In this document: one piece after another, positions 1 through 64,000 of the stretch | How positions within the stretch are numbered: the stretch's first letter is position 1 | Layout: every line of letters begins with the position of its first letter | Assembly (NCBI RefSeq): GCF_006517255.1 | Contig: NZ_CP041185.1 | Coordinates: 5,642,001 to 5,706,000 of the forward strand | Direction of reading: 5' to 3' | Length of the DNA: 64,000 nucleotides | Source: Janthinobacterium tructae | GTDB taxonomy: Bacteria; Pseudomonadota; Gammaproteobacteria; Burkholderiales; Burkholderiaceae_D | Translations under genes and position numbers: made by a program | Notes under the pieces: model-generated | Seen by the model: only the letters and a program-made list of their open reading frames with translations | Database searches by the model: none | Told to the model about the DNA's origin: nothing

Positions 1-195
1 CTTTTTCAGACCCTGCGCCATCTGGTTCGGCGCAAATTTCATGTGCGCAATCGCCGCCAGCACGGCGTCGCGCTTGTCGTCGGAGACCCTGGCCGTGCCG
101 TTCAGAATGCGCGAGACGGTGCTGGGCGAGACGCCGGCCTGGCGGGCCACGTCGAGCAGGGTGGAAGGGGGAGCAGCGTGGGCGCTATCGTTCAA
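1..195 (-). CDS. LacI-family transcriptional regulator, N-terminal part (runs off the window)
   Basis: Only the first 65 codons are in the window. They encode a LacI-type helix-turn-helix: TLLDVARQAGVSPSTVSRILNG, followed by the hinge-side segment ending NQMAQGLKK. The family binds palindromic operators as dimers and releases them on binding a sugar. I chose a TTG start at 195: an in-frame TGA lies 16 bases further upstream, no ATG is available between them, and AGGA sits 6 bases before the TTG. The gene is divergent from the sugar-transport operon that starts at 630, and LacI-type palindromes lie between them, so it probably represses that operon and itself. Confidence 0.85.
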   Translation of the reverse strand, partial: MNDSAHAAPPSTLLDVARQAGVSPSTVSRILNGTARVSDDKRDAVLAAIAHMKFAPNQMAQGLKK

Positions 196-234
196 GGTGA
201 TTCCTGGGTATCAAGATGGCTGGTTGTCAGTGCT

Positions 235-250
235 CTGAAAACCTTTTCAG
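235..250. promoter_or_regulatory. LacI-type operator O1
   Basis: CTGAAAACCTTTTCAG is an inverted repeat of 7-base arms around CC. It matches the TGAAAACGTTTTCA pattern of the two sites downstream and lies 40 bases upstream of the lacI start, suited to autorepression. Confidence 0.65.
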
Positions 251-296
251 CGAAAGATTACCATAAATGGCCGATAACGACCGCAGGCCGGCGCAG

Positions 297-407
297 GTCG
301 GCTTAGCCCGCAGGGCGTAAGCCGACACAGCGCAGCCAACAATGCGCAGGAACCATGCTTTTGTCGCCAACAATGCGTCGGATTACGCGCTCACGCGCTA
401 ATCCGAC
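297..407. repeat. Paired REP-like palindromes, copy 1
   Basis: Two hairpin-forming units stand side by side. The first (297-326) has arms GTCGGCTTA-GCC / GGC-GTAAGCCGAC. The second (377-407) has arms GTCGGATTA-CGCG / CGCG-CTAATCCGAC. Both are bordered outside by AGGTCGG/CCGACCTA. The same pair, in the same order, recurs at 12550-12637, so this is a dispersed intergenic repeat and not part of the sugar promoter. Confidence 0.75.
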
Positions 408-414
408 CTACCTA

Positions 415-428
415 TGAAAACGTTTTCA
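415..428. promoter_or_regulatory. LacI-type operator O2
   Basis: TGAAAACGTTTTCA is a perfect 14-bp palindrome, identical to the site at 582-595. The 167-bp centre-to-centre distance (about 16 helical turns) would permit looping between two repressor dimers. Confidence 0.75.
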
Positions 429-540
429 CAAAAAACAACGGCAGCTCAAATGACGAATTTTTGCGCTTTTTCATAGGAGAACACGCACCACGGCGCGCAG
501 CTTGCCACGCTGCTCTCAATAAAAATGACAACTTTTTCGG

Positions 541-569
541 TTGACTTGATTTTCGTTGCGGTGTTAAAT
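541..569 (+). promoter_or_regulatory. Probable sigma-70 promoter of the sugar operon
   Basis: TTGACT at 541-546 and TTAAAT at 564-569 are separated by 17 bases. The operator at 582-595 would lie just past the transcription start, a usual place for repression. The -10 match is only 4 of 6. Confidence 0.5.
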
Positions 570-581
570 GGATGCATGTTG

Positions 582-595
582 TGAAAACGTTTTCA
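582..595. promoter_or_regulatory. LacI-type operator O3
   Basis: TGAAAACGTTTTCA is a perfect palindrome 34 bases before the first gene of the operon and downstream of its probable -10 element. Confidence 0.8.
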
Positions 596-629
596 AGATA
601 GAAGACGCTCAATAAACGGAGATGAAATA

Positions 630-1907
630 ATGAAGTCAAGCATTCTTGGCGCCGCCCCGCTGGCCGCGCTGACCCTGGCCGCCAGCGTGGCCGCCGCCCC
701 CGCCGCGCCGCCGGTGCCGGCGCTGGCCCCGGCGACCATCACTGTCGCCTCCTTCCCCGACCTGGACCGCGCCGTCAAGACGGCCTTGCCCCTGTGGGAA
801 AAGCTGTACCCGCAAGTGAAGGTCAAGCTGGTCAGCCTGCAGATCGACGATCACCATAACTCGATGACGACGGCGCTGGCGGCCGGCGCGCGCCTGCCCG
901 ACGTGATGGCCATCGACTTCCGCTATGTCGGCAGCTTCGCCGAATCGAAGGGCATGGAAGACTTGTTGCAGCCGCCGTACGGGGCAGGGCAGTACCGCGC
1001 CCAGTTCGTGCCGTTCACCTTCGTCCAGGCGACCAGCTCGCGCGGCACCTTGGGCGCCATGCCGGCCGACCTGGGGCCGGGCACCCTGTTCTACCGCAAG
1101 GACTTGATGGACAAGGCGGGCATCAAGGAGGCCGACTTGACGGCCTCGTGGGAGTCCTACATTGCCGCCGGCAAGAAGCTCAAGGCCGCCACCGGCACCT
1201 ATCTGCTGGCCGGCGCCAGCGACCTGGCCGACATTTATATACGCGCCAATCTGAAGGATGGCGAAGGCATTTACTTTGGCGACAAGGGGCAGGTGCTGGT
1301 CGACTCGCCCCGTTTCGTCAAGGCCTTCGAACTGGCCAAGGCGGCGCGCGTGGCCGGCATCGACGCGCGCACCGTGGCCTGGACGGGCGAGTGGGCCGAA
1401 GGCTTTAAACGCGACAAGGTGGCCAGCCAGATGATGGGATCGTGGCTCAGCGGCCACCTGGCCAAGTGGCTGGCGCCGGCTTCCGCCGGCCAGTGGCGCG
1501 CGGCGAACTTGCCGGCCGGCGCGCTGGCGTCGTATGGCGGCTCTTTTTACGGCATCCCGAAAAAGGCCAGCAACAAGGTTCAAGCCTGGGAATTCATCAA
1601 GTTCATGACCGTGAACAAGGATATCCAGCTGCATTCCCTGAAAGAGATCGGCGCCTTCCCGGCCCTCAAGGCGGCGTATGCGGACCCGATGATGGACGAG
1701 CCGCAAGCGTATTTCGGCGGCCAGAAGACGCGCCTGCTGGCGCGCGACACGGCGGCGAAGATTCCCGTCATCCGCGTCGACAAGTTCGACGCCGTGGCGC
1801 GCGACATCGTCAACATGGAACTGGAAAGCGTGCTGGCGCAAAACAAGGATATCAAGACGGCGCTGGCCGACGCCAAGGCCCTGATCACCCACCGCGCGCG
1901 GCGCTAG
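630..1907 (+). CDS. ABC sugar transporter, periplasmic solute-binding protein
   Basis: This 425-residue protein begins with a signal peptide of about 23 residues (hydrophobic AALTLAASVAAA) and has no lipobox. It then follows the pattern of family 1 solute-binding proteins: ITVASFPDLDRAV, a central GTLFYRKDLMDKAGI segment, and C-terminal YGGSFYGIPKKASNKVQAWEFIKFM. It should capture a sugar or oligosaccharide in the periplasm and deliver it to the two permeases encoded next. GGAG lies 11 bases before the ATG. It is the first gene of the operon under three LacI-type operators. The substrate is not shown directly; the beta-glucosidase downstream suggests a beta-glucoside. Confidence 0.85.
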   Translation: MKSSILGAAPLAALTLAASVAAAPAAPPVPALAPATITVASFPDLDRAVKTALPLWEKLYPQVKVKLVSLQIDDHHNSMTTALAAGARLPDVMAIDFRYVGSFAESKGMEDLLQPPYGAGQYRAQFVPFTFVQATSSRGTLGAMPADLGPGTLFYRKDLMDKAGIKEADLTASWESYIAAGKKLKAATGTYLLAGASDLADIYIRANLKDGEGIYFGDKGQVLVDSPRFVKAFELAKAARVAGIDARTVAWTGEWAEGFKRDKVASQMMGSWLSGHLAKWLAPASAGQWRAANLPAGALASYGGSFYGIPKKASNKVQAWEFIKFMTVNKDIQLHSLKEIGAFPALKAAYADPMMDEPQAYFGGQKTRLLARDTAAKIPVIRVDKFDAVARDIVNMELESVLAQNKDIKTALADAKALITHRARR

Positions 1908-1914
1908 GAGCAGC

Positions 1915-2904
1915 ATGACTACCTCCATGCCTTGTACCGAGGGCGCGCCCGCCGCTGCTGCAGCGCGGCCTGCCAGAAAGCGCTACAACATGAAGCAGTG
2001 GGCGCCGTACATTTTCATCAGCCCCTTCTTCATTTTGTTCGCCGTCTTCAGCCTGTTCCCGCTGCTGTTTTCCATCTATTTGTCGTTCAACCAGTGGGAA
2101 GCGGCCAGCGGCGTGGAAGCCATGCAGTGGGTGGGCCTGGACAACTACAAATATGCTTTGAGCGACCCGTGGTTCTTGCGCTCGCTGGGCAATACCATCT
2201 GGCTGGCGCTGGCCTCGGGCGTGCCGCAGCACCTGGTGGCCATTCCGCTGGCAGCCTTCATCCACAACAGCTTCAAGCGCTCGCGCAACCTGGTGATCGG
2301 CATTTACTTTTTACCGTTCATCACCTCCAGCGTGGCCATCGCCATGGTCTTCAACACCCTGTTCTCGCGCGACTATGGCCAGATCAATGTGCTGCTCCAA
2401 TGGTGCGCCAGCCTGCCGCTGGTCGGCGGCTTGTTCCCCGCCGAATCGATCGACTGGCTGGGCAGCTCGCTGTTCATCAAGCCGGCCGTCGCCTTCGTGA
2501 TTTTCTGGCGCTACCTGGGCTGGAACCTGGTGCTGTATCTGTCCGCGCTGCAGGTCATTCCCAAAGACCTGTATGAAGCGGCCACCATCGACGGCGCCTC
2601 GAAACGCCAGCAATTCTGGTACATCACCCTGCCGCAGCTGCGCCCCATGATCTACCTGGCCGTGACCTTGACCATCATGGGCAATCTGCAGCTGTTCGAG
2701 GAGCCGTTCGTGCTGGTGGCCGAATCGAGCGGCGTGAGCCAGTCGGTGATGACGACGGCCATCTTCGTCTACAAGACGGCGTTTTCCTCGGGCGACTTCG
2801 GCACGGCGTCGGCCATCTCCTGGCTGCTGTTCCTCATCATCGCCAGCACCACCTGGGTGAATAACCGCATCTTCAGCCGCAACGAGCGCAGGGAGGCCAA
2901 ATGA
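1915..2904 (+). CDS. ABC sugar transporter permease (MalF-type)
   Basis: The 329-residue membrane protein has about six transmembrane helices after a charged N-terminus (KRYNMKQWAPYIFISPFFILFAVF). The EAA loop that contacts the ATPase is YEAATIDGASKRQQFWYITLPQLRP near residue 225. It is one half of the heterodimeric inner-membrane channel of a CUT1-type importer. AGGAG lies just before the ATG, and its last four bases overlap the start of the second permease, as expected for coupled translation of two subunits needed in equal amounts. Confidence 0.9.
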   Translation: MTTSMPCTEGAPAAAAARPARKRYNMKQWAPYIFISPFFILFAVFSLFPLLFSIYLSFNQWEAASGVEAMQWVGLDNYKYALSDPWFLRSLGNTIWLALASGVPQHLVAIPLAAFIHNSFKRSRNLVIGIYFLPFITSSVAIAMVFNTLFSRDYGQINVLLQWCASLPLVGGLFPAESIDWLGSSLFIKPAVAFVIFWRYLGWNLVLYLSALQVIPKDLYEAATIDGASKRQQFWYITLPQLRPMIYLAVTLTIMGNLQLFEEPFVLVAESSGVSQSVMTTAIFVYKTAFSSGDFGTASAISWLLFLIIASTTWVNNRIFSRNERREAK

Positions 2905-3719
2905 AAACTACCCGCTGGACGGCCTACGCCATGGTGGCCATCGGCGCCCTGATCATGGTCGCGCCGTTTTACTTCATGTTCGTCTTCGCCACGCACACGA
3001 GCGCCGAAATCTACAGCCTGCCGCCGCCGCGCTGGTTCGGCACGGCCCTGCTCAACAACATCGAGCTGCTGCAGGAGCGCCTGCCGTTCTGGCGCAATAT
3101 CGGCATCAGCCTGTACGTGGCCCTGATGACCACCGCGCTGACCCTGTTCTTTTGCTCGCTGGGCGGCTATGCGTTCGCCATGTACGAGTTCCGCTTCAAG
3201 CGGCCCTTGTTCACCCTGGTGATGGCGTCGATGATCATCCCGTCGTTCATGAACATGATTCCGACCTTCATGCTGATGGATTTCCTCGGCTGGCTGGACC
3301 AGCCGCGCGCCCTGTACGTGCCGGGAGCGGCCGGCGCGCTGGGTATCTTCCTGATGCGCCAGTACATCGGCACGGCCATTCCGAAGGACTTGATCGAGGC
3401 GGCGCGCATCGACGGCTGCGGCGAATTTGCCATCTACTGGCGCGTCGTGCTGCCGCTGATCGGCCCCGCCATGGGGACCCTGGGCCTGATCACGTTCATC
3501 AATTCGTGGAACAATTTCATCACGCCGCTGGTGGTCATGCGCTCGGTCGAGAACTATACGATCCCGCTGGCCCTGCGCAGCATGCAGGCGCCGAACAACA
3601 CGGAGTGGGGCGCACTGATGACGGGCGCCGCGATTGCCGTGCTGCCGCTGCTGCTGATGTTTTTTGTCGCCTCGAAGCGCCTGATCGAGGGCCTCACGCA
3701 AGGCGCCGTCAAAGGCTAG
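2901..3719 (+). CDS. ABC sugar transporter permease (MalG-type)
   Basis: The 272-residue second permease has about six membrane segments and a clear EAA loop, IEAARIDGCGEFAIYWRVVLP, near residue 160. It pairs with the protein encoded upstream to form the import channel. The ATG overlaps the previous stop codon (ATGA). Length and layout are typical of CUT1 MalG-like subunits. Confidence 0.9.
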   Translation: MKTTRWTAYAMVAIGALIMVAPFYFMFVFATHTSAEIYSLPPPRWFGTALLNNIELLQERLPFWRNIGISLYVALMTTALTLFFCSLGGYAFAMYEFRFKRPLFTLVMASMIIPSFMNMIPTFMLMDFLGWLDQPRALYVPGAAGALGIFLMRQYIGTAIPKDLIEAARIDGCGEFAIYWRVVLPLIGPAMGTLGLITFINSWNNFITPLVVMRSVENYTIPLALRSMQAPNNTEWGALMTGAAIAVLPLLLMFFVASKRLIEGLTQGAVKG

Positions 3720-3744
3720 AACTTTCTTAACCACTCACACTGAC

Positions 3745-5112
3745 ATGACCACCATGCATAACGACGACACCGATACCAACTTTCCCGCCACCTTCACCTG
3801 GGGCGTGGCCACCAGCGCCTACCAGATCGAGGGCGCCGCCGCCATCGACGGCCGCGGCCCGTCCATCTGGGATACCTTCAGCCATGCCGACGGCAAGATC
3901 ATCGACGGCAGCAATGGCGACGTGGCCTGCGACCACTATCACCGCTATGCCGAGGACGTGGAGCTGATCGCCAAGCTGGGCGTGAACGCCTACCGCTTTT
4001 CCATGTCCTGGTCGCGGGTGCAACCCACGGGTTCCGGCGCCTGGAACGAGGCCGGCTTCGACTTTTATGCGCGCCTGCTCGACGCGCTGGCCGCCAAGGG
4101 ACTCGATGCCCATCTGACCCTGTACCACTGGGACTTGCCGCAAGCCTTGCAGGACGAGGGCGGCTGGCTCAATCGCGCCACCTGCTACCACTTCGCTGCC
4201 TATGCGGCCGAGGTGGCGCGGCGCTTCGGCCACCAGGTCGCCAGCATCGCCACGCACAACGAACCGTGGTGCACGGCCGTGCTGGGCCACGGCACGGGCC
4301 AGTTCGCCCCCGGCATGGCCGACCCGGCCGCCGCCGTGCAAGTGTCGCACCACTTGCTGCTGTCGCACGGGCTGGCCATGCAAGCCATGCGCGCCGTGAA
4401 TGTGCCGGCGAAACTGGGCATCGTGCTCAATCAATGGACGGCCACGCCGGCCACCGACAGCGCCCAGGACCGCGAGCTGGCCGAACTCGAATATGCGCGC
4501 TCGGTGCAGTGGTATATGGATGCCATCTTCAAGGGCCGCTACCCGGCACTGGCCCTGAAACACGCCGATGCTTCCGCTTTATCCATCTTTGAAAACGATT
4601 TCACAGATATTAAACAGCCCATCGATTTCCTCGGCGTGAACTATTACACGCGCGCTTTCATGAGCGCCGAGACGCCGCCGCGCAAGCCCGAGTGCAAGCT
4701 CGGCGTCAACGACATGGGCTGGGAAACCTATCCGCAAGGCTTGACGGAGCTGCTGGTGGGCCTGCACCGCGAGTACCGGCTGCCGCCCGTCTACATCACG
4801 GAAAACGGCATGGCCGTGGCCGACAAGCTGCAGGGCGGAAAAGTGCACGACCAGCCGCGCATCGAATACGTGCAGCTGCACCTGGACGCCTTGCGCGCCG
4901 TAATCGCGCAGGGCATCGACGTGCGCGGTTATTTCTACTGGAGCCTGATGGATAACTTCGAGTGGAACTCGGGCTACGCCAAGCGCTTCGGCATGCTGTA
5001 CGTCGATTACGCCACGCAGCAGCGCAGCTTCAAGGACAGCGCCCTGTGGTACCGCGATTTTATTACCGCCCAGCGCGCGTCCCATGCCGTAGCCCTGGTC
5101 GGGGAGCACTGA
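3745..5112 (+). CDS. Glycoside hydrolase family 1 beta-glucosidase
   Basis: This 455-residue enzyme has no signal peptide and so acts in the cytoplasm on imported disaccharides or aryl-glucosides. The GH1 signatures are present: the N-terminal [26 protein letters not shown], the acid/base glutamate in THNEPW (E173) and the nucleophile in YITENGM (E353). GH1 enzymes use a retaining two-step mechanism. It sits between the permeases and the ATPase gene of the same transporter, one base before the latter, which ties the transported sugar to beta-linked glucosides. A LacI-like palindrome with one mismatch lies inside the gene at 4590-4603. Confidence 0.93.
4590..4603. promoter_or_regulatory. Possible intragenic LacI-type operator
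   Basis: TGAAAACGATTTCA differs by one base from the perfect operator at 415 and 582. It lies within the beta-glucosidase gene in a locally AT-rich stretch. Whether it is bound is unknown. Confidence 0.35.
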
Positions 5113-5113
5113 C

Positions 5114-6166
<1,053 letters not shown>

Positions 6167-6273
6167 CCCGGCACGGAGGCGACATGACTTCAGATTGACA
6201 CCCAAAAAATGTGCAGCAATAGCCAAAGAGCTATGTGATCATCATTCAACCAGCGGTACAGGAGACAACAATA

Positions 6274-8724
6274 ATGCAACAGCTCAAACGCAATACCATC
6301 GCCCTCAGCCTGGCGCATGCGACCTTCGCCCAGTTCATCTTGCTGGGCAGCGGCGCCGCGCTGGCACAGGACACAGCAGCCACTGACGCGGCAAAACCGG
6401 CAGCCGAACAGATGGACCGCATCGTCGTCACGGCCACGCGCCGCAACACCTTCGTGCAGGAGACGCCGCTGGCCGTCACCGCCTTCAACCAGGACACCCT
6501 GCAAAACAATCAAGTGAAAGATCTGGCCTCGCTGGCGACCATGGTGCCGAGCCTGGTCGTCGAGCAGCATGGCGACTCGGGCGGCGTGCACGTCTACATG
6601 CGCGGCGTCGGTTCGGCCAACCACACGGAGCTGGGCGACCCGGCCGTCGCCTTCTATGTCGACGGCGTGTATTCGCCGCGCCCCCAGGGTGCCACGGCGC
6701 TGATGTATGACCTGTCGCACGTCGAGGTGGCGCGCGGACCGCAGGGCACCCTGAATGGCCGCAATTCGACGGCGGGCGCCGTCAACCTCGTGTCGGCCGC
6801 GCCAAGCACGGCCAAGTTCATGGGCTCGGCCGGCATCACCGTGGGCGACTACCGCCACCTGCAGACGCAGGGCATGCTCAATATCCCGTTTTCCGACGAC
6901 GTGGCGCTGCGCATCGCCGCCATCAAGGATAGTCACGACGGCACGGTGGACTTCCGCCGCGGCTCGAACGTCATGCCGGGCACGGCCAAGTATGGCGCCG
7001 GTGACCAGATGGGCGTGCGCGCCTCGCTGCTGTGGAAGTTCACGCCGCAGCTGCGCGGCACGTTCATCGCCGACTACTTCCTCGACCAGGGTTCCGGCAA
7101 CGTCTACCTGGCGGCCGAACCGAAGCCGGGCGAGAAGCTGCGCTCGGCCCTGATCGACACACCGGGCACCCTGGACCAGTCTATTTTGACCTACAAGGGC
7201 AAGCTCAATTACAAGCCGACCGATGCGCTGGACTTCACTTACCTGGGCAGCTGGAGCCGCTACAAGCGCCAGAACAGCAACGATGCCGATGCGGGCCTGT
7301 TCCCCGGCTTCAAATCGGAAAACCGCACCGACTGGGCGCAGTTCGACAGCTATTCGCACGAGCTGCAGGCGCGTTCGGACGACGATGCGCCGTTCCAGTG
7401 GGTGGCCGGCCTGTTCCTCTTCAATGAAAAGAACAAGGTGCGCTTCGATATCGACCGCAGCCAGATTTCGCAGGCGGCCGTGCAGCAGGATATCGCCAAC
7501 GGCGCCGTGATTTTCGTGCAGCCGACCGTGGGCCAGTATGCCTCGTCCATGTCCTTCATCCAGGGCGACCGCCAGTTGAAGTCCAAGGCAGTATTCGGCC
7601 AGGTCAGCCAGCAGCTGACCGATACGCTCAAGCTGACGGCCGGCGCGCGCTACACGAAAGACCACAAATTCGATATTGGCGGCAAGAACTGGGCCTGCCC
7701 GAACTGGCCCGCGAACACGCCGCTGGGCACCACCGTCCTCACTGCCGACCAGCTGCGCCAGCTGGTCACGCCCGGCACGGGCCTGGCCAACACGCACAAT
7801 ATCGGGCCGGGTGGCGCCATCACGGCGGCCAGCTGCGGCAATACGCCAGGCGACAATACGGCCGACCTGAAATACGGCCAGGCCACCTGGCTGGGCCGCA
7901 TCGAGTACAAGCTGCGCCCGGACATTTTGCTGTTCGGTTCCGTGACGACGGGCTTCCATTCGCCGGCCATCGGCGACGGCGGCGCCACCACCAAGCCGGA
8001 AAAGCTGACCAGCTATGAAATCGGCTTCAAGTCGGACTTGCTGAACCGCGAACTGACCCTGAACCTCGACGCGTTTTTGATGAAGTACAAGGACAAGCTC
8101 GAATCGCAGGTGGTCAACAGCGTGCTGGCCAACTTCAACGCGGCCGGCGCCACCGTCAAAGGCCTGGAAGCGGAGTGGGTGTGGCGGCCAACGAAGGTCG
8201 ACCGCCTGACGGGCAACGCCACCTGGCTCAAAGCCGTGTACGATGATTTCATGTCGTGTGACGTCGACGCGGCACGCGCGAATGGCCAGTCCTGCGGCTC
8301 GACGGCGCCTTTGGTGAACGTGGGCGGCAGCACCATGAAGCATGCGCCGAAGTTTTCCACCACGGTGCAGTACGAGCATGATTTCGCCGTTGCCGGTGGC
8401 CAGCTCACGCCGCGCGCCTCGGTGCACTACGAAACCATGTCATACGTGGGAGCGGGGGCCTTCAACGGCGACGTGCCGGGCCATGCGGGTGTCAAGCGCC
8501 AGGAAGCCTACACCACGCTGGACCTGAGTTTGCGCTTCCAGCCGGCGAACAAGGCGTACACGGTGGAAGCGTTCGTGCAGAACGCCACGGACAAGGCGGT
8601 CAAGCTGGACGTTAATGAAATCTGCACGGACGTGGGCATGCCATGCCAGCCTACGCAGCAGATCTACGGCGCCTTCTACAACGCGCCGCGCACGGTTGGC
8701 GCGCGCGTGTCGATGAAGTTCTGA
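6274..8724 (+). CDS. TonB-dependent outer-membrane receptor, probably for a sugar
   Basis: The 816-residue receptor has a signal peptide ending near ALAQD, a TonB box-like segment (DRIVVTATRR), an N-terminal plug (VTAFNQDTLQNNQVKDLASL to GPQGTLNGRNSTAGAVNL) and a beta-barrel ending in SMKF, with a C-terminal phenylalanine as in most outer-membrane proteins. I chose the ATG at 6274 because AGGAGA lies just before it; a further-upstream start is less plausible. It lies 107 bases after the ABC ATPase on the same strand and ends at a strong terminator, so it is probably the last gene of the sugar operon and would import the oligosaccharide across the outer membrane. An iron-chelate role cannot be excluded from sequence alone. 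Confidence 0.8.
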   Translation: MQQLKRNTIALSLAHATFAQFILLGSGAALAQDTAATDAAKPAAEQMDRIVVTATRRNTFVQETPLAVTAFNQDTLQNNQVKDLASLATMVPSLVVEQHGDSGGVHVYMRGVGSANHTELGDPAVAFYVDGVYSPRPQGATALMYDLSHVEVARGPQGTLNGRNSTAGAVNLVSAAPSTAKFMGSAGITVGDYRHLQTQGMLNIPFSDDVALRIAAIKDSHDGTVDFRRGSNVMPGTAKYGAGDQMGVRASLLWKFTPQLRGTFIADYFLDQGSGNVYLAAEPKPGEKLRSALIDTPGTLDQSILTYKGKLNYKPTDALDFTYLGSWSRYKRQNSNDADAGLFPGFKSENRTDWAQFDSYSHELQARSDDDAPFQWVAGLFLFNEKNKVRFDIDRSQISQAAVQQDIANGAVIFVQPTVGQYASSMSFIQGDRQLKSKAVFGQVSQQLTDTLKLTAGARYTKDHKFDIGGKNWACPNWPANTPLGTTVLTADQLRQLVTPGTGLANTHNIGPGGAITAASCGNTPGDNTADLKYGQATWLGRIEYKLRPDILLFGSVTTGFHSPAIGDGGATTKPEKLTSYEIGFKSDLLNRELTLNLDAFLMKYKDKLESQVVNSVLANFNAAGATVKGLEAEWVWRPTKVDRLTGNATWLKAVYDDFMSCDVDAARANGQSCGSTAPLVNVGGSTMKHAPKFSTTVQYEHDFAVAGGQLTPRASVHYETMSYVGAGAFNGDVPGHAGVKRQEAYTTLDLSLRFQPANKAYTVEAFVQNATDKAVKLDVNEICTDVGMPCQPTQQIYGAFYNAPRTVGARVSMKF

Positions 8725-8774
8725 TGGCGTAGTGTGAAAGAGTAGTTGCAGTCCACTCAGTAGGGAAGGTGTTG

Positions 8775-8801
8775 GGCCGGGGAGTTTCCCCGGCCTTTTT
8801 T
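8775..8801 (+). terminator. Rho-independent terminator of the sugar operon
   Basis: An 8-bp GC stem GGCCGGGG/CCCCGGCC with loop AGTTT is followed by six T. It stands between the convergent receptor and xseA genes and serves the plus strand only. Confidence 0.9.
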
Positions 8802-8811
8802 ACGCTAACGC

Positions 8812-10173
8812 TTATTCCAGGGTGGCTTGCACGCTGGCGATGCCGATCTGCGCGCTGCCTTCGGCCAGGCGCACGTTGACGTTCTGGCGCGCCTGCAGCT
8901 GCGCCGGCGAGCGCACGATGGCGCCCTTTTCATCGCGCAAAATCGCGTAGCCGCGTTCCAGGGTGCGCTGCGGGTTGAGCAGTTCCAGCTGCGCCGCCAG
9001 GCCGTCGAGGCGGTGGCGCCGCTGCGTCACCAGCTGCGCCATGGCCGCGCCGCCGCGCCGCTGCATTTCCACCAGGCGGGCGCGCGGCGCCGTGACGTCG
9101 GGCCGCAAGGCGACCCAGCGCGAACGCAGGCGTTCGAGCGCGTACTGCGACTGGTTCACGGGCGCGCGCGCCGCATGCGTCATGGCCGTCGACAGGGCCA
9201 GCAGCTGCAGGCGCTGCTGCCGCAGCTGCGCCTTGGGGTTGAGCAGGCGGCGGCTGTGGCGGTCCAGCGTTTGCGCCGCGTCGTCGAGGCGGCGGCGCAT
9301 GGCGCGGCGCAGGTCGGCCGCATCGGCGCGCAGGGAGGCCAGCCAGTCGGCGCGCGGCGTGGCCGCCAGTTCCGCCGCCGCCGTCGGCGTGGCCGCGCGC
9401 AGGTCGGCCGCGAAGTCGGCGATGGTGAAATCGGTCTCGTGGCCCACGCCGCTGATCACGGGCATGGAACAGTCGGCGATCGCATGGGCCACGGCTTCAT
9501 CGTTGAACGACCATAAGTCTTCGATGCTGCCGCCGCCACGGCATACCAGCAGCACGTCGCACTCGGCGCGCTGCGAGGCGGTGCGGATGGCGTGCGCGAT
9601 TTTTTCCGGCGCCTGCTGGCCCTGCACGGGCGTCGGGTACAGAATGATGCCCACGTGCGGCGCGCGGCGCTTGAGCGCGATCAGGACGTCACGCAGGGCG
9701 GCCGCCTGCGGGCTGGTGACGATGCCGATGCTGCGCGCGAACATGGGGATGGCGCGCTTGCGTTCCTGGTCGAACAGGCCCTGCGTGGCCAGTTTTTCCT
9801 TCAGGCGCTGGAACGCTTCATACAGGGCGCCCACGCCGGCGCGGCGGATGGCTTCCACGTTGATCTGGTAATCGCCGCGTGCGCCGTACAGGGTGACGAG
9901 GGCGCGTACTTCCACCTTGTCGCCTTCGCGTGGCGTGAAGCCCGCGTACTGGGCGCGGCCACGGAACATCACGGCGCGCACCTGGGCGCCGTCATCCTTG
10001 AGGGTGAAGTACCAGTGGCCGGAGGCGGCGCGCGTGAAGTTGGAAATCTCGCCGGCGATCCAGGTCAGGGGAAACGAGCGTTCGAGCAGGCGCGCGACGG
10101 CCTGATTCAGGGCGCTGACGGTCAGCACGGGCGGGGCGGCAAAGCCGCTGTCAGTCGGAGAATCGTTCATCAT
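8812..10173 (-). CDS. xseA: Exodeoxyribonuclease VII large subunit
   Basis: The 453-residue subunit degrades single-stranded DNA together with XseB. It has the N-terminal OB fold ([45 protein letters not shown]) and the catalytic region with [21 protein letters not shown] and [27 protein letters not shown], then a long helical C-terminus. I start it at the ATG at 10173 (MMNDSPTD), which matches the usual N-terminus; a GTG at 10203 would add 10 unusual residues. Neither start has a good Shine-Dalgarno sequence. Its upstream side is the DnaA-box array. Confidence 0.93.
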
Positions 10174-10305
10174 CTGGCAAGGGGAAAGAAGCAAGCTGTC
10201 CACATATTATCGGCGAGGTCATGCTTATGTCATATATCGCGCAAAACAACAAGTTCTATTTCTAAGTATTTGATTTCATGCAGAATTCCTGTATGCCTGA
10301 TTTGC

Positions 10306-10394
10306 GTGCACAGGGAAAAAAACCTTTAATATCAAGCACATCAGTGCAGCCACTGCCACTTACGCACAAAGTTATCCACAGAAAGTGTGTGGAA
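10306..10394 (+). repeat. DnaA/IHF module 1
   Basis: KGCA block 10306, IHF-like core ATCAAG 10331, weak box TTACGCACA 10360, DnaA box TTATCCACA 10372-10380, inverted box TGTGTGGAA 10386-10394. The IHF match is partial (two mismatches in TTR). Confidence 0.7.
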
Positions 10395-10463
10395 CTTTTT
10401 GCCTTGGACAATTGTTGCCGGACAGGCTACTTTCGGCAAAGGAAAATGCCCTGCTACATTTTT

Positions 10464-10552
10464 GCGCATGGAGATAAAGTACATAGGAATCAAGCGCTTA
10501 GTATCGCATGCATGGCCTTGCGCACAATCTTATCCACAAAAAATGTGCAGAA
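10464..10552 (+). repeat. DnaA/IHF module 2
   Basis: GCGCA 10464, IHF consensus AATCAAGCGCTTA (ATCAAG at 10489) with no mismatch, weak box TTGCGCACA 10518, DnaA box TTATCCACA 10530-10538, inverted box TGTGCAGAA 10544-10552. Confidence 0.8.
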
Positions 10553-10612
10553 CTCTGGCGCAGTGCCGGAATGATCCACTGAAACGGCCATGGCATGGCT
10601 TGCCTGAATTTT

Positions 10613-10701
10613 GCGCAGCATAAAAATAACCATATAAATCAAGGGTGTAGCATCCAGGTGTGCGCTTTGCTCACAATCTTATCCACAGAATGTGTGCAAA
10701 A
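10613..10701 (+). repeat. DnaA/IHF module 3
   Basis: GCGCA 10613, ATCAAG 10638 (IHF consensus with one mismatch, preceded by CATATAA), weak box TTGCTCACA 10667, DnaA box TTATCCACA 10679-10687, inverted box TGTGCAAAA 10693-10701, which reads TTTTGCACA on the other strand and fits the relaxed DnaA consensus TTWTNCACA. Confidence 0.8.
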
Positions 10702-10772
10702 CTGCATAAACCGTTTCCTGGTTTGTCCGGGTTTTCCACGGCATGCACAGGCTGCGTCGCTGCCTTATTTTT

Positions 10773-10861
10773 GAGCATTGAAAAAAAATCCTTTTAAATC
10801 AAGGGTCTTGCATGGAGTCAATCGGCTTGCTCACAATCTTATCCACACTTTATGTGTGGAA
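10773..10861 (+). repeat. DnaA/IHF module 4
   Basis: GAGCA 10773, ATCAAG 10798 behind an A/T-rich run, weak box TTGCTCACA 10827, DnaA box TTATCCACA 10839-10847, inverted box TGTGTGGAA 10853-10861. Confidence 0.75.
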
Positions 10862-10942
10862 CTGTATTGGCGGTGGAAAAGTATTGTTTGACGATGGGTT
10901 TTGGCATGAAAACCTGCGCTTTCCACGCCCTGCTACATTTTT

Positions 10943-11031
10943 ATGCAGGGCAATAAAAACGATATAAATCAAGGTACTTGGCGTGTATTCTTGCGCTTGC
11001 GCACAATCTTGTCCACAGATTGTGTGCAGAA
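10943..11031 (+). repeat. DnaA/IHF module 5
   Basis: ATGCA 10943, ATCAAG 10968 preceded by GATATAA, weak box TTGCGCACA 10997, DnaA box variant TTGTCCACA 11009-11017, inverted box TGTGCAGAA 11023-11031. Confidence 0.75.
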
Positions 11032-11079
11032 CTTTGACGCTGGAAATGCCGCATGTTTCGCTCCGCTTGCCACTTTTTT

Positions 11080-11167
11080 GTGCATTTATATAATATCCTT
11101 TAAAATCAATGACTTAATTGAATTCCTCGGCTTTGCGCACAATCTTGTCCACAGTTAATGTGCAGAA
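11080..11167 (+). repeat. DnaA/IHF module 6 (1-bp shorter)
   Basis: GTGCA 11080, IHF consensus AATCAATGACTTA (ATCAAT at 11105) with no mismatch, weak box TTGCGCACA 11133, DnaA box variant TTGTCCACA 11145-11153, inverted box TGTGCAGAA 11159-11167. One base is missing between the IHF core and the weak box. Confidence 0.75.
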
Positions 11168-11228
11168 CTCTGTAACTATTGATTTATTGACATTGACTAC
11201 TGTCGATAAGCTGCTATGCCTGTATTTT

Positions 11229-11317
11229 GCGCAGAATGATATTTTCCATGTGAATCAAGTACTTGCATGCTGGACTTCATGCTTGCTCACAATCTTATCC
11301 ACACAAAGTGTGCAAAA
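11229..11317 (+). repeat. DnaA/IHF module 7
   Basis: GCGCA 11229, IHF consensus AATCAAGTACTTG (ATCAAG at 11254) with no mismatch, weak box TTGCTCACA 11283, DnaA box TTATCCACA 11295-11303, inverted box TGTGCAAAA 11309-11317. It ends 187 bases before the exbB start. Confidence 0.8.
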
Positions 11318-11503
11318 CTGTGCGCTGGCCGCGCCCGCCCGCCGCGCCGTGTGGACAAGTACGCATGCGGGCGCCACTTGCCGCCGGCGCGGCAACGCGC
11401 TACATTGCGCCATTCCCGCGCCGACATGCCATCGCTCTTCGGCGCTCGGTACAATACAGGCTGTCCGGGCGATTCACCGCCTTCCCTTTACCAGGAGTTT
11501 CTT

Positions 11504-12109
11504 TTGCTCGCTATATTTCAAGCCGCTGGCTGGCCCATCTGGCTGTTGTTGATCGCTTCCATCGTCGCCCTGGCCCTGATCATCGAGCGCCTGCTGTATT
11601 TGCGACGTGCCAAGATTCTGCCCCGCAAGCTGTTCGATGAAGTGGTGCAGGTATATCGCAGCGGCAAGATCACGCCGGATACGGTGGCCAAGCTGGAAGA
11701 CAATTCGCCGCTGGGCGTGGTGCTGGCCGCCGCCCTGCGCAATGTGGACGCGCCGCGCGAGGTGATGAAGGAATCGATCGAAGAAGCGGGCAGTGGCGTG
11801 GCCCACACGCTGGAACGTTTCCTGACGACCCTGGGCACCATCGCCACCCTGGCGCCGCTGATGGGCCTGTTCGGCACGGTGGTGGGCATGATCGAAATCT
11901 TCGGTTCGCAAAACGCCAGCGGCTCCAATCCGGCCCAGTTGGCCCATGGCATCTCGGTGGCCTTGTATAACACAGGCTTCGGCTTGGCCATCGCCATGCC
12001 GGCCCTGGTCTTCTACCGCCATTTCCGCGCCCTCGTCGACAGCTTCGTCATTGACATGGAGCAGCAAGCGGTCAAATTCGTCGATATCGTCCACAGTGGC
12101 CGCCAATGA
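11504..12109 (+). CDS. exbB: MotA/TolQ/ExbB proton-channel family protein
   Basis: This 201-residue inner-membrane protein has an N-terminal helix (AGWPIWLLLIASIVALALIIERLLYL) and two C-terminal helices, the second pair around TLGTIATLAPLMGLFGTVVGMIEIF and GISVALYNTGFGLAIAMPALVFY, as in ExbB/TolQ. It conducts protons with its ExbD partner to energise TonB. I chose the TTG at 11504 because AGGAG lies 6 bases before it; an open frame reaching back to 11267 would read through the DnaA-box array. It overlaps exbD by four bases. ExbB rather than TolQ is inferred from the lpxK neighbourhood. Confidence 0.85.
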   Translation: MLAIFQAAGWPIWLLLIASIVALALIIERLLYLRRAKILPRKLFDEVVQVYRSGKITPDTVAKLEDNSPLGVVLAAALRNVDAPREVMKESIEEAGSGVAHTLERFLTTLGTIATLAPLMGLFGTVVGMIEIFGSQNASGSNPAQLAHGISVALYNTGFGLAIAMPALVFYRHFRALVDSFVIDMEQQAVKFVDIVHSGRQ

Positions 12110-12549
12110 ACTTCCGTAAAGGCAAGGGGCGTGAAGACCCCGAAATCAACCTGATCCCGTTCATCGATGTGCTGCTGGTGATCCTGATCTTCCTCATGGT
12201 GAGCACCACCTACAGCAAATTTACGGAGCTGCAGATCACCTTGCCGACGGCCGACGCCGAGCAAGCCAAGGACAAGCCGCAGCAGATCGACGTCACCATC
12301 GATGCCAAGGGCAATTACACGGTCAACCGCGAACCCGTCTCGTTCCGCGACGTGGCCGGCCTGGCCGATGCCCTGCAAAACGCGGCCAAGGCGGCCAACG
12401 GCGGCAAGGCGCCTGCGCAGACGCCCGTGGTGGTGGTCAATGCCGACCAGTTCGCCATGCACCAGATGGTCATCCACGTGATGGAAGCGGCGCGCCTGGC
12501 CGGCTATGAAAAGCTGACGTTTGCGGCGCAGGCCGGTGGCAGCAAGTAG
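12106..12549 (+). CDS. exbD: ExbD/TolR-family biopolymer transport protein
   Basis: The 147-residue protein has a short cytoplasmic start (EDPEINLIPFIDVLLVILIFLMVSTTY) with the conserved membrane aspartate of ExbD/TolR, then a periplasmic domain. It forms the proton channel with the protein encoded just upstream; the start codon overlaps that gene's stop (ATGA). The window's two TonB-dependent receptors would depend on such a system, though no tonB is present here. Confidence 0.9.
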   Translation: MNFRKGKGREDPEINLIPFIDVLLVILIFLMVSTTYSKFTELQITLPTADAEQAKDKPQQIDVTIDAKGNYTVNREPVSFRDVAGLADALQNAAKAANGGKAPAQTPVVVVNADQFAMHQMVIHVMEAARLAGYEKLTFAAQAGGSK

Positions 12550-12637
12550 GTCGGCTTAGCCGGAACGGCGTAAGCCGACACAAGCCGCCGCCGAGCATGT
12601 CGGATTACGCTGCGCCTGACGGCGCAGCTAATCCGAC
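12550..12637. repeat. Paired REP-like palindromes, copy 2
   Basis: Hairpin 1 (12550-12579) has arms GTCGGCTTAGCC / GGCGTAAGCCGAC; hairpin 2 (12599-12637) has arms GTCGGATTACGCTGCGCC / GGCGCAGCTAATCCGAC. The order and outer flanks equal the copy at 297-407. The pair directly follows the exbD stop codon. Confidence 0.8.
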
Positions 12638-12662
12638 CTACACCATTTTTACGTCTTCCTTC

Positions 12663-13718
12663 ATGCCCACATCCTCCCCCGCCAAGCTTGAAACCACATT
12701 GACCCGCGCCTGGCTGACGCGCGGCCCGCTGGCGTGCGCGCTGTGGCCCGTCTCCCTGCTGTTCGGCGCCCTGAGTGCCGTGCGGCGCGGCCTGTACCGC
12801 GCCGGCGTGTTGACATCGACGCGCCTGCCCGTGCCCGTCGTCGTCGTCGGTAATATTTTTATCGGCGGCACGGGCAAGACGCCGCTGACGATCTGGCTGG
12901 TGCAAGCCTTGCGCGATGCGGGCATGCGCCCGGGCGTCATTTCACGCGGCCATGGCAGCGCCGACCGGCTGCCGCGCGCAGTGACAGCAGCTTCGACGCC
13001 GCAGCAGGTGGGCGACGAGCCGCTGCTGATCTTCCAGCGCGGCGGCTGCCCCGTGATGGTGGGGCGCGACCGCGCGCAAGCGGGCAGGGCGCTGCTGGCC
13101 GCGCATCCCGACGTCGACGTGCTGGTGACGGACGATGGCTTGCAGCATTACGCCTTGCAGCGCGACGTGGAAATCGTGCTGTTCGACGGCCGCGGCGCCG
13201 GCAACGGCTGGCTGCTGCCGGCGGGACCTTTGCGCGAATCGCCGCGCCGCCGGCGCGATGTGACGGTGATCAATGCGCCCGAGCTGGCGCCGGCACTCGT
13301 GGCCAGGATCGCGCCACAGGGCTCTCTGGTGGTGCAGATGCTGCTGGCCGGTGGCGTGGCCGAACGCATGGCGAACCGCAGCGTAAGGCTGCCGCTTGAA
13401 ACCCTGGCAGCCAGCGGCCAGCGCATCGTGGCGGCGGCCGGCATCGGCAATCCGCAGCGCTTCTTTGCCATGCTGCGCGGCGCCGGACTGGATTTTACGG
13501 AACTGCCTTTGCCCGACCATCACGACTTCCTCGACCAGCCATTTGCGGCACTCGACACGGATGTGATCTTGATCACCGAGAAGGATGCAGTAAAATGTGC
13601 GCAAATTGAATATCTCAAAGATGACCCGAGACTGTGGGTTGTCCCCGTCAGTGCGCGCATCGATAGCGCGCTGGCCCAACAAATTGTGGAGAAATGTCGT
13701 GGACGCTCGACTGCTTGA
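12663..13718 (+). CDS. lpxK: Tetraacyldisaccharide 4'-kinase
   Basis: The 351-residue enzyme phosphorylates the 4' position of the lipid A disaccharide at the inner membrane. It has an N-terminal membrane-associating stretch, the P-loop [17 protein letters not shown], the downstream [24 protein letters not shown] region and [14 protein letters not shown] start it at the ATG at 12663: the ATG at 12597 lies inside the REP-like hairpin and would add 22 residues not expected in the family. No clear Shine-Dalgarno precedes it. Its 3' end overlaps the next gene by 20 bases. Confidence 0.93.
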
Positions 13719-13875
13719 TATCCTGGTCTGCCCTGTTTGCAAGGGTCCGCTTGAACACGATAAGAAGGCGCAGGAACTGATTTGCCGCGCCGACCGCCTG
13801 GCCTATCCTATCCGTGATGGCATCCCCATCATGTGGGCGGACGAAGCGCGCACCCTGCAAGACGCAGTGGAATAA
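13699..13875 (+). CDS. Trm112-family protein (YcaR-like)
   Basis: The 58-residue protein reads (M)[20 protein letters not shown]...[26 protein letters not shown], very close in pattern to E. coli YcaR, which lies between lpxK and kdsB there too. Its molecular role in bacteria is not settled. I chose the GTG start at 13699, with GGAG 7 bases before it, because the family begins at this point; a longer frame from 13597 overlaps lpxK. Confidence 0.85.
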
Positions 13876-13877
13876 CG

Positions 13878-14633
13878 ATGGCGTTCATCGTCATCATCCC
13901 GGCCCGCCTGGCCTCGACGCGCTTGCCGGGCAAGCCGCTGGCCGACCTGGGCGGCAAGCCCATGGTGGTGCGCGTGGCCGAGCAGGCAGCCCTGTCTGGC
14001 GCCGCGCGCGTCATCGTCGCCACCGACCATGACAGCATCGGCGCCGCCTGCGCCGCGCATGGCGTGGAAGTGTGCATGACGCGCAGCGATCATCCGTCGG
14101 GCACGGACCGCATCGCCGAAGTGGCGCGCACGCTCGCTTTGCCGCCGGACGCCGTCGTCGTCAACCTGCAGGGCGACGAACCGCTGATCGATCCGGCCCT
14201 GCTGGCCGCCTGCGCGGCGCGGATCAGCAGTACCGTGCCCATGGCCACGTGCGCGCATCCGCTGCATGATGTGGCCGACGCCTTCAACCCGAATGTCGTC
14301 AAAGTGGTGCTGGACAAGGCCAACCGCGCCTTGTATTTTTCGCGCGCCACCATTCCCTGGCACCGCGACGGCTTCGCGCAGTCGAAAGACAGCCTGCCGG
14401 CCGGCTATGTGCCGCTGCGCCATATCGGCCTGTATGCCTACAGCAATGCTTTTTTGCAAACGTATCCCACGCTCGCCGCTTCGCCGCTGGAGGCCATCGA
14501 GGCGCTGGAGCAGTTGCGCGTGCTGTGGCATGGCTATGCCATCGCCGTGCATGTGACCGATAGCGCGCCGGCCGCCGGTGTCGACACGCCGGAAGATCTT
14601 GCCAGGGTGCAAGCCCACTACGGCGCCCTGTAG
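13878..14633 (+). CDS. kdsB: 3-deoxy-manno-octulosonate cytidylyltransferase
   Basis: The 251-residue enzyme activates Kdo as CMP-Kdo for lipopolysaccharide inner-core synthesis. The nucleotide-binding N-terminus [40 protein letters not shown] and the substrate loop around [13 protein letters not shown] are present. It starts two bases after the Trm112-like stop, continuing the lpxK operon. Confidence 0.95.
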
Positions 14634-14869
14634 GCATTACCCGCAAAACGGCAGGCGTGCAAATTTAATTTGTGCGCCTGCAGTAAAAACCACATTTTGA
14701 AACGTCCGCCTCGCTAATTGCTGGCTTTGATCAATCAGGGCATAGCAATTCGATAGCAAACTGGCGTTCCGGGGATTTTTTGTGGTAAGTTTCGTAGGGA
14801 AAGATAGCCATAGCAACATCATCTAAAAAAAATAATTACACATACCACCATCCAAAATCTGTTTTTTAG

Positions 14870-15535
<666 letters not shown>

Positions 15536-15548
15536 GCAGTTTTTCAAA

Positions 15549-15574
15549 AGCGGACCTGAGTGTCCGCTTTTTTT
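15549..15574 (+). terminator. Rho-independent terminator after adk
   Basis: Stem AGCGGAC/GTCCGCT with loop CTGAGT, followed by a run of seven T. Confidence 0.9.
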
Positions 15575-15730
15575 CTGCCCGCTTTTCAGGCAGACTGCCA
15601 GCATGGCTGGATGCATAACGTTTTCGTGGTTCAGGTTTTTTGCAGGTCGTGTTTTCCTGGCTGCGCGTGCCTACCCGGTGCGGTCTGCAGCTGTTGGCAA
15701 TGACGTCGGATAAAAACAGAAGGGGACGAT

Positions 15731-17854
15731 ATGGCAGCCAGTTTGTGGTTTGCGGTAGCCTGCGGCGTGGTCGCAGTCATTTACGGTTTGGTGTCGCGTA
15801 GCTGGATTCTGCGCCAGGATCCCGGCAACGCGCGCATGCAGGAAATCGCGCTGGCCATCCAGCAGGGCGCGGCCGCCTATCTGGCGCGCCAGTACCGCAC
15901 CATCGCGTTTGTGGGCGTGGTGCTGCTGATCGCCATTTATGCGCTGCTTGGCCTGCATACGGCGCTGGGCTTTTTGATCGGCGCCGTGCTGTCGGGCGCC
16001 TGCGGCTTCATCGGCATGAATGTCTCGGTACGGGCGAATGTGCGCACGGCGCAGGCGGCCACCCTGGGCATCAACCAGGCCCTGAACGTGGCCTTCAAGG
16101 GCGGCGCGATCACCGGCATGCTGGTGGTCGGCCTGGGCTTGCTGGGCGTGACCCTGTTCTACTGGCTGCTGGTGACGACGGGTGCGCCCGGCCTGACCCA
16201 GCATGATTTGATCAAGCCCCTGATCGGCCTGGCCTTCGGTGCCTCGCTCATTTCCATCTTCGCGCGGCTCGGCGGCGGCATCTTCACCAAGGGCGCCGAC
16301 GTGGGCGCGGACCTGGTAGGCAAGGTCGAGGCGGGCATCCCCGAGGACGATCCGCGCAACCCTGCCGTCATCGCCGACAACGTGGGCGACAACGTGGGCG
16401 ACTGCGCCGGCATGGCGGCCGACCTGTTCGAAACCTATGTCGTGACCCTGATCGCCACCATGCTGCTGGGCGCACTGCTGATGGCAGAGGCCAGCAGCAC
16501 GGCCATCATCTACCCGCTGCTGCTGGGCGCCGTTTCCATCCTCGCCTCCATCGTCGGCTGCTCGATGGTGAAAACAAAGCCGGGCGCGAAGATCATGTCG
16601 GCCCTGTACACGGGCCTGTGGTGGGCGGCCGGCCTGTCGCTGGTGGGCTTTGCCGTGGTGACGTGGCTGCTGTGGCCGGACGACGCCATGCGCTACAAGG
16701 TGCTGGGCGCCACCGTCGTCGGCATCGTGCTCACGGGCCTGATGGTGTACATCACCGAGTACTACACGGGCACGGACTTCAAGCCGGTGCGCCACATCGC
16801 CGAAGCGTCGACGACGGGCCACGGCACGAATATCATCGCCGGCCTGGGCGTGTCGATGAAGTCCACGGCGTATCCGGTGCTGGCCGTCTGCGTTGCCATC
16901 CTCGTCTCGTATCAATTGGCAGGCCTGTACGGCATTGCGATCGCCGCCACGGCCATGCTGTCGATGGCGGGTATCATCGTCGCGCTCGACGCGTATGGCC
17001 CCATCACGGATAACGCGGGCGGCATCGCGGAAATGTCGGGCCTGCCCGACTCCGTGCGCGCCATCACCGATCCGCTCGACGCCGTCGGCAACACCACCAA
17101 GGCCGTCACCAAGGGCTATGCCATCGGCTCGGCCGGGCTGGCCGCGCTGGTGCTGTTTGCCGACTACACGCATGCGCTCGAATCGGTGGGCCAGCACATC
17201 ACCTTTGATTTGTCGAACCCCATGGTCATCGTCGGCCTCTTCATCGGTGGCCTGATACCGTATCTGTTCGGCGCCATGGCGATGGAAGCGGTAGGCCGCG
17301 CGGCCGGTGCCGTGGTGGTGGAAGTGCGGCGGCAGTTCCGCGACATCAAGGGCATCATGGAAGGTACGGCGCGGCCCGAATACGACAAGGCCGTCGACAT
17401 GCTGACGGCGTCGGCCATCCGCGAAATGATCGTGCCGTCCTTGCTGCCGGTGGTGGTGCCCATCGTCGTCGGCATGCTGCTGGGGCCAGCGGCGCTGGGG
17501 GGGCTGTTGATGGGGACCATCGTCACGGGCCTGTTCGTGGCCATTTCCATGACCACGGGCGGCGGCGCCTGGGACAATGCGAAGAAATACATCGAGGATG
17601 GCCACTTCGGAGGCAAGGGGTCGGACGCGCACAAGGCGGCCGTCACGGGCGACACGGTGGGCGACCCGTACAAGGATACGGCCGGTCCGGCAGTGAACCC
17701 CTTGATCAAGATCATCAATATCGTGGCCCTGCTGCTGGTGCCGCTGCTGCCGGCCACGGGCTGGCTGGCCGTCAAGGCTCCGGCGCCCATCCACGCGCCC
17801 GTGCCGGCCATCCTGGCGCCGGCGACGCCCGTGCAAGTGTTGCCGGCGCAGTAA
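15731..17854 (+). CDS. hppA: Membrane-bound proton-pumping pyrophosphatase, K+-independent type
   Basis: The 707-residue protein has about 16 membrane helices and couples pyrophosphate hydrolysis to proton export. The catalytic blocks are clear: [45 protein letters not shown], and near the end [20 protein letters not shown]. The potassium-site segment reads [10 protein letters not shown] with lysine at residue 457; known K+-dependent enzymes have alanine there and K+-independent ones lysine. AAGGGG lies before the ATG. The C-terminal tail after residue ~680 is proline- and alanine-rich. Confidence 0.95.
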
Positions 17855-17900
17855 GGCACTCCCTGCCGCCCCGCGGCACATGCCGCAGGGCGGTGCCGCG

Positions 17901-19970
17901 TCAGAAGCGCGACGTCAGGCCGACAAACATACGGCGTCCCGGCACGTAATAGTCGACCAGGCCGTCGGCCATCGGCCCCTTCTTGAACAGGTTTTGCACG
18001 CCACCGCGCACGGTCCACTGGGGTGTGACCTTGTACGACACCACGGTGTCGACGATGGTGTAGGCTTTTTCGGCCAGCTTGCCGGCATCGAGTTCCTTGC
18101 CCGTGTACTGGGCCGATACTTCGCCGAACAACTGGTCGTTGACTTGCCAGCCCAGCGCCGAGTACCACGACAGCTTCGGTGTCGACAGCAGGTTGGTGCC
18201 CGTGGTCAGGTTTTTCGCTTCCGCCATGTAGGTCACGTTGTTACGCCAGTTCAGGTTTTTCGTCAGCGGGATGGTGGCTGTCGCTTCCAGGCCGCTGGTA
18301 CGTGCCTTCTGAATATTCGTCATCTTGGTCCACCAGCGTTTCTGGTAAAAGCCCAGCGGCGCATAGTCGATCTTGTTCTTGAAATCCGTGTGGAAGTACG
18401 TCAAGCCCACATCCCAGCCATTCTGTTCCCACGCCACGCCGATCTCGCCGGCCGTGCTCGTTTCCGGCTTCAAGTCCGCATTGCCGGCCATGTAGCAGGA
18501 GCCGGTGACGTAGCCCAGAGGTTTCAGGCTGCCGCAACCGCGTCCGCCCGAGTTGGTCGCCGCCGCCGGCGAGTTTTCCTTGAGGCTCGGGGCGCGGAAG
18601 CCTTGCGAGACGCCGCCCTTGATGGTCCAGGCGGGGGCAGGGTGGTACACCAGGTACAGGCGCGGGCTGTAGTGGTTGCCGAACTTGCTATGGTGGTCGA
18701 GGCGCAGACCGGCCGTGGCCGTCAAGTCTTCGCGCAGGAACAATTGATCTTCCGCAAACAGGGCCGAGGTGGTGCCCGACAGGGTCGCGCCGCTCACGGT
18801 GTTACCCAGGTAATCGGTGGGCACGGTGCCGATGGTACTCGTATTCGTCAGTTCCTGGTGCTTCCATTGGCCGCCCATCACCAGCATTTGCTCGATGCCG
18901 CCCCAGCCGATCCGTTTTTCCAGGCTGGCATCGAGCGTGCTGTCCTTGGATTTTGCTACCGAGCCGACGACTTCGTTATCGAAGTCGTTGTGATACAGGT
19001 TGACCATGGTCTTGCCGAAGTCCCAGCGACCTTCGTAGCCTAGGCTGACGCTCTTGCGTATCAGTTTGTTGGCGCCCCAGCTGTAGACCAGCGGATCGCC
19101 ATTCTCGTCATGCGCGCTCGAATCGCTGGCTTCCTGCCTGCCATAGCTGGCGTCCAGCGACAGGTTCTGTTTCTTGCCAAGCGCCCAGTTCAGCTGGCCC
19201 GAGACAGTCTGGTTGCGTTCGCCGCCCATGCTGCCCGCTTTCTCGAAAAATTTTTCATCGGGATTCTGACGCGACTGGCTTACGCCCAGGCGCATGCCGA
19301 CCGTGTCCGACAGGGGGCCGGCCAGGTTCACGCCCAACTGGTGCGCCGTGCCGCGGTCGCTGTCCTGCGGCTGCGTGTAGTTGGCCGTGGCCGAACCGTT
19401 CCACTTGCCCGGTATCTTGCGCGTGATGATGTTGATCACGCCGCCCATGGCGTCCGAGCCGTACAGCGAAGACATGGGGCCACGCACCACTTCGATGCGC
19501 TCGATCATGTCGGGCGAGATCCAGTTCAAGTCCTGGCGCCCCAGGTCGGGGCGGTAGGCGGTGTCGGCCGAGCTGCCCACGCGCTTGCCATCAACCAGAA
19601 TCAAGGTGTATTTGTCGGGCAAGCCGCGCAGCTTGATCTTCGACGCCTCGCCTTCGGGGCTGGTGCCACCCGTGACGCCGGGGATGCGGCGCAGCAAGGT
19701 GTTGAGGTCATACACGGGCTGGCGCTCGATTTCCTCGCGCGTGATGACGCTGATACTGGCCGGCGCATCCTTGATGTCGATGGCCGTGCCGGACGCGGTG
19801 ACGACCACCGTGTTCATGGTGGGATCGGCGGCCACATTGCCTTCGGCCCAGGCGCTGCTGACGGCCAGCGAGAGCAGGCAGGGCAGGAGCAGGGCGGTGG
19901 AATGGATAGCACGGGCGGGAGTGGCGACGGGGGCCAAGAAGGTTGCGAAGGCGGGACTGCGCTTGGTCAT
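17901..19970 (-). CDS. TonB-dependent siderophore-type receptor
   Basis: The 689-residue receptor begins with a signal peptide (LLLPCLLSLAVSSAWAEG), then a TonB box-like MNTVVVTASG, a plug domain with DAPASISVITREEIERQPVYDLNTLLRRIPGV and RIEVVRGPMSSLYGSDAMGGVINIITRK, and a barrel ending in LTSRF. The pattern is that of FepA/CirA-like catecholate or colicin-type receptors. A Fur box lies about 96 bases upstream of the start, so it should be induced by iron limitation. It is a single gene, convergent with hppA. Confidence 0.9.
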   Translation of the reverse strand: MTKRSPAFATFLAPVATPARAIHSTALLLPCLLSLAVSSAWAEGNVAADPTMNTVVVTASGTAIDIKDAPASISVITREEIERQPVYDLNTLLRRIPGVTGGTSPEGEASKIKLRGLPDKYTLILVDGKRVGSSADTAYRPDLGRQDLNWISPDMIERIEVVRGPMSSLYGSDAMGGVINIITRKIPGKWNGSATANYTQPQDSDRGTAHQLGVNLAGPLSDTVGMRLGVSQSRQNPDEKFFEKAGSMGGERNQTVSGQLNWALGKKQNLSLDASYGRQEASDSSAHDENGDPLVYSWGANKLIRKSVSLGYEGRWDFGKTMVNLYHNDFDNEVVGSVAKSKDSTLDASLEKRIGWGGIEQMLVMGGQWKHQELTNTSTIGTVPTDYLGNTVSGATLSGTTSALFAEDQLFLREDLTATAGLRLDHHSKFGNHYSPRLYLVYHPAPAWTIKGGVSQGFRAPSLKENSPAAATNSGGRGCGSLKPLGYVTGSCYMAGNADLKPETSTAGEIGVAWEQNGWDVGLTYFHTDFKNKIDYAPLGFYQKRWWTKMTNIQKARTSGLEATATIPLTKNLNWRNNVTYMAEAKNLTTGTNLLSTPKLSWYSALGWQVNDQLFGEVSAQYTGKELDAGKLAEKAYTIVDTVVSYKVTPQWTVRGGVQNLFKKGPMADGLVDYYVPGRRMFVGLTSRF

Positions 19971-20065
19971 GGTGAACTTTCCGGATGTTGTTATTTCCTG
20001 GCTGCCTTCCGGGTGGCTCGGGTATCAATGAATAGAATAAACTGCGCTCGAATTCCACTAATGAG

Positions 20066-20084
20066 AATAAGAATCGTTCTTATT
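20066..20084. promoter_or_regulatory. Fur box
   Basis: AATAAGAATCGTTCTTATT is a 19-bp palindrome with 8-base arms around TCG, in the style of GATAATGATAATCATTATC. It lies upstream of the minus-strand receptor and marks iron control. Confidence 0.8.
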
Positions 20085-20256
20085 GTAATGCCGTCCTGGC
20101 AAGAAGGAAAGTACTGAGAGGAAATAAAACACCGTTGCAAGGTGTGCCACGGTGGTGTGCAGCACGTGCAAACGTGAGAAATTGTTACGCGCGCTGGCAT
20201 CTGGCGCGGCATGTGCCAATAATGAACGCTGTGCGATGGCTACCGGGGGAAGCGGC

Positions 20257-20688
20257 ATGCAGACGATGAGCAAAATGATGCCGGCGCTGGCCTGCGCCGT
20301 GTGCCTGCTGGCTGGCGGCCATGCCTGGGCGCAGGAACCGGCGGCGCCCGCTGAGTCCTTGCCCGTGTGCCAGCTCGACCCGCGCGACAGCGGCAAGCTG
20401 GCCGTGGAGCCGTGCCGCCCGGCGCCGCCCGTGCAGCCGCGCCGTTCCGTGGCGCAAGTAGTTGGCCGCATGCCCGTGCATCACTCGGCGCCGCCCGTCG
20501 TGCCCATGGCACCCCTGCCGCCCGGCCCTACCGTGCCCATGCCCGGCGCGCCGCAGCCCATCGGTGCCTGCGACACGGGCGGTTGCCGCGATGCGGCCGG
20601 CGTGCGCTACAACGGCGCGGGCAACGCCACGCTCGATGCCAACGGGCGCATCTGCCATCGCAATGGTGCTTTCATGCAGTGTTTTTAA
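20257..20688 (+). CDS. Small secreted proline-rich protein of unknown function
   Basis: The 143-residue protein has a signal peptide (MMPALACAVCLLAGGHAWAQ), a proline-rich middle (residues ~50-105), and a cysteine-containing C-terminus, CDTGGCRDAAGVRYNGAGNATLDANGRICHRNGAFMQCF. This last part resembles a short C-terminal module that I recall from other Burkholderiales secreted proteins, ending in a cysteine next to the last residue. Four cysteines there could form two disulfides in the periplasm. The ATG at 20257 follows GGGGGAAG and precedes the signal peptide directly. I do not know its function. Confidence 0.65.
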   Translation: MQTMSKMMPALACAVCLLAGGHAWAQEPAAPAESLPVCQLDPRDSGKLAVEPCRPAPPVQPRRSVAQVVGRMPVHHSAPPVVPMAPLPPGPTVPMPGAPQPIGACDTGGCRDAAGVRYNGAGNATLDANGRICHRNGAFMQCF

Positions 20689-20740
20689 CCTTGCCATTGC
20701 TTGCCGCTGCAAGTTTTCGCTGAGCGGGCGTAAAAATGGC

Positions 20741-20778
20741 TACAATTGTCGCCGACATTACGTTTACGTAAACGTAAT
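20741..20778 (+). promoter_or_regulatory. Promoter -10 and 22-bp perfect palindrome before the SDR gene
   Basis: TACAAT at 20741-20746 could be a -10 element. The palindrome at 20757-20778 has two perfect 11-base arms, ATTACGTTTAC and its complement. It would lie just after the transcription start, a repressor position. ACGTnnACGT-rich operators are known for MerR-type LiuR regulators of branched-chain acyl-CoA use; that link is from memory and unproven. Confidence 0.6.
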
Positions 20779-20844
20779 GATGGCATCATGCACCATGCAA
20801 CCATCGGGCGCCGGGAACACGGCCCTCATCACTCAGGAGATTTC

Positions 20845-21603
20845 ATGCAGATTCAGGACAATGTATTCATCATCACGGGCGGCGCATCGGGTTTGGGCGC
20901 AGCCACGGCGCGCATGCTGACGGCCGCTGGCGGCAAGGTCGTGCTGGCCGATGTGCAGACGGAGGCGGGCCAGGCGCTGGCCGCTGAACTGAACGGCGTG
21001 TTCGTGCAGTGCGATGTGACGTCGGAAGAAGACGGCATGGCCGTGGTGGCAGCGGCAGGCAAGCTCGGTACCTTGCGCGGCCTGGTCAACTGCGCCGGCG
21101 TGGCGCCGGCCGTGAAAACCGTGGGCAAGGATGGCCCGCATCCGCTGGCCCTGTTTCAGAAAGTCGTCAACATCAACCTGGTGGGCACCTTCAATATGTG
21201 CCGCCTGGCGGCCGATGCCATGGCCAAACAGGATGCCACCGCTGAGGGCGAGCGCGGCATCATCATCAACACGGCGTCCGTGGCGGCCTATGATGGCCAG
21301 ATCGGCCAGGCCGCGTATGCGTCGTCGAAGGCGGCCGTGGTGGGCCTGACCCTGCCGATGGCGCGCGACCTGTCGCGCAACGGCATCCGCGTGATGACGG
21401 TGGCGCCCGGCATTTTCGAGACGCCGATGTTGCTGGGCATGCCGGCCGAAGTGCAGGATGCACTGGGCAAGATGGTGCCGTTCCCATCGCGCCTGGGCAA
21501 ACCCGGCGAGTACGCGCAGCTGGTGAAAGCCATCGTGGAAAACGTCATGCTCAATGGCGAAACTATCCGCCTGGACGGCGCGATCCGCATGCAACCCAAA
21601 TAA
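20845..21603 (+). CDS. SDR dehydrogenase, 3-hydroxyacyl-CoA dehydrogenase type 2-like
   Basis: The 252-residue protein has the NAD-binding TGGASGLG motif near the N-terminus, the NCAG motif, and the active-site YASSK with the preceding serine in NTASVAAYDG. The overall pattern (NVFIITGGASGLGAATARML... IFETPMLLGMP) is that of the HSD17B10-like 3-hydroxyacyl-CoA or 3-hydroxy-2-methylbutyryl-CoA dehydrogenases. It should oxidise a short-chain 3-hydroxyacyl-CoA with NAD+. AGGAG lies 8 bases before the ATG. It stands alone between a palindromic operator and a terminator. Confidence 0.85.
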   Translation: MQIQDNVFIITGGASGLGAATARMLTAAGGKVVLADVQTEAGQALAAELNGVFVQCDVTSEEDGMAVVAAAGKLGTLRGLVNCAGVAPAVKTVGKDGPHPLALFQKVVNINLVGTFNMCRLAADAMAKQDATAEGERGIIINTASVAAYDGQIGQAAYASSKAAVVGLTLPMARDLSRNGIRVMTVAPGIFETPMLLGMPAEVQDALGKMVPFPSRLGKPGEYAQLVKAIVENVMLNGETIRLDGAIRMQPK

Positions 21604-21638
21604 GCCCGGCGTGATTTGATGTAGGATACCCCCGTATG

Positions 21639-21675
21639 GGGCGTACAGCCTTGCTCGGCTGTGCGCCCTTTTTTT
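21639..21675 (+). terminator. Terminator hairpin directly before ggt
   Basis: A 12-bp stem GGGCGTACAGCC/GGCTGTGCGCCC (one T-G pair), loop TTGCTC, and seven T. It ends only 13 bases before the ggt start, leaving no room for a ggt promoter after it. Confidence 0.85.
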
Positions 21676-21687
21676 ATCGGAGAATCC

Positions 21688-23463
21688 ATGATCACATTGA
21701 AGCCGCTGGCGCTGAGCCTGACCTTGCTGGGAGCTCTGGCTGCCTATCCTAGCTTTGCCGAAGTGCCGCAAAAGGCGCCGGAAATCGCCACCGCGTATGC
21801 GGAAAAAAGTGGTTGGGCGGCGCAGAAATTCATGGTCGCCGCCGCCAATCCGCTGGCCGCCGATGCCGGCTACCAGATGCTGAAGCGCGGCGGCAGCGCC
21901 ATCGACGCGGCCATCGCCACGCAGCTGGTGCTGACCCTGGTCGAACCGCAATCGTCGGGCATCGGCGGCGGCGCCTTTTTGCTGTACTCCAGCGCCAAGG
22001 GCGTGCAGGCCTTCGACGGGCGCGAAACGGCGCCTGCCGCCGCCGACGAACACCTGTTCCAGAATGCCGACGGCAGCCCCGTCTCGCGCGCCACGGGCGT
22101 GGTGGGCGGACGTTCCGTGGGTGCGCCGGGCGTGCTGCGCATGCTGGAACTGGCGCACAAGGAGCATGGCAAGCTGCCGTGGGCGACCCTGTTCGGCCCC
22201 GCCATCAAACTGGCGCACGGCGGCTTTCCCGTCAGCCAGCGCCTCAACGGCCTGTTGAGCTGGGACCAGGCCCTGAAGCGCGACCCTGTCGCCGCCGCGT
22301 ATTTCTATGACCAGGACGGCAAGCCCTGGCCTGTCGGCCATGTGCTGAAAAACCCGCAGCTGGCGCGCACCCTGCGCGAGATCGCCGGTGGCGGCGCCGA
22401 CGCCTTTTACCAGGGCCGCATCGCGCGCGACATCGCCGCCAAGGTGGCCTCGCACCCGAGCAATCCGGGCAAGCTGACGGCGGCAGACATTGCCGGCTAC
22501 CGTGCCAAGGTGCGTGAACCCGTGTGCAGCGATTACAAGGCCTGGACCGTGTGCGGCATGCCGCCGCCTTCGTCGGGCGGCATCGCCATTGCGCAGATGC
22601 TGGGCATGCTGGAAGTGAAGGACATCGGCCCGTATGCGCCCGTCGACGGCGTGCTCGATGTGCAGGCGATCCATTTGTTTTCGGAAGCGGGGCGCCTGGC
22701 CTACGCGGACCGCAACCGCTACGTGGCCGACACGGACTTCGTGCCGCTGCCCGGCAAGGGCATCGCCTCGATGCTGGATAAAAGCTACCTGGCGCAGCGC
22801 GCCTCGCTGATCGGCGACAAATCCATGGTGAAAGCCTTGCCCGGCACGCCGCCCGGCATGCAGGTGGCGTGGGGCATGGATAACGCGCTGCAGCGCCCGT
22901 CGACCTCGCACCTGGTGGCGGTCGACGCTTTTGGGGGCGGCCTGTCGATGACCACCAGCGTGGAAGACGCGTTCGGCTCGCGCCAGATGGTCGACGGCTT
23001 TTTGCTGAACAACCAGCTGACGGATTTCTCGTTCGATTCGCGCGATGCCGCTGGCCCCATCGCCAACCGTGTTGAAGCGGGCAAGCGCCCGCGCAGCGCC
23101 ATGTCGCCCACGCTGGTGTTTGAGAAGGGTACGCACAAGCTGGTACTGGCGACAGGTTCCCCGGGGGGCTCGTCCATCATCAATTATGTCGCCAAGGTGC
23201 TGGTCGGCACCATGGACTGGGGCTTGAACGTGCAGCAAGCCATCAGCCTGCCGAACTTCGGCAGCCGCAATGGCCCGACGGAGCTGGAAAAGGGCCGCGC
23301 GCCGGCCGCCCAGGTCGAGGCGCTGCAAGCGATGGGCCATGAGGTGCGCGTCATCGAACAGAATTCCGGCCTGCAGGGCATCATGCGCCTGAATGCGCAC
23401 GGCAAGGATTTCTGGTTTGGGGGCGCCGATCCGAGAAGAGAAGGCATGGTGCGGGGCGACTAG
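21688..23463 (+). CDS. ggt: Gamma-glutamyltransferase
   Basis: The 591-residue precursor has a signal peptide (LALSLTLLGALAAYPSFAE) and acts in the periplasm on glutathione and other gamma-glutamyl compounds. Family blocks are present: AAANPLAADAGYQMLKRGGSAIDAAIA, EPQSSGIGGGAF, the substrate-binding DGRETAP, and the autocleavage site with nucleophile threonine in RPSTSHLVAVD, followed by MSPTLVFEKG and TGSPGGSSIINYV. Self-cleavage before that threonine would give large and small subunits. GGAGA precedes the ATG. Confidence 0.93.
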   Translation: MITLKPLALSLTLLGALAAYPSFAEVPQKAPEIATAYAEKSGWAAQKFMVAAANPLAADAGYQMLKRGGSAIDAAIATQLVLTLVEPQSSGIGGGAFLLYSSAKGVQAFDGRETAPAAADEHLFQNADGSPVSRATGVVGGRSVGAPGVLRMLELAHKEHGKLPWATLFGPAIKLAHGGFPVSQRLNGLLSWDQALKRDPVAAAYFYDQDGKPWPVGHVLKNPQLARTLREIAGGGADAFYQGRIARDIAAKVASHPSNPGKLTAADIAGYRAKVREPVCSDYKAWTVCGMPPPSSGGIAIAQMLGMLEVKDIGPYAPVDGVLDVQAIHLFSEAGRLAYADRNRYVADTDFVPLPGKGIASMLDKSYLAQRASLIGDKSMVKALPGTPPGMQVAWGMDNALQRPSTSHLVAVDAFGGGLSMTTSVEDAFGSRQMVDGFLLNNQLTDFSFDSRDAAGPIANRVEAGKRPRSAMSPTLVFEKGTHKLVLATGSPGGSSIINYVAKVLVGTMDWGLNVQQAISLPNFGSRNGPTELEKGRAPAAQVEALQAMGHEVRVIEQNSGLQGIMRLNAHGKDFWFGGADPRREGMVRGD

Positions 23464-23669
23464 GGGCACCGGACCAAACCTACTGCGCGTCGGTATAGGC
23501 GGCCTGCGATGCTCACCGTACCTTCGTACGGTTGCGCTTCTTAGTCGCCTCTCCCTTCCGCTCGCTACGGTTTTGTCCGGCGCCGTGATGCTAACAATAT
23601 ACCTGCAGGAACTGGCGCCTGCCTTCCAAACTTTTCCACAAAGTATCAAGACCCTGCTAATCTGCCGGC

Positions 23670-24839
23670 ATGGGAATACAAAATAAAACAGGCTTGATAC
23701 TCACGGGAGGCGGTGCCCGTGCCGCCTACCAGGTCGGCGTGCTGCAGGCAATTTCGGCGATATTGTGGGAAGCGGGCTGGGCGCCGGCGCGCAACCCGTT
23801 CGATATCATTTGCGGCACCTCGGCCGGCGCCATCAACGCCACGGCGCTGGCCTGCCGCGCCGACAATTTCGGCGAAGGCGTGCAAAAGCTGCTCGACGTG
23901 TGGCAGCATATCCAGGTCGAGCAAGTTTACCGCGCCGATTCGCTGGGCGTGATCCGTTCGGGCGCGCGCTGGCTGTCGCTGCTGTCGTTTGGCTGGCTGC
24001 TGCGCCAGTGGCATGCCTCGCCGCCCAATTCCCTGCTCGACAATACCCCGCTGGTCAGCCTGCTGCACCGCATGCTCGACCTGCCGCGCCTGGACGCGGC
24101 GCTGGCCGATGGGCTGCTGCATGCGCTGGCCGTGACGGCGTCGTCGTATTCGGGCAGCCGTCACATGACGTTTTACCAGACGGGGGCCGAGATCGCGCCC
24201 TGGGTGCGCACGCAGCGGCTGGCCTTGCAAGACCAGATCGGTGTGGAACACTTGCTCGCCTCTGCCGCCATCCCCTTTATTTTTCCCGCCGTGCCGCTGT
24301 ACGTGGGCGGCCAGCGTGAATACTGCGGCGATGGTTCCATGCGCCAGCTGGCACCGATCTCGCCGGCCATCCACCTGGGGGCGAACAAGGTGCTGGTGGT
24401 GGGCGCGGGACGCATGACGGAACCGGCGCCCGCCGCGGCCGAAGCGGCGCGCTACCCCAGTCTGGCGCAGATCGCCGGCCATGCGCTGTCGTCGATCTTC
24501 CTCGATGGCCTGGCCGTCGACATCGAACGCCTGAACCGCATCAACCTGACCCTGTCGATGCTGCCGCCCGAGTTGCTGGGCAAGACGGCCTTGCGGCCCG
24601 TGGAATTGCTGGTCATCGCGCCGTCCGAGCGGCTCGACGCCATCGCCAGCCGGCATATCGGCAGTTTGCCGCGTCCCATCCGCACCATGTTGTCGGGCAT
24701 CGGCGCGGCCGAAGCGCGCGGCGCGGCGCTGGCATCGTATTTATTATTCGAATCGACGTATACTAACGAGCTGATCCGTCTTGGACAGCGCGATACGCAG
24801 GCCCGCAAGGATGATGTCCTGGCGTTCTTTGGTTCCTGA
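23670..24839 (+). CDS. Patatin-like phospholipase (RssA-type)
   Basis: The 389-residue protein carries the patatin oxyanion loop GGGARAAYQVG (residues 13-23), the nucleophile elbow GTSAG (S51) and the catalytic aspartate in GDGSMRQLAP (D221), a Ser-Asp dyad for lipid acyl hydrolysis. There is no signal peptide. It ends 18 bases before the hybrid sensor kinase on the same strand, so the two are probably co-transcribed; a functional link is not shown. The 206 bases before it hold only a small hairpin (23515-23532). Confidence 0.87.
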   Translation: MGIQNKTGLILTGGGARAAYQVGVLQAISAILWEAGWAPARNPFDIICGTSAGAINATALACRADNFGEGVQKLLDVWQHIQVEQVYRADSLGVIRSGARWLSLLSFGWLLRQWHASPPNSLLDNTPLVSLLHRMLDLPRLDAALADGLLHALAVTASSYSGSRHMTFYQTGAEIAPWVRTQRLALQDQIGVEHLLASAAIPFIFPAVPLYVGGQREYCGDGSMRQLAPISPAIHLGANKVLVVGAGRMTEPAPAAAEAARYPSLAQIAGHALSSIFLDGLAVDIERLNRINLTLSMLPPELLGKTALRPVELLVIAPSERLDAIASRHIGSLPRPIRTMLSGIGAAEARGAALASYLLFESTYTNELIRLGQRDTQARKDDVLAFFGS

Positions 24840-24857
24840 GACGGCCCTTGGAGCGGC

Positions 24858-27800
24858 GTGCGTTTTTTTCGCGTTTTTTTTGACAGGACGATTGTGCTGG
24901 TATTTCGACGTGTTTGCGAAGTGGTATTGCTGTTGTCTTTGCTGCTGCCGGGCGGCCCGGCCGCGGCGGCGCCTGCGCCCACCCTGCGTTTCGATCAGCT
25001 CAGCGTGGAACAGGGCCTGGCGCAGGAATCGGTGCTGGCCATCGCCCAGGACCGGCAGGGCTATATGTGGTTCGGCAGCCAGTCTGGCCTGAGCCGCTAC
25101 GACGGCTATCGCATGGTCGTCTACAAGAATATCGAGGGCGACAAGACCAGCCTGGCCGACAACTGGGTCGGCGAACTGCATGTCGATAGCCAGGGCCAGC
25201 TGTGGGTGGGCACGGACAACGGCCTGGACCGCTTCGACGCCGCCAGCCAGACCTTCACGCATTACGTCCCGGCCGAAAAGAGCAAGCGCGGCAACGGCAA
25301 CCGGCATATCCACGCCATTCTTGACGATGGCGCGCGCGGCTTCTGGATCGCCACCTCGGACGGTTTGCAGCATTTCGACCCCGCCACTGGCGCCTTCCGC
25401 ACCTGGCACCATGAAGAAGGTAATCCGCACAGCCTGGGCGACAATGAAATCAAGGCGCTGGCGCTGGACGCGCAACAGCGCCTGTGGATAGGCACCGTCA
25501 CGGGCCTGGACATGCTGGCGCCGGGCAGCGACCGCTTCGAGCATTTCGCCGTCGACACGGAGCCCGGTTCCAAATATAACGTGATCCAGTCGCTGCTGGT
25601 GGATCGCCAGCAGAATCTGTGGATAGGCACCATGGCCGGCGCCGAGCGCTGGCGCCTGGGAGGCGCCGGGCAGGCACCGCAGTCGCGCCTGCGCCTGAAT
25701 GAAAAACAGGGTTTTTCCGCCATCCGCGTGGCCAGCCTGTACCAGGATATCGACGCCACCGTCTGGCTGGGCAGCAATGCCGATGGCCTGTTCCGCTGGC
25801 TGCCCGAGAGCGACACCTTCCTGCAGTACCGGCACCAGACGGGCGACAAATTCAGCGTCGCGGACAACCAGCTGTCGTCGCTGTACCGCGACCGCGCGGG
25901 CACTTTCTGGGTCGGCTCCTGGTACAACGGCGTGAGCCGGGTCGACCTGGGCAGCGGCGGCTTTTCGCGCATGGCGCGTGCGCCCGGCGATGTGGGCGCG
26001 CTGGCGGACAAGAAAGTGCGCGCCGTGGCCGACGCGGGCAATGGCAAACTGTGGCTGGCCACCAAGGGCGGCCTGAAACTGTACGATACGCGCGACGGCA
26101 GCTCGCGCCTGTTCGACCTGCGCAGCTCGCCCGGCATGTCGCGCGACGAGCAGGTCACCACCTTGTACAAGGCGCCGGACGGTACCCTGTGGGTGGGTGG
26201 CTCGACGGGCTTGCACCGCTTCGATCCGGTACTCGGGCGTTTCTTTACCATGCGCTTTGCCGCCGGCGATCCGAACAGCGACACCATCCGCAATATCGTG
26301 AGCGACCGCAGCGGCATGCTGTGGGTCTCGACGCGCGGCGGCGTGCACCGTTTCGACCCCGTCAGCCGCGCCTTTACTACCTACCGCCACGATCCGGCCA
26401 ACCCGAACAGCCTGTCCGACAACATGGTGCGGCCCGTGCTGGAAGACGCCAAGGGGCGGCTGTGGATAGGCTCATTCCACGGCCTCGATTTGCTGGACCG
26501 CGCCAGCGGCCACTTCAGGCATTTCCGCCACGATCCGCAAAATCCGCATAGCCTCAGCCACGACGAGGTGCACTATCTGCACGAGGACAAGCGCGGCGTG
26601 CTGTGGGTGGGCACGGCCAATGGCTTGAACCGCATGGATGTCGATGCGAAGGGCGACATCCGCTTCCGGCGCTTCCTGCGCAAGGATGGCATGGCCGACG
26701 ATGCCGTCGCCAGCATCCTGGGTGACGATAACGAGCAACTGTGGCTGAGCACGAATAGCGGCATCACGCGGCTTGACATGCGCAGTGGCCTGTTCCGCAA
26801 CTATGACAGCGCCGATGGCACGGTGGAAGGCTCGTACTTTGATGGCGCGGCCCTGCGCGCGGCCGACGGCACCATGTATTTCGGCGGTTTTAACGGCATG
26901 ACGGCGTTCGTGCCGCAGGATATCCACGACAACCGCGTGCCGCCGCTGGTGGCCATCACGGAACTGCAGATCTTCAACAAGCCGGTGGCCATCGGCCGCG
27001 GCGAATTCGCGCACGTGCTCAGGACGGCCATCGACCATACGCGCCAGTTGGTGCTGACCAGCCGTGAAAGCGTCTTTTCGCTGGAATTCGCGGCCCTGCA
27101 TTTCGCTGCGCCCCAGCGCAATATGTTCGCCTACCGGCTCGAGGGCTTCGACCAGGACTGGGTCATGACGGATGCGGGGCGGCGCTTTGCCACCTACACC
27201 AACCTCGATGCGGGCAATTATGTGTTTCGCGTCAAGGCGGCCAACAAGGATGGCGTGTGGAACGAGAGCGGCGCCACCTTGGCCATCACGATCCTGCCGC
27301 CGTTCTGGAAAACCTGGTGGTTCCGTACTCTGATGGCGGCACTGCTGCTGGGCGCCGTGTATGGCGCTTACCGGCAGCGCGTGCGCGCGCTGCGGCGCCA
27401 GCAGAACGAGCTGGAAAAACTGGTCGGCGAACGCACGGCCGAGTTGCAGAGCAAGGAAATCGAAGTGCTGGCGCAGTCGGAAAAGCTGGCGCAAGCCAAT
27501 AGCAGCCTGACGAAAAACGAGGAAAGCCTGCGCCTGGCCAAGCGCAAGGCCGAGGATGCGACGCGCCAGAAGTCGGAATTTTTAGCCAATATGAGCCACG
27601 AGATGCGCACGCCGCTGGCCGGCGTGATCGGCATGCTGGGCTTTGCCCTGCGCGACGAGCAGCTGCACGATGCCACGCGCGAGCAGATATTGCGCGGCCA
27701 GGCCAATGCCCAGTCGCTGCTGGTGATCATCAATGACTTGCTCGATTTTTCCAAGATCGAGGCGGGCAAGCTGAGTATCGAAAATATCGACTTCGCGCTC

Positions 27801-29126
27801 GGCGCGGCGATCGAGACGGTCGTCAGCCTGTTCGAGGAGCAGGCGGCCGCGCGCAGCATCGGTTTTGCCATCGATTTCGCACCCGACCTGCCGCCCTTCG
27901 TGGTGGGCGACCCGACCCGTTTGCGCCAGGTGCTGGTCAACCTGGTCGGCAATGCCTTCAAGTTTACCCAGCGCGGCGGCGTCAGCGTCTGCGTCGAGCG
28001 GGCCGGCGTGGCCAGCGGCAGCGGCGGGCGCAGTGTCAACCTGATCCGCTTTACGGTCAGCGACAGCGGCATCGGCATCGATGCGGACGCGATGGCGCGC
28101 CTGTTCCAGAAGTTCGAGCAGGCCGACGCCAGCACCACGCGGCGCTACGGCGGCACGGGGCTGGGCCTGGCGATCTGCCGCCAGCTGGTCGAACTGATGC
28201 AGGGTGAGATCGAGGTGGCCAGCACGCCGGGGCAGGGCAGCACCTTTGCCTTCACCTTGCCGCTGGCCGATGGCGTGGCGCCGCCGCTGGTGCCGCAGGT
28301 GGCGCTGGCGCCGCACAGCCACCAGTTGCGTGTGCTGTGCGCGGAAGACTTCCCCACCAACCAGATCATCATCCGCGTCATGCTCGAAGAACTGGGGCAC
28401 AGGGTCGATGTGGTCGCCAATGGCGTGCTGGCGGTGGCGGCCTGCGTGCATACGCGCTATGACCTGATCCTGATGGACGGGCGCATGCCGGAGATGGACG
28501 GCGCCACGGCGACACGATTGATCCGCGTGGGCGGCTGGCCGGACCAGCCCGTGCGCGACCAGGAACTGATGATCGTGGCCCTGACGGCGAATGCCAGCGA
28601 TGAAGACCGCAGCCGCTATCTTGGCGTCGGCATGGATGATTTCCTCAGCAAACCGGTCGACGAGGCGGCGCTGCATGCCTTGCTGGCGCGCGCCATCGAG
28701 CGCCAGCTGCAGCGCGGTTTCATGTTGCCGCGCATGCCGTCGAACGTGCCGCGCGCCGCCGCACGGGGGCAGGCCGAACTCGATGCCCTGTTCGGCATCG
28801 CGCCGGCTGCGCCCGTCGCGGCACTCTCGCGGCCCATCCGCAGCGGTGAACTGCAACGGCGCATCCGTGTCGCCTTCGTCGCCGACCTGGAGGGGCGCCT
28901 GCGCGAACTCGACGCCGCCCTGGCGGCGCAGGACAGGGACAATGCCGGGCGCCTGCTGCACGGTTTGAAGGGCAGCGCCGCCTATCTCGACGAAACGCAG
29001 CTGCACATGCTGTGCACGGAAATGGAAGAGGCGGCGGATGGCGGGCGCTGGACGCAGGTGGCCTTGCATTTGCCGCAATTGCGCGCACTGTTGGCGCAAA
29101 TAGCCGTTTCGGGCAAGGAAATGTAA
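24858..29126 (+). CDS. Hybrid sensor histidine kinase with two-component propeller, REC and HPt domains
   Basis: The 1422-residue protein begins with a signal-like helix (residues ~12-40). Residues ~45-690 form a periplasmic two-component-regulator propeller with repeats of the type GxLWVGTDNGLDRFD; a Y_Y_Y domain follows (YRLEGFDQDWVMTDAGRRFATYTNLDAGNYVF). One transmembrane helix lies near 815-838, then a coiled coil, the phosphoacceptor H914 in ANMSHEMRTPL, an ATPase domain (GNAFKFTQ, DSGIGID), a receiver with D1207 (LILMDGRMPEMDG) and a C-terminal HPt with H1368 (LLHGLKGSAAYLD). The GTG start has GGAG before it. Related periplasmic-propeller kinases in Bacteroidetes sense oligosaccharides. 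Confidence 0.92.
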   Translation: MRFFRVFFDRTIVLVFRRVCEVVLLLSLLLPGGPAAAAPAPTLRFDQLSVEQGLAQESVLAIAQDRQGYMWFGSQSGLSRYDGYRMVVYKNIEGDKTSLADNWVGELHVDSQGQLWVGTDNGLDRFDAASQTFTHYVPAEKSKRGNGNRHIHAILDDGARGFWIATSDGLQHFDPATGAFRTWHHEEGNPHSLGDNEIKALALDAQQRLWIGTVTGLDMLAPGSDRFEHFAVDTEPGSKYNVIQSLLVDRQQNLWIGTMAGAERWRLGGAGQAPQSRLRLNEKQGFSAIRVASLYQDIDATVWLGSNADGLFRWLPESDTFLQYRHQTGDKFSVADNQLSSLYRDRAGTFWVGSWYNGVSRVDLGSGGFSRMARAPGDVGALADKKVRAVADAGNGKLWLATKGGLKLYDTRDGSSRLFDLRSSPGMSRDEQVTTLYKAPDGTLWVGGSTGLHRFDPVLGRFFTMRFAAGDPNSDTIRNIVSDRSGMLWVSTRGGVHRFDPVSRAFTTYRHDPANPNSLSDNMVRPVLEDAKGRLWIGSFHGLDLLDRASGHFRHFRHDPQNPHSLSHDEVHYLHEDKRGVLWVGTANGLNRMDVDAKGDIRFRRFLRKDGMADDAVASILGDDNEQLWLSTNSGITRLDMRSGLFRNYDSADGTVEGSYFDGAALRAADGTMYFGGFNGMTAFVPQDIHDNRVPPLVAITELQIFNKPVAIGRGEFAHVLRTAIDHTRQLVLTSRESVFSLEFAALHFAAPQRNMFAYRLEGFDQDWVMTDAGRRFATYTNLDAGNYVFRVKAANKDGVWNESGATLAITILPPFWKTWWFRTLMAALLLGAVYGAYRQRVRALRRQQNELEKLVGERTAELQSKEIEVLAQSEKLAQANSSLTKNEESLRLAKRKAEDATRQKSEFLANMSHEMRTPLAGVIGMLGFALRDEQLHDATREQILRGQANAQSLLVIINDLLDFSKIEAGKLSIENIDFALGAAIETVVSLFEEQAAARSIGFAIDFAPDLPPFVVGDPTRLRQVLVNLVGNAFKFTQRGGVSVCVERAGVASGSGGRSVNLIRFTVSDSGIGIDADAMARLFQKFEQADASTTRRYGGTGLGLAICRQLVELMQGEIEVASTPGQGSTFAFTLPLADGVAPPLVPQVALAPHSHQLRVLCAEDFPTNQIIIRVMLEELGHRVDVVANGVLAVAACVHTRYDLILMDGRMPEMDGATATRLIRVGGWPDQPVRDQELMIVALTANASDEDRSRYLGVGMDDFLSKPVDEAALHALLARAIERQLQRGFMLPRMPSNVPRAAARGQAELDALFGIAPAAPVAALSRPIRSGELQRRIRVAFVADLEGRLRELDAALAAQDRDNAGRLLHGLKGSAAYLDETQLHMLCTEMEEAADGGRWTQVALHLPQLRALLAQIAVSGKEM

Positions 29127-29211
29127 AATAGGCAATGCCGGCCTTCGAACGCGCGGCGAAACTGGGTAGAATACGGCCAGGCCCCTGACGCCGCCGGCAA
29201 TGGAGAAAGCA

Positions 29212-29922
29212 ATGAAAGTACTGGTGGTTGACGATGATGTCGTGTCGCGCATGGTCTTGATGCATCTGATCGACAGCTGCGGCGTGCACGATATCGTGGA
29301 AGCCGAAGATGGCGCGGCGGCGTGGGAGCAGCTCGAAGGGGGCTTGCGGCCATCGCTGTGCTTTTGCGATTTGCGCATGCCGCGCCTGTCCGGCATGGAA
29401 CTGCTGCAGAAAATCCGCTCCGACAGCACGCTCGACGCCATGCCGCTGGTGCTGGTGTCGTCGGCGAATGACCAGGATACGGTGCGTGACGCCGTGCAGG
29501 CCGGTGCCGCAGGCTACATCGTCAAGCCCTTCCAGCCGGAGCAGGTGCGCCAGCATATCGACGCCTGCTTCGACATCTCCGTATTATCGGCCGAGGCGCC
29601 GCGCGACACCTTGCAGCGCCTCGGCATCGACAGCGAACGCCTGCAGGCCTATCTGACGGGTTTCCAGGGGCAGGTGGGCGCCGCCAGCGAACAGGTCGAC
29701 GCCTTGCTGGCGCGCGGCGAGCCGGCCCAGGCGCGCCAGCAGCTGGAACGGCTGCACCTCGGTTGCCGCACCCTGGGCTTGCATGGCGCGGAGGCCGGGA
29801 TGATGGACCTGCTGCAGGCATCGGTGCTCGATGGCGATCAGATACAGGCGGCGCTGGCCGCACTGGCGCGCAGCGTGGCGCAGCAGGCGCGCCTGGCGCG
29901 GCAGCACGACACCGCCGACTGA
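29212..29922 (+). CDS. Response regulator, REC domain plus degenerate HPt-like helical domain
   Basis: The 236-residue protein has a complete receiver: acidic D7-D9, phosphoacceptor D53 (FCDLRMPRLSG), switch S83/S84 and K105 (YIVKPF). The C-terminus is not a DNA-binding or enzymatic output domain but an all-helical region with ARQQLERLHLGCRTLGL, which aligns with HPt (HxLKGxxxxLG) with glutamate in place of histidine. So it may bind receiver domains without phosphotransfer. I prefer the ATG at 29212 with GGAG 8 bases before it. It follows the hybrid kinase by 85 bases and is probably its partner. Confidence 0.85.
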   Translation: MKVLVVDDDVVSRMVLMHLIDSCGVHDIVEAEDGAAAWEQLEGGLRPSLCFCDLRMPRLSGMELLQKIRSDSTLDAMPLVLVSSANDQDTVRDAVQAGAAGYIVKPFQPEQVRQHIDACFDISVLSAEAPRDTLQRLGIDSERLQAYLTGFQGQVGAASEQVDALLARGEPAQARQQLERLHLGCRTLGLHGAEAGMMDLLQASVLDGDQIQAALAALARSVAQQARLARQHDTAD

Positions 29923-29949
29923 ATCTGCTGTTTTCCGCTTGCCGGGAAA

Positions 29950-29969
29950 ATACTTTAGGTTTAAAGTAT
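29950..29969. promoter_or_regulatory. Palindromic operator before the aryl-CoA operon (probable MarR site)
   Basis: ATACTTTAGGTTTAAAGTAT has perfect 8-base arms around GGTT. It lies 47 bases before the ligase start, and a MarR regulator is encoded within the operon, so it is the natural candidate operator. Confidence 0.6.
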
Positions 29970-30015
29970 CTGCTTCCGGGCCATGTGCACGCGCCCGCTA
30001 CCAGCCAGGATGAGC

Positions 30016-31635
30016 ATGAGCAGCGACCCTTCGCCCAGCACCGCATCTCCCCAGGACGACTTTGCGCGCGCGCACCTGCCGCCGCGCGCACTCTGGCCGC
30101 AGCTGTGCCTGGACTTGCCCGAGCTGCAGTATCCGCCGCGCCTGAACTGTGCCGCCGTGCTGCTCGATGCGGCCGTCGCCAGCGGTGGCGGCGAACGCAG
30201 CGCCATCCTTGCCGATGGCCAGCGCTGGACTTACGCGCAGCTGGCGCAGCAGGTCGACCGCATCGCCCACGTGCTGCGCGCCGACCTGGGCCTGATCCCC
30301 GGCAACCGCGTGCTGCTGCGCGGCGCGAATACGCCCATGATGGCCGCCTGCCTGCTGGCCGTGCTGAAGGCCGGCTGCATCGCCGTGCCGACCATGCCGC
30401 TGCTGCGCGCGCGCGAACTGTCCACGATTATCACCAAGGCAGAAGTGAACGCCGTGCTGTGCGCGCAGGGCTTGCGCGGGGAACTCGACGGCGTGCCGAA
30501 ATGCCCGCCGATGTTGTGCTTTGGCGCTGACGATGCGCCACTGGAACAGCACATGGCCGCCCACGATGCACCGTTTGCCGCCTGCGACACGGCGGCCGAC
30601 GACGTCTGCCTGATCAGCTTTACCTCGGGCACGACGGGCGTGCCCAAGGGCACCATGCACATGCAGCGCGACCTGCTGGCCATTTGCGACTGCTTTCCCC
30701 GCTCCATGCTGCAGGTGCGCGCCGACGATATCTTCATCGGCACGCCGCCGCTGGCCTTCACTTTCGGCCTCGGTGGCCTGCTGCTGTTCCCCCTGCGCTT
30801 TGGCGCTTGCGCCGTGCTGCTGGAAAAACTCACGCCCGAGGGTCTGCTGCGCGCCATCGGCGCCTATCACGCCACGATCTGCTTCACGGCGCCCACCTTT
30901 TACCGCCAGATGGCGCCGCTGGTTGCGCAGCACGACCTGCGCAGCCTGCGCCTGTCCGTTTCGGCCGGCGAGGCGCTGCCGCTGGCCACGCGTGACGCCT
31001 GGCAGGCGGCGACGGGACTGGCCATGACGGACGGCATCGGCGCCACCGAGATGCTGCACATCTTCATTTCCGCCACAGGAGAGGGCATACGCCGCGGCGC
31101 CATCGGCAAGGCCATCCCCGGCTACCAGGCATGCATCGTCGACGACGCCGGCGTGCCGCAGCCGCCCGGCGTGACGGGCCGCCTGGCCGTGAAAGGCCCC
31201 ACCGGTTGCCGCTACCTGTCCGACCCGCGCCAGCGCGAGTACGTGCAGAACGGCTGGAACCTGACGGGCGACACCTTCGAGATGGATGCCGACGGCTATT
31301 TCTATTACCGCTCGCGCAGCGACGACATGATCGTCTCGGCCGGCTACAACATCGCCGGCCCGGAAGTGGAAGAGGCGCTGCTGCGCCATCCGGCCGTGGC
31401 CGAGTGCGGCGTGGTCGGGCGCGCCGATGCCGAGCGTGGCCAGATCGTCGAGGCGCACATCGTGCTCAAGGAGGGCTGCCAGGCCAGTGACCTGCTGGCG
31501 GCCGAACTGCAGGACTTCGTGCGCCAGCAGATCGCCCCGTATAAATATCCGCGCGCCATCCGTTTCCTGCCTTCCCTGCCGCGCACGGAAACGGGCAAGC
31601 TGCAGCGCTTCAAACTTCGCACGGACACCACATGA
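30016..31635 (+). CDS. Benzoate/2-aminobenzoate-CoA ligase family protein
   Basis: The 539-residue enzyme belongs to the AMP-forming acyl-CoA synthetases. It has the P-loop [14 protein letters not shown], the A5-type [13 protein letters not shown], the adenylate-binding [21 protein letters not shown] and the C-terminal lysine motif [19 protein letters not shown] is typical of benzoate- and aminobenzoate-CoA ligases. It would form the aryl-CoA that starts the pathway. I start it at 30016 because AGGA lies 5 bases before that ATG; 30010 is the alternative. It overlaps the next gene by 4 bases. The substrate 2-aminobenzoate is inferred from the downstream fused monooxygenase. Confidence 0.85.
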
Positions 31636-34031
31636 ATATTGTCTGCATCGGCGGCGGCCCCGCCGGCCTGTATTTCAGCCTGCTCATGAAAAAGCAGAAC
31701 CCGGAGCACCGCATCACCGTCATCGAGCGTAACCGCCCGTACGACACGTTTGGCTGGGGCGTGGTGTTTTCCGACCAGACCCTGGGCAACCTGGCCAACG
31801 CGGACGAGCCGACTGCGCGCGCCATCCTGCAGGCGTTCAACCACTGGGACGATATCGAGATCCACTTCAAGGGCGAGACCGTACGCTCTGGCGGTCATGG
31901 TTTTTGCGGCATCGGCCGCAAGCGCCTGCTTAATATCCTGCAGGCGCGCTGCGAGGAACTTGGCGTGCAGCTGGTGTTCGAGACGGAAGTGCAGGATGAC
32001 CAGGCCATCGCGAAGCAGTACGGCGCCGAGCTGGTGATCGCCAGCGACGGCTTGAACAGCCGCATCCGCACGCGCTATGCGGCCAGCTACCAGCCCGAGG
32101 TCGAGCAGCGTCATTGCCGCTTCGTCTGGCTGGGCACGCGCAAGAAATTCGAGGCCTTCACGTTTGCCTTCCGCCAGACGCCACACGGCTGGTTCCAGGC
32201 GCATATCTATCAATACGACGGCGACACGTCGACCTTCATCGTCGAAACGCCGGAACACGTGTGGCGCGCGGCGGGGTTGGACGCCATGAGCCAGGAAGAG
32301 GGCATCGCCTTTTGCGAAGCGCTGTTCGCCGAGGAGCTCGATGGCCAAGGTTTGCTGAGCAATTCGCCGCACTTGCGCGGTTCGGCGCAGTGGATCACCT
32401 TCCCGCGCATCGTTTGCCGGCAATGGGTGCACCGGCACGATGGCGTGCCCGTCGTGCTGATGGGCGACGCGGCCCACACGGCGCATTACTCGATCGGTTC
32501 GGGCACCAAGCTGGCGCTGGAAGACGCCATCGAGCTGGCGCGCTGCTTCGGCCAGCATGCCGACGCCGCTGCTGGTACGGATGCTGCGCTGCTCGCCTAC
32601 CAGCAGCTGCGCGCCATCGAGGTGTTGAAAATCCAGAGTGCTGCGCGCAATTCCATGGAGTGGTTTGAAAACGTCGAGCGCTACAGCGCCATGCAAGCGC
32701 CGCAGTTCGCCTATTCCATGCTCACGCGCAGCCAGCGCATCTCGCATGAAAACCTGCGCCTGCGCGATCCCAAGTACGTGGCCGATTATGAGCTGTGGCT
32801 GGCGCGGCGCGCGGGCGAACAGGCCGGTGTGACGCTGCCGGACGAAGCCATGCCGCCCATGCTCACGCCCTTCCGGCTGCGCGGGGTGTTGCTGAAAAAC
32901 CGCATCGCCGTCTCGCCGATGGCGCAGTACAGCGCCGTCGATGGCGTGGCGGGCGACTACCATCTGATGCACCTGGGCGCGCGCGCCATGGGCGGTGCTG
33001 GCCTCGTGTTTGCCGAGATGACGTGCGTGTCGGCCGATGCGCGCATCACGCCCGCCTGCCCCGGCATGTACAGCGAAGCGCACACGCAGGCCTGGCGGCG
33101 CATCGTCGATTTCGTGCATGCCAACAGCGATGCGAAGATCGCCCTGCAGCTTGGCCACGCGGGGCCGAAAGGCTCGACGCGGCCCATGTGGGACGGCATC
33201 GACCTGCCTTTGAAAGAGGATAACTGGCCGCTGCTGGCTGCCTCGGAGCAGCAGTACCTGGCCGGCGTGTCGCAGCTGGCGCGCGCGGCCACGGAAAGCG
33301 ACCTGGCGCGCATCGAGCAGGACTTCGTGCGCGCCACCCTGGCGGCCGCCGTCGCCGGTTTCGACTGGCTGGAACTGCATTGCGCGCATGGTTATCTGCT
33401 GTCGAGTTTTATCTCGCCGCTGACCAACCGCCGCACGGACGAGTATGGCGGCAGCCTGGAAAACCGCTGCCGTTATCCCTTGCGCGTATTGCGCGCCATG
33501 CGCGCGGCCTGGCCGCAGGATAAACCGATGAGTGTGCGCATCTCGGCCCACGACTGGGTCGAAGGCGGCATCACGCCCGACGATGCAGTCGTCATCGCGC
33601 GCCTGTTCAAGCAGGCCGGCGCCGACCTGATCGACTGTTCCTCGGGACAGGTGAGTAAACTCGAACAGCCCGTGTACGGACGCATGTTCCAGGCGCCGTT
33701 CGCCGACCGCGTGCGCAACGAGGCGGGCATCGCCAGCATGGCCGTCGGCTCCATCTTCGAGGCCGACCACGCCAACAGCATCATCGCCGCCGGGCGCGCC
33801 GACCTGTGCGCCGTGGGCCGGCCGCACCTGGCCAACCCGGCCTGGACGCTGACGGAAATGGCGCGCATCGGCTACAGCGGCGCAGGCGCAGTGACAGGCG
33901 CAGCGTGGCCGAAACAGTATCGTCCGGGCCAGCAGCAGCTGGAACGCAATCTGCAGCGCGAGCGCCAGCTGGCCGCCGCCAGCACGGGCCTCACCCCGCA
34001 ACAGGTGGCCGTGCGGCTGCTGGAAGGATGA
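31632..34031 (+). CDS. Bifunctional aryl-CoA monooxygenase/reductase (2-aminobenzoyl-CoA or salicylyl-CoA type)
   Basis: This 799-residue fusion has two flavin domains. Residues 1 to ~395 form an FAD aromatic hydroxylase ([49 protein letters not shown]). Residues ~408 to 780 form an Old Yellow Enzyme-type reductase ([51 protein letters not shown]). This fusion is known from 2-aminobenzoyl-CoA monooxygenase/reductase of Azoarcus evansii, which hydroxylates and reduces the ring without a ring-cleaving dioxygenase. The overlapping ligase gene supports this. A salicylyl-CoA 5-hydroxylase is the main alternative. Confidence 0.87.
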
Positions 34032-34032
34032 C

Positions 34033-34833
34033 ATGAACAAGGAACAACTGGACGGCGCATTGGCCGACAAGCACGCGCTGGTGACGGGTGCCGCCAGCGG
34101 CATCGGCCTGGCGTGCGCGGGCGCCTTGCTGGGTGCGGGCGCCCGGGTCACCCTGGCCGGGCGCGACGGCGCGCGGCTGGCGCGCGCGCGCATGCAGCTG
34201 GAAGAGGCGGGCCACGCGGGCAGGGTGGCCATCTGCGTGCTCGACGTGAGCGTGGAAGCGTCCGTGCAGGCGGGTTTCGCGCAGGCCGCCGCGCACTTCG
34301 GCCGCATCGACATATTGATCAATAACGCGGGCCAGGCGCACGCGGCGCCGTTCGGCAAGACGGGTGCGGCCATCTGGCAGCAGATGCTGGCCGTGAACCT
34401 GACGGGCGTGTTCCACTGCTGCCAGGCGGCCATGCCGGCCATGCTGGAAGCGGGCTGGGGGCGCATCGTCAACGTGGCGTCGACGGCGGGCCTGAAAGGC
34501 TATCGCTATGTCAGCGCCTATGTCGCCGCCAAGCACGGCGTGATCGGCCTGACGCGCGCGCTGGCGCTGGAAGTGGCGCCGCGCGGCGTCACCGTCAACG
34601 CCGTATGCCCCGGTTACACGGAAACGGAGATGGTGGCGCAGGCCGTGCAGAACATCGTGCGCAAGACGGGGCGCGGCGAAGACGCGGCGCGGGCGGAGCT
34701 GGCGGCTGGCAATCCGCAGCAGCGGCTGGTACAGCCACAGGAAGTGGCCGATGCGGTGGCCTGGCTCTGCCTGCCCGCGTCGGCCGCCATGAATGGACAA
34801 TCGATCGCCGTCGCCGGCGGTGAAGTCATGTAG
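34033..34833 (+). CDS. SDR oxidoreductase of the aryl-CoA operon
   Basis: The 266-residue protein has TGAASGIG, NNAG and the active-site YVAAK with serine in NVASTAGLKGYRYV. It reads like a 3-hydroxyacyl-CoA or 3-hydroxybutyrate-type dehydrogenase (YRYVSAYVAAKHGVIGLTRALALE). It begins one base after the monooxygenase stop, so it probably oxidises a hydroxyacyl-CoA formed later in the same pathway. Confidence 0.85.
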   Translation: MNKEQLDGALADKHALVTGAASGIGLACAGALLGAGARVTLAGRDGARLARARMQLEEAGHAGRVAICVLDVSVEASVQAGFAQAAAHFGRIDILINNAGQAHAAPFGKTGAAIWQQMLAVNLTGVFHCCQAAMPAMLEAGWGRIVNVASTAGLKGYRYVSAYVAAKHGVIGLTRALALEVAPRGVTVNAVCPGYTETEMVAQAVQNIVRKTGRGEDAARAELAAGNPQQRLVQPQEVADAVAWLCLPASAAMNGQSIAVAGGEVM

Positions 34834-34836
34834 ACA

Positions 34837-35367
34837 ATGGATAAAATGGACAATGAACGCGACCTCCCGCAGGCCGAGCCGGTGCTGGACCTGGCCAGCC
34901 GCCTGACGCAGGACCACCACCAGTCGCTCAAGCTGTGGCTGCGCATGCTTTCATGCACGGTGAAAATCGAAAACGAGGTGCGCACGCGCTTGCGCGCCAC
35001 CTTCGGCATCACCTTGCCCCGCTTCGATCTGATGGCGCAGCTCGAGCGCTTTCCAGAAGGCTTGCGCATGGGCGAACTGTCCCGGCGCATGATGGTCACG
35101 GGCGGCAATATCACGGGCATCACCGACCAGCTGGAGCAGGAAAAACTGGTGCTGCGCGTGGTCGATCCGAAGGACCGCCGCTCGTACAGCGTCAAGCTGA
35201 CGCCGGCCGGCCGGCGCGCCTTCGACGAGATGGCGCGCGTGCACGAAGGCTGGATCGCCGAACTGCTGCACGGCGTGACACCGGACGACAAAACCCGATT
35301 GATCGACCTGCTGTCGCAGATGAAACAGCACTTGAATGAACACGATCGTGACACCATCGATAAATAA
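34837..35367 (+). CDS. MarR-family transcriptional regulator
   Basis: The 176-residue protein has a winged-helix fold: [74 protein letters not shown], with the DxRxxx wing DPKDRRSY. MarR proteins in such operons usually repress until the aromatic acid or its CoA thioester binds. It lies inside the operon, 3 bases after the SDR, and probably acts at the palindrome at 29950-29969. Confidence 0.9.
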
Positions 35368-35377
35368 AGGAAGCAAC

Positions 35378-36232
<855 letters not shown>

Positions 36233-36233
36233 C

Positions 36234-37388
36234 ATGCGTGATACGAGCTATCTGGACTGGCCGTTTTTCGAGGCGCGCCATGCGCAGCTTGCGTCTGAGC
36301 TCGATGCCTGGGCGACGCAGCACCTGGACGGTGCGCATGGCGCCGACGTCGATGCGGCTTGCCGCGCACTGGTGGTGCAACTGGGGCAGGGCGGCTGGCT
36401 GGCGCACGCCACCGGCACCGATGGCAAGATCGATACACGCGCCATTTGCCTGATGCGCGAAACCCTGGCGCGCCACGACGGCCTGGCCGATTTCGCCTTC
36501 GCCATGCAGGGACTCGGTTCCGGCGCCATCGGCCTGTTCGGCAGCCTGGAGAACAAGGCGCGCTATCTGCCGGACGTGGCCAGTGGCAAGCTTATCGCCG
36601 CCTTTGCCCTCTCCGAGCCGCAGGCCGGTTCCGACGTGGCGGCGATGGCGTGCGCGGCGCGGCGCGACGGCGACGCGTATGTGCTCGATGGCGAAAAAAC
36701 GTGGATCTCGAACGGCGGCATCGCCGACTTTTACGTGGTGTTCGCCCGCACGGGCGAAGCGCCCGGCGCGCGCGGCATCAGCGCCTTCATCGTCGATGCC
36801 GACAATCCCGGACTGGAAATCGCCGAGCGCATCGCCGTGATCGCGCCGCATCCGCTGGCGCGCCTGCGCTTTGCCGATTGCCGCGTGCCCGTGTCGCAGC
36901 GCCTGGGCGAGGCGGGGCAGGGCTTCAAGGTGGCGATGGCGACACTGGACGTGTTCCGCACCTCGGTGGCCGCCGCCGCGCTGGGTTTTGCGCGGCGCGC
37001 CTTCGATGAAGCGCTGAACCACGCGACCAAGCGCCAGATGTTCGGCCAGACCCTGGCGGATTTTCAATTGACACAGGCGAAACTGGCACAGATGGCCACC
37101 GGCATCGACGCGGCCGCGCTGCTCACCTACCGCGCCGCCTGGCAGCGCGACCAGGGCCGCAAGGTGACGAAGGAGGCGGCGATGGCCAAGCTGACGGCCA
37201 CGGAAACGGCGCAGCAGGTGATCGACGCTGCCGTGCAACTGTTCGGCGGCATGGGTGTGGTCAGCGACCATCCGGTCGAGCGCCTGTACCGCGAAATTCG
37301 CGCCTTGCGCATCTACGAGGGGGCCAGCGAAGTGCAGCAATTGATCATCGCGCGCGAATTGCTGCGCGAGGCGGCGGTGGACGCATGA
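36234..37388 (+). CDS. Acyl-CoA dehydrogenase
   Basis: The 384-residue flavoenzyme has [36 protein letters not shown] and the C-terminal [16 protein letters not shown] with the catalytic-base region of the family. It should oxidise a saturated CoA intermediate with electrons passed to ETF. Start at 36234, one base after the previous stop codon. It overlaps the next open frame's first ATG by 4 bases. Confidence 0.92.
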
Positions 37389-37414
37389 ACGGTATGAACA
37401 ATCAGGAGAAGACA

Positions 37415-37807
37415 ATGCAAGTGCTGCAACCAGCAGGATGGGCCAGGCCGCGCGGCTATGCGAACGGCGTGGTCGCCAGCGGGCGCACGGTGTATGTCAG
37501 CGGCATGATAGGCTGGGATGCGCAGGGCCAGTTTCACACGGACGATTTCGCGGGGCAGGTGCGCCAGGCGCTGCAGAATATCGTCGCCGTGCTGGCCGAG
37601 GCGGGCGCTTTGCCCGAGCACATCGTGCGCATGAACTGGTATGTACTGGACAAGAAGGAATATGTGGCGGCATATCCACAAATTGGTGTTGCTTACAGAG
37701 AAATCATTGGCAAGCATTTTCCGGCCATGACGGCGGTGCAGGTGGCGGGACTGATAGAGGACAGAGCGAGGGTGGAGATCGAGGTGACGGCGGTGTTGCC
37801 TGAGTGA
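37415..37807 (+). CDS. RidA-family (YjgF/UK114) deaminase
   Basis: The 130-residue protein has VVASGRTVYVSGMIGWDAQGQ, the central IVAVLAEAGALPEHIVRMNWYV and the C-terminal ARVEIEVTAVLPE with the arginine typical of active RidA members. RidA proteins hydrolyse reactive enamine/imine intermediates. In a 2-aminobenzoate pathway it could release ammonia from the amino-enone formed by the monooxygenase/reductase. I chose the ATG at 37415 because AGGAG lies 6 bases before it; a start at 37385 would add 10 residues. Confidence 0.9.
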   Translation: MQVLQPAGWARPRGYANGVVASGRTVYVSGMIGWDAQGQFHTDDFAGQVRQALQNIVAVLAEAGALPEHIVRMNWYVLDKKEYVAAYPQIGVAYREIIGKHFPAMTAVQVAGLIEDRARVEIEVTAVLPE

Positions 37808-37970
37808 GCGGCGGCACCTGTATGGTAAGCATAAAAATGTAACAAATCGTGATTTCTCCAAGAATAGATATTAAAACCACACTATTTGTGTTCTACTTGG
37901 CAACCGATCTCATACGCTATAAATGTAGATACGGCATTTCTTGAGAGAATTATTACGAAAGAGGTTACAT

Positions 37971-38603
37971 ATGTTAATGCGTACAGGTTTAATTGCGCTG
38001 ATGTCAATTGCGACGCTGGGAAGCGCCGCTGCTGCCATTCCAAACAATGGATTTGAGAGGAGCAATCTGTCCTCGTTTTCCATCGGTGGAGATTCTGATG
38101 TCCAGGTGCGAACGTCATTTCTTGGCTATACGGCTGCCGAAGGACAATATTTTGCGCATTTGAGCAACGCTGGACAGGAAGACCTGAGTGCGTTTGGCGG
38201 GACAATTGGCTCTGCCATGAGCAAGACGGTCACCCTCGCTGCAGGGCAGGGTTTTTCTTTTAAATGGGCCTTCCTGACAACAGAGTCCGGACCCACGCCC
38301 TACAATGATTTCGCCCTGTTTTTGAATGGCAAGGTCTTCAATTTGTCGGATGTTGTCACGGTTGGCGCCAATGGCCGCACAGGATGGAATACTTACAACT
38401 GGACGAATCCGGAAGCTTTTACCGGCACGGTGACTTGGCTCGTGGGCAACGCGAAAGATAATCTGTCGTCCTCCCATCTGCTGATCGATGATGTCAGGAT
38501 GGCTGTGAGTCCGGTACCGGAACCCCACTTTTTGACAATGCTGCTTGTCGGGCTTGGTATTTCAAGTGTCGCAGGACGGCGAAAGAGAAAGCGTGATGCA
38601 TAA
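37971..38603 (+). CDS. PEP-CTERM sorting-domain protein
   Basis: The 210-residue protein has an N-terminal signal peptide (LIALMSIATLGSAAAA), a beta-rich body with several NW/NG turns, and a C-terminal sorting signal: VPEP, a hydrophobic helix (HFLTMLLVGLGISSVAG) and the basic tail RRKRKRDA. Such tails are cut by exosortases during export. An EpsH-type exosortase is encoded at 51640, 13 kb away. AGAGG precedes the ATG. A bidirectional terminator follows directly. The function of the body is unknown. Confidence 0.85.
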   Translation: MLMRTGLIALMSIATLGSAAAAIPNNGFERSNLSSFSIGGDSDVQVRTSFLGYTAAEGQYFAHLSNAGQEDLSAFGGTIGSAMSKTVTLAAGQGFSFKWAFLTTESGPTPYNDFALFLNGKVFNLSDVVTVGANGRTGWNTYNWTNPEAFTGTVTWLVGNAKDNLSSSHLLIDDVRMAVSPVPEPHFLTMLLVGLGISSVAGRRKRKRDA

Positions 38604-38612
38604 AAAAACGAT

Positions 38613-38640
38613 AAAAAGATCCGCTTTTGCGGATCTTTTT
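38613..38640. terminator. Bidirectional terminator
   Basis: Stem AAAAAGATCCGC/GCGGATCTTTTT with loop TTTT; A-run on one side, T-run on the other. It serves the PEP-CTERM gene on the plus strand and may serve the minus-strand acyltransferase. Confidence 0.85.
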
Positions 38641-38761
38641 ATTGGTGCCTGCGCGGCTGCCTGCGGCCGCTATCAACAAGTTCCAGGCGTTGAGAATTGC
38701 CGGCCATGGTGGGTGTATGCAACCAACGAGGGGGCTTTTGTTACCTCCCCTTCAAGCACAA

Positions 38762-40798
38762 TTAGCTGCTCGGTACGACACTTTTCTCTACTCTCGATGC
38801 CTTTGTCGAGGCAGCGGGGAGCAGGGTGGGAGCAAGATAGCTTGCCACGCGCCGCGCGTAAGCAGGTCGCATATGGATGGGATCCGTGTAGAGCGGTTTC
38901 CCTTCTGCATCAAGTACCGGACAAGTTTCCTGCGAACACAGGTAGTTCAGCGGATCGATCAGCACTGCTCCTGTCTGTTCGGCAATGGCGCTCAGGCGCT
39001 TACGCGGACCGGCACTCTCTCGAAGAAATTTTTCGACCGCAACGTCAGGAATCTGAGGCAGGGGATAAATACTTTTGAAACGCGAGCCCGCATACATGTT
39101 ACGGGGGTCAAATGCGCCGCCACTGGGAGGTTGCATGATGAGGTAGACACGCTTCCCATGTTTTTTCAGTAATTCTACGCTCGTTTGCAGGGATTGGTAG
39201 GCTTTTTCCATCGCTATTTCTTCAGGGAATGCGTAGCGTTTGCCATTGGATTCAACGAGCAGTTCTGCATAGTTATTTTTGAAGTATCCATACCATGCGG
39301 CTCCAATCACGACCGTATCCACGTCATCCTGGTTGGCAAGGTCATATGCGGCATCGATTATTTTCGGACATATCGGGAAACGCACCAAGGGCAAGCGGAT
39401 AGTGCCTTGAATTGGCGGGCAGCCGCCGGCGGTGGCGAAAATCACCGAATTGTTTGCATTACCGCTCTTTGCCATGGTCTGCTCAATATAAGGACCATAT
39501 TGCTGTATCAGCGAATCTCCGATGAATACTGTCAGTTTTGGAGAGGTGCTGCTTATTTTCTGAAAAACGATCCCATTGTGACGGTATGGCGTGAAACTTT
39601 GGCCGGGAAAGTCGCTGTCATTCAAGGCATTCAGATAGATGTCGGCGCCGTGTACATTGATGCGTTCCTTGAGCAGGCCAAAATGAATGCTCAAACCAAT
39701 AGCTATGATAGCGACCATGGCGCCGCTCAAGGATGCCACCACGTTTTTCTTTCTACGGGTGCGCAGTGGCACTTCAAGGTAGCGATAGGTCAAATAAGCA
39801 AGAGCAAAGGCAAGCAGTATTAGTGCTATTTTAATTTGATACGTCGGCTTTTCGCCGTGAATGATGAATCCAAAGGATAGCAATGGCCAATGCCAGAGAT
39901 ACAATGGATAACTGATCAAACCAATCGATACCATTATTTTTCGGCTGAGGATAGCGCGATTGATGATCGAAGATGGCCCCGCCATGATTAGCAAAAATAC
40001 TCCGGCGACTGGAAGGATCGCCCACCATCCGGGAAAAAGATCCTGAGGCTTGATCAGCGAAAAACCGGCAATCAGCATGGCCGCACCGATCACGGACGCC
40101 GAATTTTTTTGGCGCGCAGACCATGTCGGGCGATAAAGATGCCAATACGCTGCGATGCCACCGGCCATCAGTTCCCAGAAGCGTGTCAATGGCGAAAAAA
40201 ACGCTGCGGAGGGATCCGTTCCGACGGTCAGGATATTACTGGCCATGGAGATGACAAATATCACCGTTGTGACCAGGAGAAAATTCATCTTCTTTTTAAA
40301 GACGAGCCATAGGATCAATGGCCAAAGAAAATAGAATTGTTCTTCTACGCCCAGGGACCACAGGTGCAATAAAGGCTTGGTAGTTGCTGAGTTGTCGAAA
40401 TATCCGGATTCATGCCAAAGTACGAGGTTGGAAATAAAGCTCCCGCCAGCGGCCGTGTGCTTGCCCACCTGCTGGAACTCTCCACTCAGCAAAGTTATCC
40501 ATCCAAAACCGAGTGTGACCACAAGAACCAGTAATAATGCTGGAAAGATACGCCGCACGCGGCGGGAATAGAAACTTGCAATGCTGAAATCGTTCGTTTC
40601 CAGCTGTGTCAGGATGATGGACGTGATCAAGTATCCAGAAATGACGAAAAAAACATCGACACCGATGAAGCCGCCGACGAACCAGTTTGGCCACCCATGA
40701 TAGAGAACCACAGAAAGTACAGCGACCGCGCGCATGCCATCAATGTCGGCGCGGTATTTGATGCCGTGAGGATGCGGGGCGCTAGGACGTGTGTTCAG
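38762..40798 (-). CDS. OafA/YrhL-type membrane acyltransferase with C-terminal SGNH domain
   Basis: The protein (678 residues from the start used here) has an acyltransferase-3 domain of about ten membrane helices (VDVFFVISGYLITSIIL, LLHLWSLGVEEQFYFLWPL) and a C-terminal SGNH hydrolase-like domain with GDSLIQQYG and DPIHMRPAYA. These proteins O-acylate polysaccharides. The usual ATG at 40735 cuts off the conserved start YRADIDGMRAVAVLS: the frame goes on upstream for 21 codons to a CTG at 40798, with AGGAG 6 bases before it. No ATG, GTG or TTG occurs in frame between the upstream stop and this point, so I use the CTG. Confidence 0.8.
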   Translation of the reverse strand: MNTRPSAPHPHGIKYRADIDGMRAVAVLSVVLYHGWPNWFVGGFIGVDVFFVISGYLITSIILTQLETNDFSIASFYSRRVRRIFPALLLVLVVTLGFGWITLLSGEFQQVGKHTAAGGSFISNLVLWHESGYFDNSATTKPLLHLWSLGVEEQFYFLWPLILWLVFKKKMNFLLVTTVIFVISMASNILTVGTDPSAAFFSPLTRFWELMAGGIAAYWHLYRPTWSARQKNSASVIGAAMLIAGFSLIKPQDLFPGWWAILPVAGVFLLIMAGPSSIINRAILSRKIMVSIGLISYPLYLWHWPLLSFGFIIHGEKPTYQIKIALILLAFALAYLTYRYLEVPLRTRRKKNVVASLSGAMVAIIAIGLSIHFGLLKERINVHGADIYLNALNDSDFPGQSFTPYRHNGIVFQKISSTSPKLTVFIGDSLIQQYGPYIEQTMAKSGNANNSVIFATAGGCPPIQGTIRLPLVRFPICPKIIDAAYDLANQDDVDTVVIGAAWYGYFKNNYAELLVESNGKRYAFPEEIAMEKAYQSLQTSVELLKKHGKRVYLIMQPPSGGAFDPRNMYAGSRFKSIYPLPQIPDVAVEKFLRESAGPRKRLSAIAEQTGAVLIDPLNYLCSQETCPVLDAEGKPLYTDPIHMRPAYARRVASYLAPTLLPAASTKASRVEKSVVPSS

Positions 40799-40949
40799 GG
40801 CAGTCTCCTGGGGGGTAAGGTAATGGAGGCGCAGCGCAGGAAGTTGATCTGCAGGCGATGTGCTAGGTCCATCAGCTATTCATCTGATTGCAATAGTGCT
40901 AAAGCAGCAAGACGGATGTCTGAAGAATCATTATTATAAATCAAACTAA

Positions 40950-40974
40950 TTGTATTTGTTGATAACAAATACAA
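40950..40974. promoter_or_regulatory. 25-bp palindrome upstream of the acyltransferase
   Basis: Perfect 11-base arms TTGTATTTGTT/AACAAATACAA around GAT, in an AT-rich stretch 152 bases upstream of the acyltransferase start. It could be a repressor site. The rest of the gap 40799-41170 holds no gene that I can see. Confidence 0.45.
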
Positions 40975-41170
40975 ATACTTGGAAGTGTCTGCCGGCACCC
41001 TGTAGCCGAAAAATGCCTGCGCTGCGCTGCTGCCGGAACTATGCAGCAGCGTGTCCGCTAATGTAAAGCCGCCCTTGCAAGTGGTAAGGAGCAGCGAAAT
41101 CGTGTGTCTTTCGTATCTGATTTGCTGTGCGCTTTACCTCTCTGGTTGTACAATAGCGACGCTTTCGCGT

Positions 41171-41245
41171 GTCGCCATCGTACAATGGATAGTACAAGGT
41201 CCTCCTAAGACTTAAATGCAGGTTCGATTCCTGCTGGCGACACCA
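41171..41245 (+). tRNA. tRNA-Arg (anticodon CCU)
   Basis: A full cloverleaf: acceptor GTCGCCA/TGGCGAC, D arm GTAC/GTAC, anticodon stem AGGTC/GACTT with loop CTCCTAA (anticodon CCT at 41204-41206), T arm GCAGG/CCTGC with TTCGATT loop, and an encoded CCA end. It decodes AGG. Confidence 0.95.
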
Positions 41246-41417
41246 CGTTTCCACGCAACGCGCGTCGGCAGCCTGTGATATTCCTGGCGGTAATTACTGG
41301 TCGATGGCGATTGAAGTCCAAGTTATCGGTACAATGCGTGCTTCATTCATCTAATCGGCGGCTGTTTGGCACACCACGCGGTGTGCGCGAGACGGCGCCC
41401 GAGCACTCTTACTCATT

Positions 41418-43310
41418 ATGGCTGTCATTTCTCTTTCATCGGCGCAACTTGCGTTCGGTCACGTCGCGCTGCTCGATCACGCGGAATTTTCACTGGAAAC
41501 CACGGAGCGGGTCGGCTTGATCGGCCGCAACGGCACGGGTAAATCCTCGCTGCTGAAAGTTATTTCGGGCAAGTTCAAGCTCGATGACGGCTTGTTGGTG
41601 ATGCAGCAAGGTATCAAGATCGCGTATGTGGAGCAGGAACCGCAATTCGACCCGGACATGTCCGTGTTCGACGCGGTCGCTTCCGGCATGGGCGAATCGC
41701 AGGCATGGCTGAAGGAATACGATGCGTTGACGGGCCAGTTTGGCCAGGGCAATGACGACGAACTGATGGAACGCATGCACGACATCCAGGTCAAACTCGA
41801 TGCGGCCGATGCGTGGAGCTTGCCGAACAAGGTGGAAACCGTGCTCGACCGTCTGAACCTGACGGGCGACATGTTGATGAAAACCTTGTCCGGCGGGATG
41901 CAAAAGCGCGTGGCGCTGGCGCGCGCGCTGGTGTCGGCGCCCGACGTGCTGCTACTCGACGAGCCGACCAACCATCTGGATTTCAGTTCCATTCTGTGGC
42001 TGGAAGGTTTATTGCGCGACTTCAAGGGTAGCGTGCTGTTCATCACCCATGACCGCTCCTTCCTCGACAACGTCGCCACGCGCATCATCGAGCTCGACCG
42101 CGGCCGCTTGCTGTCGTACCCGGGCAACTTTACGGCTTATCAGACCCGCAAGGCGGAGCAGCTGGAAATCGAAGAAGTGGAAAACGCCAAGTTCGACAAG
42201 TTCCTGGCGCAGGAAGAAGTGTGGATACGCAAGGGCGTCAAGGCGCGCCGCGTGCGCGACGAAGGCCGCGTGCGCCGCCTGGAAGCGCTGCGCCTGACGC
42301 GCAATGCGCGCCGCGATCAGCAGGGACAAGTGAAACTGGACGTGTCGGCCGGCGAACGCTCGGGCAAGATCGTGGCGGACCTGGAAAACGTCTCGAAGAC
42401 TTATGGCGACAAGGTCATCGTCAAGGATTTCAGCGCCACCATCTTGCGCGGTGACAAGGTCGGCCTGATCGGCGCCAACGGTGCCGGCAAAACCACCTTG
42501 CTGAAGATGATCCTGGGTCAGGAAGAGTCGGACACGGGCACCATCCGCCTGGGGACCAAGCTGCAAGTGGCGTATTTCGACCAGATGCGCACGCAGCTGA
42601 ACGAAGAAGCGAACCTGATGGAAACCATCGCGCCGGGCAGCGACTGGGTCGAGATCAATGGCCAGCGCCGTCACGTGATGACCTACCTGAACGACTTCCT
42701 GTTTGCGCCGGAACGCGCCCGTTCGCCCGTCAAGTCGCTGTCCGGTGGCGAACGCAACCGTTTGCTGCTGGCACGCCTGTTCGCCAAGCCGGCCAACGTA
42801 CTCGTGCTCGATGAGCCGACCAATGACTTGGATATCGATACCCTGGAATTGCTGGAAGAGTTGCTGGAAGAATACACCGGCACCGTCTTTCTGGTAAGTC
42901 ATGACCGTACCTTCCTCGACAACGTGGTCACGCAGGTGATCGTTGCCGAAGGCGAGGGCAAGTGGCGCGAATTCGTCGGTGGCTACACGGACTGGGAGCG
43001 CGTGCGCACCTTGCCGATCGCCACGGCGCCAGCCAGCAAGCCGGCCGTGAAGGTCGAGGCAGCCACTCCTGCCGCCAAGCAGAAAAAGCTCAGCTACAAG
43101 GAACAGCGCGAGCTGGAAGAGTTGCCGAAGCTGATCGCCAAGCTGGAAGACGAGCAATCGGTGCTGGCTGCCGAGCTGTCGCATCCGGATTTCTACAAAA
43201 AGACGCCAGCCGAAGGCAAGCGCCTGAACGCGCGCGTGGCCGAGATCGAAGGCGAACTGCTGGAAGCACTGGAAAAGTGGGAGCAAATCGAGGTGCGCAG
43301 CAATGCCTGA
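41418..43310 (+). CDS. uup: ABC-F ATPase, Uup type
   Basis: The 630-residue protein has two ABC domains without membrane segments: Walker A GRNGTGKSS and GANGAGKTT, signatures LSGGMQKRVALARAL and LSGGERNRLLLARL, Walker B LLLDEPTNHLD and LVLDEPTNDLD. A linker between them and a C-terminal coiled coil (YKEQRELEELPKLIAKLEDEQ) fit Uup. ABC-F proteins act on ribosomes; Uup also affects precise excision of transposons and binds DNA. Confidence 0.93.
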   Translation: MAVISLSSAQLAFGHVALLDHAEFSLETTERVGLIGRNGTGKSSLLKVISGKFKLDDGLLVMQQGIKIAYVEQEPQFDPDMSVFDAVASGMGESQAWLKEYDALTGQFGQGNDDELMERMHDIQVKLDAADAWSLPNKVETVLDRLNLTGDMLMKTLSGGMQKRVALARALVSAPDVLLLDEPTNHLDFSSILWLEGLLRDFKGSVLFITHDRSFLDNVATRIIELDRGRLLSYPGNFTAYQTRKAEQLEIEEVENAKFDKFLAQEEVWIRKGVKARRVRDEGRVRRLEALRLTRNARRDQQGQVKLDVSAGERSGKIVADLENVSKTYGDKVIVKDFSATILRGDKVGLIGANGAGKTTLLKMILGQEESDTGTIRLGTKLQVAYFDQMRTQLNEEANLMETIAPGSDWVEINGQRRHVMTYLNDFLFAPERARSPVKSLSGGERNRLLLARLFAKPANVLVLDEPTNDLDIDTLELLEELLEEYTGTVFLVSHDRTFLDNVVTQVIVAEGEGKWREFVGGYTDWERVRTLPIATAPASKPAVKVEAATPAAKQKKLSYKEQRELEELPKLIAKLEDEQSVLAAELSHPDFYKKTPAEGKRLNARVAEIEGELLEALEKWEQIEVRSNA

Positions 43311-43352
43311 TTAGTTTCTTGCATTCTTTGTTGTAATTTAAGTTAGGATTAC

Positions 43353-43383
43353 TTGCCACGGCAACGGTTCTGCTTGATATAAT
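43353..43383 (+). promoter_or_regulatory. Probable promoter of the CPBP-epsL-epsB unit
   Basis: TTGCCA at 43353 and an extended -10 TGATATAAT (TATAAT 43378-43383) with a long 19-base spacer. The -35 overlaps a small palindrome TTGCCACGGCAA. Confidence 0.4.
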
Positions 43384-43415
43384 TATATAATTATATTTAT
43401 TACATCGGAGGATGC

Positions 43416-43496
43416 ATGTTTGTCATGATAAACGCGCGATCCGGACCACGGCGTCCGGCGCGTGGTTCCGCCTCCGGTGCGCATCAGCATGTTTGA
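43416..43496 (+). CDS. Possible 26-residue leader peptide overlapping the CPBP gene
   Basis: An ATG 4 bases after GGAGG opens a frame MFVMINARSGPRRPARGSAS..HV whose TGA (43494) overlaps the ATG (43489) of the CPBP protease gene. The CPBP ATG itself has no Shine-Dalgarno, so re-initiation from this frame is possible. No homology known. Confidence 0.25.
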   Translation: MFVMINARSGPRRPARGSASGAHQHV

Positions 43497-44151
43497 CCGC
43501 GCCGCCTTGCCCCGCGTAGCGCCATTTCTGGCCTACCTCTCCTTCATCTTCATCGTCGACATGCTGGGCCGGGCGGGCTTTGCCGCGCAGGACCTGCGCT
43601 GGCTGTACGCCGTCAAGATCGGCGTCGTGCTGGGCATGCTGCTGTACTGGCGCCGCAGCTATACGGAATTGGCCTGGACGCCATTGGGCGCGCGCGCCTT
43701 GGTGGTGGCACTGGCCACGGGATTTGTTGTTTTTTTGTTGTGGATTAACCTTGACGCGGGCTGGATGACGATCGGCAGTGCCGATGGCTTTGATCCGCGC
43801 AATGACGGCCAGATCGAGTGGAGCCTGGTGGTCTTGCGCATCGCCGGGGCCGCCCTCGTGGTGCCCGTGATGGAAGAACTGTTCTGGCGCTCTTTCCTGC
43901 TGCGCTGGATCGACGCGCCTGATTTCCTGAAATTTCAGCCACGCCTGGCCAGTGCCAAGGCGTTTGTCATCAGCGTCGTGTTGTTTGGCTTTGAACATAA
44001 TTTGTGGCTGGCGGGCATTGTTGCCGGTGCCGCGTATAGCCTGTTGTACATGCGTAGCCAGAACCTGTGGTCACCCATCCTGGCGCACGGGGTGACGAAT
44101 GGCGTACTGGGTCTCTGGATTGTTTCCGGTGGACACTGGACTTACTGGTAA
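43489..44151 (+). CDS. CPBP (CAAX-type) membrane protease of the exosortase system
   Basis: The 220-residue protein has about six membrane helices and the three CPBP motifs: EELFWR (E129, E130, R134), FGFEH (H170) and HGVTN. It fits the CAAX-protease-related family found beside PEP-CTERM/exosortase loci. It probably cleaves a membrane substrate of the export system; the substrate is unknown. The ATG at 43489 lacks a ribosome site; a GTG at 43462 is possible. It precedes epsL by 41 bases. Confidence 0.85.
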   Translation: MFDRAALPRVAPFLAYLSFIFIVDMLGRAGFAAQDLRWLYAVKIGVVLGMLLYWRRSYTELAWTPLGARALVVALATGFVVFLLWINLDAGWMTIGSADGFDPRNDGQIEWSLVVLRIAGAALVVPVMEELFWRSFLLRWIDAPDFLKFQPRLASAKAFVISVVLFGFEHNLWLAGIVAGAAYSLLYMRSQNLWSPILAHGVTNGVLGLWIVSGGHWTYW

Positions 44152-44192
44152 TATTGCCAATCAACTGTTGTTTTCTCAAAAGACGATATCTC

Positions 44193-45449
44193 ATGTTGAA
44201 ATCCCCGCGAAAAAGTCAGCTTAGCTACCTGGGTCTGCCACTCAGGATGGCTCCCCTGTCTGCGCTGCGTGCAGCCTGTGTGCTGGTGCTCGGCGGCCTG
44301 GCAACGGTGCCAGCCATGGCTGCGCTCAGTGATACCATTTTTCCGTTTCTGGCCACGTCGTATTCGTACGACGACAATTTGCTTCGCCTGGACGACACGA
44401 CGCCCGGTTACAAGGGCTCCCGATCGGACACGTCGCGCCAGTTGCAAGCAGGCTTTTTATTTAACCGTCCTATCGGACGTCAAATTTTATCGGGACAGGC
44501 CAAATGGTCGCGCGTCTCGTTTCAGAATTTTGATAATCTCGACTATAACGGCATGGATTTCCAGGCGGATCTGGAGTGGCATATCGCCAATCACCTGCAG
44601 GGCCATCTTGGGTCCACTTACAGTCAGACCCTGACGCCTTTCAGTGATTTCCAAAGCACGGAGCGAAATCTGCGCGTGCGCCGCCGGGACTACGTCGATG
44701 GCGCCTGGCGTTTTCATCCCAGTTGGCGCGTGCGCGGCGCTCTGAGCCGCGAACGCTATTCCTATGACTTGCCTGTCATGCGCCTGTCGAACCGCGTCGA
44801 GGATGCGAGCGAGTTCGGCGTCGATTACCTTGCGCCTAGCGGCAGCTTGATAGGTATTCAGTTACGCCATCTCAAGGGAGATTACCCTAACCGTGCCAAT
44901 GGCGGCCAGTTTGGCGTAGATGACGGCTACACACAAGATGAGGTAAAAGCGAATATTTATTGGCGCTATAGCGAAATTACCCAGGTGCAGTTGTTGGCGG
45001 GTTGGGCTCGGCGTGGCCATACCTTGTATAGGGGCCGAGATTCCAGTGGCACTAATGGGCGCTTGGTCGTCAACTGGGCTCCACTGGGCAAGGTGCGCTT
45101 CACCGGTAATCTCTGGCATGAGTTTGGCACAGTGGAAAATGCGCTTATTTCCAGCAGCTTGAATAATGGCGCGAGTTTGTCTGCGACATGGGATATTACG
45201 GCCAAAGTGCGCATGGATGCACAGCTGCGGCGTGAGAAGCGCGATTTCTCCGCCGCCAGCGGACTGGTGTTTCCTGTCGACGTCACTGACACGACGCGCA
45301 CCGAGTCGTTGGGGCTGACCTATTTCCCACGGCCAAATATCCAGTTAGGATTGAATGCGTTCCGTGACAAGCGGGCGGGCGCACCCATTATCAATACGAG
45401 TAGCTATCGCGCCAAAGGCGTCTCTTTTAGTGCCAGCGTGCAGTTCTGA
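44193..45449 (+). CDS. epsL: Exopolysaccharide operon outer-membrane protein EpsL
   Basis: The 418-residue protein has a long signal peptide (ALRAACVLVLGGLATVPAMAA) and then a beta-barrel-like sequence rich in alternating aromatic residues, ending in SASVQF with C-terminal phenylalanine. It fits the EpsL family of the Methylobacillus-type eps operon. It probably forms an outer-membrane pore or assembly factor for the polymer. It ends 8 bases before epsB. Confidence 0.8.
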   Translation: MLKSPRKSQLSYLGLPLRMAPLSALRAACVLVLGGLATVPAMAALSDTIFPFLATSYSYDDNLLRLDDTTPGYKGSRSDTSRQLQAGFLFNRPIGRQILSGQAKWSRVSFQNFDNLDYNGMDFQADLEWHIANHLQGHLGSTYSQTLTPFSDFQSTERNLRVRRRDYVDGAWRFHPSWRVRGALSRERYSYDLPVMRLSNRVEDASEFGVDYLAPSGSLIGIQLRHLKGDYPNRANGGQFGVDDGYTQDEVKANIYWRYSEITQVQLLAGWARRGHTLYRGRDSSGTNGRLVVNWAPLGKVRFTGNLWHEFGTVENALISSSLNNGASLSATWDITAKVRMDAQLRREKRDFSAASGLVFPVDVTDTTRTESLGLTYFPRPNIQLGLNAFRDKRAGAPIINTSSYRAKGVSFSASVQF

Positions 45450-45457
45450 AGAGCATC

Positions 45458-46840
45458 ATGACCGTTAATGATATACCTCTGATTTCGTTTTTTCAGCGCG
45501 TACTTGATCCCTTGATCATCATGGGAACGCTGTATTTGCTGTCAGTACTGTCGGGTACGCCGTTTACTGGCTACTCGTTGGTGCTGATGATATTGGCATT
45601 CTTTATTTCCTCGTCGGTATTCCAGTATGTCGATCCGTACCGGACGTGGCGCAGTGGCCGCATGCTTGCCTATGCCCGCGATGTCTTCGTCGGCTGGGCG
45701 ATCACCGCGCTGATCCTAGTATTCCTTGGCTCCGCCACGGGGCTGGCATTCCACTACAGCCACGACCTGGTCATGGCCTGGTTCCTGCTCACGCCGTTTG
45801 TGTTGCTGGTCAGCCATCTTGCTGCGCGGCGTGTCGTCGCTGATCCGGGGCGTGACAGCGAGGTGCGTTCCGTGGTGATCATCGGTGCCAATGATGCCAG
45901 TTTGAAATTTGCCAGCACGGTGGAGCGCAATCCCAACCTGTTCATGCAGGTGCGGGGCTTCTTTGATGACCGCACCGATGACCGCTGGCCGGAGAAGATG
46001 CGCGAACCCATGCTGGGCAAGATGGCTGATATTGCCGCCTATGTACGCGAAAATAATATCAAGATGATATTTATCAGCCAGCCCATTTCCGCCCAGCCGC
46101 GCATCCGCAAGATGCTCGATGAATTGCAGGATACGACCGCATCCGTGTATTTTTTGCCGGATATCTATATCTTTGACCTGATGCAGGCGCGCTTCGACAA
46201 TGTGGGCGGCATGCCTGTGATCGCCATTCGTGAATCGCCCTTTACCGGCATTAACAGCATGGTCAAACGCGGAAGCGATATCGTGCTTGGCTTGCTGATC
46301 CAGATCTTGCTGTTGCCGGTGATGCTGGTCATCGCCATTGCCGTCAAGCTGACGTCGAAAGGGCCGATCATTTTTCGTCAGCGGCGGTATGGCCTGTATG
46401 GAGAAGAAATTATTGTCTATAAGTTCCGCTCCATGACCGTCAGTGAAGATGGGGCCACCGTGACTCAGGCAACCAAGAATGACCAGCGTGTCACGCGTAT
46501 AGGGGGCTTCTTGCGCCGTAGTTCGCTCGATGAGTTGCCACAGTTCATCAACGTGTTGCAAGGGCGCATGAGCATCGTGGGACCACGGCCGCATGCTGTG
46601 GCGCACAACGAGCAATATCGCAAGCTGATCAAGGGCTACATGCTGCGCCACAAGGTCAAACCGGGAATCACTGGCTGGGCGCAAGTGAACGGCTTGCGTG
46701 GTGAGACCGAGACCCTGGACAAGATGGAAGCGCGCATTCATTTCGATCTCGATTATTTGCGTAACTGGTCCTTGTGGCTGGATATCTGGATCATTTTCCG
46801 CACAGTCAAGGTAGTGCTGGCACGCGAGAATGCCCACTGA
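45458..46840 (+). CDS. epsB: Undecaprenyl-phosphate glucose phosphotransferase (WcaJ type)
   Basis: The 460-residue enzyme starts repeat-unit synthesis by moving hexose-1-phosphate to undecaprenyl phosphate. It has four N-terminal helices, a CoA-binding-like Rossmann region (VVIIGANDASLKFA), a fifth helix and the C-terminal catalytic domain: KRGSDIVLGLL, GPIIFRQRRYGLYGEEIIVYKFRSM, RRSSLDELPQFINVLQGRMSIVGPRPHA and KPGITGWAQVNGLRGET. Confidence 0.93.
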   Translation: MTVNDIPLISFFQRVLDPLIIMGTLYLLSVLSGTPFTGYSLVLMILAFFISSSVFQYVDPYRTWRSGRMLAYARDVFVGWAITALILVFLGSATGLAFHYSHDLVMAWFLLTPFVLLVSHLAARRVVADPGRDSEVRSVVIIGANDASLKFASTVERNPNLFMQVRGFFDDRTDDRWPEKMREPMLGKMADIAAYVRENNIKMIFISQPISAQPRIRKMLDELQDTTASVYFLPDIYIFDLMQARFDNVGGMPVIAIRESPFTGINSMVKRGSDIVLGLLIQILLLPVMLVIAIAVKLTSKGPIIFRQRRYGLYGEEIIVYKFRSMTVSEDGATVTQATKNDQRVTRIGGFLRRSSLDELPQFINVLQGRMSIVGPRPHAVAHNEQYRKLIKGYMLRHKVKPGITGWAQVNGLRGETETLDKMEARIHFDLDYLRNWSLWLDIWIIFRTVKVVLARENAH

Positions 46841-47470
46841 CCACCCTGGTACTGGAATATGTTTTGTGCAGTGTTGATACGCGTTAAAATGATTGCAGAA
46901 CTTCTACTCTCCGCACCACCACTTTTGCCATGTGGGTGCGGGCTGGCTGGTGGTAGTCGCCGGGAGGCTGGCCAGGGAGCGTGCGCCGCGGTGGTGGATC
47001 GTGCTGGCAGCGCTGCCGTGCGCCGTTTGTGTCATCTAGAAATGTTACTGCGAGTGCGAGATGGTTTTCCGATGGGGAAGTTTATTTCAAATGCCAACCC
47101 TGCTCCAGTCTAGTCGCTTCCTGGCACTGATCGGCTTGCCGCCCTTCGGTGACATGCATCGCGCCTTTGCGTTTTTAAAAAGTGCTATTCTATTAATAAT
47201 TTCTGCCACAATGTACCCGTAGCATCACATGATCACCTTGGAAACAGTTGTTTTTAACCCTTCTTAATGGATTTTTAAGCAAATAGTTTCCAAGAGGACT
47301 TGTAAAATGTGTATCATATTTATAATATTGACAATTGTGGGGGCAAGTCCCATAATTTTGACCGAAATCTATTTTTTTGAATAACAATGTTGTTTTCCAG
47401 TCTATTGATTTTGCTGGTTGCAATCGTGCCGTTCTTAGCAGATTTTCCGACCTGAATCCAAGGAGTAATC
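46841..47470. other. Gene-poor gap between epsB and epsD
   Basis: No convincing gene. A plus-strand stretch 46920-47040 reads as HVGAGWLVVVAGRLARERAPRWWIVLAALPCAVCVI, a membrane-like segment without a start or ribosome site, perhaps a remnant. A 9-bp inverted repeat CTTGGAAAC/GTTTCCAAG (47237-47245 and 47286-47294) brackets an AT-rich loop, and a strong promoter follows at 47328. The sequence becomes AT-rich after 47160. Confidence 0.5.
47328..47356 (+). promoter_or_regulatory. Sigma-70 promoter of the epsD operon
   Basis: TTGACA at 47328-47333 and CATAAT at 47351-47356 with a 17-base spacer, an 11 of 12 match. The 5' untranslated region would be about 110 bases. The spacer carries a small inverted repeat, GTGGG and CCCAT. 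Confidence 0.8.
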
Positions 47471-48463
47471 TTGAACCATTCTCATGACGCAGCGCTGTCC
47501 CATCACAAACTCGTTGCTCCTTCGCGCCTGCGGTGTGCGGTCTTGGTGTTGCTGGTTGTGGCCGGCTTGTCAGCCTGCGGTAACAAAGAGAAGAAACCAG
47601 GCCAGGCATTGGCCAGTGTCAATAGCGAAGAAATCACGGTTTTGCAACTGAATGAAGAGATGCAGCGCGCGAATGTACAGGCTGCGCAGCAGGAAGCTGC
47701 CAGCAAACAATTGCTGGAATCGCTGATTGATCGTCAGTTGCTGCTCAACGAAGCCGTCAAGGACAAAGTGGATCGCGATCCAAAAGTTGTGCAAGCCATC
47801 GAACGGGCCAAGGCGCTGATACTCGCGCAAGCCTACATGCAAAAGAAAATAGGTGCTGTTGCCCGTCCGGAAAAAGCCGAGATCGAAGAGTACTTCACCA
47901 AGAATCCGCAATTTTTCGCGCAGCGCAAGCAGTTCGACATGCGTGAACTGATTATTGCAACTGCCGATGTGAATGACGGTCTGAAGGCGGCGATGGATAG
48001 CGCCAAGTCGCTCGAAGAGGTGGCGGCATGGCTCGATGCGAACAAGGCGAAATATGCGCGCACGCAACTGTCACGCACCAGTGCTGACCTCGCGCCTGAA
48101 TTGAGCGGCAAGTTGCTGGCGATGCCGAAAGGCCAGTTGTTCATCATTCGCGAAGGCGACCGTACCTTGCTCATTTCGCTGGCGGACATCAAGGACAGCC
48201 CTGTCACCCTGGCGCAGGCGGCACCGCAGATCGAGCAGTTCCTGTTCAATAAGAAGAACAAGGATGCTGCCGATGCGGAACTGGCCCGCCTGCGTGCCAC
48301 GGCCAAGATCGAATATATGAACCAGGCTGAGAAAAAAACGCCGCCTGCTGCCGTCGCATCGGCGGTGGCGAGTGCCAGCGCTCCGGTTGTCCCGGCGGCT
48401 CCGGTGGCGCCGGCGGCACCCGACCACGACGTCAATGCACGTGGTGTAGCGGGTTTGAAGTAA
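47471..48463 (+). CDS. epsD: EpsD-family peptidyl-prolyl isomerase lipoprotein
   Basis: The 330-residue protein has a type II signal peptide with lipobox LSAC (C36) and a SurA/parvulin-like body (VNSEEITVLQLNEEMQRANV, SLIDRQLLLNEAVKDKVD). The C-terminus is alanine/proline rich. It fits the EpsD family and probably helps fold the export proteins in the periplasm. The start is TTG with AGGAG 6 bases before it. Confidence 0.82.
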   Translation: MNHSHDAALSHHKLVAPSRLRCAVLVLLVVAGLSACGNKEKKPGQALASVNSEEITVLQLNEEMQRANVQAAQQEAASKQLLESLIDRQLLLNEAVKDKVDRDPKVVQAIERAKALILAQAYMQKKIGAVARPEKAEIEEYFTKNPQFFAQRKQFDMRELIIATADVNDGLKAAMDSAKSLEEVAAWLDANKAKYARTQLSRTSADLAPELSGKLLAMPKGQLFIIREGDRTLLISLADIKDSPVTLAQAAPQIEQFLFNKKNKDAADAELARLRATAKIEYMNQAEKKTPPAAVASAVASASAPVVPAAPVAPAAPDHDVNARGVAGLK

Positions 48464-48492
48464 TTTAATTGATGTATTTATTAGGACTGATC

Positions 48493-49281
48493 ATGAAACG
48501 ACTCGTACTGTGGATGACGGCGCTGTTGATGGCAGGGGTACTGAATGTTGCCGGTGCAGCAGATGTTCTGCTGGGCCCAGGGGATATATTGAAAGTCACG
48601 GTGTACGGCAGCCCCGACCTTGCCATGGAAACCCGTGTTAGCGAAGCGGGCGATATTACATTCCCGCTGATCGGCCCCGTGCATGTCGGCGGTCTCTCCA
48701 CGTCAGTGGCCGAGAAGAAAATCGGCGGCTTGCTGGAAAGTGGCGGTTTTTTACGCAAGGCCCAGGTCAATATCCTCGTGACAGTCCTGCAAAGCCAGCA
48801 AGTGTCGGTGCTGGGCCAGGTTAACCGTCCGGGACGCTACCCGATCGAAGGCAAGCGCAGCGTCATGGATATGCTGGCGGTTGCCGGTGGCATAAGTGCC
48901 GATGGCGGTGATACGATCAGCCTGATCCGCAAACGCAGCGGCAGTACCACGCGCGAAGTGGTCGACATCATCAAGATGGTGCAAAGTGGCGAGTTGTCCC
49001 AGGATTACGAGGTCTCGGGCAATGACGTGATTTTCGTCGAGCGCGCTCCCCGCTTCTATATTTATGGTGAGGTACAACGTCCTGGCGCATTCCGGCTCGA
49101 GCGTGATATGACCGTGTTGCAGGCATTGTCAGTGGGCGGTGGTTTGACACAGCGCGGTACAGAACGCGGCGTGCGGATCAAACGCCGTGACGCCAATGGC
49201 GCCTTGCAAGTGCTCGATGCCAAACATGATGATTTGCTCAAGGTGGACGACGTCGTGTATGTGAAGGAAAGTCTTTTTTGA
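48493..49281 (+). CDS. epsE: Polysaccharide export protein EpsE (Wza-like)
   Basis: The 262-residue protein has a signal peptide ending NVAGAADV, a poly-export domain (LLGPGDILKVTVYGSPDLAMETRVSEAGDITFPLIGPV) and SLBB-like repeats (VSVLGQVNRPGRYPIEGKRSVMDMLAVAGG, FYIYGEVQRPGAFRLERDMTVLQALSVGGG). It should form the outer-membrane or periplasmic export channel. There is no lipobox cysteine, unlike Wza. AGGA precedes the ATG. Confidence 0.92.
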   Translation: MKRLVLWMTALLMAGVLNVAGAADVLLGPGDILKVTVYGSPDLAMETRVSEAGDITFPLIGPVHVGGLSTSVAEKKIGGLLESGGFLRKAQVNILVTVLQSQQVSVLGQVNRPGRYPIEGKRSVMDMLAVAGGISADGGDTISLIRKRSGSTTREVVDIIKMVQSGELSQDYEVSGNDVIFVERAPRFYIYGEVQRPGAFRLERDMTVLQALSVGGGLTQRGTERGVRIKRRDANGALQVLDAKHDDLLKVDDVVYVKESLF

Positions 49282-49339
49282 TTTTCCACTAACACATTTG
49301 TCATACGGCACCATTTTTTCTCCGGTTTGAAAGCACCAA

Positions 49340-50749
49340 ATGAACTTAGCCCAATTTTTACTTATCTTGCGAGCACGCAAGAAAATTGTCCTGCTAACCC
49401 TGCTGTTTACAGTCGCGGTTACGTTGGGCGTCAGTCTGATTCTGCCGAAGTCGTATCGGGGAACCAGCTCACTGGTGCTGAACTATAAAGGTGTAGATCC
49501 GCTGACCGGCTTGACCTTGCCAGGGCAATTGCTGCCTGGGTATATGGCAACGCAGATTGATATCATCAGCAGCAAGAATGTCGCTCTGCGCGTGGTCGAT
49601 TCCCTCGGCTTGGCGAAAAGCCCTGCCGTCGTTGCTCAGTTCAACGAGGATACGCAAGGCAAGGGCAATATTCGTGACTGGCTGGCCGACTTGCTGCTGA
49701 AAAAGCTGGAAATCGTGCCGTCGCGCGAGAGCAGTGTCGTCGATGTCAGCTTCAAGGGCGCCGATCCGCAATTCGTTGCCGCTGTGGCGAATGCATTTGT
49801 TGATGAGTATCAAAAAATCAACATCCAGCTGAAGGTGGAGCCGATGCAAAAGGCCTCCGCTTACTTTAACGACCAGATCAAGCTGTTGCGTGACAATGTC
49901 GAGGTAACGCAAAGCCGGTTGTCAAAGTACCAGCAAGAGAATGGCATCGTCAGTGTCGATAACCGTCTGGACGTCGAATCGAATCGCTTGAACGACTTGT
50001 CGGCACAATTGGTCGCGGCACAGGGGCAGTTGATGGAAGCCAGTTCGCGCCAGCGCATGGCGCAAGGTGCGAATGCGGCCAACTCGCCTGATGTCACAAC
50101 GAACCCGCTTATCCAGAATCTGAAAATCGGGCTTGGTAGCGCGGAGGGGAAATTGGCCGAACTTGGACAGCGTCTGAGCCCGAATCACCCGCAATACCAG
50201 AGCGCCAAGGCTGAAGTGGACAAGTTGCGCAATGATTTGCGCGAACAAATGCAGGCGACGTCGTCCAGTGTTGGGAATAATGCGGAAATCCTGCAGCAGC
50301 GCGAGGCAGCCGTGCGCGGGGCCCTGGCGGCACAGAAATCCAAGGTGCTCGAACTGAACCGCACACGCGATGAAATGGGCGTTCTGGCGAAGGACGTGGA
50401 AAGCGCGCAGCGCGCATTCGATGTGGCATCGCAGCGTTTTTCGCAAACGCGGATCGAGGGACAGTCCGATCAATCCGACGTGGCGGTATTGAACCCGGCC
50501 ACGCCGCCGATCGAACCGGCCTCGCCGAAAATCCTGTTGAACGTCGTGCTGTCGCTGTTCCTGGGCACCATGCTGGGGGTCGGTTTTGCCCTAGTGATGG
50601 AAATGCTCGATCGCCGCGTGCGTTCCGAGACGGACCTGCAGGATGCGGTTGATGTGCCGGTGCTTGGCCTAGTGGAATGGAAGGCGCCAAAGCGTCGCCG
50701 TTTCGGTCTCTTCAAACGTGCTGCGCCACGCAAGCTTGGCCTTAATTAA
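49340..50749 (+). CDS. epsF: Chain-length determinant protein EpsF (Wzz/GumC family)
   Basis: The 469-residue protein has N-terminal ([22 protein letters not shown]) and C-terminal ([24 protein letters not shown]) membrane helices with a long periplasmic coiled coil between (residues ~170-375). It is the polysaccharide co-polymerase that sets chain length and pairs with the EpsG kinase encoded 3 bases downstream. Confidence 0.92.
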
Positions 50750-50752
50750 AGA

Positions 50753-51640
50753 ATGGACTCGACGATGAATCAACTTATCCACCCGGTTGCGACACCGGCA
50801 CCGTCGCGCAGTGCCGATTCCAGTATCGGTGGCTTGCTGCTGGAATCAGGCAAGATCACGCCGGAAGGTGCCGAGCGCATCTTGCGCATGCAGAAAGAAC
50901 TGGGTATACGCTTCGGTGAAGCGGCGCAGCGCCTGGGCCTGGTAACGGAAGCCGATATTCAACAAGTGCTGGCGCGCCAATTCGATTATCCTTACCTGCA
51001 GCCAGGCGAACGCCAGTATTCAGACAAGCTTTTGGCCGCCTATCAACCGTTCAGTCCGCAGGTGGAAACCCTGCGTGCTGTGCGTAGCCAGTTGATGCTG
51101 CGCTGGTTTGCACGCGGGCGCAAGGCGCTGGTAGTGGCCGGAATCGATTCCGGTGATGGTGCCAGCTTGTTCGCCGCCAACCTGGCCGTGGTGTTTTCCC
51201 AGCTGGGTGAAAATACTCTGCTGGTGGATGCGAATTTGCGCAAGCCGATACAGCATGAGGTTTTTGATGTGAAGGGGCGCCAGGGCTTGTCCGACATGCT
51301 GGCTGGCCGCGCCGAGATCGATATCATTGAGAAGGTGGATGCTTTTGTTTCGCTGTCAGTGCTGGGCGCTGGTACCTTGCCGCCGAATCCGCAGGAACTC
51401 CTCAGCCGTAGTTCGTTCGGCGGCTTAAATCAACAACTGGAAAGCTTGTACGACGTCGTACTGTATGACGTGGCAGCCTATTCCGATGGTTCCGATTCGC
51501 TGGCCATCGCCGGCCGCGCCGGCGGTGTGTTGCTGGTGGCACGCAAGAACAAGACGCAGCTGGAAGCGATCAGCGCCATGGCCGAACAAATGAAAAACAA
51601 TGGTGCCGAGGTGGTTGGCTCCGTGCTGGTTGACTTCTGA
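50753..51640 (+). CDS. epsG: EpsG, tyrosine-kinase family protein with altered Walker A
   Basis: The 295-residue protein has an N-terminal helical domain like that of type II secretion ATPases (LLESGKITPEGAERILRMQKELGIRFGEAAQRLGLVTEADIQQVLARQF) and a BY-kinase-like domain. Its P-loop reads GIDSGDGAS (residues 130-138), with alanine in place of the usual lysine/arginine before the serine. Walker A' reads LLVDANLR (N for the second D), and no C-terminal tyrosine cluster is seen. It overlaps the exosortase gene by one base. It may act as a scaffold and not as a kinase. Confidence 0.85.
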   Translation: MDSTMNQLIHPVATPAPSRSADSSIGGLLLESGKITPEGAERILRMQKELGIRFGEAAQRLGLVTEADIQQVLARQFDYPYLQPGERQYSDKLLAAYQPFSPQVETLRAVRSQLMLRWFARGRKALVVAGIDSGDGASLFAANLAVVFSQLGENTLLVDANLRKPIQHEVFDVKGRQGLSDMLAGRAEIDIIEKVDAFVSLSVLGAGTLPPNPQELLSRSSFGGLNQQLESLYDVVLYDVAAYSDGSDSLAIAGRAGGVLLVARKNKTQLEAISAMAEQMKNNGAEVVGSVLVDF

Positions 51641-52533
51641 TGACAGCGCTCTCAAACGCCGGTGCTGGGTCAGCCTCTGCCAAATGGCGGATGGAACTGT
51701 CCAGTTGGCCGATATTGCTGGGTTTCCTGGCACTCGCCGTTCCGACGTTGATCAGTCTTTTTGGCGGCCCATGGTCGACGGAAGAGTACGCGCACGGACC
51801 GATTATCCTGGTGCTTGCCTTATGGCTGATGTGGCGCCGCTGGCCCATGGTGCTCGCGGCGGCAGATAGCCGTCCGAGCTGGACCGGCTGGCCGCTGTTT
51901 GCGCTTGCAATGCCTCTGTACGTGATTGGCCGCTCGCAACAGATACTCTCCTTTGAAATCGGCTCGCTGATATTGCTGGGAGCTGCACTGGTGCAGGTGC
52001 GTCAGGGTGCGCGTGCGCTGGTCATCTTGTGGTTCCCGTTTTTCTTCATGCTGTTCATGATTCCCTTGCCCGGCGCCGTGGTCAGTGCATTGACTATGCC
52101 TATGAAGATGGCGGTTTCCTATGTTACCGAACACTTGCTGTATGCCGCCGGGTACCCGATCGCGCGCACCGGGGTGATTTTGCAGATCGGGCAGTACCAG
52201 TTGCTCGTCGCTGATGCCTGTGCCGGCTTGCAGACCTTGCTTACCCTGGAATCGCTGGGTTTGTTTTACCTGAATGTCGTGCGCCATACCTCGGCCTTGC
52301 GTAATATCGGCCTGGCCTTGTTGATCATTCCCATTTCCTTCACTGCGAACGTGATTCGCGTAGTGACGCTGACGCTGATTACCTATTACTTTGGCGATGC
52401 CGCTGGCCAGGGCTTCCTGCATGGCTTTGCCGGAATGGTGTTGTTCATCAGTGCACTGGTTTTGATTATTGGCGTCGATTCCCTGTTGCAGAGTATCTCG
52501 AAGTGGCATGCCGGACGCGGAGCGCTCAAATGA
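51640..52533 (+). CDS. epsH: Exosortase (EpsH, XrtB-like)
   Basis: The 297-residue membrane protein has about eight helices and the exosortase catalytic triad: C194 in VADACAGLQTL, R240 in FTANVIRVVTL and H261 in LHGFAGMVLF. Exosortases cut PEP-CTERM-type tails. It overlaps epsG by one base and epsI by four, so the three are translated together. Assignment to the XrtB subtype rests on the eps context. Confidence 0.92.
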   Translation: MTALSNAGAGSASAKWRMELSSWPILLGFLALAVPTLISLFGGPWSTEEYAHGPIILVLALWLMWRRWPMVLAAADSRPSWTGWPLFALAMPLYVIGRSQQILSFEIGSLILLGAALVQVRQGARALVILWFPFFFMLFMIPLPGAVVSALTMPMKMAVSYVTEHLLYAAGYPIARTGVILQIGQYQLLVADACAGLQTLLTLESLGLFYLNVVRHTSALRNIGLALLIIPISFTANVIRVVTLTLITYYFGDAAGQGFLHGFAGMVLFISALVLIIGVDSLLQSISKWHAGRGALK

Positions 52534-53198
52534 AGACAAGATTAATTGGCGCAATGGTGATGGGCGCCTGCATGTTGCTCGCCGCTGGTGCTACAGTGGC
52601 ACTCACGCCCCATATCTACCAGGCGAAGATTCGTCCGCCGTTTGTGCTGGAAAACGTGATACCAGTGCAGTTTGGGGAGTGGAGCGAGGAAAAGAACCAG
52701 ATGGCCGCTGTGGTCAGTCCGGAAACGGCAGCCATGTTGAAGAAAATTTATTCGCAAACACTCTCGCGCACTTACGTCAATCGCCAGGGTGAGCGTGTCA
52801 TGCTGTCGATAGCTTATGGCGGGGACCAGAGCGACACCATGCAGGTGCATTACCCAGAAGTGTGCTATCCCGCACAGGGCTTTCAGCTATTGCGGGAACG
52901 CAGTGAAACCTTGAAGCTCGCTTATAGCAGCATCCCCGTAAAACGCCTGGAAACGAGCCTGGCCAACCAGCGATTCGAACCGATTACGTACTGGACCACA
53001 GTGGGTGACCAGGTCGTGCAAGGCGGATTCAATAAAAAGCTTGCGGAAATGAAATATGGCATGGACGGCCAGATACCCGATGGCTTGCTATTCCGGGTCT
53101 CGTCGATTGATATGAATACGGCGCGTGCGTATCGATTGCATGACAACTTTGTGAGCGCTTTGGAAAAACGTTGCCTCCGGCATATCGCAAGCGTCTGA
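52530..53198 (+). CDS. epsI: EpsI-family exosortase-associated protein
   Basis: The 222-residue protein has one N-terminal helix (LIGAMVMGACMLLAAGATVAL) and an EpsI domain (IPVQFGEWSEEKN, SIAYGGDQSDTMQVHYPEVCYPAQGFQL) with the conserved histidine/cysteine segment HYPEVCYPAQG. It is always linked to exosortases. Its reaction is not known. Confidence 0.9.
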   Translation: MKTRLIGAMVMGACMLLAAGATVALTPHIYQAKIRPPFVLENVIPVQFGEWSEEKNQMAAVVSPETAAMLKKIYSQTLSRTYVNRQGERVMLSIAYGGDQSDTMQVHYPEVCYPAQGFQLLRERSETLKLAYSSIPVKRLETSLANQRFEPITYWTTVGDQVVQGGFNKKLAEMKYGMDGQIPDGLLFRVSSIDMNTARAYRLHDNFVSALEKRCLRHIASV

Positions 53199-53328
53199 TG
53201 GGAAGCACATCTTGAAATGTTCAGTTTGTTTCATGTCTGCGGTTCCAGGCTGATGAAGCTTCGTCCTTTGCCGAGTTTTCGAGTGTACTTGTCCTTCGCC
53301 AGGTTACCGTCACCAGTGCTCTGTCACC

Positions 53329-54870
53329 ATGTCCGCTGATTTGCACGAAGACGCCTATTCCTCGGCGAAAGTGAAACGCAGTCTGGTGCATTTCCTAGTA
53401 GGTAAAACTGGTTCGGCAGTCATCGCGATTGGCATGCTGCTGGTGCTGGTACGCATGCTCGAACGGGAATCATATGGTTTGTACATTGTTCTATTGGCCA
53501 CCCTGGAATTGGTGCAGTTGGGCAGTAGCCTGGGGTGCTACCCGGCATTGAACCGTTATGTACCGGAGCTGTTGTCGCGTAATCAGGGCTTGGCCGTACG
53601 GCGCCTGCTTTGGCTGCTGTCTTGCTGGCGTGGCGTGACGCTGGCTGTCGCATGCCTTATTTTTGCCAGCATGGCCAGGCCCTTGTCCGGCTTGCTGGGT
53701 TTCCCGAACTTCGCTGCCATTATAGCCTTGTACGCGGTGGTCATTTTCCTGGAAGGTGCGGCCCGCTATTTTGATGTTGTTTTTGAAACTTTATTGTTGC
53801 AGGGTGTAAGTCAAAGTGCGGTGTTGCTGCGCAATGGTTTGCGTCTGGCTGGAATCCTGCTGGCGTTCTCCTTCGACATGGAATTTTCCCTCTTGATTTT
53901 TGTATGGATCGAAATAACGGCATCTGCTTGTGGACTGGGCTTTTCCATATTGTTGACTGCGCGTCATGTCAATGCCATTGCGCGTACGCGTCCTGGCGAC
54001 CAGGCCATGCCTTCGGTGTCGCGCATGCGCACGTATGTGACGCCAGCCTACCTTGCCCAGGTGGTCGGTCTGGCGCAGGGGCCTGATCTGGTCAAGATGC
54101 TCGTTGCCAAGCTGTCTGGCGCTGTGCAGACCGGAGCATTCGGCTTTGCGGCGGCGCTGGCCAGCATGTTGCAGCGCTATCTTCCTGTCTTCTTGCTGAT
54201 CGGGATGGTGCGGCCTTTATTTGTTTCACAGCAGGCCCGAGGCAGGGATCCCGCGCGCCTGATTCTGCTGGCAAATCTTGTTTTCAAGCTTAATGTTTTT
54301 GTGATCGCTCCCGTCGCGATGCTGCTGCTAGTGGTGGGTGAGCGCCTGACCGGAACGTTGTCGGGAGGAAAATTTCCGGAAGCCTGGCAATATCTGGCTG
54401 CCTTGCTCTTGCTCTTGGTCGCGCAAACCCTGCATGTCGTTCTGGGTTTGATTGCGCTGGCGGCCGAAGAAGCGCGCGCCGGACTGCTAGGGACAATGTA
54501 TGGTCTGGCAGGCATCGCCGCCGGCCTGCTACTGTATCCATTGATGGGGCCGCTGTCGATGTGCGCCGGCCTGATAGTCAGTGAGCTGATTTGGTGCTGG
54601 GTCATGCATGGGGCGTTAAAGCGCCATGGATTTCACTTCCGGATCGATTGGTCTGGATTGCTGCGCTTGTGGCTTGCTGCCGCGGCCGCGATGCTGCCGC
54701 TGCTGCTGGGACGTGCCTATCTGTTGGGTTCCTCTCTACTGGCGCTGATGTCGGCGATTGCCTTCACCGGTCTGCTGTATTTATTCATCGCTCGCCTGCT
54801 AAGGCCATTTTCTGGCAGTGAGCGCCACTTAATCAATTCGGCGTTGCCCAAGCCGATTTTTGTCTGGTAA
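53329..54870 (+). CDS. Polysaccharide flippase (Wzx/MATE-like)
   Basis: The 513-residue protein has about 12-14 membrane helices in the pattern of oligosaccharide flippases (HFLVGKTGSAVIAIGMLLVLVRMLERESYGLYIVLLATLE). It would move lipid-linked repeat units across the inner membrane. The 130 bases before it hold no gene. Confidence 0.85.
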   Translation: MSADLHEDAYSSAKVKRSLVHFLVGKTGSAVIAIGMLLVLVRMLERESYGLYIVLLATLELVQLGSSLGCYPALNRYVPELLSRNQGLAVRRLLWLLSCWRGVTLAVACLIFASMARPLSGLLGFPNFAAIIALYAVVIFLEGAARYFDVVFETLLLQGVSQSAVLLRNGLRLAGILLAFSFDMEFSLLIFVWIEITASACGLGFSILLTARHVNAIARTRPGDQAMPSVSRMRTYVTPAYLAQVVGLAQGPDLVKMLVAKLSGAVQTGAFGFAAALASMLQRYLPVFLLIGMVRPLFVSQQARGRDPARLILLANLVFKLNVFVIAPVAMLLLVVGERLTGTLSGGKFPEAWQYLAALLLLLVAQTLHVVLGLIALAAEEARAGLLGTMYGLAGIAAGLLLYPLMGPLSMCAGLIVSELIWCWVMHGALKRHGFHFRIDWSGLLRLWLAAAAAMLPLLLGRAYLLGSSLLALMSAIAFTGLLYLFIARLLRPFSGSERHLINSALPKPIFVW

Positions 54871-54882
54871 TGATAGAGCAAG

Positions 54883-55950
54883 ATGTCCGATTTTAAACAA
54901 ACGGTACCCGTGCCAGGGTTGAAGGCGCGCCTGAAACAGCAACTACGCGCCCATCCACTGCTGTGGGGCGTTTATTGGCGAGCCAAGCAGCAGATTCGCC
55001 GCCTGGCGTTGATGCGCTATTTTTGGTACGACATCCGTCACACCTACCGGGGCATGTTCTGGCGGCATCAACATGTAGAAGTGCCTACCTTGGGCGCCGA
55101 GATGCTGTTTCAATATCATAAATTAGAAAAAGGGCTGGTCATGCCGGGCAAGCGTCGGCTGTTCGGGCTTGAGCCAGCGCATGCTAGCATGCAACTAATA
55201 CAGCGTTGGCGCGCGGCGGGACATGATTTGCAAGATCCCGTGTATGTTGGTGCGGTCGAAACGCTGCGTGCCTACCAAAGGCGCTTGCGGGACAATGAGC
55301 TCGACCCGAAGGGCATTATTTTGCCTCAAGTGGATGTTTTCCTTCAGAACAGCGGTGATGGCGATGCGGCGTTAGCGACACCACAGAAGCTGGTGAAAGC
55401 GATGGTGACCGAACGGTCGCCGGCGGCCACGTTCCGTTCGCTGACGGAAGCACGCCGTAGCGTACGCAGTTTCTTGCCCGAGACAGTGCCATACGGAGTG
55501 TTCGAGGAAGCCGTGCGCCTGGCCCAGCTCTCACCATCGGCCTGCAACCGCCAGCCTTGCCGCATCTATCTGGTGAGTGACGAGGAACAGAGGCGGCAAC
55601 TGCTTGCGCTGCAGAACGGCAATTTGGGCTTTGGCCATATGGCGCCCCATGTCGCCATCATTACCGCCGACGAGGAATGCTTTTTTGATGCCAGCGAGCG
55701 GCACGAGCCGTATGTCGATGGCGGCCTGTTTTCCATGTCGTTCATTCTTGCATTGCGTGCCCAGAATGTCGCTTCGTGTTGCCTCAACTGGTGTGTTTCG
55801 CCAGAGACCGACCGGCGTGCGCATGCCTTGTTCGCGCTGCCGCAGTCGCAGCGCATTGTCATGCTCATGGCGATCGGCTATGCGCCCGAGGAGTGCGCGG
55901 TGCCCCGTTCGCCCCGGCGAGGCTTGGAGCAGGTGTTGATTTCATTGTAA
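54883..55950 (+). CDS. Nitroreductase-fold protein with N-terminal extension, in the eps cluster
   Basis: Residues ~185-355 form a nitroreductase fold (TEARRSVRSFLPETVPYGVFEEAVRLAQLSPSACNRQPCRIYLV, GLFSMSFILALRAQNVASCCLNWCVSP). Residues 1-180 are a basic extension (LKQQLRAHPLLWGVYWRAKQQIRRLALMRYFWYDIRHTYRG) without known family. FMN-binding RR/S motifs are visible. The gene lies 12 bases after the flippase gene and before the polymerase. Its role in polysaccharide synthesis is unknown. Confidence 0.85.
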   Translation: MSDFKQTVPVPGLKARLKQQLRAHPLLWGVYWRAKQQIRRLALMRYFWYDIRHTYRGMFWRHQHVEVPTLGAEMLFQYHKLEKGLVMPGKRRLFGLEPAHASMQLIQRWRAAGHDLQDPVYVGAVETLRAYQRRLRDNELDPKGIILPQVDVFLQNSGDGDAALATPQKLVKAMVTERSPAATFRSLTEARRSVRSFLPETVPYGVFEEAVRLAQLSPSACNRQPCRIYLVSDEEQRRQLLALQNGNLGFGHMAPHVAIITADEECFFDASERHEPYVDGGLFSMSFILALRAQNVASCCLNWCVSPETDRRAHALFALPQSQRIVMLMAIGYAPEECAVPRSPRRGLEQVLISL

Positions 55951-56007
55951 GCACGGCGCCGATGGCGCAAAATTTCTATAATCGCAAGGCAGTTGGAGCC
56001 AGGCTTA

Positions 56008-57573
56008 ATGAAGCAGTCACTTAAAAAAAATCGATTCCAGTATGTTCTCATGGCGATGGGCGGCATGCTGACAGTCTTTCTGTTGTCCGCATTTGTTGCC
56101 CTAGCAGGACCGGGAAAACCGACCTTCCTGCTGATCGGTGCAATGGCGGCAGCGTTTCTTCTATTGCTAGATAATTCGCGCCTGATCTTCCTCCTGGGCG
56201 TGATGGTATTTGTGGTGATTGGTCAGTTGCTCTATTTTGCGAAAATCAACCAGGCGCTCTGGCTGCCGTATGGCCTGTCCGCTTTGCTTTTCCTGCGCAT
56301 TCCTTCCGCATACCTGCAAAGTCCATTTGCGAAATCGCGGGTGCCGATCCCGCTGCTGCTGCCGCTGCTGTTTTTCTTTTTTATCCTGCTGCTGTCCATT
56401 GCTCTCAATACGCCTCCGTTGTTGCAGGTAATGGTGGGTGGCAAAAACCTGATCATGCTGTGGAGCGTCTTCCTGCTGATCGCCTTGTTTGCCATTCCGT
56501 TTTCAGCGATGGAGCGGCTGATTGGCATGTTGTTCGGCGTCGTTTTCCTGCAAATTCCCTTTGTTCTCTATCAATACTTCATCGTGGCGCCGAAGCGTAG
56601 CAACCTCGGTGGCCGTCACGGCGTGGCGTGGGATGCAATCGTCGGTTCTCTGGGGGGCGATCCGAACGCGGGGGGCTTGAGCGGTTCCATGGCATTTTTA
56701 TTGGTGGTAGGCATGATCCTTGCCATCAGCCTGTACCGCCATCGCCAGATCGGGAAAAAAATGCTGGCGGCGATCTGGCTTGCCGGATTGCTGTGCATCG
56801 GTTTGGCTGAAGTGAAAGTGGTCGTCGTACTTTTACCAATTGGTATCGGCATCTTGTTTTGGAAAGATTTGCTGGCCAGGCCCTTGAAAGCAGTTCTGGG
56901 TGTGCTGGGGGGCGTGGTGTTAGCGCTGTGCATCTTGGTGGCGTATAACGAAATACACTCCAATAAGTCGAACAAGGCACATGATTTGACGCAGTTGCTG
57001 GATCAGAATTTTGGCTACGTTTTGGACCCGGCTCTGATCAATTTTGAGACGGGCGAGATGGGCCGCAGCGCCGCCATCATGTTCTGGTGGAGCGAAGGCT
57101 TCGAGCCGGATCCATTACGGGGTCTGCTCGGATACGGGCCGGGTGCCAGCCGCAGCTCGAGTTCGCTGGCGGTGGGTGAAATTGCAAGGAAGTACAAGTT
57201 TGGCATCGACCGCTCCAGTGCCACCCAATTGCTGTGGGAAGTGGGCCTGGTAGGATTCTTTGCTTATCTGCTGATTTTCGGCGGAGCGGTATGGATGGCG
57301 TTGCGCAGTGCCGACGTCTTCCAGTCGCCGAGAACGAAGGCGATGCTGGAAGCCTCTGGCGCGAGTCTATGCATGGCGCTGTTGATGTTGCCTTATGGTC
57401 GCGACATGTTGGAGGCGCCCGCGCTGACCTTCACCATGATGTGCCTGCTGGGCTATGTCGCCCAGGCATATGGACTGCGTGCGCTGGCCAGCGTATCGCG
57501 CAAGGGAGTCCCGCGTTCCGCAAGTGCAGGCATTTTGACAGAGCAGGACGTGGTGGGCTTACAAAAACGTTGA
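56008..57573 (+). CDS. O-antigen polymerase/ligase-like membrane protein (Wzy-like)
   Basis: The 521-residue protein has about 11-12 membrane helices and a large periplasmic loop (residues ~315-410, containing GYGPGASRSSSS) as in Wzy and O-antigen ligases. It would polymerise the repeat units. The ATG at 56008 is preceded by CCAGG; an upstream TTG at 55993 is possible. Confidence 0.78.
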   Translation: MKQSLKKNRFQYVLMAMGGMLTVFLLSAFVALAGPGKPTFLLIGAMAAAFLLLLDNSRLIFLLGVMVFVVIGQLLYFAKINQALWLPYGLSALLFLRIPSAYLQSPFAKSRVPIPLLLPLLFFFFILLLSIALNTPPLLQVMVGGKNLIMLWSVFLLIALFAIPFSAMERLIGMLFGVVFLQIPFVLYQYFIVAPKRSNLGGRHGVAWDAIVGSLGGDPNAGGLSGSMAFLLVVGMILAISLYRHRQIGKKMLAAIWLAGLLCIGLAEVKVVVVLLPIGIGILFWKDLLARPLKAVLGVLGGVVLALCILVAYNEIHSNKSNKAHDLTQLLDQNFGYVLDPALINFETGEMGRSAAIMFWWSEGFEPDPLRGLLGYGPGASRSSSSLAVGEIARKYKFGIDRSSATQLLWEVGLVGFFAYLLIFGGAVWMALRSADVFQSPRTKAMLEASGASLCMALLMLPYGRDMLEAPALTFTMMCLLGYVAQAYGLRALASVSRKGVPRSASAGILTEQDVVGLQKR

Positions 57574-57628
57574 ATCGAGTCATGCCATGGCGTGAACACT
57601 TCGCTATCAATCTACTACAGGATGTTTC

Positions 57629-58867
57629 ATGACTAAGATTTACTTTGCAGGTCACAATAACTTTGGCAACCGGGGCTGTGAAGCATTGGTCCGTTCCGTG
57701 TCGGGACTGATACGCACGCAGCTCGATAGTGTGCGGTTCGCCACCCCCTCCGTTGCCATCGAGCTCGATAGCAAGCAGTGGCCGCAAGCGGTAGCCAATG
57801 GAATCGAATTCGTTTCCGCCGCGCCTGCCTCCGAGAAGTTGCGTTGGTGGAGCCGGGCGAACCGGGTGCTGCCTTTGATTGAGCGCATGGGCCGGCCGGG
57901 CAGCAAGCTCGATCCCGCCTCGCATAGACAGTTAAAAGATTCGTCGCTGCTGCTGATGACGGGCGGCGATAATATTTCTCTCGATTATGGTTTGGTGTCG
58001 CTATATGAGCATGCCGCGTATATCGATGCGGCAAAACGCCTGGGGATACCGGCCATGTTGTGGGGTGCCTCAGTGGGACCGTTCAGCCGTAAGCCTCATG
58101 TGGAACGCTTCATGCAAAAGCACCTAGCCGACTACGCGGCCATCACGGTACGCGAAACGGAAACGGCGCGTTATCTGCGTGGCATTGGCCTGGACAATGT
58201 GATCGAGGCCAGTGATCCCGCCTTTACCCTCGTTCCGGAAGCATTCGACGTGAGCTCCATCTTGCCCGAGGCGCCAGAGGGCGTCATCGGCATTAATGTC
58301 AGCCCTCTGGTGCGAGGTTACCTTGCCGGAGAACAAGCACGCACGACACTCGATGCCGAGGTGGCGGCCTTCGTGCGCGAACTCGTCGAAAAGCGTGGTT
58401 ACGCCGTTGTATTGCTGCCGCACGTCGGACCACTCGATGGCAGCAACCGCAATAGCGATTACCACTACATGCACGGCTTGATGAAGGAATATGCGCTCGA
58501 CCATCCACGCATACGCCTGGCTCCTTCGCATCTGAATGCCACGCAGCTGAAATACCTGATTTCGCGCTTCCGCTTCTTTATTGGTGCGCGCACCCATGCC
58601 ACCATTGCTGCATTCTCCACAGGTGTGCCGACCATTTCGATTGCTTACAGCGTCAAGGCGAAGGGCATCAACCGTGACCTGTTTGGCGATACGCGCCTCG
58701 TTCTCGATACCCCGGCCGTGTCGCTCGTCAGCTTGCGCCAATACTTGAGCCACCTTGAAAGTCATGAGCAGGAGATCCGGGATCTGCTTGCCGAGCGGAT
58801 TCCCGAATGGCGCCGTCGTGCGGCTATTCCCGTACAGTCCGTATTGAATCTGGTAGGGAAACGTTGA
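57629..58867 (+). CDS. Polysaccharide pyruvyl transferase family protein
   Basis: The 412-residue protein has MTKIYFAGHNNFGNRGCEALVRSV, the DNISLDYG segment, LWGASVGPFSRKP and a C-terminal HATIAAFSTGVPTISIAYSVKAKG, all typical of CsaB/WcaK-type pyruvyl transferases. It would add ketal pyruvate to the polymer. AGGA precedes the ATG. Confidence 0.88.
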   Translation: MTKIYFAGHNNFGNRGCEALVRSVSGLIRTQLDSVRFATPSVAIELDSKQWPQAVANGIEFVSAAPASEKLRWWSRANRVLPLIERMGRPGSKLDPASHRQLKDSSLLLMTGGDNISLDYGLVSLYEHAAYIDAAKRLGIPAMLWGASVGPFSRKPHVERFMQKHLADYAAITVRETETARYLRGIGLDNVIEASDPAFTLVPEAFDVSSILPEAPEGVIGINVSPLVRGYLAGEQARTTLDAEVAAFVRELVEKRGYAVVLLPHVGPLDGSNRNSDYHYMHGLMKEYALDHPRIRLAPSHLNATQLKYLISRFRFFIGARTHATIAAFSTGVPTISIAYSVKAKGINRDLFGDTRLVLDTPAVSLVSLRQYLSHLESHEQEIRDLLAERIPEWRRRAAIPVQSVLNLVGKR

Positions 58868-58868
58868 T

Positions 58869-59879
58869 ATGAGCAGGATGGCTGTGAGTGTCATCATCAA
58901 GGCGCTTAATGAAGAAAAGCATATAGCGCGGGCAATCGAAAGTGCCCTGCGGGCGGTGAGCAAAGTTGGCGGGGAGGTGATCCTTGCCGACTCGGCATCA
59001 ACTGATCGCACGGTTGAAATTGCCTCGGCGTATCCGGTTACCATCGTCAGCCTAGCTAACCCGCTGGAGCGCTGCTGTGGTATCGGAGCACAGCTCGGTT
59101 ATCAGCACGCCCGTGGCGAGTTCATTTATGTCCTCGATGGCGACATGGTCATGCATGATGGTTTTCTGGAAGCCGCCCTTGCGTGTTTTGCCGAGAATGC
59201 GATGCTCGCCGGCGTGGGCGGCATGGTCTGCGAAAAAAATCTTGACAGCCTTGAGTATCGAATGAGGGTCGCGCGCGCGTCGCCTGATTTGAAGCCCGGA
59301 GAAGTAGGGCGCCTCGATGGCGGCGCCCTGTATCGCCGTGCCGCAGTCGACAAACTCGGGTACCTGACCGATCGCAATCTGCATAGTTATGAAGAGTTCG
59401 ACCTTGGCATACGGCTGCGTGCGGCAGGCTGGAGCTTGCAGCGCATCCCCGTGAATGCGGTAGATCACTATGGCCATACGACGGAAGCGGTGAAACTGTT
59501 GCTGCGGCGTTGGAAAACTGGCTACATCTGCGGCTCAGGCGAGGTCCTGCGCGCCGCCATCGGCAAGTCTCATTTGCCACTGGTATTGCGGGAACTGCGC
59601 GACCTGCATTTAAGCGGGGCGATCATTGCATGGGGGCTTGCCATGGTTGGCGTGTGGTGGCTGCCCGCCTCCCTGCTGGCCACGACAGGTGCATTTTTAC
59701 TGGTTCTGATACTGCCCATACTGTTGATGGCGGTAAAAAAACGCTCGCTAGCGCGCGCTACGTATTCTATATTCTCGTGGTGTCTCGGTACTGCGGGCTT
59801 GTTGCGCGGCTTTTACGCATCGCGCCGTCCACCTACTGAGTCGATCCGGGTACGCCTGCATTCCCCAGGCGCATATTGA
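58869..59879 (+). CDS. Glycosyltransferase family 2
   Basis: The 336-residue protein has the GT-A start VSVIIKALNEEKHIARAIESAL, the metal-binding VLDGDMVM, and two C-terminal membrane helices (IAWGLAMVGVWWLPASLLATTGAFLLVLILPILLMAV). It probably adds a sugar to the lipid-linked unit. It starts one base after the pyruvyl transferase and ends the cluster of closely spaced eps genes. Confidence 0.88.
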   Translation: MSRMAVSVIIKALNEEKHIARAIESALRAVSKVGGEVILADSASTDRTVEIASAYPVTIVSLANPLERCCGIGAQLGYQHARGEFIYVLDGDMVMHDGFLEAALACFAENAMLAGVGGMVCEKNLDSLEYRMRVARASPDLKPGEVGRLDGGALYRRAAVDKLGYLTDRNLHSYEEFDLGIRLRAAGWSLQRIPVNAVDHYGHTTEAVKLLLRRWKTGYICGSGEVLRAAIGKSHLPLVLRELRDLHLSGAIIAWGLAMVGVWWLPASLLATTGAFLLVLILPILLMAVKKRSLARATYSIFSWCLGTAGLLRGFYASRRPPTESIRVRLHSPGAY

Positions 59880-61331
59880 ATCCAGGGATGGCCGCGCCAG
59901 CTGTTCCTGCAATGCCGACGGCGGGCGCGGCAACGTTTACATACCGAGTGCCCCCTTGCAACGGATGCGTGGCTATCAGCGTAACCATCTAACATCATTG
60001 AAGACGTCGAGCAGCCACCGTCGGTATGATATTCAATCAAGTTGTGGCCGGCACCGCTGGCCCGCAGCCCATAGTTGTTACGCACAATTATGTGGAGCAC
60101 GAGGACCAAGCTTCGAGGATGGAGTTTCCACCCACATTATAGCTATAATTTCTTTCAATGATCGAATCGTCCACATTGGCAACCTCGAAGCGTTTTTCAG
60201 CGAAGCCTAGCCTTCGTAATCGATAATTATGCACACATTGCCGGTTTGGGGGGAGGGGGGCGGCGCGTCGCAGGCAGAGTTGGTTCGCGTGGTCACTTTC
60301 GAAAAGGAAGTTGCTAGACTTTCCCCATTGTATCAGGCCATATAGCGTAATTGCCTGCTTATTCGCAGGTTTTCTGGCCTGACGCGGGTGACTAAACGCT
60401 TGCTTCGACGCGTATTTGGTCGCCAGCAGTGAGCTACGCTACGTGGCAGGTTGCGGCCGCGAAGCAATGCCTGTCCCATCATGCAGCATCGCTGTCGTTT
60501 GAGTATCAGGCTTGGCCGGACGGTAAAACCTTGCTGCGTGCACATGGTTTTACCGCAAGATAGAAGGTCATTCTGAATGAATAACGATATATGCGACGGC
60601 AAGAAACAATGGTATGAAAAATAATCGTTGTATATGAAAAATATATATCTTATTCATAATTTATTGACGGTGAAATTCAATTTATATTGAATTTCATGCA
60701 TTTTTCTTCAGTGTTGTCAGCCGAGACATTATTTTATTGCGTCATATTTAATAGATGCATGTGCACGTTAGTTACTGTTTTCATCTGAATGGCGATCTTT
60801 TTGAAGAAGGTAACTGTTATTTATTCACCGTTCTGCAGGTCCCGTTGCTGATTACGTGCGTGCGCGCTCGTCGCTTTGTCTGGAGGTGATTTCTGCTTGC
60901 GCCACATGCACCCTCGAAGCACCCCTGGCTTGGCTATGGCAAGGCCGGAGCGACGCCTAAGTGCTCTCTTGCACACTGGGCGGTAGCGATTGACTGGAAG
61001 GCTCGCGATTTTCTGCTCGATGAATGGGCCGCAAGTGTATCGCCAAGCTGGCGCGAGGGGCAATTGTTGTTGAATTGCACGGAGTTATCTTTGGCGCTTC
61101 TTTTAATGAGCTTGCTTCAAAACAGAAATGATAAAATGAGGCAATTAAATATTTGTGGGTATCGGTTGCTTAGCATGATATTTAAATCATTTTTTCATTT
61201 ATGGCAATTTTGTGCTATCTGGCTGTTGGTTGATTTGGCTGCAAAATCTTCAATGTTGAATGGTAGTTCGAAGACGGATGGTTCTGCAGTGACGAATCGC
61301 TGCTGAGTATTTCTCTGCAAGAGGAGGTATT
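59880..61331. other. AT-rich, gene-poor gap with possible gene remnants
   Basis: No confident gene in 1.45 kb. Short protein-like stretches occur in changing plus-strand frames: a 34-codon frame at 60026-60130 (MIFNQVVAGTAGPQPIVVTHNYVEHE), a stretch near 60400-60560 ending GKTLLRAHGFTAR*, and one near 60895-61065 containing LAHWAVAIDWKARDFLLDEWAASVSPSWREGQ. An 80-codon frame at 61064-61306 starts with TTG and has a hydrophobic centre, but no ribosome site. A G-run (60248-60260) and the palindrome at 60671-60696 also lie here. It looks like a decayed or recently inserted stretch. Confidence 0.4.
60671..60696. promoter_or_regulatory. 26-bp perfect inverted repeat
   Basis: Arms TGAAATTCAAT/ATTGAATTTCA of 11 bases around TTAT, AT-rich, followed by GCATTTTTCTTC. 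It could be an operator or a weak terminator. Confidence 0.45.
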
Positions 61332-63605
61332 ATGTTTTTTAACTATATGACATCGCGCCAGGTGTATCGTGGCATTGGCAAATGGTTGTTGCTGGCTGGC
61401 CTGTGTGCTTTTTCGTCGGCTGGGGCCATTGCTGCAGAGTGGAAGACGGTCGAGGACACCAGCTTGGTCATTCGCGATGGGAGCCCACTCGATTTCAGTA
61501 AGTGGCTGCCCGCTGGGCCAGCCGGTTCGCAGGGTGCGGTGATAAGTGGCGGACCACGTGGACGCTTCGCCTTTGCCAAGAATCCGGCAGTGCCTGCGAC
61601 CTTGAACTGCGTTTCCCTAGCATGGAGTCCTGCTACGGGCAGCTTCCCGGACAAGGTCATGGCGGACTTGTTCGCCCGTCAGATCAAGGTGCATGGATAC
61701 AACCTGGTGCGCATACATCATGTTGAAGCGATATTAATGACAAACCGGGCAGTTGACTTTGATTTTGACCCAGTGCAGTTGGACCGCTTTTATTACTTCC
61801 TGTCGGCGCTGAAGAAACAAGGCGTGTATTGGGTGATCGATGTCATGACGTCGGAGAACGGCGCATTCGGCAATGTCCTGCCAAATCGCTGGATAGAAAA
61901 GCATAACCTAAAAGTCAAGGTGCACGTAAAAGAGGACGCAAAGGCCCATTGGCGCATGCTTGTCGATAAGTTATATGTGCCGAAGAATCCATATACTGGC
62001 TTGAGCCCGTTGAATGATCCCGCCATGGCGGGCATGATATTGCTGAATGAAGGAAGCTTGAACTTTCTTGCTCAGACGCGTGAAAGAGGTATTTGGCCGG
62101 CTGAACTGCAGCCATTGTTTGTTGCCTTTTTGAAGCGCAAGTATGTAAACGATGCTGCTCTCAGGACGGCGTGGGGTGACTTGCGCGCAGATGAATCCAT
62201 TGTGACCGGCACTGTGCGCATGCCAGAGGCACGCAACTATTCCGTGCGCATGCAGGATTTCCAGAGACTGCTTGGCGAAGTGGAGACCGATACCGGACGT
62301 TGGATGGCAACCCATCTGCGCTCGCGCGGCTACGGCGGTCCCTTGACCTCCTACGACAACTGGAATACCACACAGGCAGGCGCGACCCGTGCCGGATTTG
62401 GCTGGATCGACATGCATGCCTACCATGATGAGGTGTTGGGCTTTTCCCCAGGAACGAAAATTGCGCAGACCAGTTCCACAGACGGTGGCGCGCGCTATGC
62501 CCGCTGGCTGGCAACAGCCCGGCATGCCGGAAAGCCTTTCTCGGTCACGGAGTATGGTCAGCCATTCTGGAACCGTTTCCGTTTCGAGGCGGGTGCGATC
62601 GTGCCGGCGATGGCCGCGCTGCAAGGCTGGGACTATGCTTGCCTGCACGGTGAAGGTGGCGTGGATCTCACCTTTTATAACAATGTGATACGCAAGGTGG
62701 CCGTACACCCGTATGGCGTGGGAATCGATCCCGTGACCCGTGCTGGCGAGACACTCGCCGCTTTGTTGTTCATGCGAGGCGACGTTGCGCCCTCTCCCAA
62801 CCGGATAAGCATCGACTACCAGGGTGATTCCGCCTTTACGCGTCCCTATCTGGACGCGGTACCTGACGACCTTGGCATGGTAGCCTGGATGACGGGCGTG
62901 GAGGTGGTATATCCCAAGGAGAAGTCGTCAGTGGCCGTGAAGCAGGTCTGGCAGCCGACGACGTTCAATCAAACTACTTGGGGTCTGGCAAAAAATACGG
63001 CACAGGCTGCCATGACGCCTCAGGATTTTGCCACCGACCTGCGGGTTGCGGAACTGCGCAAGTTTGGCATTCTCGATAGTGCCAATCGCAGCAATGTTGC
63101 TGCCGGCCTGTATGAGAGCGACACCAAGCAATTGCTGATGGATACCCGGAATCGCCGCTTCATAGTGACGACTCCCCGTACCGAAGCAATTACCATGGCC
63201 GCACCGAGCAGTAACTTGACAGTAAAGTATCTAACGGTTGTTTCCACTGCGTCTCCCGCATTGCTGTCGGCCAGTTCGCTCGATGATCTGGCCTTGGCTG
63301 ACAGCAAGAAGATTTTGCTAATTCTCGCCACGGATGCACAAAACACGGGCATGAAATTTGCCGATGCGGATAGGCGCGAGTTAGTTTCTTTGGGAAAAAT
63401 ACCTGTGCAGATACAACGCGGCGTAGCAAGCGTGAAGTTGGCGTTGAATCATGCTACGCCGATGAAACTGACGGCGCTTACCCTGAATGGAGAGCCAGGC
63501 AACGAAATCCCCCTCACGCGCACAGGTAATACATGGACCATGACCCTCGATAGCAGCGCATCGGTGAAGGGCCCGACCACCTTCTTCTTGCTGGAGAAAA
63601 AATAG
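61332..63605 (+). CDS. Secreted glycosidase-like protein of the eps region
   Basis: The 757-residue protein has a signal peptide (KWLLLAGLCAFSSAGAIAAE), an N-terminal beta-rich part and a TIM-barrel-like middle, with likely catalytic glutamates in ILLNEGSLNF (E240) and VTEYGQPFWNRF (E407), spaced as in GH5-like retaining enzymes; C-terminal beta domains follow. It may trim or release the exopolysaccharide. I cannot name the GH family. GAGGAGG lies before the ATG and a strong terminator follows. Confidence 0.7.
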   Translation: MFFNYMTSRQVYRGIGKWLLLAGLCAFSSAGAIAAEWKTVEDTSLVIRDGSPLDFSKWLPAGPAGSQGAVISGGPRGRFAFAKNPAVPATLNCVSLAWSPATGSFPDKVMADLFARQIKVHGYNLVRIHHVEAILMTNRAVDFDFDPVQLDRFYYFLSALKKQGVYWVIDVMTSENGAFGNVLPNRWIEKHNLKVKVHVKEDAKAHWRMLVDKLYVPKNPYTGLSPLNDPAMAGMILLNEGSLNFLAQTRERGIWPAELQPLFVAFLKRKYVNDAALRTAWGDLRADESIVTGTVRMPEARNYSVRMQDFQRLLGEVETDTGRWMATHLRSRGYGGPLTSYDNWNTTQAGATRAGFGWIDMHAYHDEVLGFSPGTKIAQTSSTDGGARYARWLATARHAGKPFSVTEYGQPFWNRFRFEAGAIVPAMAALQGWDYACLHGEGGVDLTFYNNVIRKVAVHPYGVGIDPVTRAGETLAALLFMRGDVAPSPNRISIDYQGDSAFTRPYLDAVPDDLGMVAWMTGVEVVYPKEKSSVAVKQVWQPTTFNQTTWGLAKNTAQAAMTPQDFATDLRVAELRKFGILDSANRSNVAAGLYESDTKQLLMDTRNRRFIVTTPRTEAITMAAPSSNLTVKYLTVVSTASPALLSASSLDDLALADSKKILLILATDAQNTGMKFADADRRELVSLGKIPVQIQRGVASVKLALNHATPMKLTALTLNGEPGNEIPLTRTGNTWTMTLDSSASVKGPTTFFLLEKK

Positions 63606-63689
63606 GTGCAGGCTTTGCTGTCGGCGATGTGTATTGGTGTTGTGCATCGCCGCCGTTTCACGCTACTGTCGGTGCTTTAGATATTCATG

Positions 63690-63718
63690 GCCGCGTCTTG
63701 GTGACGCGGCTTTTTTTT
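63690..63718 (+). terminator. Rho-independent terminator after the glycosidase-like gene
   Basis: Stem GCCGCGTC/GACGCGGC with loop TTGGT and eight T. Confidence 0.92.
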
Positions 63719-63877
63719 GGGTAGCCCACAGTTTTTATTTGCCCCATGGAAACATGGGCAGCCGTTTAATTGCCAGTATGAAATAAATATTTCTTATCAT
63801 TTTTCTTGCGATATATTTGTCATGGAAAAGTATTGTGCGATGAGCCAAATTGCAAAAATATAACATATAATATAAAT

Positions 63878-64000
63878 ATGATTACTATTCTCGTGCTGGG
63901 GCCTGCGTTGACGGCTGTGAGCGGCGTTACAACTCATCTCAATCAACTGTTCCGCTCTTCGCTGGCTCAGGAGTTCTGTCTTGTTCATTTTCAGGTGGGC
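63878..64000 (+). CDS. Glycosyltransferase, N-terminal part (runs off the window)
   Basis: The 41 codons present read MITILVLGPALTAVSGVTTHLNQLF..., a pattern common at the start of GT4-type glycosyltransferases. No ribosome site is seen before the ATG, and the leader is strongly AT-rich. It probably belongs to the polysaccharide locus. Confidence 0.6.
   Translation, partial: MITILVLGPALTAVSGVTTHLNQLFRSSLAQEFCLVHFQVG

Follow-up and report, generated by a model that had tools for sequence, protein, structure and literature searches.

What is a tandem array of strong DnaA boxes doing between a nuclease gene and a gene of the exbB/tolQ type? The stretch of DNA analysed here (the window, 64,000 nucleotides) covers positions 5642001-5706000 of the one-contig, 6,314,370-base genome of Janthinobacterium tructae. 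Between xseA on the minus strand and an exbB/tolQ-like gene on the plus strand it contains seven diverged direct repeats, or modules, each with one strong DnaA box:

8812..10203, minus strand: xseA, exodeoxyribonuclease VII large subunit (TIGR00237, 484 bits against a cut-off of 180)
10372, 10530, 10679, 10839, 11009, 11145 and 11295, plus strand: strong DnaA boxes of modules 1 to 7, five TTATCCACA and two TTGTCCACA
11504..12109, plus strand: exbB/tolQ-like gene, the other flank (matches to TolQ/ExbB models fall below the curated cut-offs)

The XseA encoded in the window shares 98% identity with its counterpart in Janthinobacterium sp. SUN073. The motif TTRTCCACA occurs 8 times in the 64 kb, where 0.68 occurrences are expected (sd 0.92), and a count of 8 was reached in 0 of 100 shuffles. 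Successive boxes of the array are 136-170 bp apart, and blastn finds the array as a single locus in the 6.31 Mb genome. An eighth strong box, a lone TTGTCCACA at 11350-11358 on the minus strand, lies just past module 7 and has no boxes I and III. These positions confirm the seven boxes, and their division into five and two, that an original prediction from the sequence had placed between xseA and exbB. The prediction also gave a WATCAA word at a fixed 41 bases upstream of each box (40 in module 6); the fixed spacing holds, and our start-to-start values (41 bases in module 6, 42 in the other six) reflect a mere difference in counting. Its repeats are real, but the 89-bp length that it assigned to them is too short, as the conserved unit extends over an alignment of 115 columns, 41 of them invariant in all seven modules. 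Likewise, it described the strong boxes correctly but overlooked two weaker boxes in each module and an IHF site at 10263-10275, outside the region it had delimited.

On the minus strand, every strong box proves to be the middle one, box II, of three in the arrangement box I, 5 bp, box II, 3 bp, box III, with box I inverted. The core consensus consists of a TTYTGCACA-like box I, a box II of TGTGGAYAA and a TGTGNGCAA-like box III, and in all seven cores the direction from box I to box III aims at the start of xseA. Boxes I and II of the DnaA-reactivating sequences (DARS) are likewise described as opposite in orientation in the accessible text of PMC8682772. The cores are as follows:

10360..10394, minus strand: module 1 core, nearest xseA, TTCCACACA-5-TGTGGATAA-CTT-TGTGCGTAA; canonical DARS2-type unit
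10518..10552, minus strand: module 2 core, TTCTGCACA-5-TGTGGATAA-GAT-TGTGCGCAA; 0 mismatches to the core pattern
10667..10701, minus strand: module 3 core, TTTTGCACA-5-TGTGGATAA-GAT-TGTGAGCAA
10827..10861, minus strand: module 4 core, TTCCACACA-5-TGTGGATAA-GAT-TGTGAGCAA; 1 mismatch
10997..11031, minus strand: module 5 core, TTCTGCACA-5-TGTGGACAA-GAT-TGTGCGCAA
11133..11167, minus strand: module 6 core, TTCTGCACA-5-TGTGGACAA-GAT-TGTGCGCAA
11283..11317, minus strand: module 7 core, TTTTGCACA-5-TGTGGATAA-GAT-TGTGAGCAA

Across 111 strong boxes, taken from the window stretch and 39 further loci of the family (Oxalobacteraceae), likeness to a DnaA box is maximal for an inverted box at a gap of 5 (z 4.6) and for a box of the same orientation at a gap of 3 (z 4.4). 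DnaA of E. coli favours box pairs 2-3 bp apart, according to the part of PMC11317965 that was accessible, and the gap-3 pair alone is therefore not diagnostic. Box I, unlike that pair, is diagnostic of a DARS core. It scores 6, 7, 8, 6, 7, 7 and 8 of 8 in modules 1-7; among E. coli sites it scores 7/8 in DARS1 and 5/8 in DARS2, and in the non-DARS controls 2/8 at each of polA, purH and nrdA and 4/8 at datA. Nine-mers that score at least 6 as box I occupy 0.5% of window positions and 2.4% of those within 10200-11500. Boxes I and III of the array modules are imperfect; all seven modules nevertheless have boxes I and II opposed, with spacings of 5 and 3 bp.

IHF sites were matched to WATCARnnnnTTR, a consensus whose forms come from a figure legend of PMC4245941, itself seen in part, and from the original prediction. 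Each module has a site of this kind or an approximation to it:

10263..10275, minus strand: IHF consensus AATCAAATACTTA of module 1, exact, 105 bp from box II
10488..10500, minus strand: compact IHF site of module 2, TAAGCGCTTGATT, reversed, +38 from box II, exact
10637..10649, minus strand: IHF-like site of module 3, +38, inexact 13-mer
10797..10809, minus strand: IHF-like site of module 4, +38, inexact 13-mer
10967..10979, minus strand: IHF-like site of module 5, +38, inexact 13-mer
11104..11116, minus strand: compact IHF site of module 6, TAAGTCATTGATT, +37, exact
11253..11265, minus strand: compact IHF site of module 7, CAAGTACTTGATT, +38, exact

Module 1 thus has an exact consensus at the DARS2 distance: in E. 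coli DARS2 the IHF consensus AATCAGAGAATTG lies at +105, with the same distance and strand sense. A site at that distance is absent from modules 2-7 (0/6 in the window), and for that reason we file them as DARS-core units and not as DARS2-type. Their compact sites match the 13-mer exactly in three of six cases (modules 2, 6 and 7) and with mismatches in modules 3, 4 and 5. DARS2, the array modules and the priA loci described below all have a TTGCNCAA-like word, located at roughly +66 to +70.

We conclude that the locus is probably a tandem array of seven DARS, made up of one canonical and six compact units. The central claim of the original prediction, that these tandem repeats form a replication-control locus working through DnaA and IHF, is well supported by the comparative sequence evidence. 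According to the accessible portions of PMC8682772 and PMC5742627, DARS bind ADP-DnaA head to head on boxes I and II, IHF and Fis promote the release of ADP, apo-DnaA takes up ATP anew, and it is important how far apart the core, IHF and Fis sites are. By analogy, module 1 would work by the E. coli mechanism: its boxes I and II would bind ADP-DnaA head to head, IHF, perhaps with a Fis homologue, would bend the DNA, ADP would depart, and the freed apo-DnaA would bind ATP and raise the level of ATP-DnaA ahead of the next initiation. The multiplication of units would give greater exchange capacity per chromosome, and a site in mid-arm would increase the dose at fork passage. The genome encodes IHF alpha (above cut-off), a Fis homologue (40% identity) and Hda (above cut-off), so that a rechargeable pool of ADP-DnaA would be expected.

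The weakest step is the one from cores to function in modules 2-7, which we infer to be compact, self-contained exchange units whose number would set the dose. In the available text of PMC4245941, a DARS2 whose IHF site is shifted by 5 or 10 bp is only partly or moderately active, and the compact units may therefore not act like DARS2; they may differ in strength or timing, or may be titration sites. A more specific proposal, which we put forward tentatively and hold to be possible but doubtful, is that the six compact modules represent a new type of exchange unit of ~110 bp, in which IHF would act from the reversed +38 position, between the core and the TTGCNCAA-like element. Array length would then determine, stepwise, the amount of ADP-DnaA recharged each time a fork passes, and replication timing would be tuned by repeat number.

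The position of the array was considered relative to the origin. GC skew, taken from 20 samples of 15 kb, has one switch of sign between 4.215 and 4.32 Mb and a second near 1.0-1.2 Mb. At 4260790-4261933 (L012:17790-18940) are three tandem units, each about 465 bp long, that combine DnaA boxes with repeats that we take to be DnaA-trio-like. This three-unit site at 4.261 Mb is the probable oriC, though dnaA is at 3.897 Mb, 365 kb away, and one such unit finds 3 to 6 matches in each of the 13 genus genomes searched. The possibility that the array itself is oriC is not supported by GC skew, as it lies at 5.65 Mb and the skew switch at 4.215-4.32 Mb. The distance between the array and the inferred oriC is 0.220 genome lengths here, 0.220-0.244 in 12 of the 13 genus genomes (0.131 in the remaining one, G011) and 0.209-0.277 in four genomes of other genera, where oriC was placed by similarity that is weak in two of them (G265 and G133). 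The same arithmetic, with an E. coli oriC coordinate that we assume, gives 0.206 for DARS2, 0.329 for DARS1 and 0.101 for datA. Given the inferred oriC, the array thus occupies a mid-arm position of the DARS2 type. Two more cores of the same genome, at 2173305 and 2174358 (L015), each have an IHF site at +105 and lie on the opposite arm, 0.331 genome lengths away from oriC and near the DARS1 value of 0.329.

We next consider how widely the array is shared. A profile built from the seven window modules (R1) finds matches in every same-genus relative but G021 (23 of 24) and, one or two apiece, in 5 of 16 genomes from other families. At E up to 0.001 it finds 284 of 294 genomes and 39 of 40 genera of the family set (own genome included), in some cases through one weak match; five of the ten genomes without a match are 1.9-2.6 Mb genomes of one genus. 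Small-genome genera have few matches, but R1 was built from Janthinobacterium and its genus bias is still in these counts; a link between module number and genome size was rejected on this ground. The number of module matches per genome is ~5 to 11 (E up to 0.01) and is similar for genomes with an array and for those with dispersed copies. The original prediction had called for a search of this kind and asked about conservation at xseA-exbB and occurrence at one place per chromosome; the module proved nearly family-wide, but its occurrence once per chromosome is true for part of the family only, because in some genera the copies are dispersed. Some genera have dispersed modules, or a single module at the xseA locus. 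Dispersed modules were seen in G154, G067, G053 and G061 (e.g. L118, L121, L129-L131, L134, L135, L144 and L145), and in several of them the strong box is at III and not at II, with the geometry unchanged by eye. The location between xseA and exbB is kept in 15 of 18 family genomes and 14 of 16 genera, the exceptions being the loci fetched from G055, G063 and G067. A mobile repeat, scattered over many unrelated places, is what the original prediction had named as counting against it. This explanation is not supported, given the one blastn locus in the own genome and the synteny in 15 of 18 family genomes; the dispersed single modules of some genera point the other way.

Within the family, the module nearest xseA differs from the rest. 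A larger sample consists of 80 named loci from 80 of the 178 relatives found, labelled Janthinobacterium, Duganella, Massilia, Rugamonas, Pseudoduganella, Telluria or unclassified Oxalobacteraceae/Burkholderiaceae, and may overlap the genomes of the R1 family set. Cores are present at xseA in 76 of these loci, with none in the other four under the chaining rule used; the mean is 5.7 cores over all 80, and 59 of the 80 have six or seven. An exact IHF site at 104-107 is found in 36 of 76 nearest modules (40 have none) versus 0 of 382 others, and a reversed +38 site (up to 1 mismatch) in 286 of the 382 other modules and 21 of the 76 nearest. In the set of 18 family loci, five of which have a single module, the +105 site (up to 1 mismatch) is present in 10/18 nearest modules versus 1/59 others, and the +38 site in 42/59 others and 13/18 nearest. 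The xseA-nearest modules of seven arrays from four genera (three of Janthinobacterium, window included, two of g25 and one each of g20 and g53) group together in a single clade (SH-like 0.951, UFboot 94). Arrays of extra modules with the reversed +38 site were seen in this family alone, in Janthinobacterium, Massilia, Duganella and their kin.

The core itself is far more widespread. Of 250 genomes searched in the order, nine of them Oxalobacteraceae, 206 have the core pattern at up to 2 mismatches, as do 105 of 121 genera; a reversed-pattern control is found in 0 of 250, and identical boxes spaced 6/4 in 2 of 250. In the class, 217 of 276 genomes have the core, with one match to the reversed control. 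Forty loci from 30 genomes outside the family were drawn from the matches listed and spread over families, their context being unseen at that point. Among these matches listed, 25 loci lie at xseA, 14 at priA and one (L176) at neither; the core aims at xseA in 25/25 and away from priA in 14/14. The exact forward IHF consensus stands 104-107 from box II in 23 of these 40 loci, and these 23 are all the forward IHF matches over 279 offsets, the other 17 having none. A reversed IHF site at 36-39 was found in 0 of the 40, and in three of them (L182, L184 and L185) two or more separate cores are found when up to 3 mismatches are allowed. From these two contexts and the IHF distance outside the family it follows that a DARS2-type element is common to the order at two loci, and the priA-hemE locus is the order-wide partner of the xseA locus. 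In the own genome the priA-hemE locus (L014, 4010189-4010620) lies 0.04 genome lengths from the inferred oriC and has one clear DARS2-type core (4010586) with IHF at +105, as well as a further box pair at 4010189. Outside the order, one core (L261) with a reversed IHF consensus at +38 lies upstream of an AddB-like repair gene and is possibly an independent compact unit.

Dense strong boxes could also simply titrate DnaA, the seven high-affinity clusters absorbing the protein after fork passage and delaying re-initiation, with no nucleotide exchange. Titration has been argued for E. coli (PMC12371093, in its accessible part), whose preference for pairs 2-3 bp apart (PMC11317965, likewise in part) fits the array, as does the similar number of module matches (~5 to 11) in array and dispersed-copy genomes. 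However, titration would work without an inverted box I set exactly 5 bp away and without an IHF site at a constant offset; the E. coli pairs at polA, purH and nrdA do without box I, and the 6/4 spacing is nearly absent from the order (2/250). We consider this reading unlikely. A datA-like site, at which array-bound IHF and DnaA would stimulate ATP hydrolysis and so inactivate DnaA, seems to us quite improbable. It would explain IHF sites near DnaA boxes, and modules 2-7, which lack the DARS2 IHF position, might have been repurposed; but such a site would combine IHF and DnaA boxes without a DARS core, whereas box I scores 6-8/8 in the array and 4/8 in E. coli datA, datA lies 0.10 from oriC versus 0.22 for the array, and module 1 retains the DARS2 IHF distance.

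The orientation of the cores bears on another explanation, DnaA-dependent control in cis of the transcription of xseA, with priA at the second locus. The core aims at xseA in 25/25 loci and is upstream of priA in 14/14 (outside-family loci among the matches listed), DARS2 is upstream of mutH and DARS1 of uvrB, and the binding of DnaA upstream of genes for replication and repair is known from E. coli (accessible text of PMC11317965). Against this, other genera of the family have modules away from both xseA and priA (e.g. L118, L119, L121 and L128-L131), and seven units over 1 kb apparently exceed the needs of a promoter. Nor did the class yield a repair-gene rule: a rule that DARS cores lie upstream of DNA-repair genes was rejected on 20 class-level loci, of which three are priA-adjacent and one aims at the AddB-like gene, the other flanks being rsmA, cysK, ampD, proS, rimO, ftsK, dsbC and similar (30 of the 39 flank proteins picked were scanned, and 12 of the 30 gave no family). 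We find control in cis very improbable as an explanation of the array, although it could be additional to a DARS role. Tandem promoters or small-RNA genes were set aside, as the conservation is concentrated in boxes I-III and in the IHF word.

The reading as an array of seven DARS builds on a known class of element. DARS-like sequences are reported from many proteobacteria (PMC10380432), and beta- or gamma-proteobacteria close to E. coli are said to share the DARS2 spacing (PMC5742627), so that DARS as such are not new in this group; PMC4245941 describes the DARS2 core as conserved specifically among E. coli-related gamma-proteobacteria (all three as far as their text was accessible). In the literature searched, which consists largely of papers outside subscription, we found neither a description of several DARS in a tandem array nor a mention of xseA-exbB or priA-hemE as a DARS locus, and the accessible text of PMC4245941, PMC4585315, PMC5742627, PMC8682772, PMC10380432, PMC11317965 and PMC12371093 contains no such array. 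The multiplied and compacted form therefore appears undescribed within these sources, as does the reversed +38 IHF site. If the reading is true, replication would be tunable by the number of DARS units. Work on DARS in this same literature centres on two E. coli loci; with typically six or seven cores in these arrays versus mostly one elsewhere, a natural dose series would be at hand for relating DnaA reactivation to initiation timing and for the role of position. The compact modules could probe which distance between IHF and core is truly required, and the syntenic pair of xseA-exbB and priA-hemE offers a candidate DARS map for the whole order.

Among the known systems close to the array is E. 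coli DARS2, between rppH and mutH, whose core in MG1655 we read as TTATCCCAG-5-TGTGGATAA-3-GGTGTAAGA; elements of the DARS2 type have Fis sites (FBS2-3) beyond the IHF site. The two share the order and spacing of boxes I, II and III, the IHF site at +105 (in module 1), the TTGCNCAA-like word at ~+66 to +70 and a distance of about 0.21-0.22 genome lengths from oriC. They differ in their cores (seven in the array, one main core plus a second triple in DARS2), in the flanking genes and in the reversed IHF site at +38 of modules 2-7. The second triple of DARS2 (L150:2140-2170), likewise spaced 5/3, is found about 320 bp away from the main core, and its box I scores 7/8. We infer that it corresponds to boxes IV-VI, which are dispensable according to the accessible part of PMC4245941. 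DARS2 may itself be a two-unit locus, and a multi-core DARS locus is thus not without precedent.

DARS1, between bioD and uvrB (core read in MG1655 as TTATCCACT-5-TGTGGATAA-3-TGTGTATTA), shares the core and a strong box II with the array, but it has one core, has no strict IHF consensus within 200 bp downstream of box II and lies 0.33 from oriC, unlike the array at 0.220. The datA site resembles the array in having DnaA boxes and an IHF site in non-coding DNA and a box pair 3 bp apart; its box I (4/8, compared with 6-8/8 in the modules) and its distance of 0.10 from oriC set it apart. The priA-hemE locus of the order has the same core as the array and, in the own genome and in other families, its IHF site at 104-107; the priA-hemE loci fetched show between one and three clear units each, and the +38 site of the array is absent from all of these units. 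The original prediction had called the layout unlike any described datA or DARS. For the order and spacing of the boxes and the IHF site of module 1, the layout is instead that of DARS2; what distinguishes the array is the multiplication of its units and the reversed IHF site at +38.
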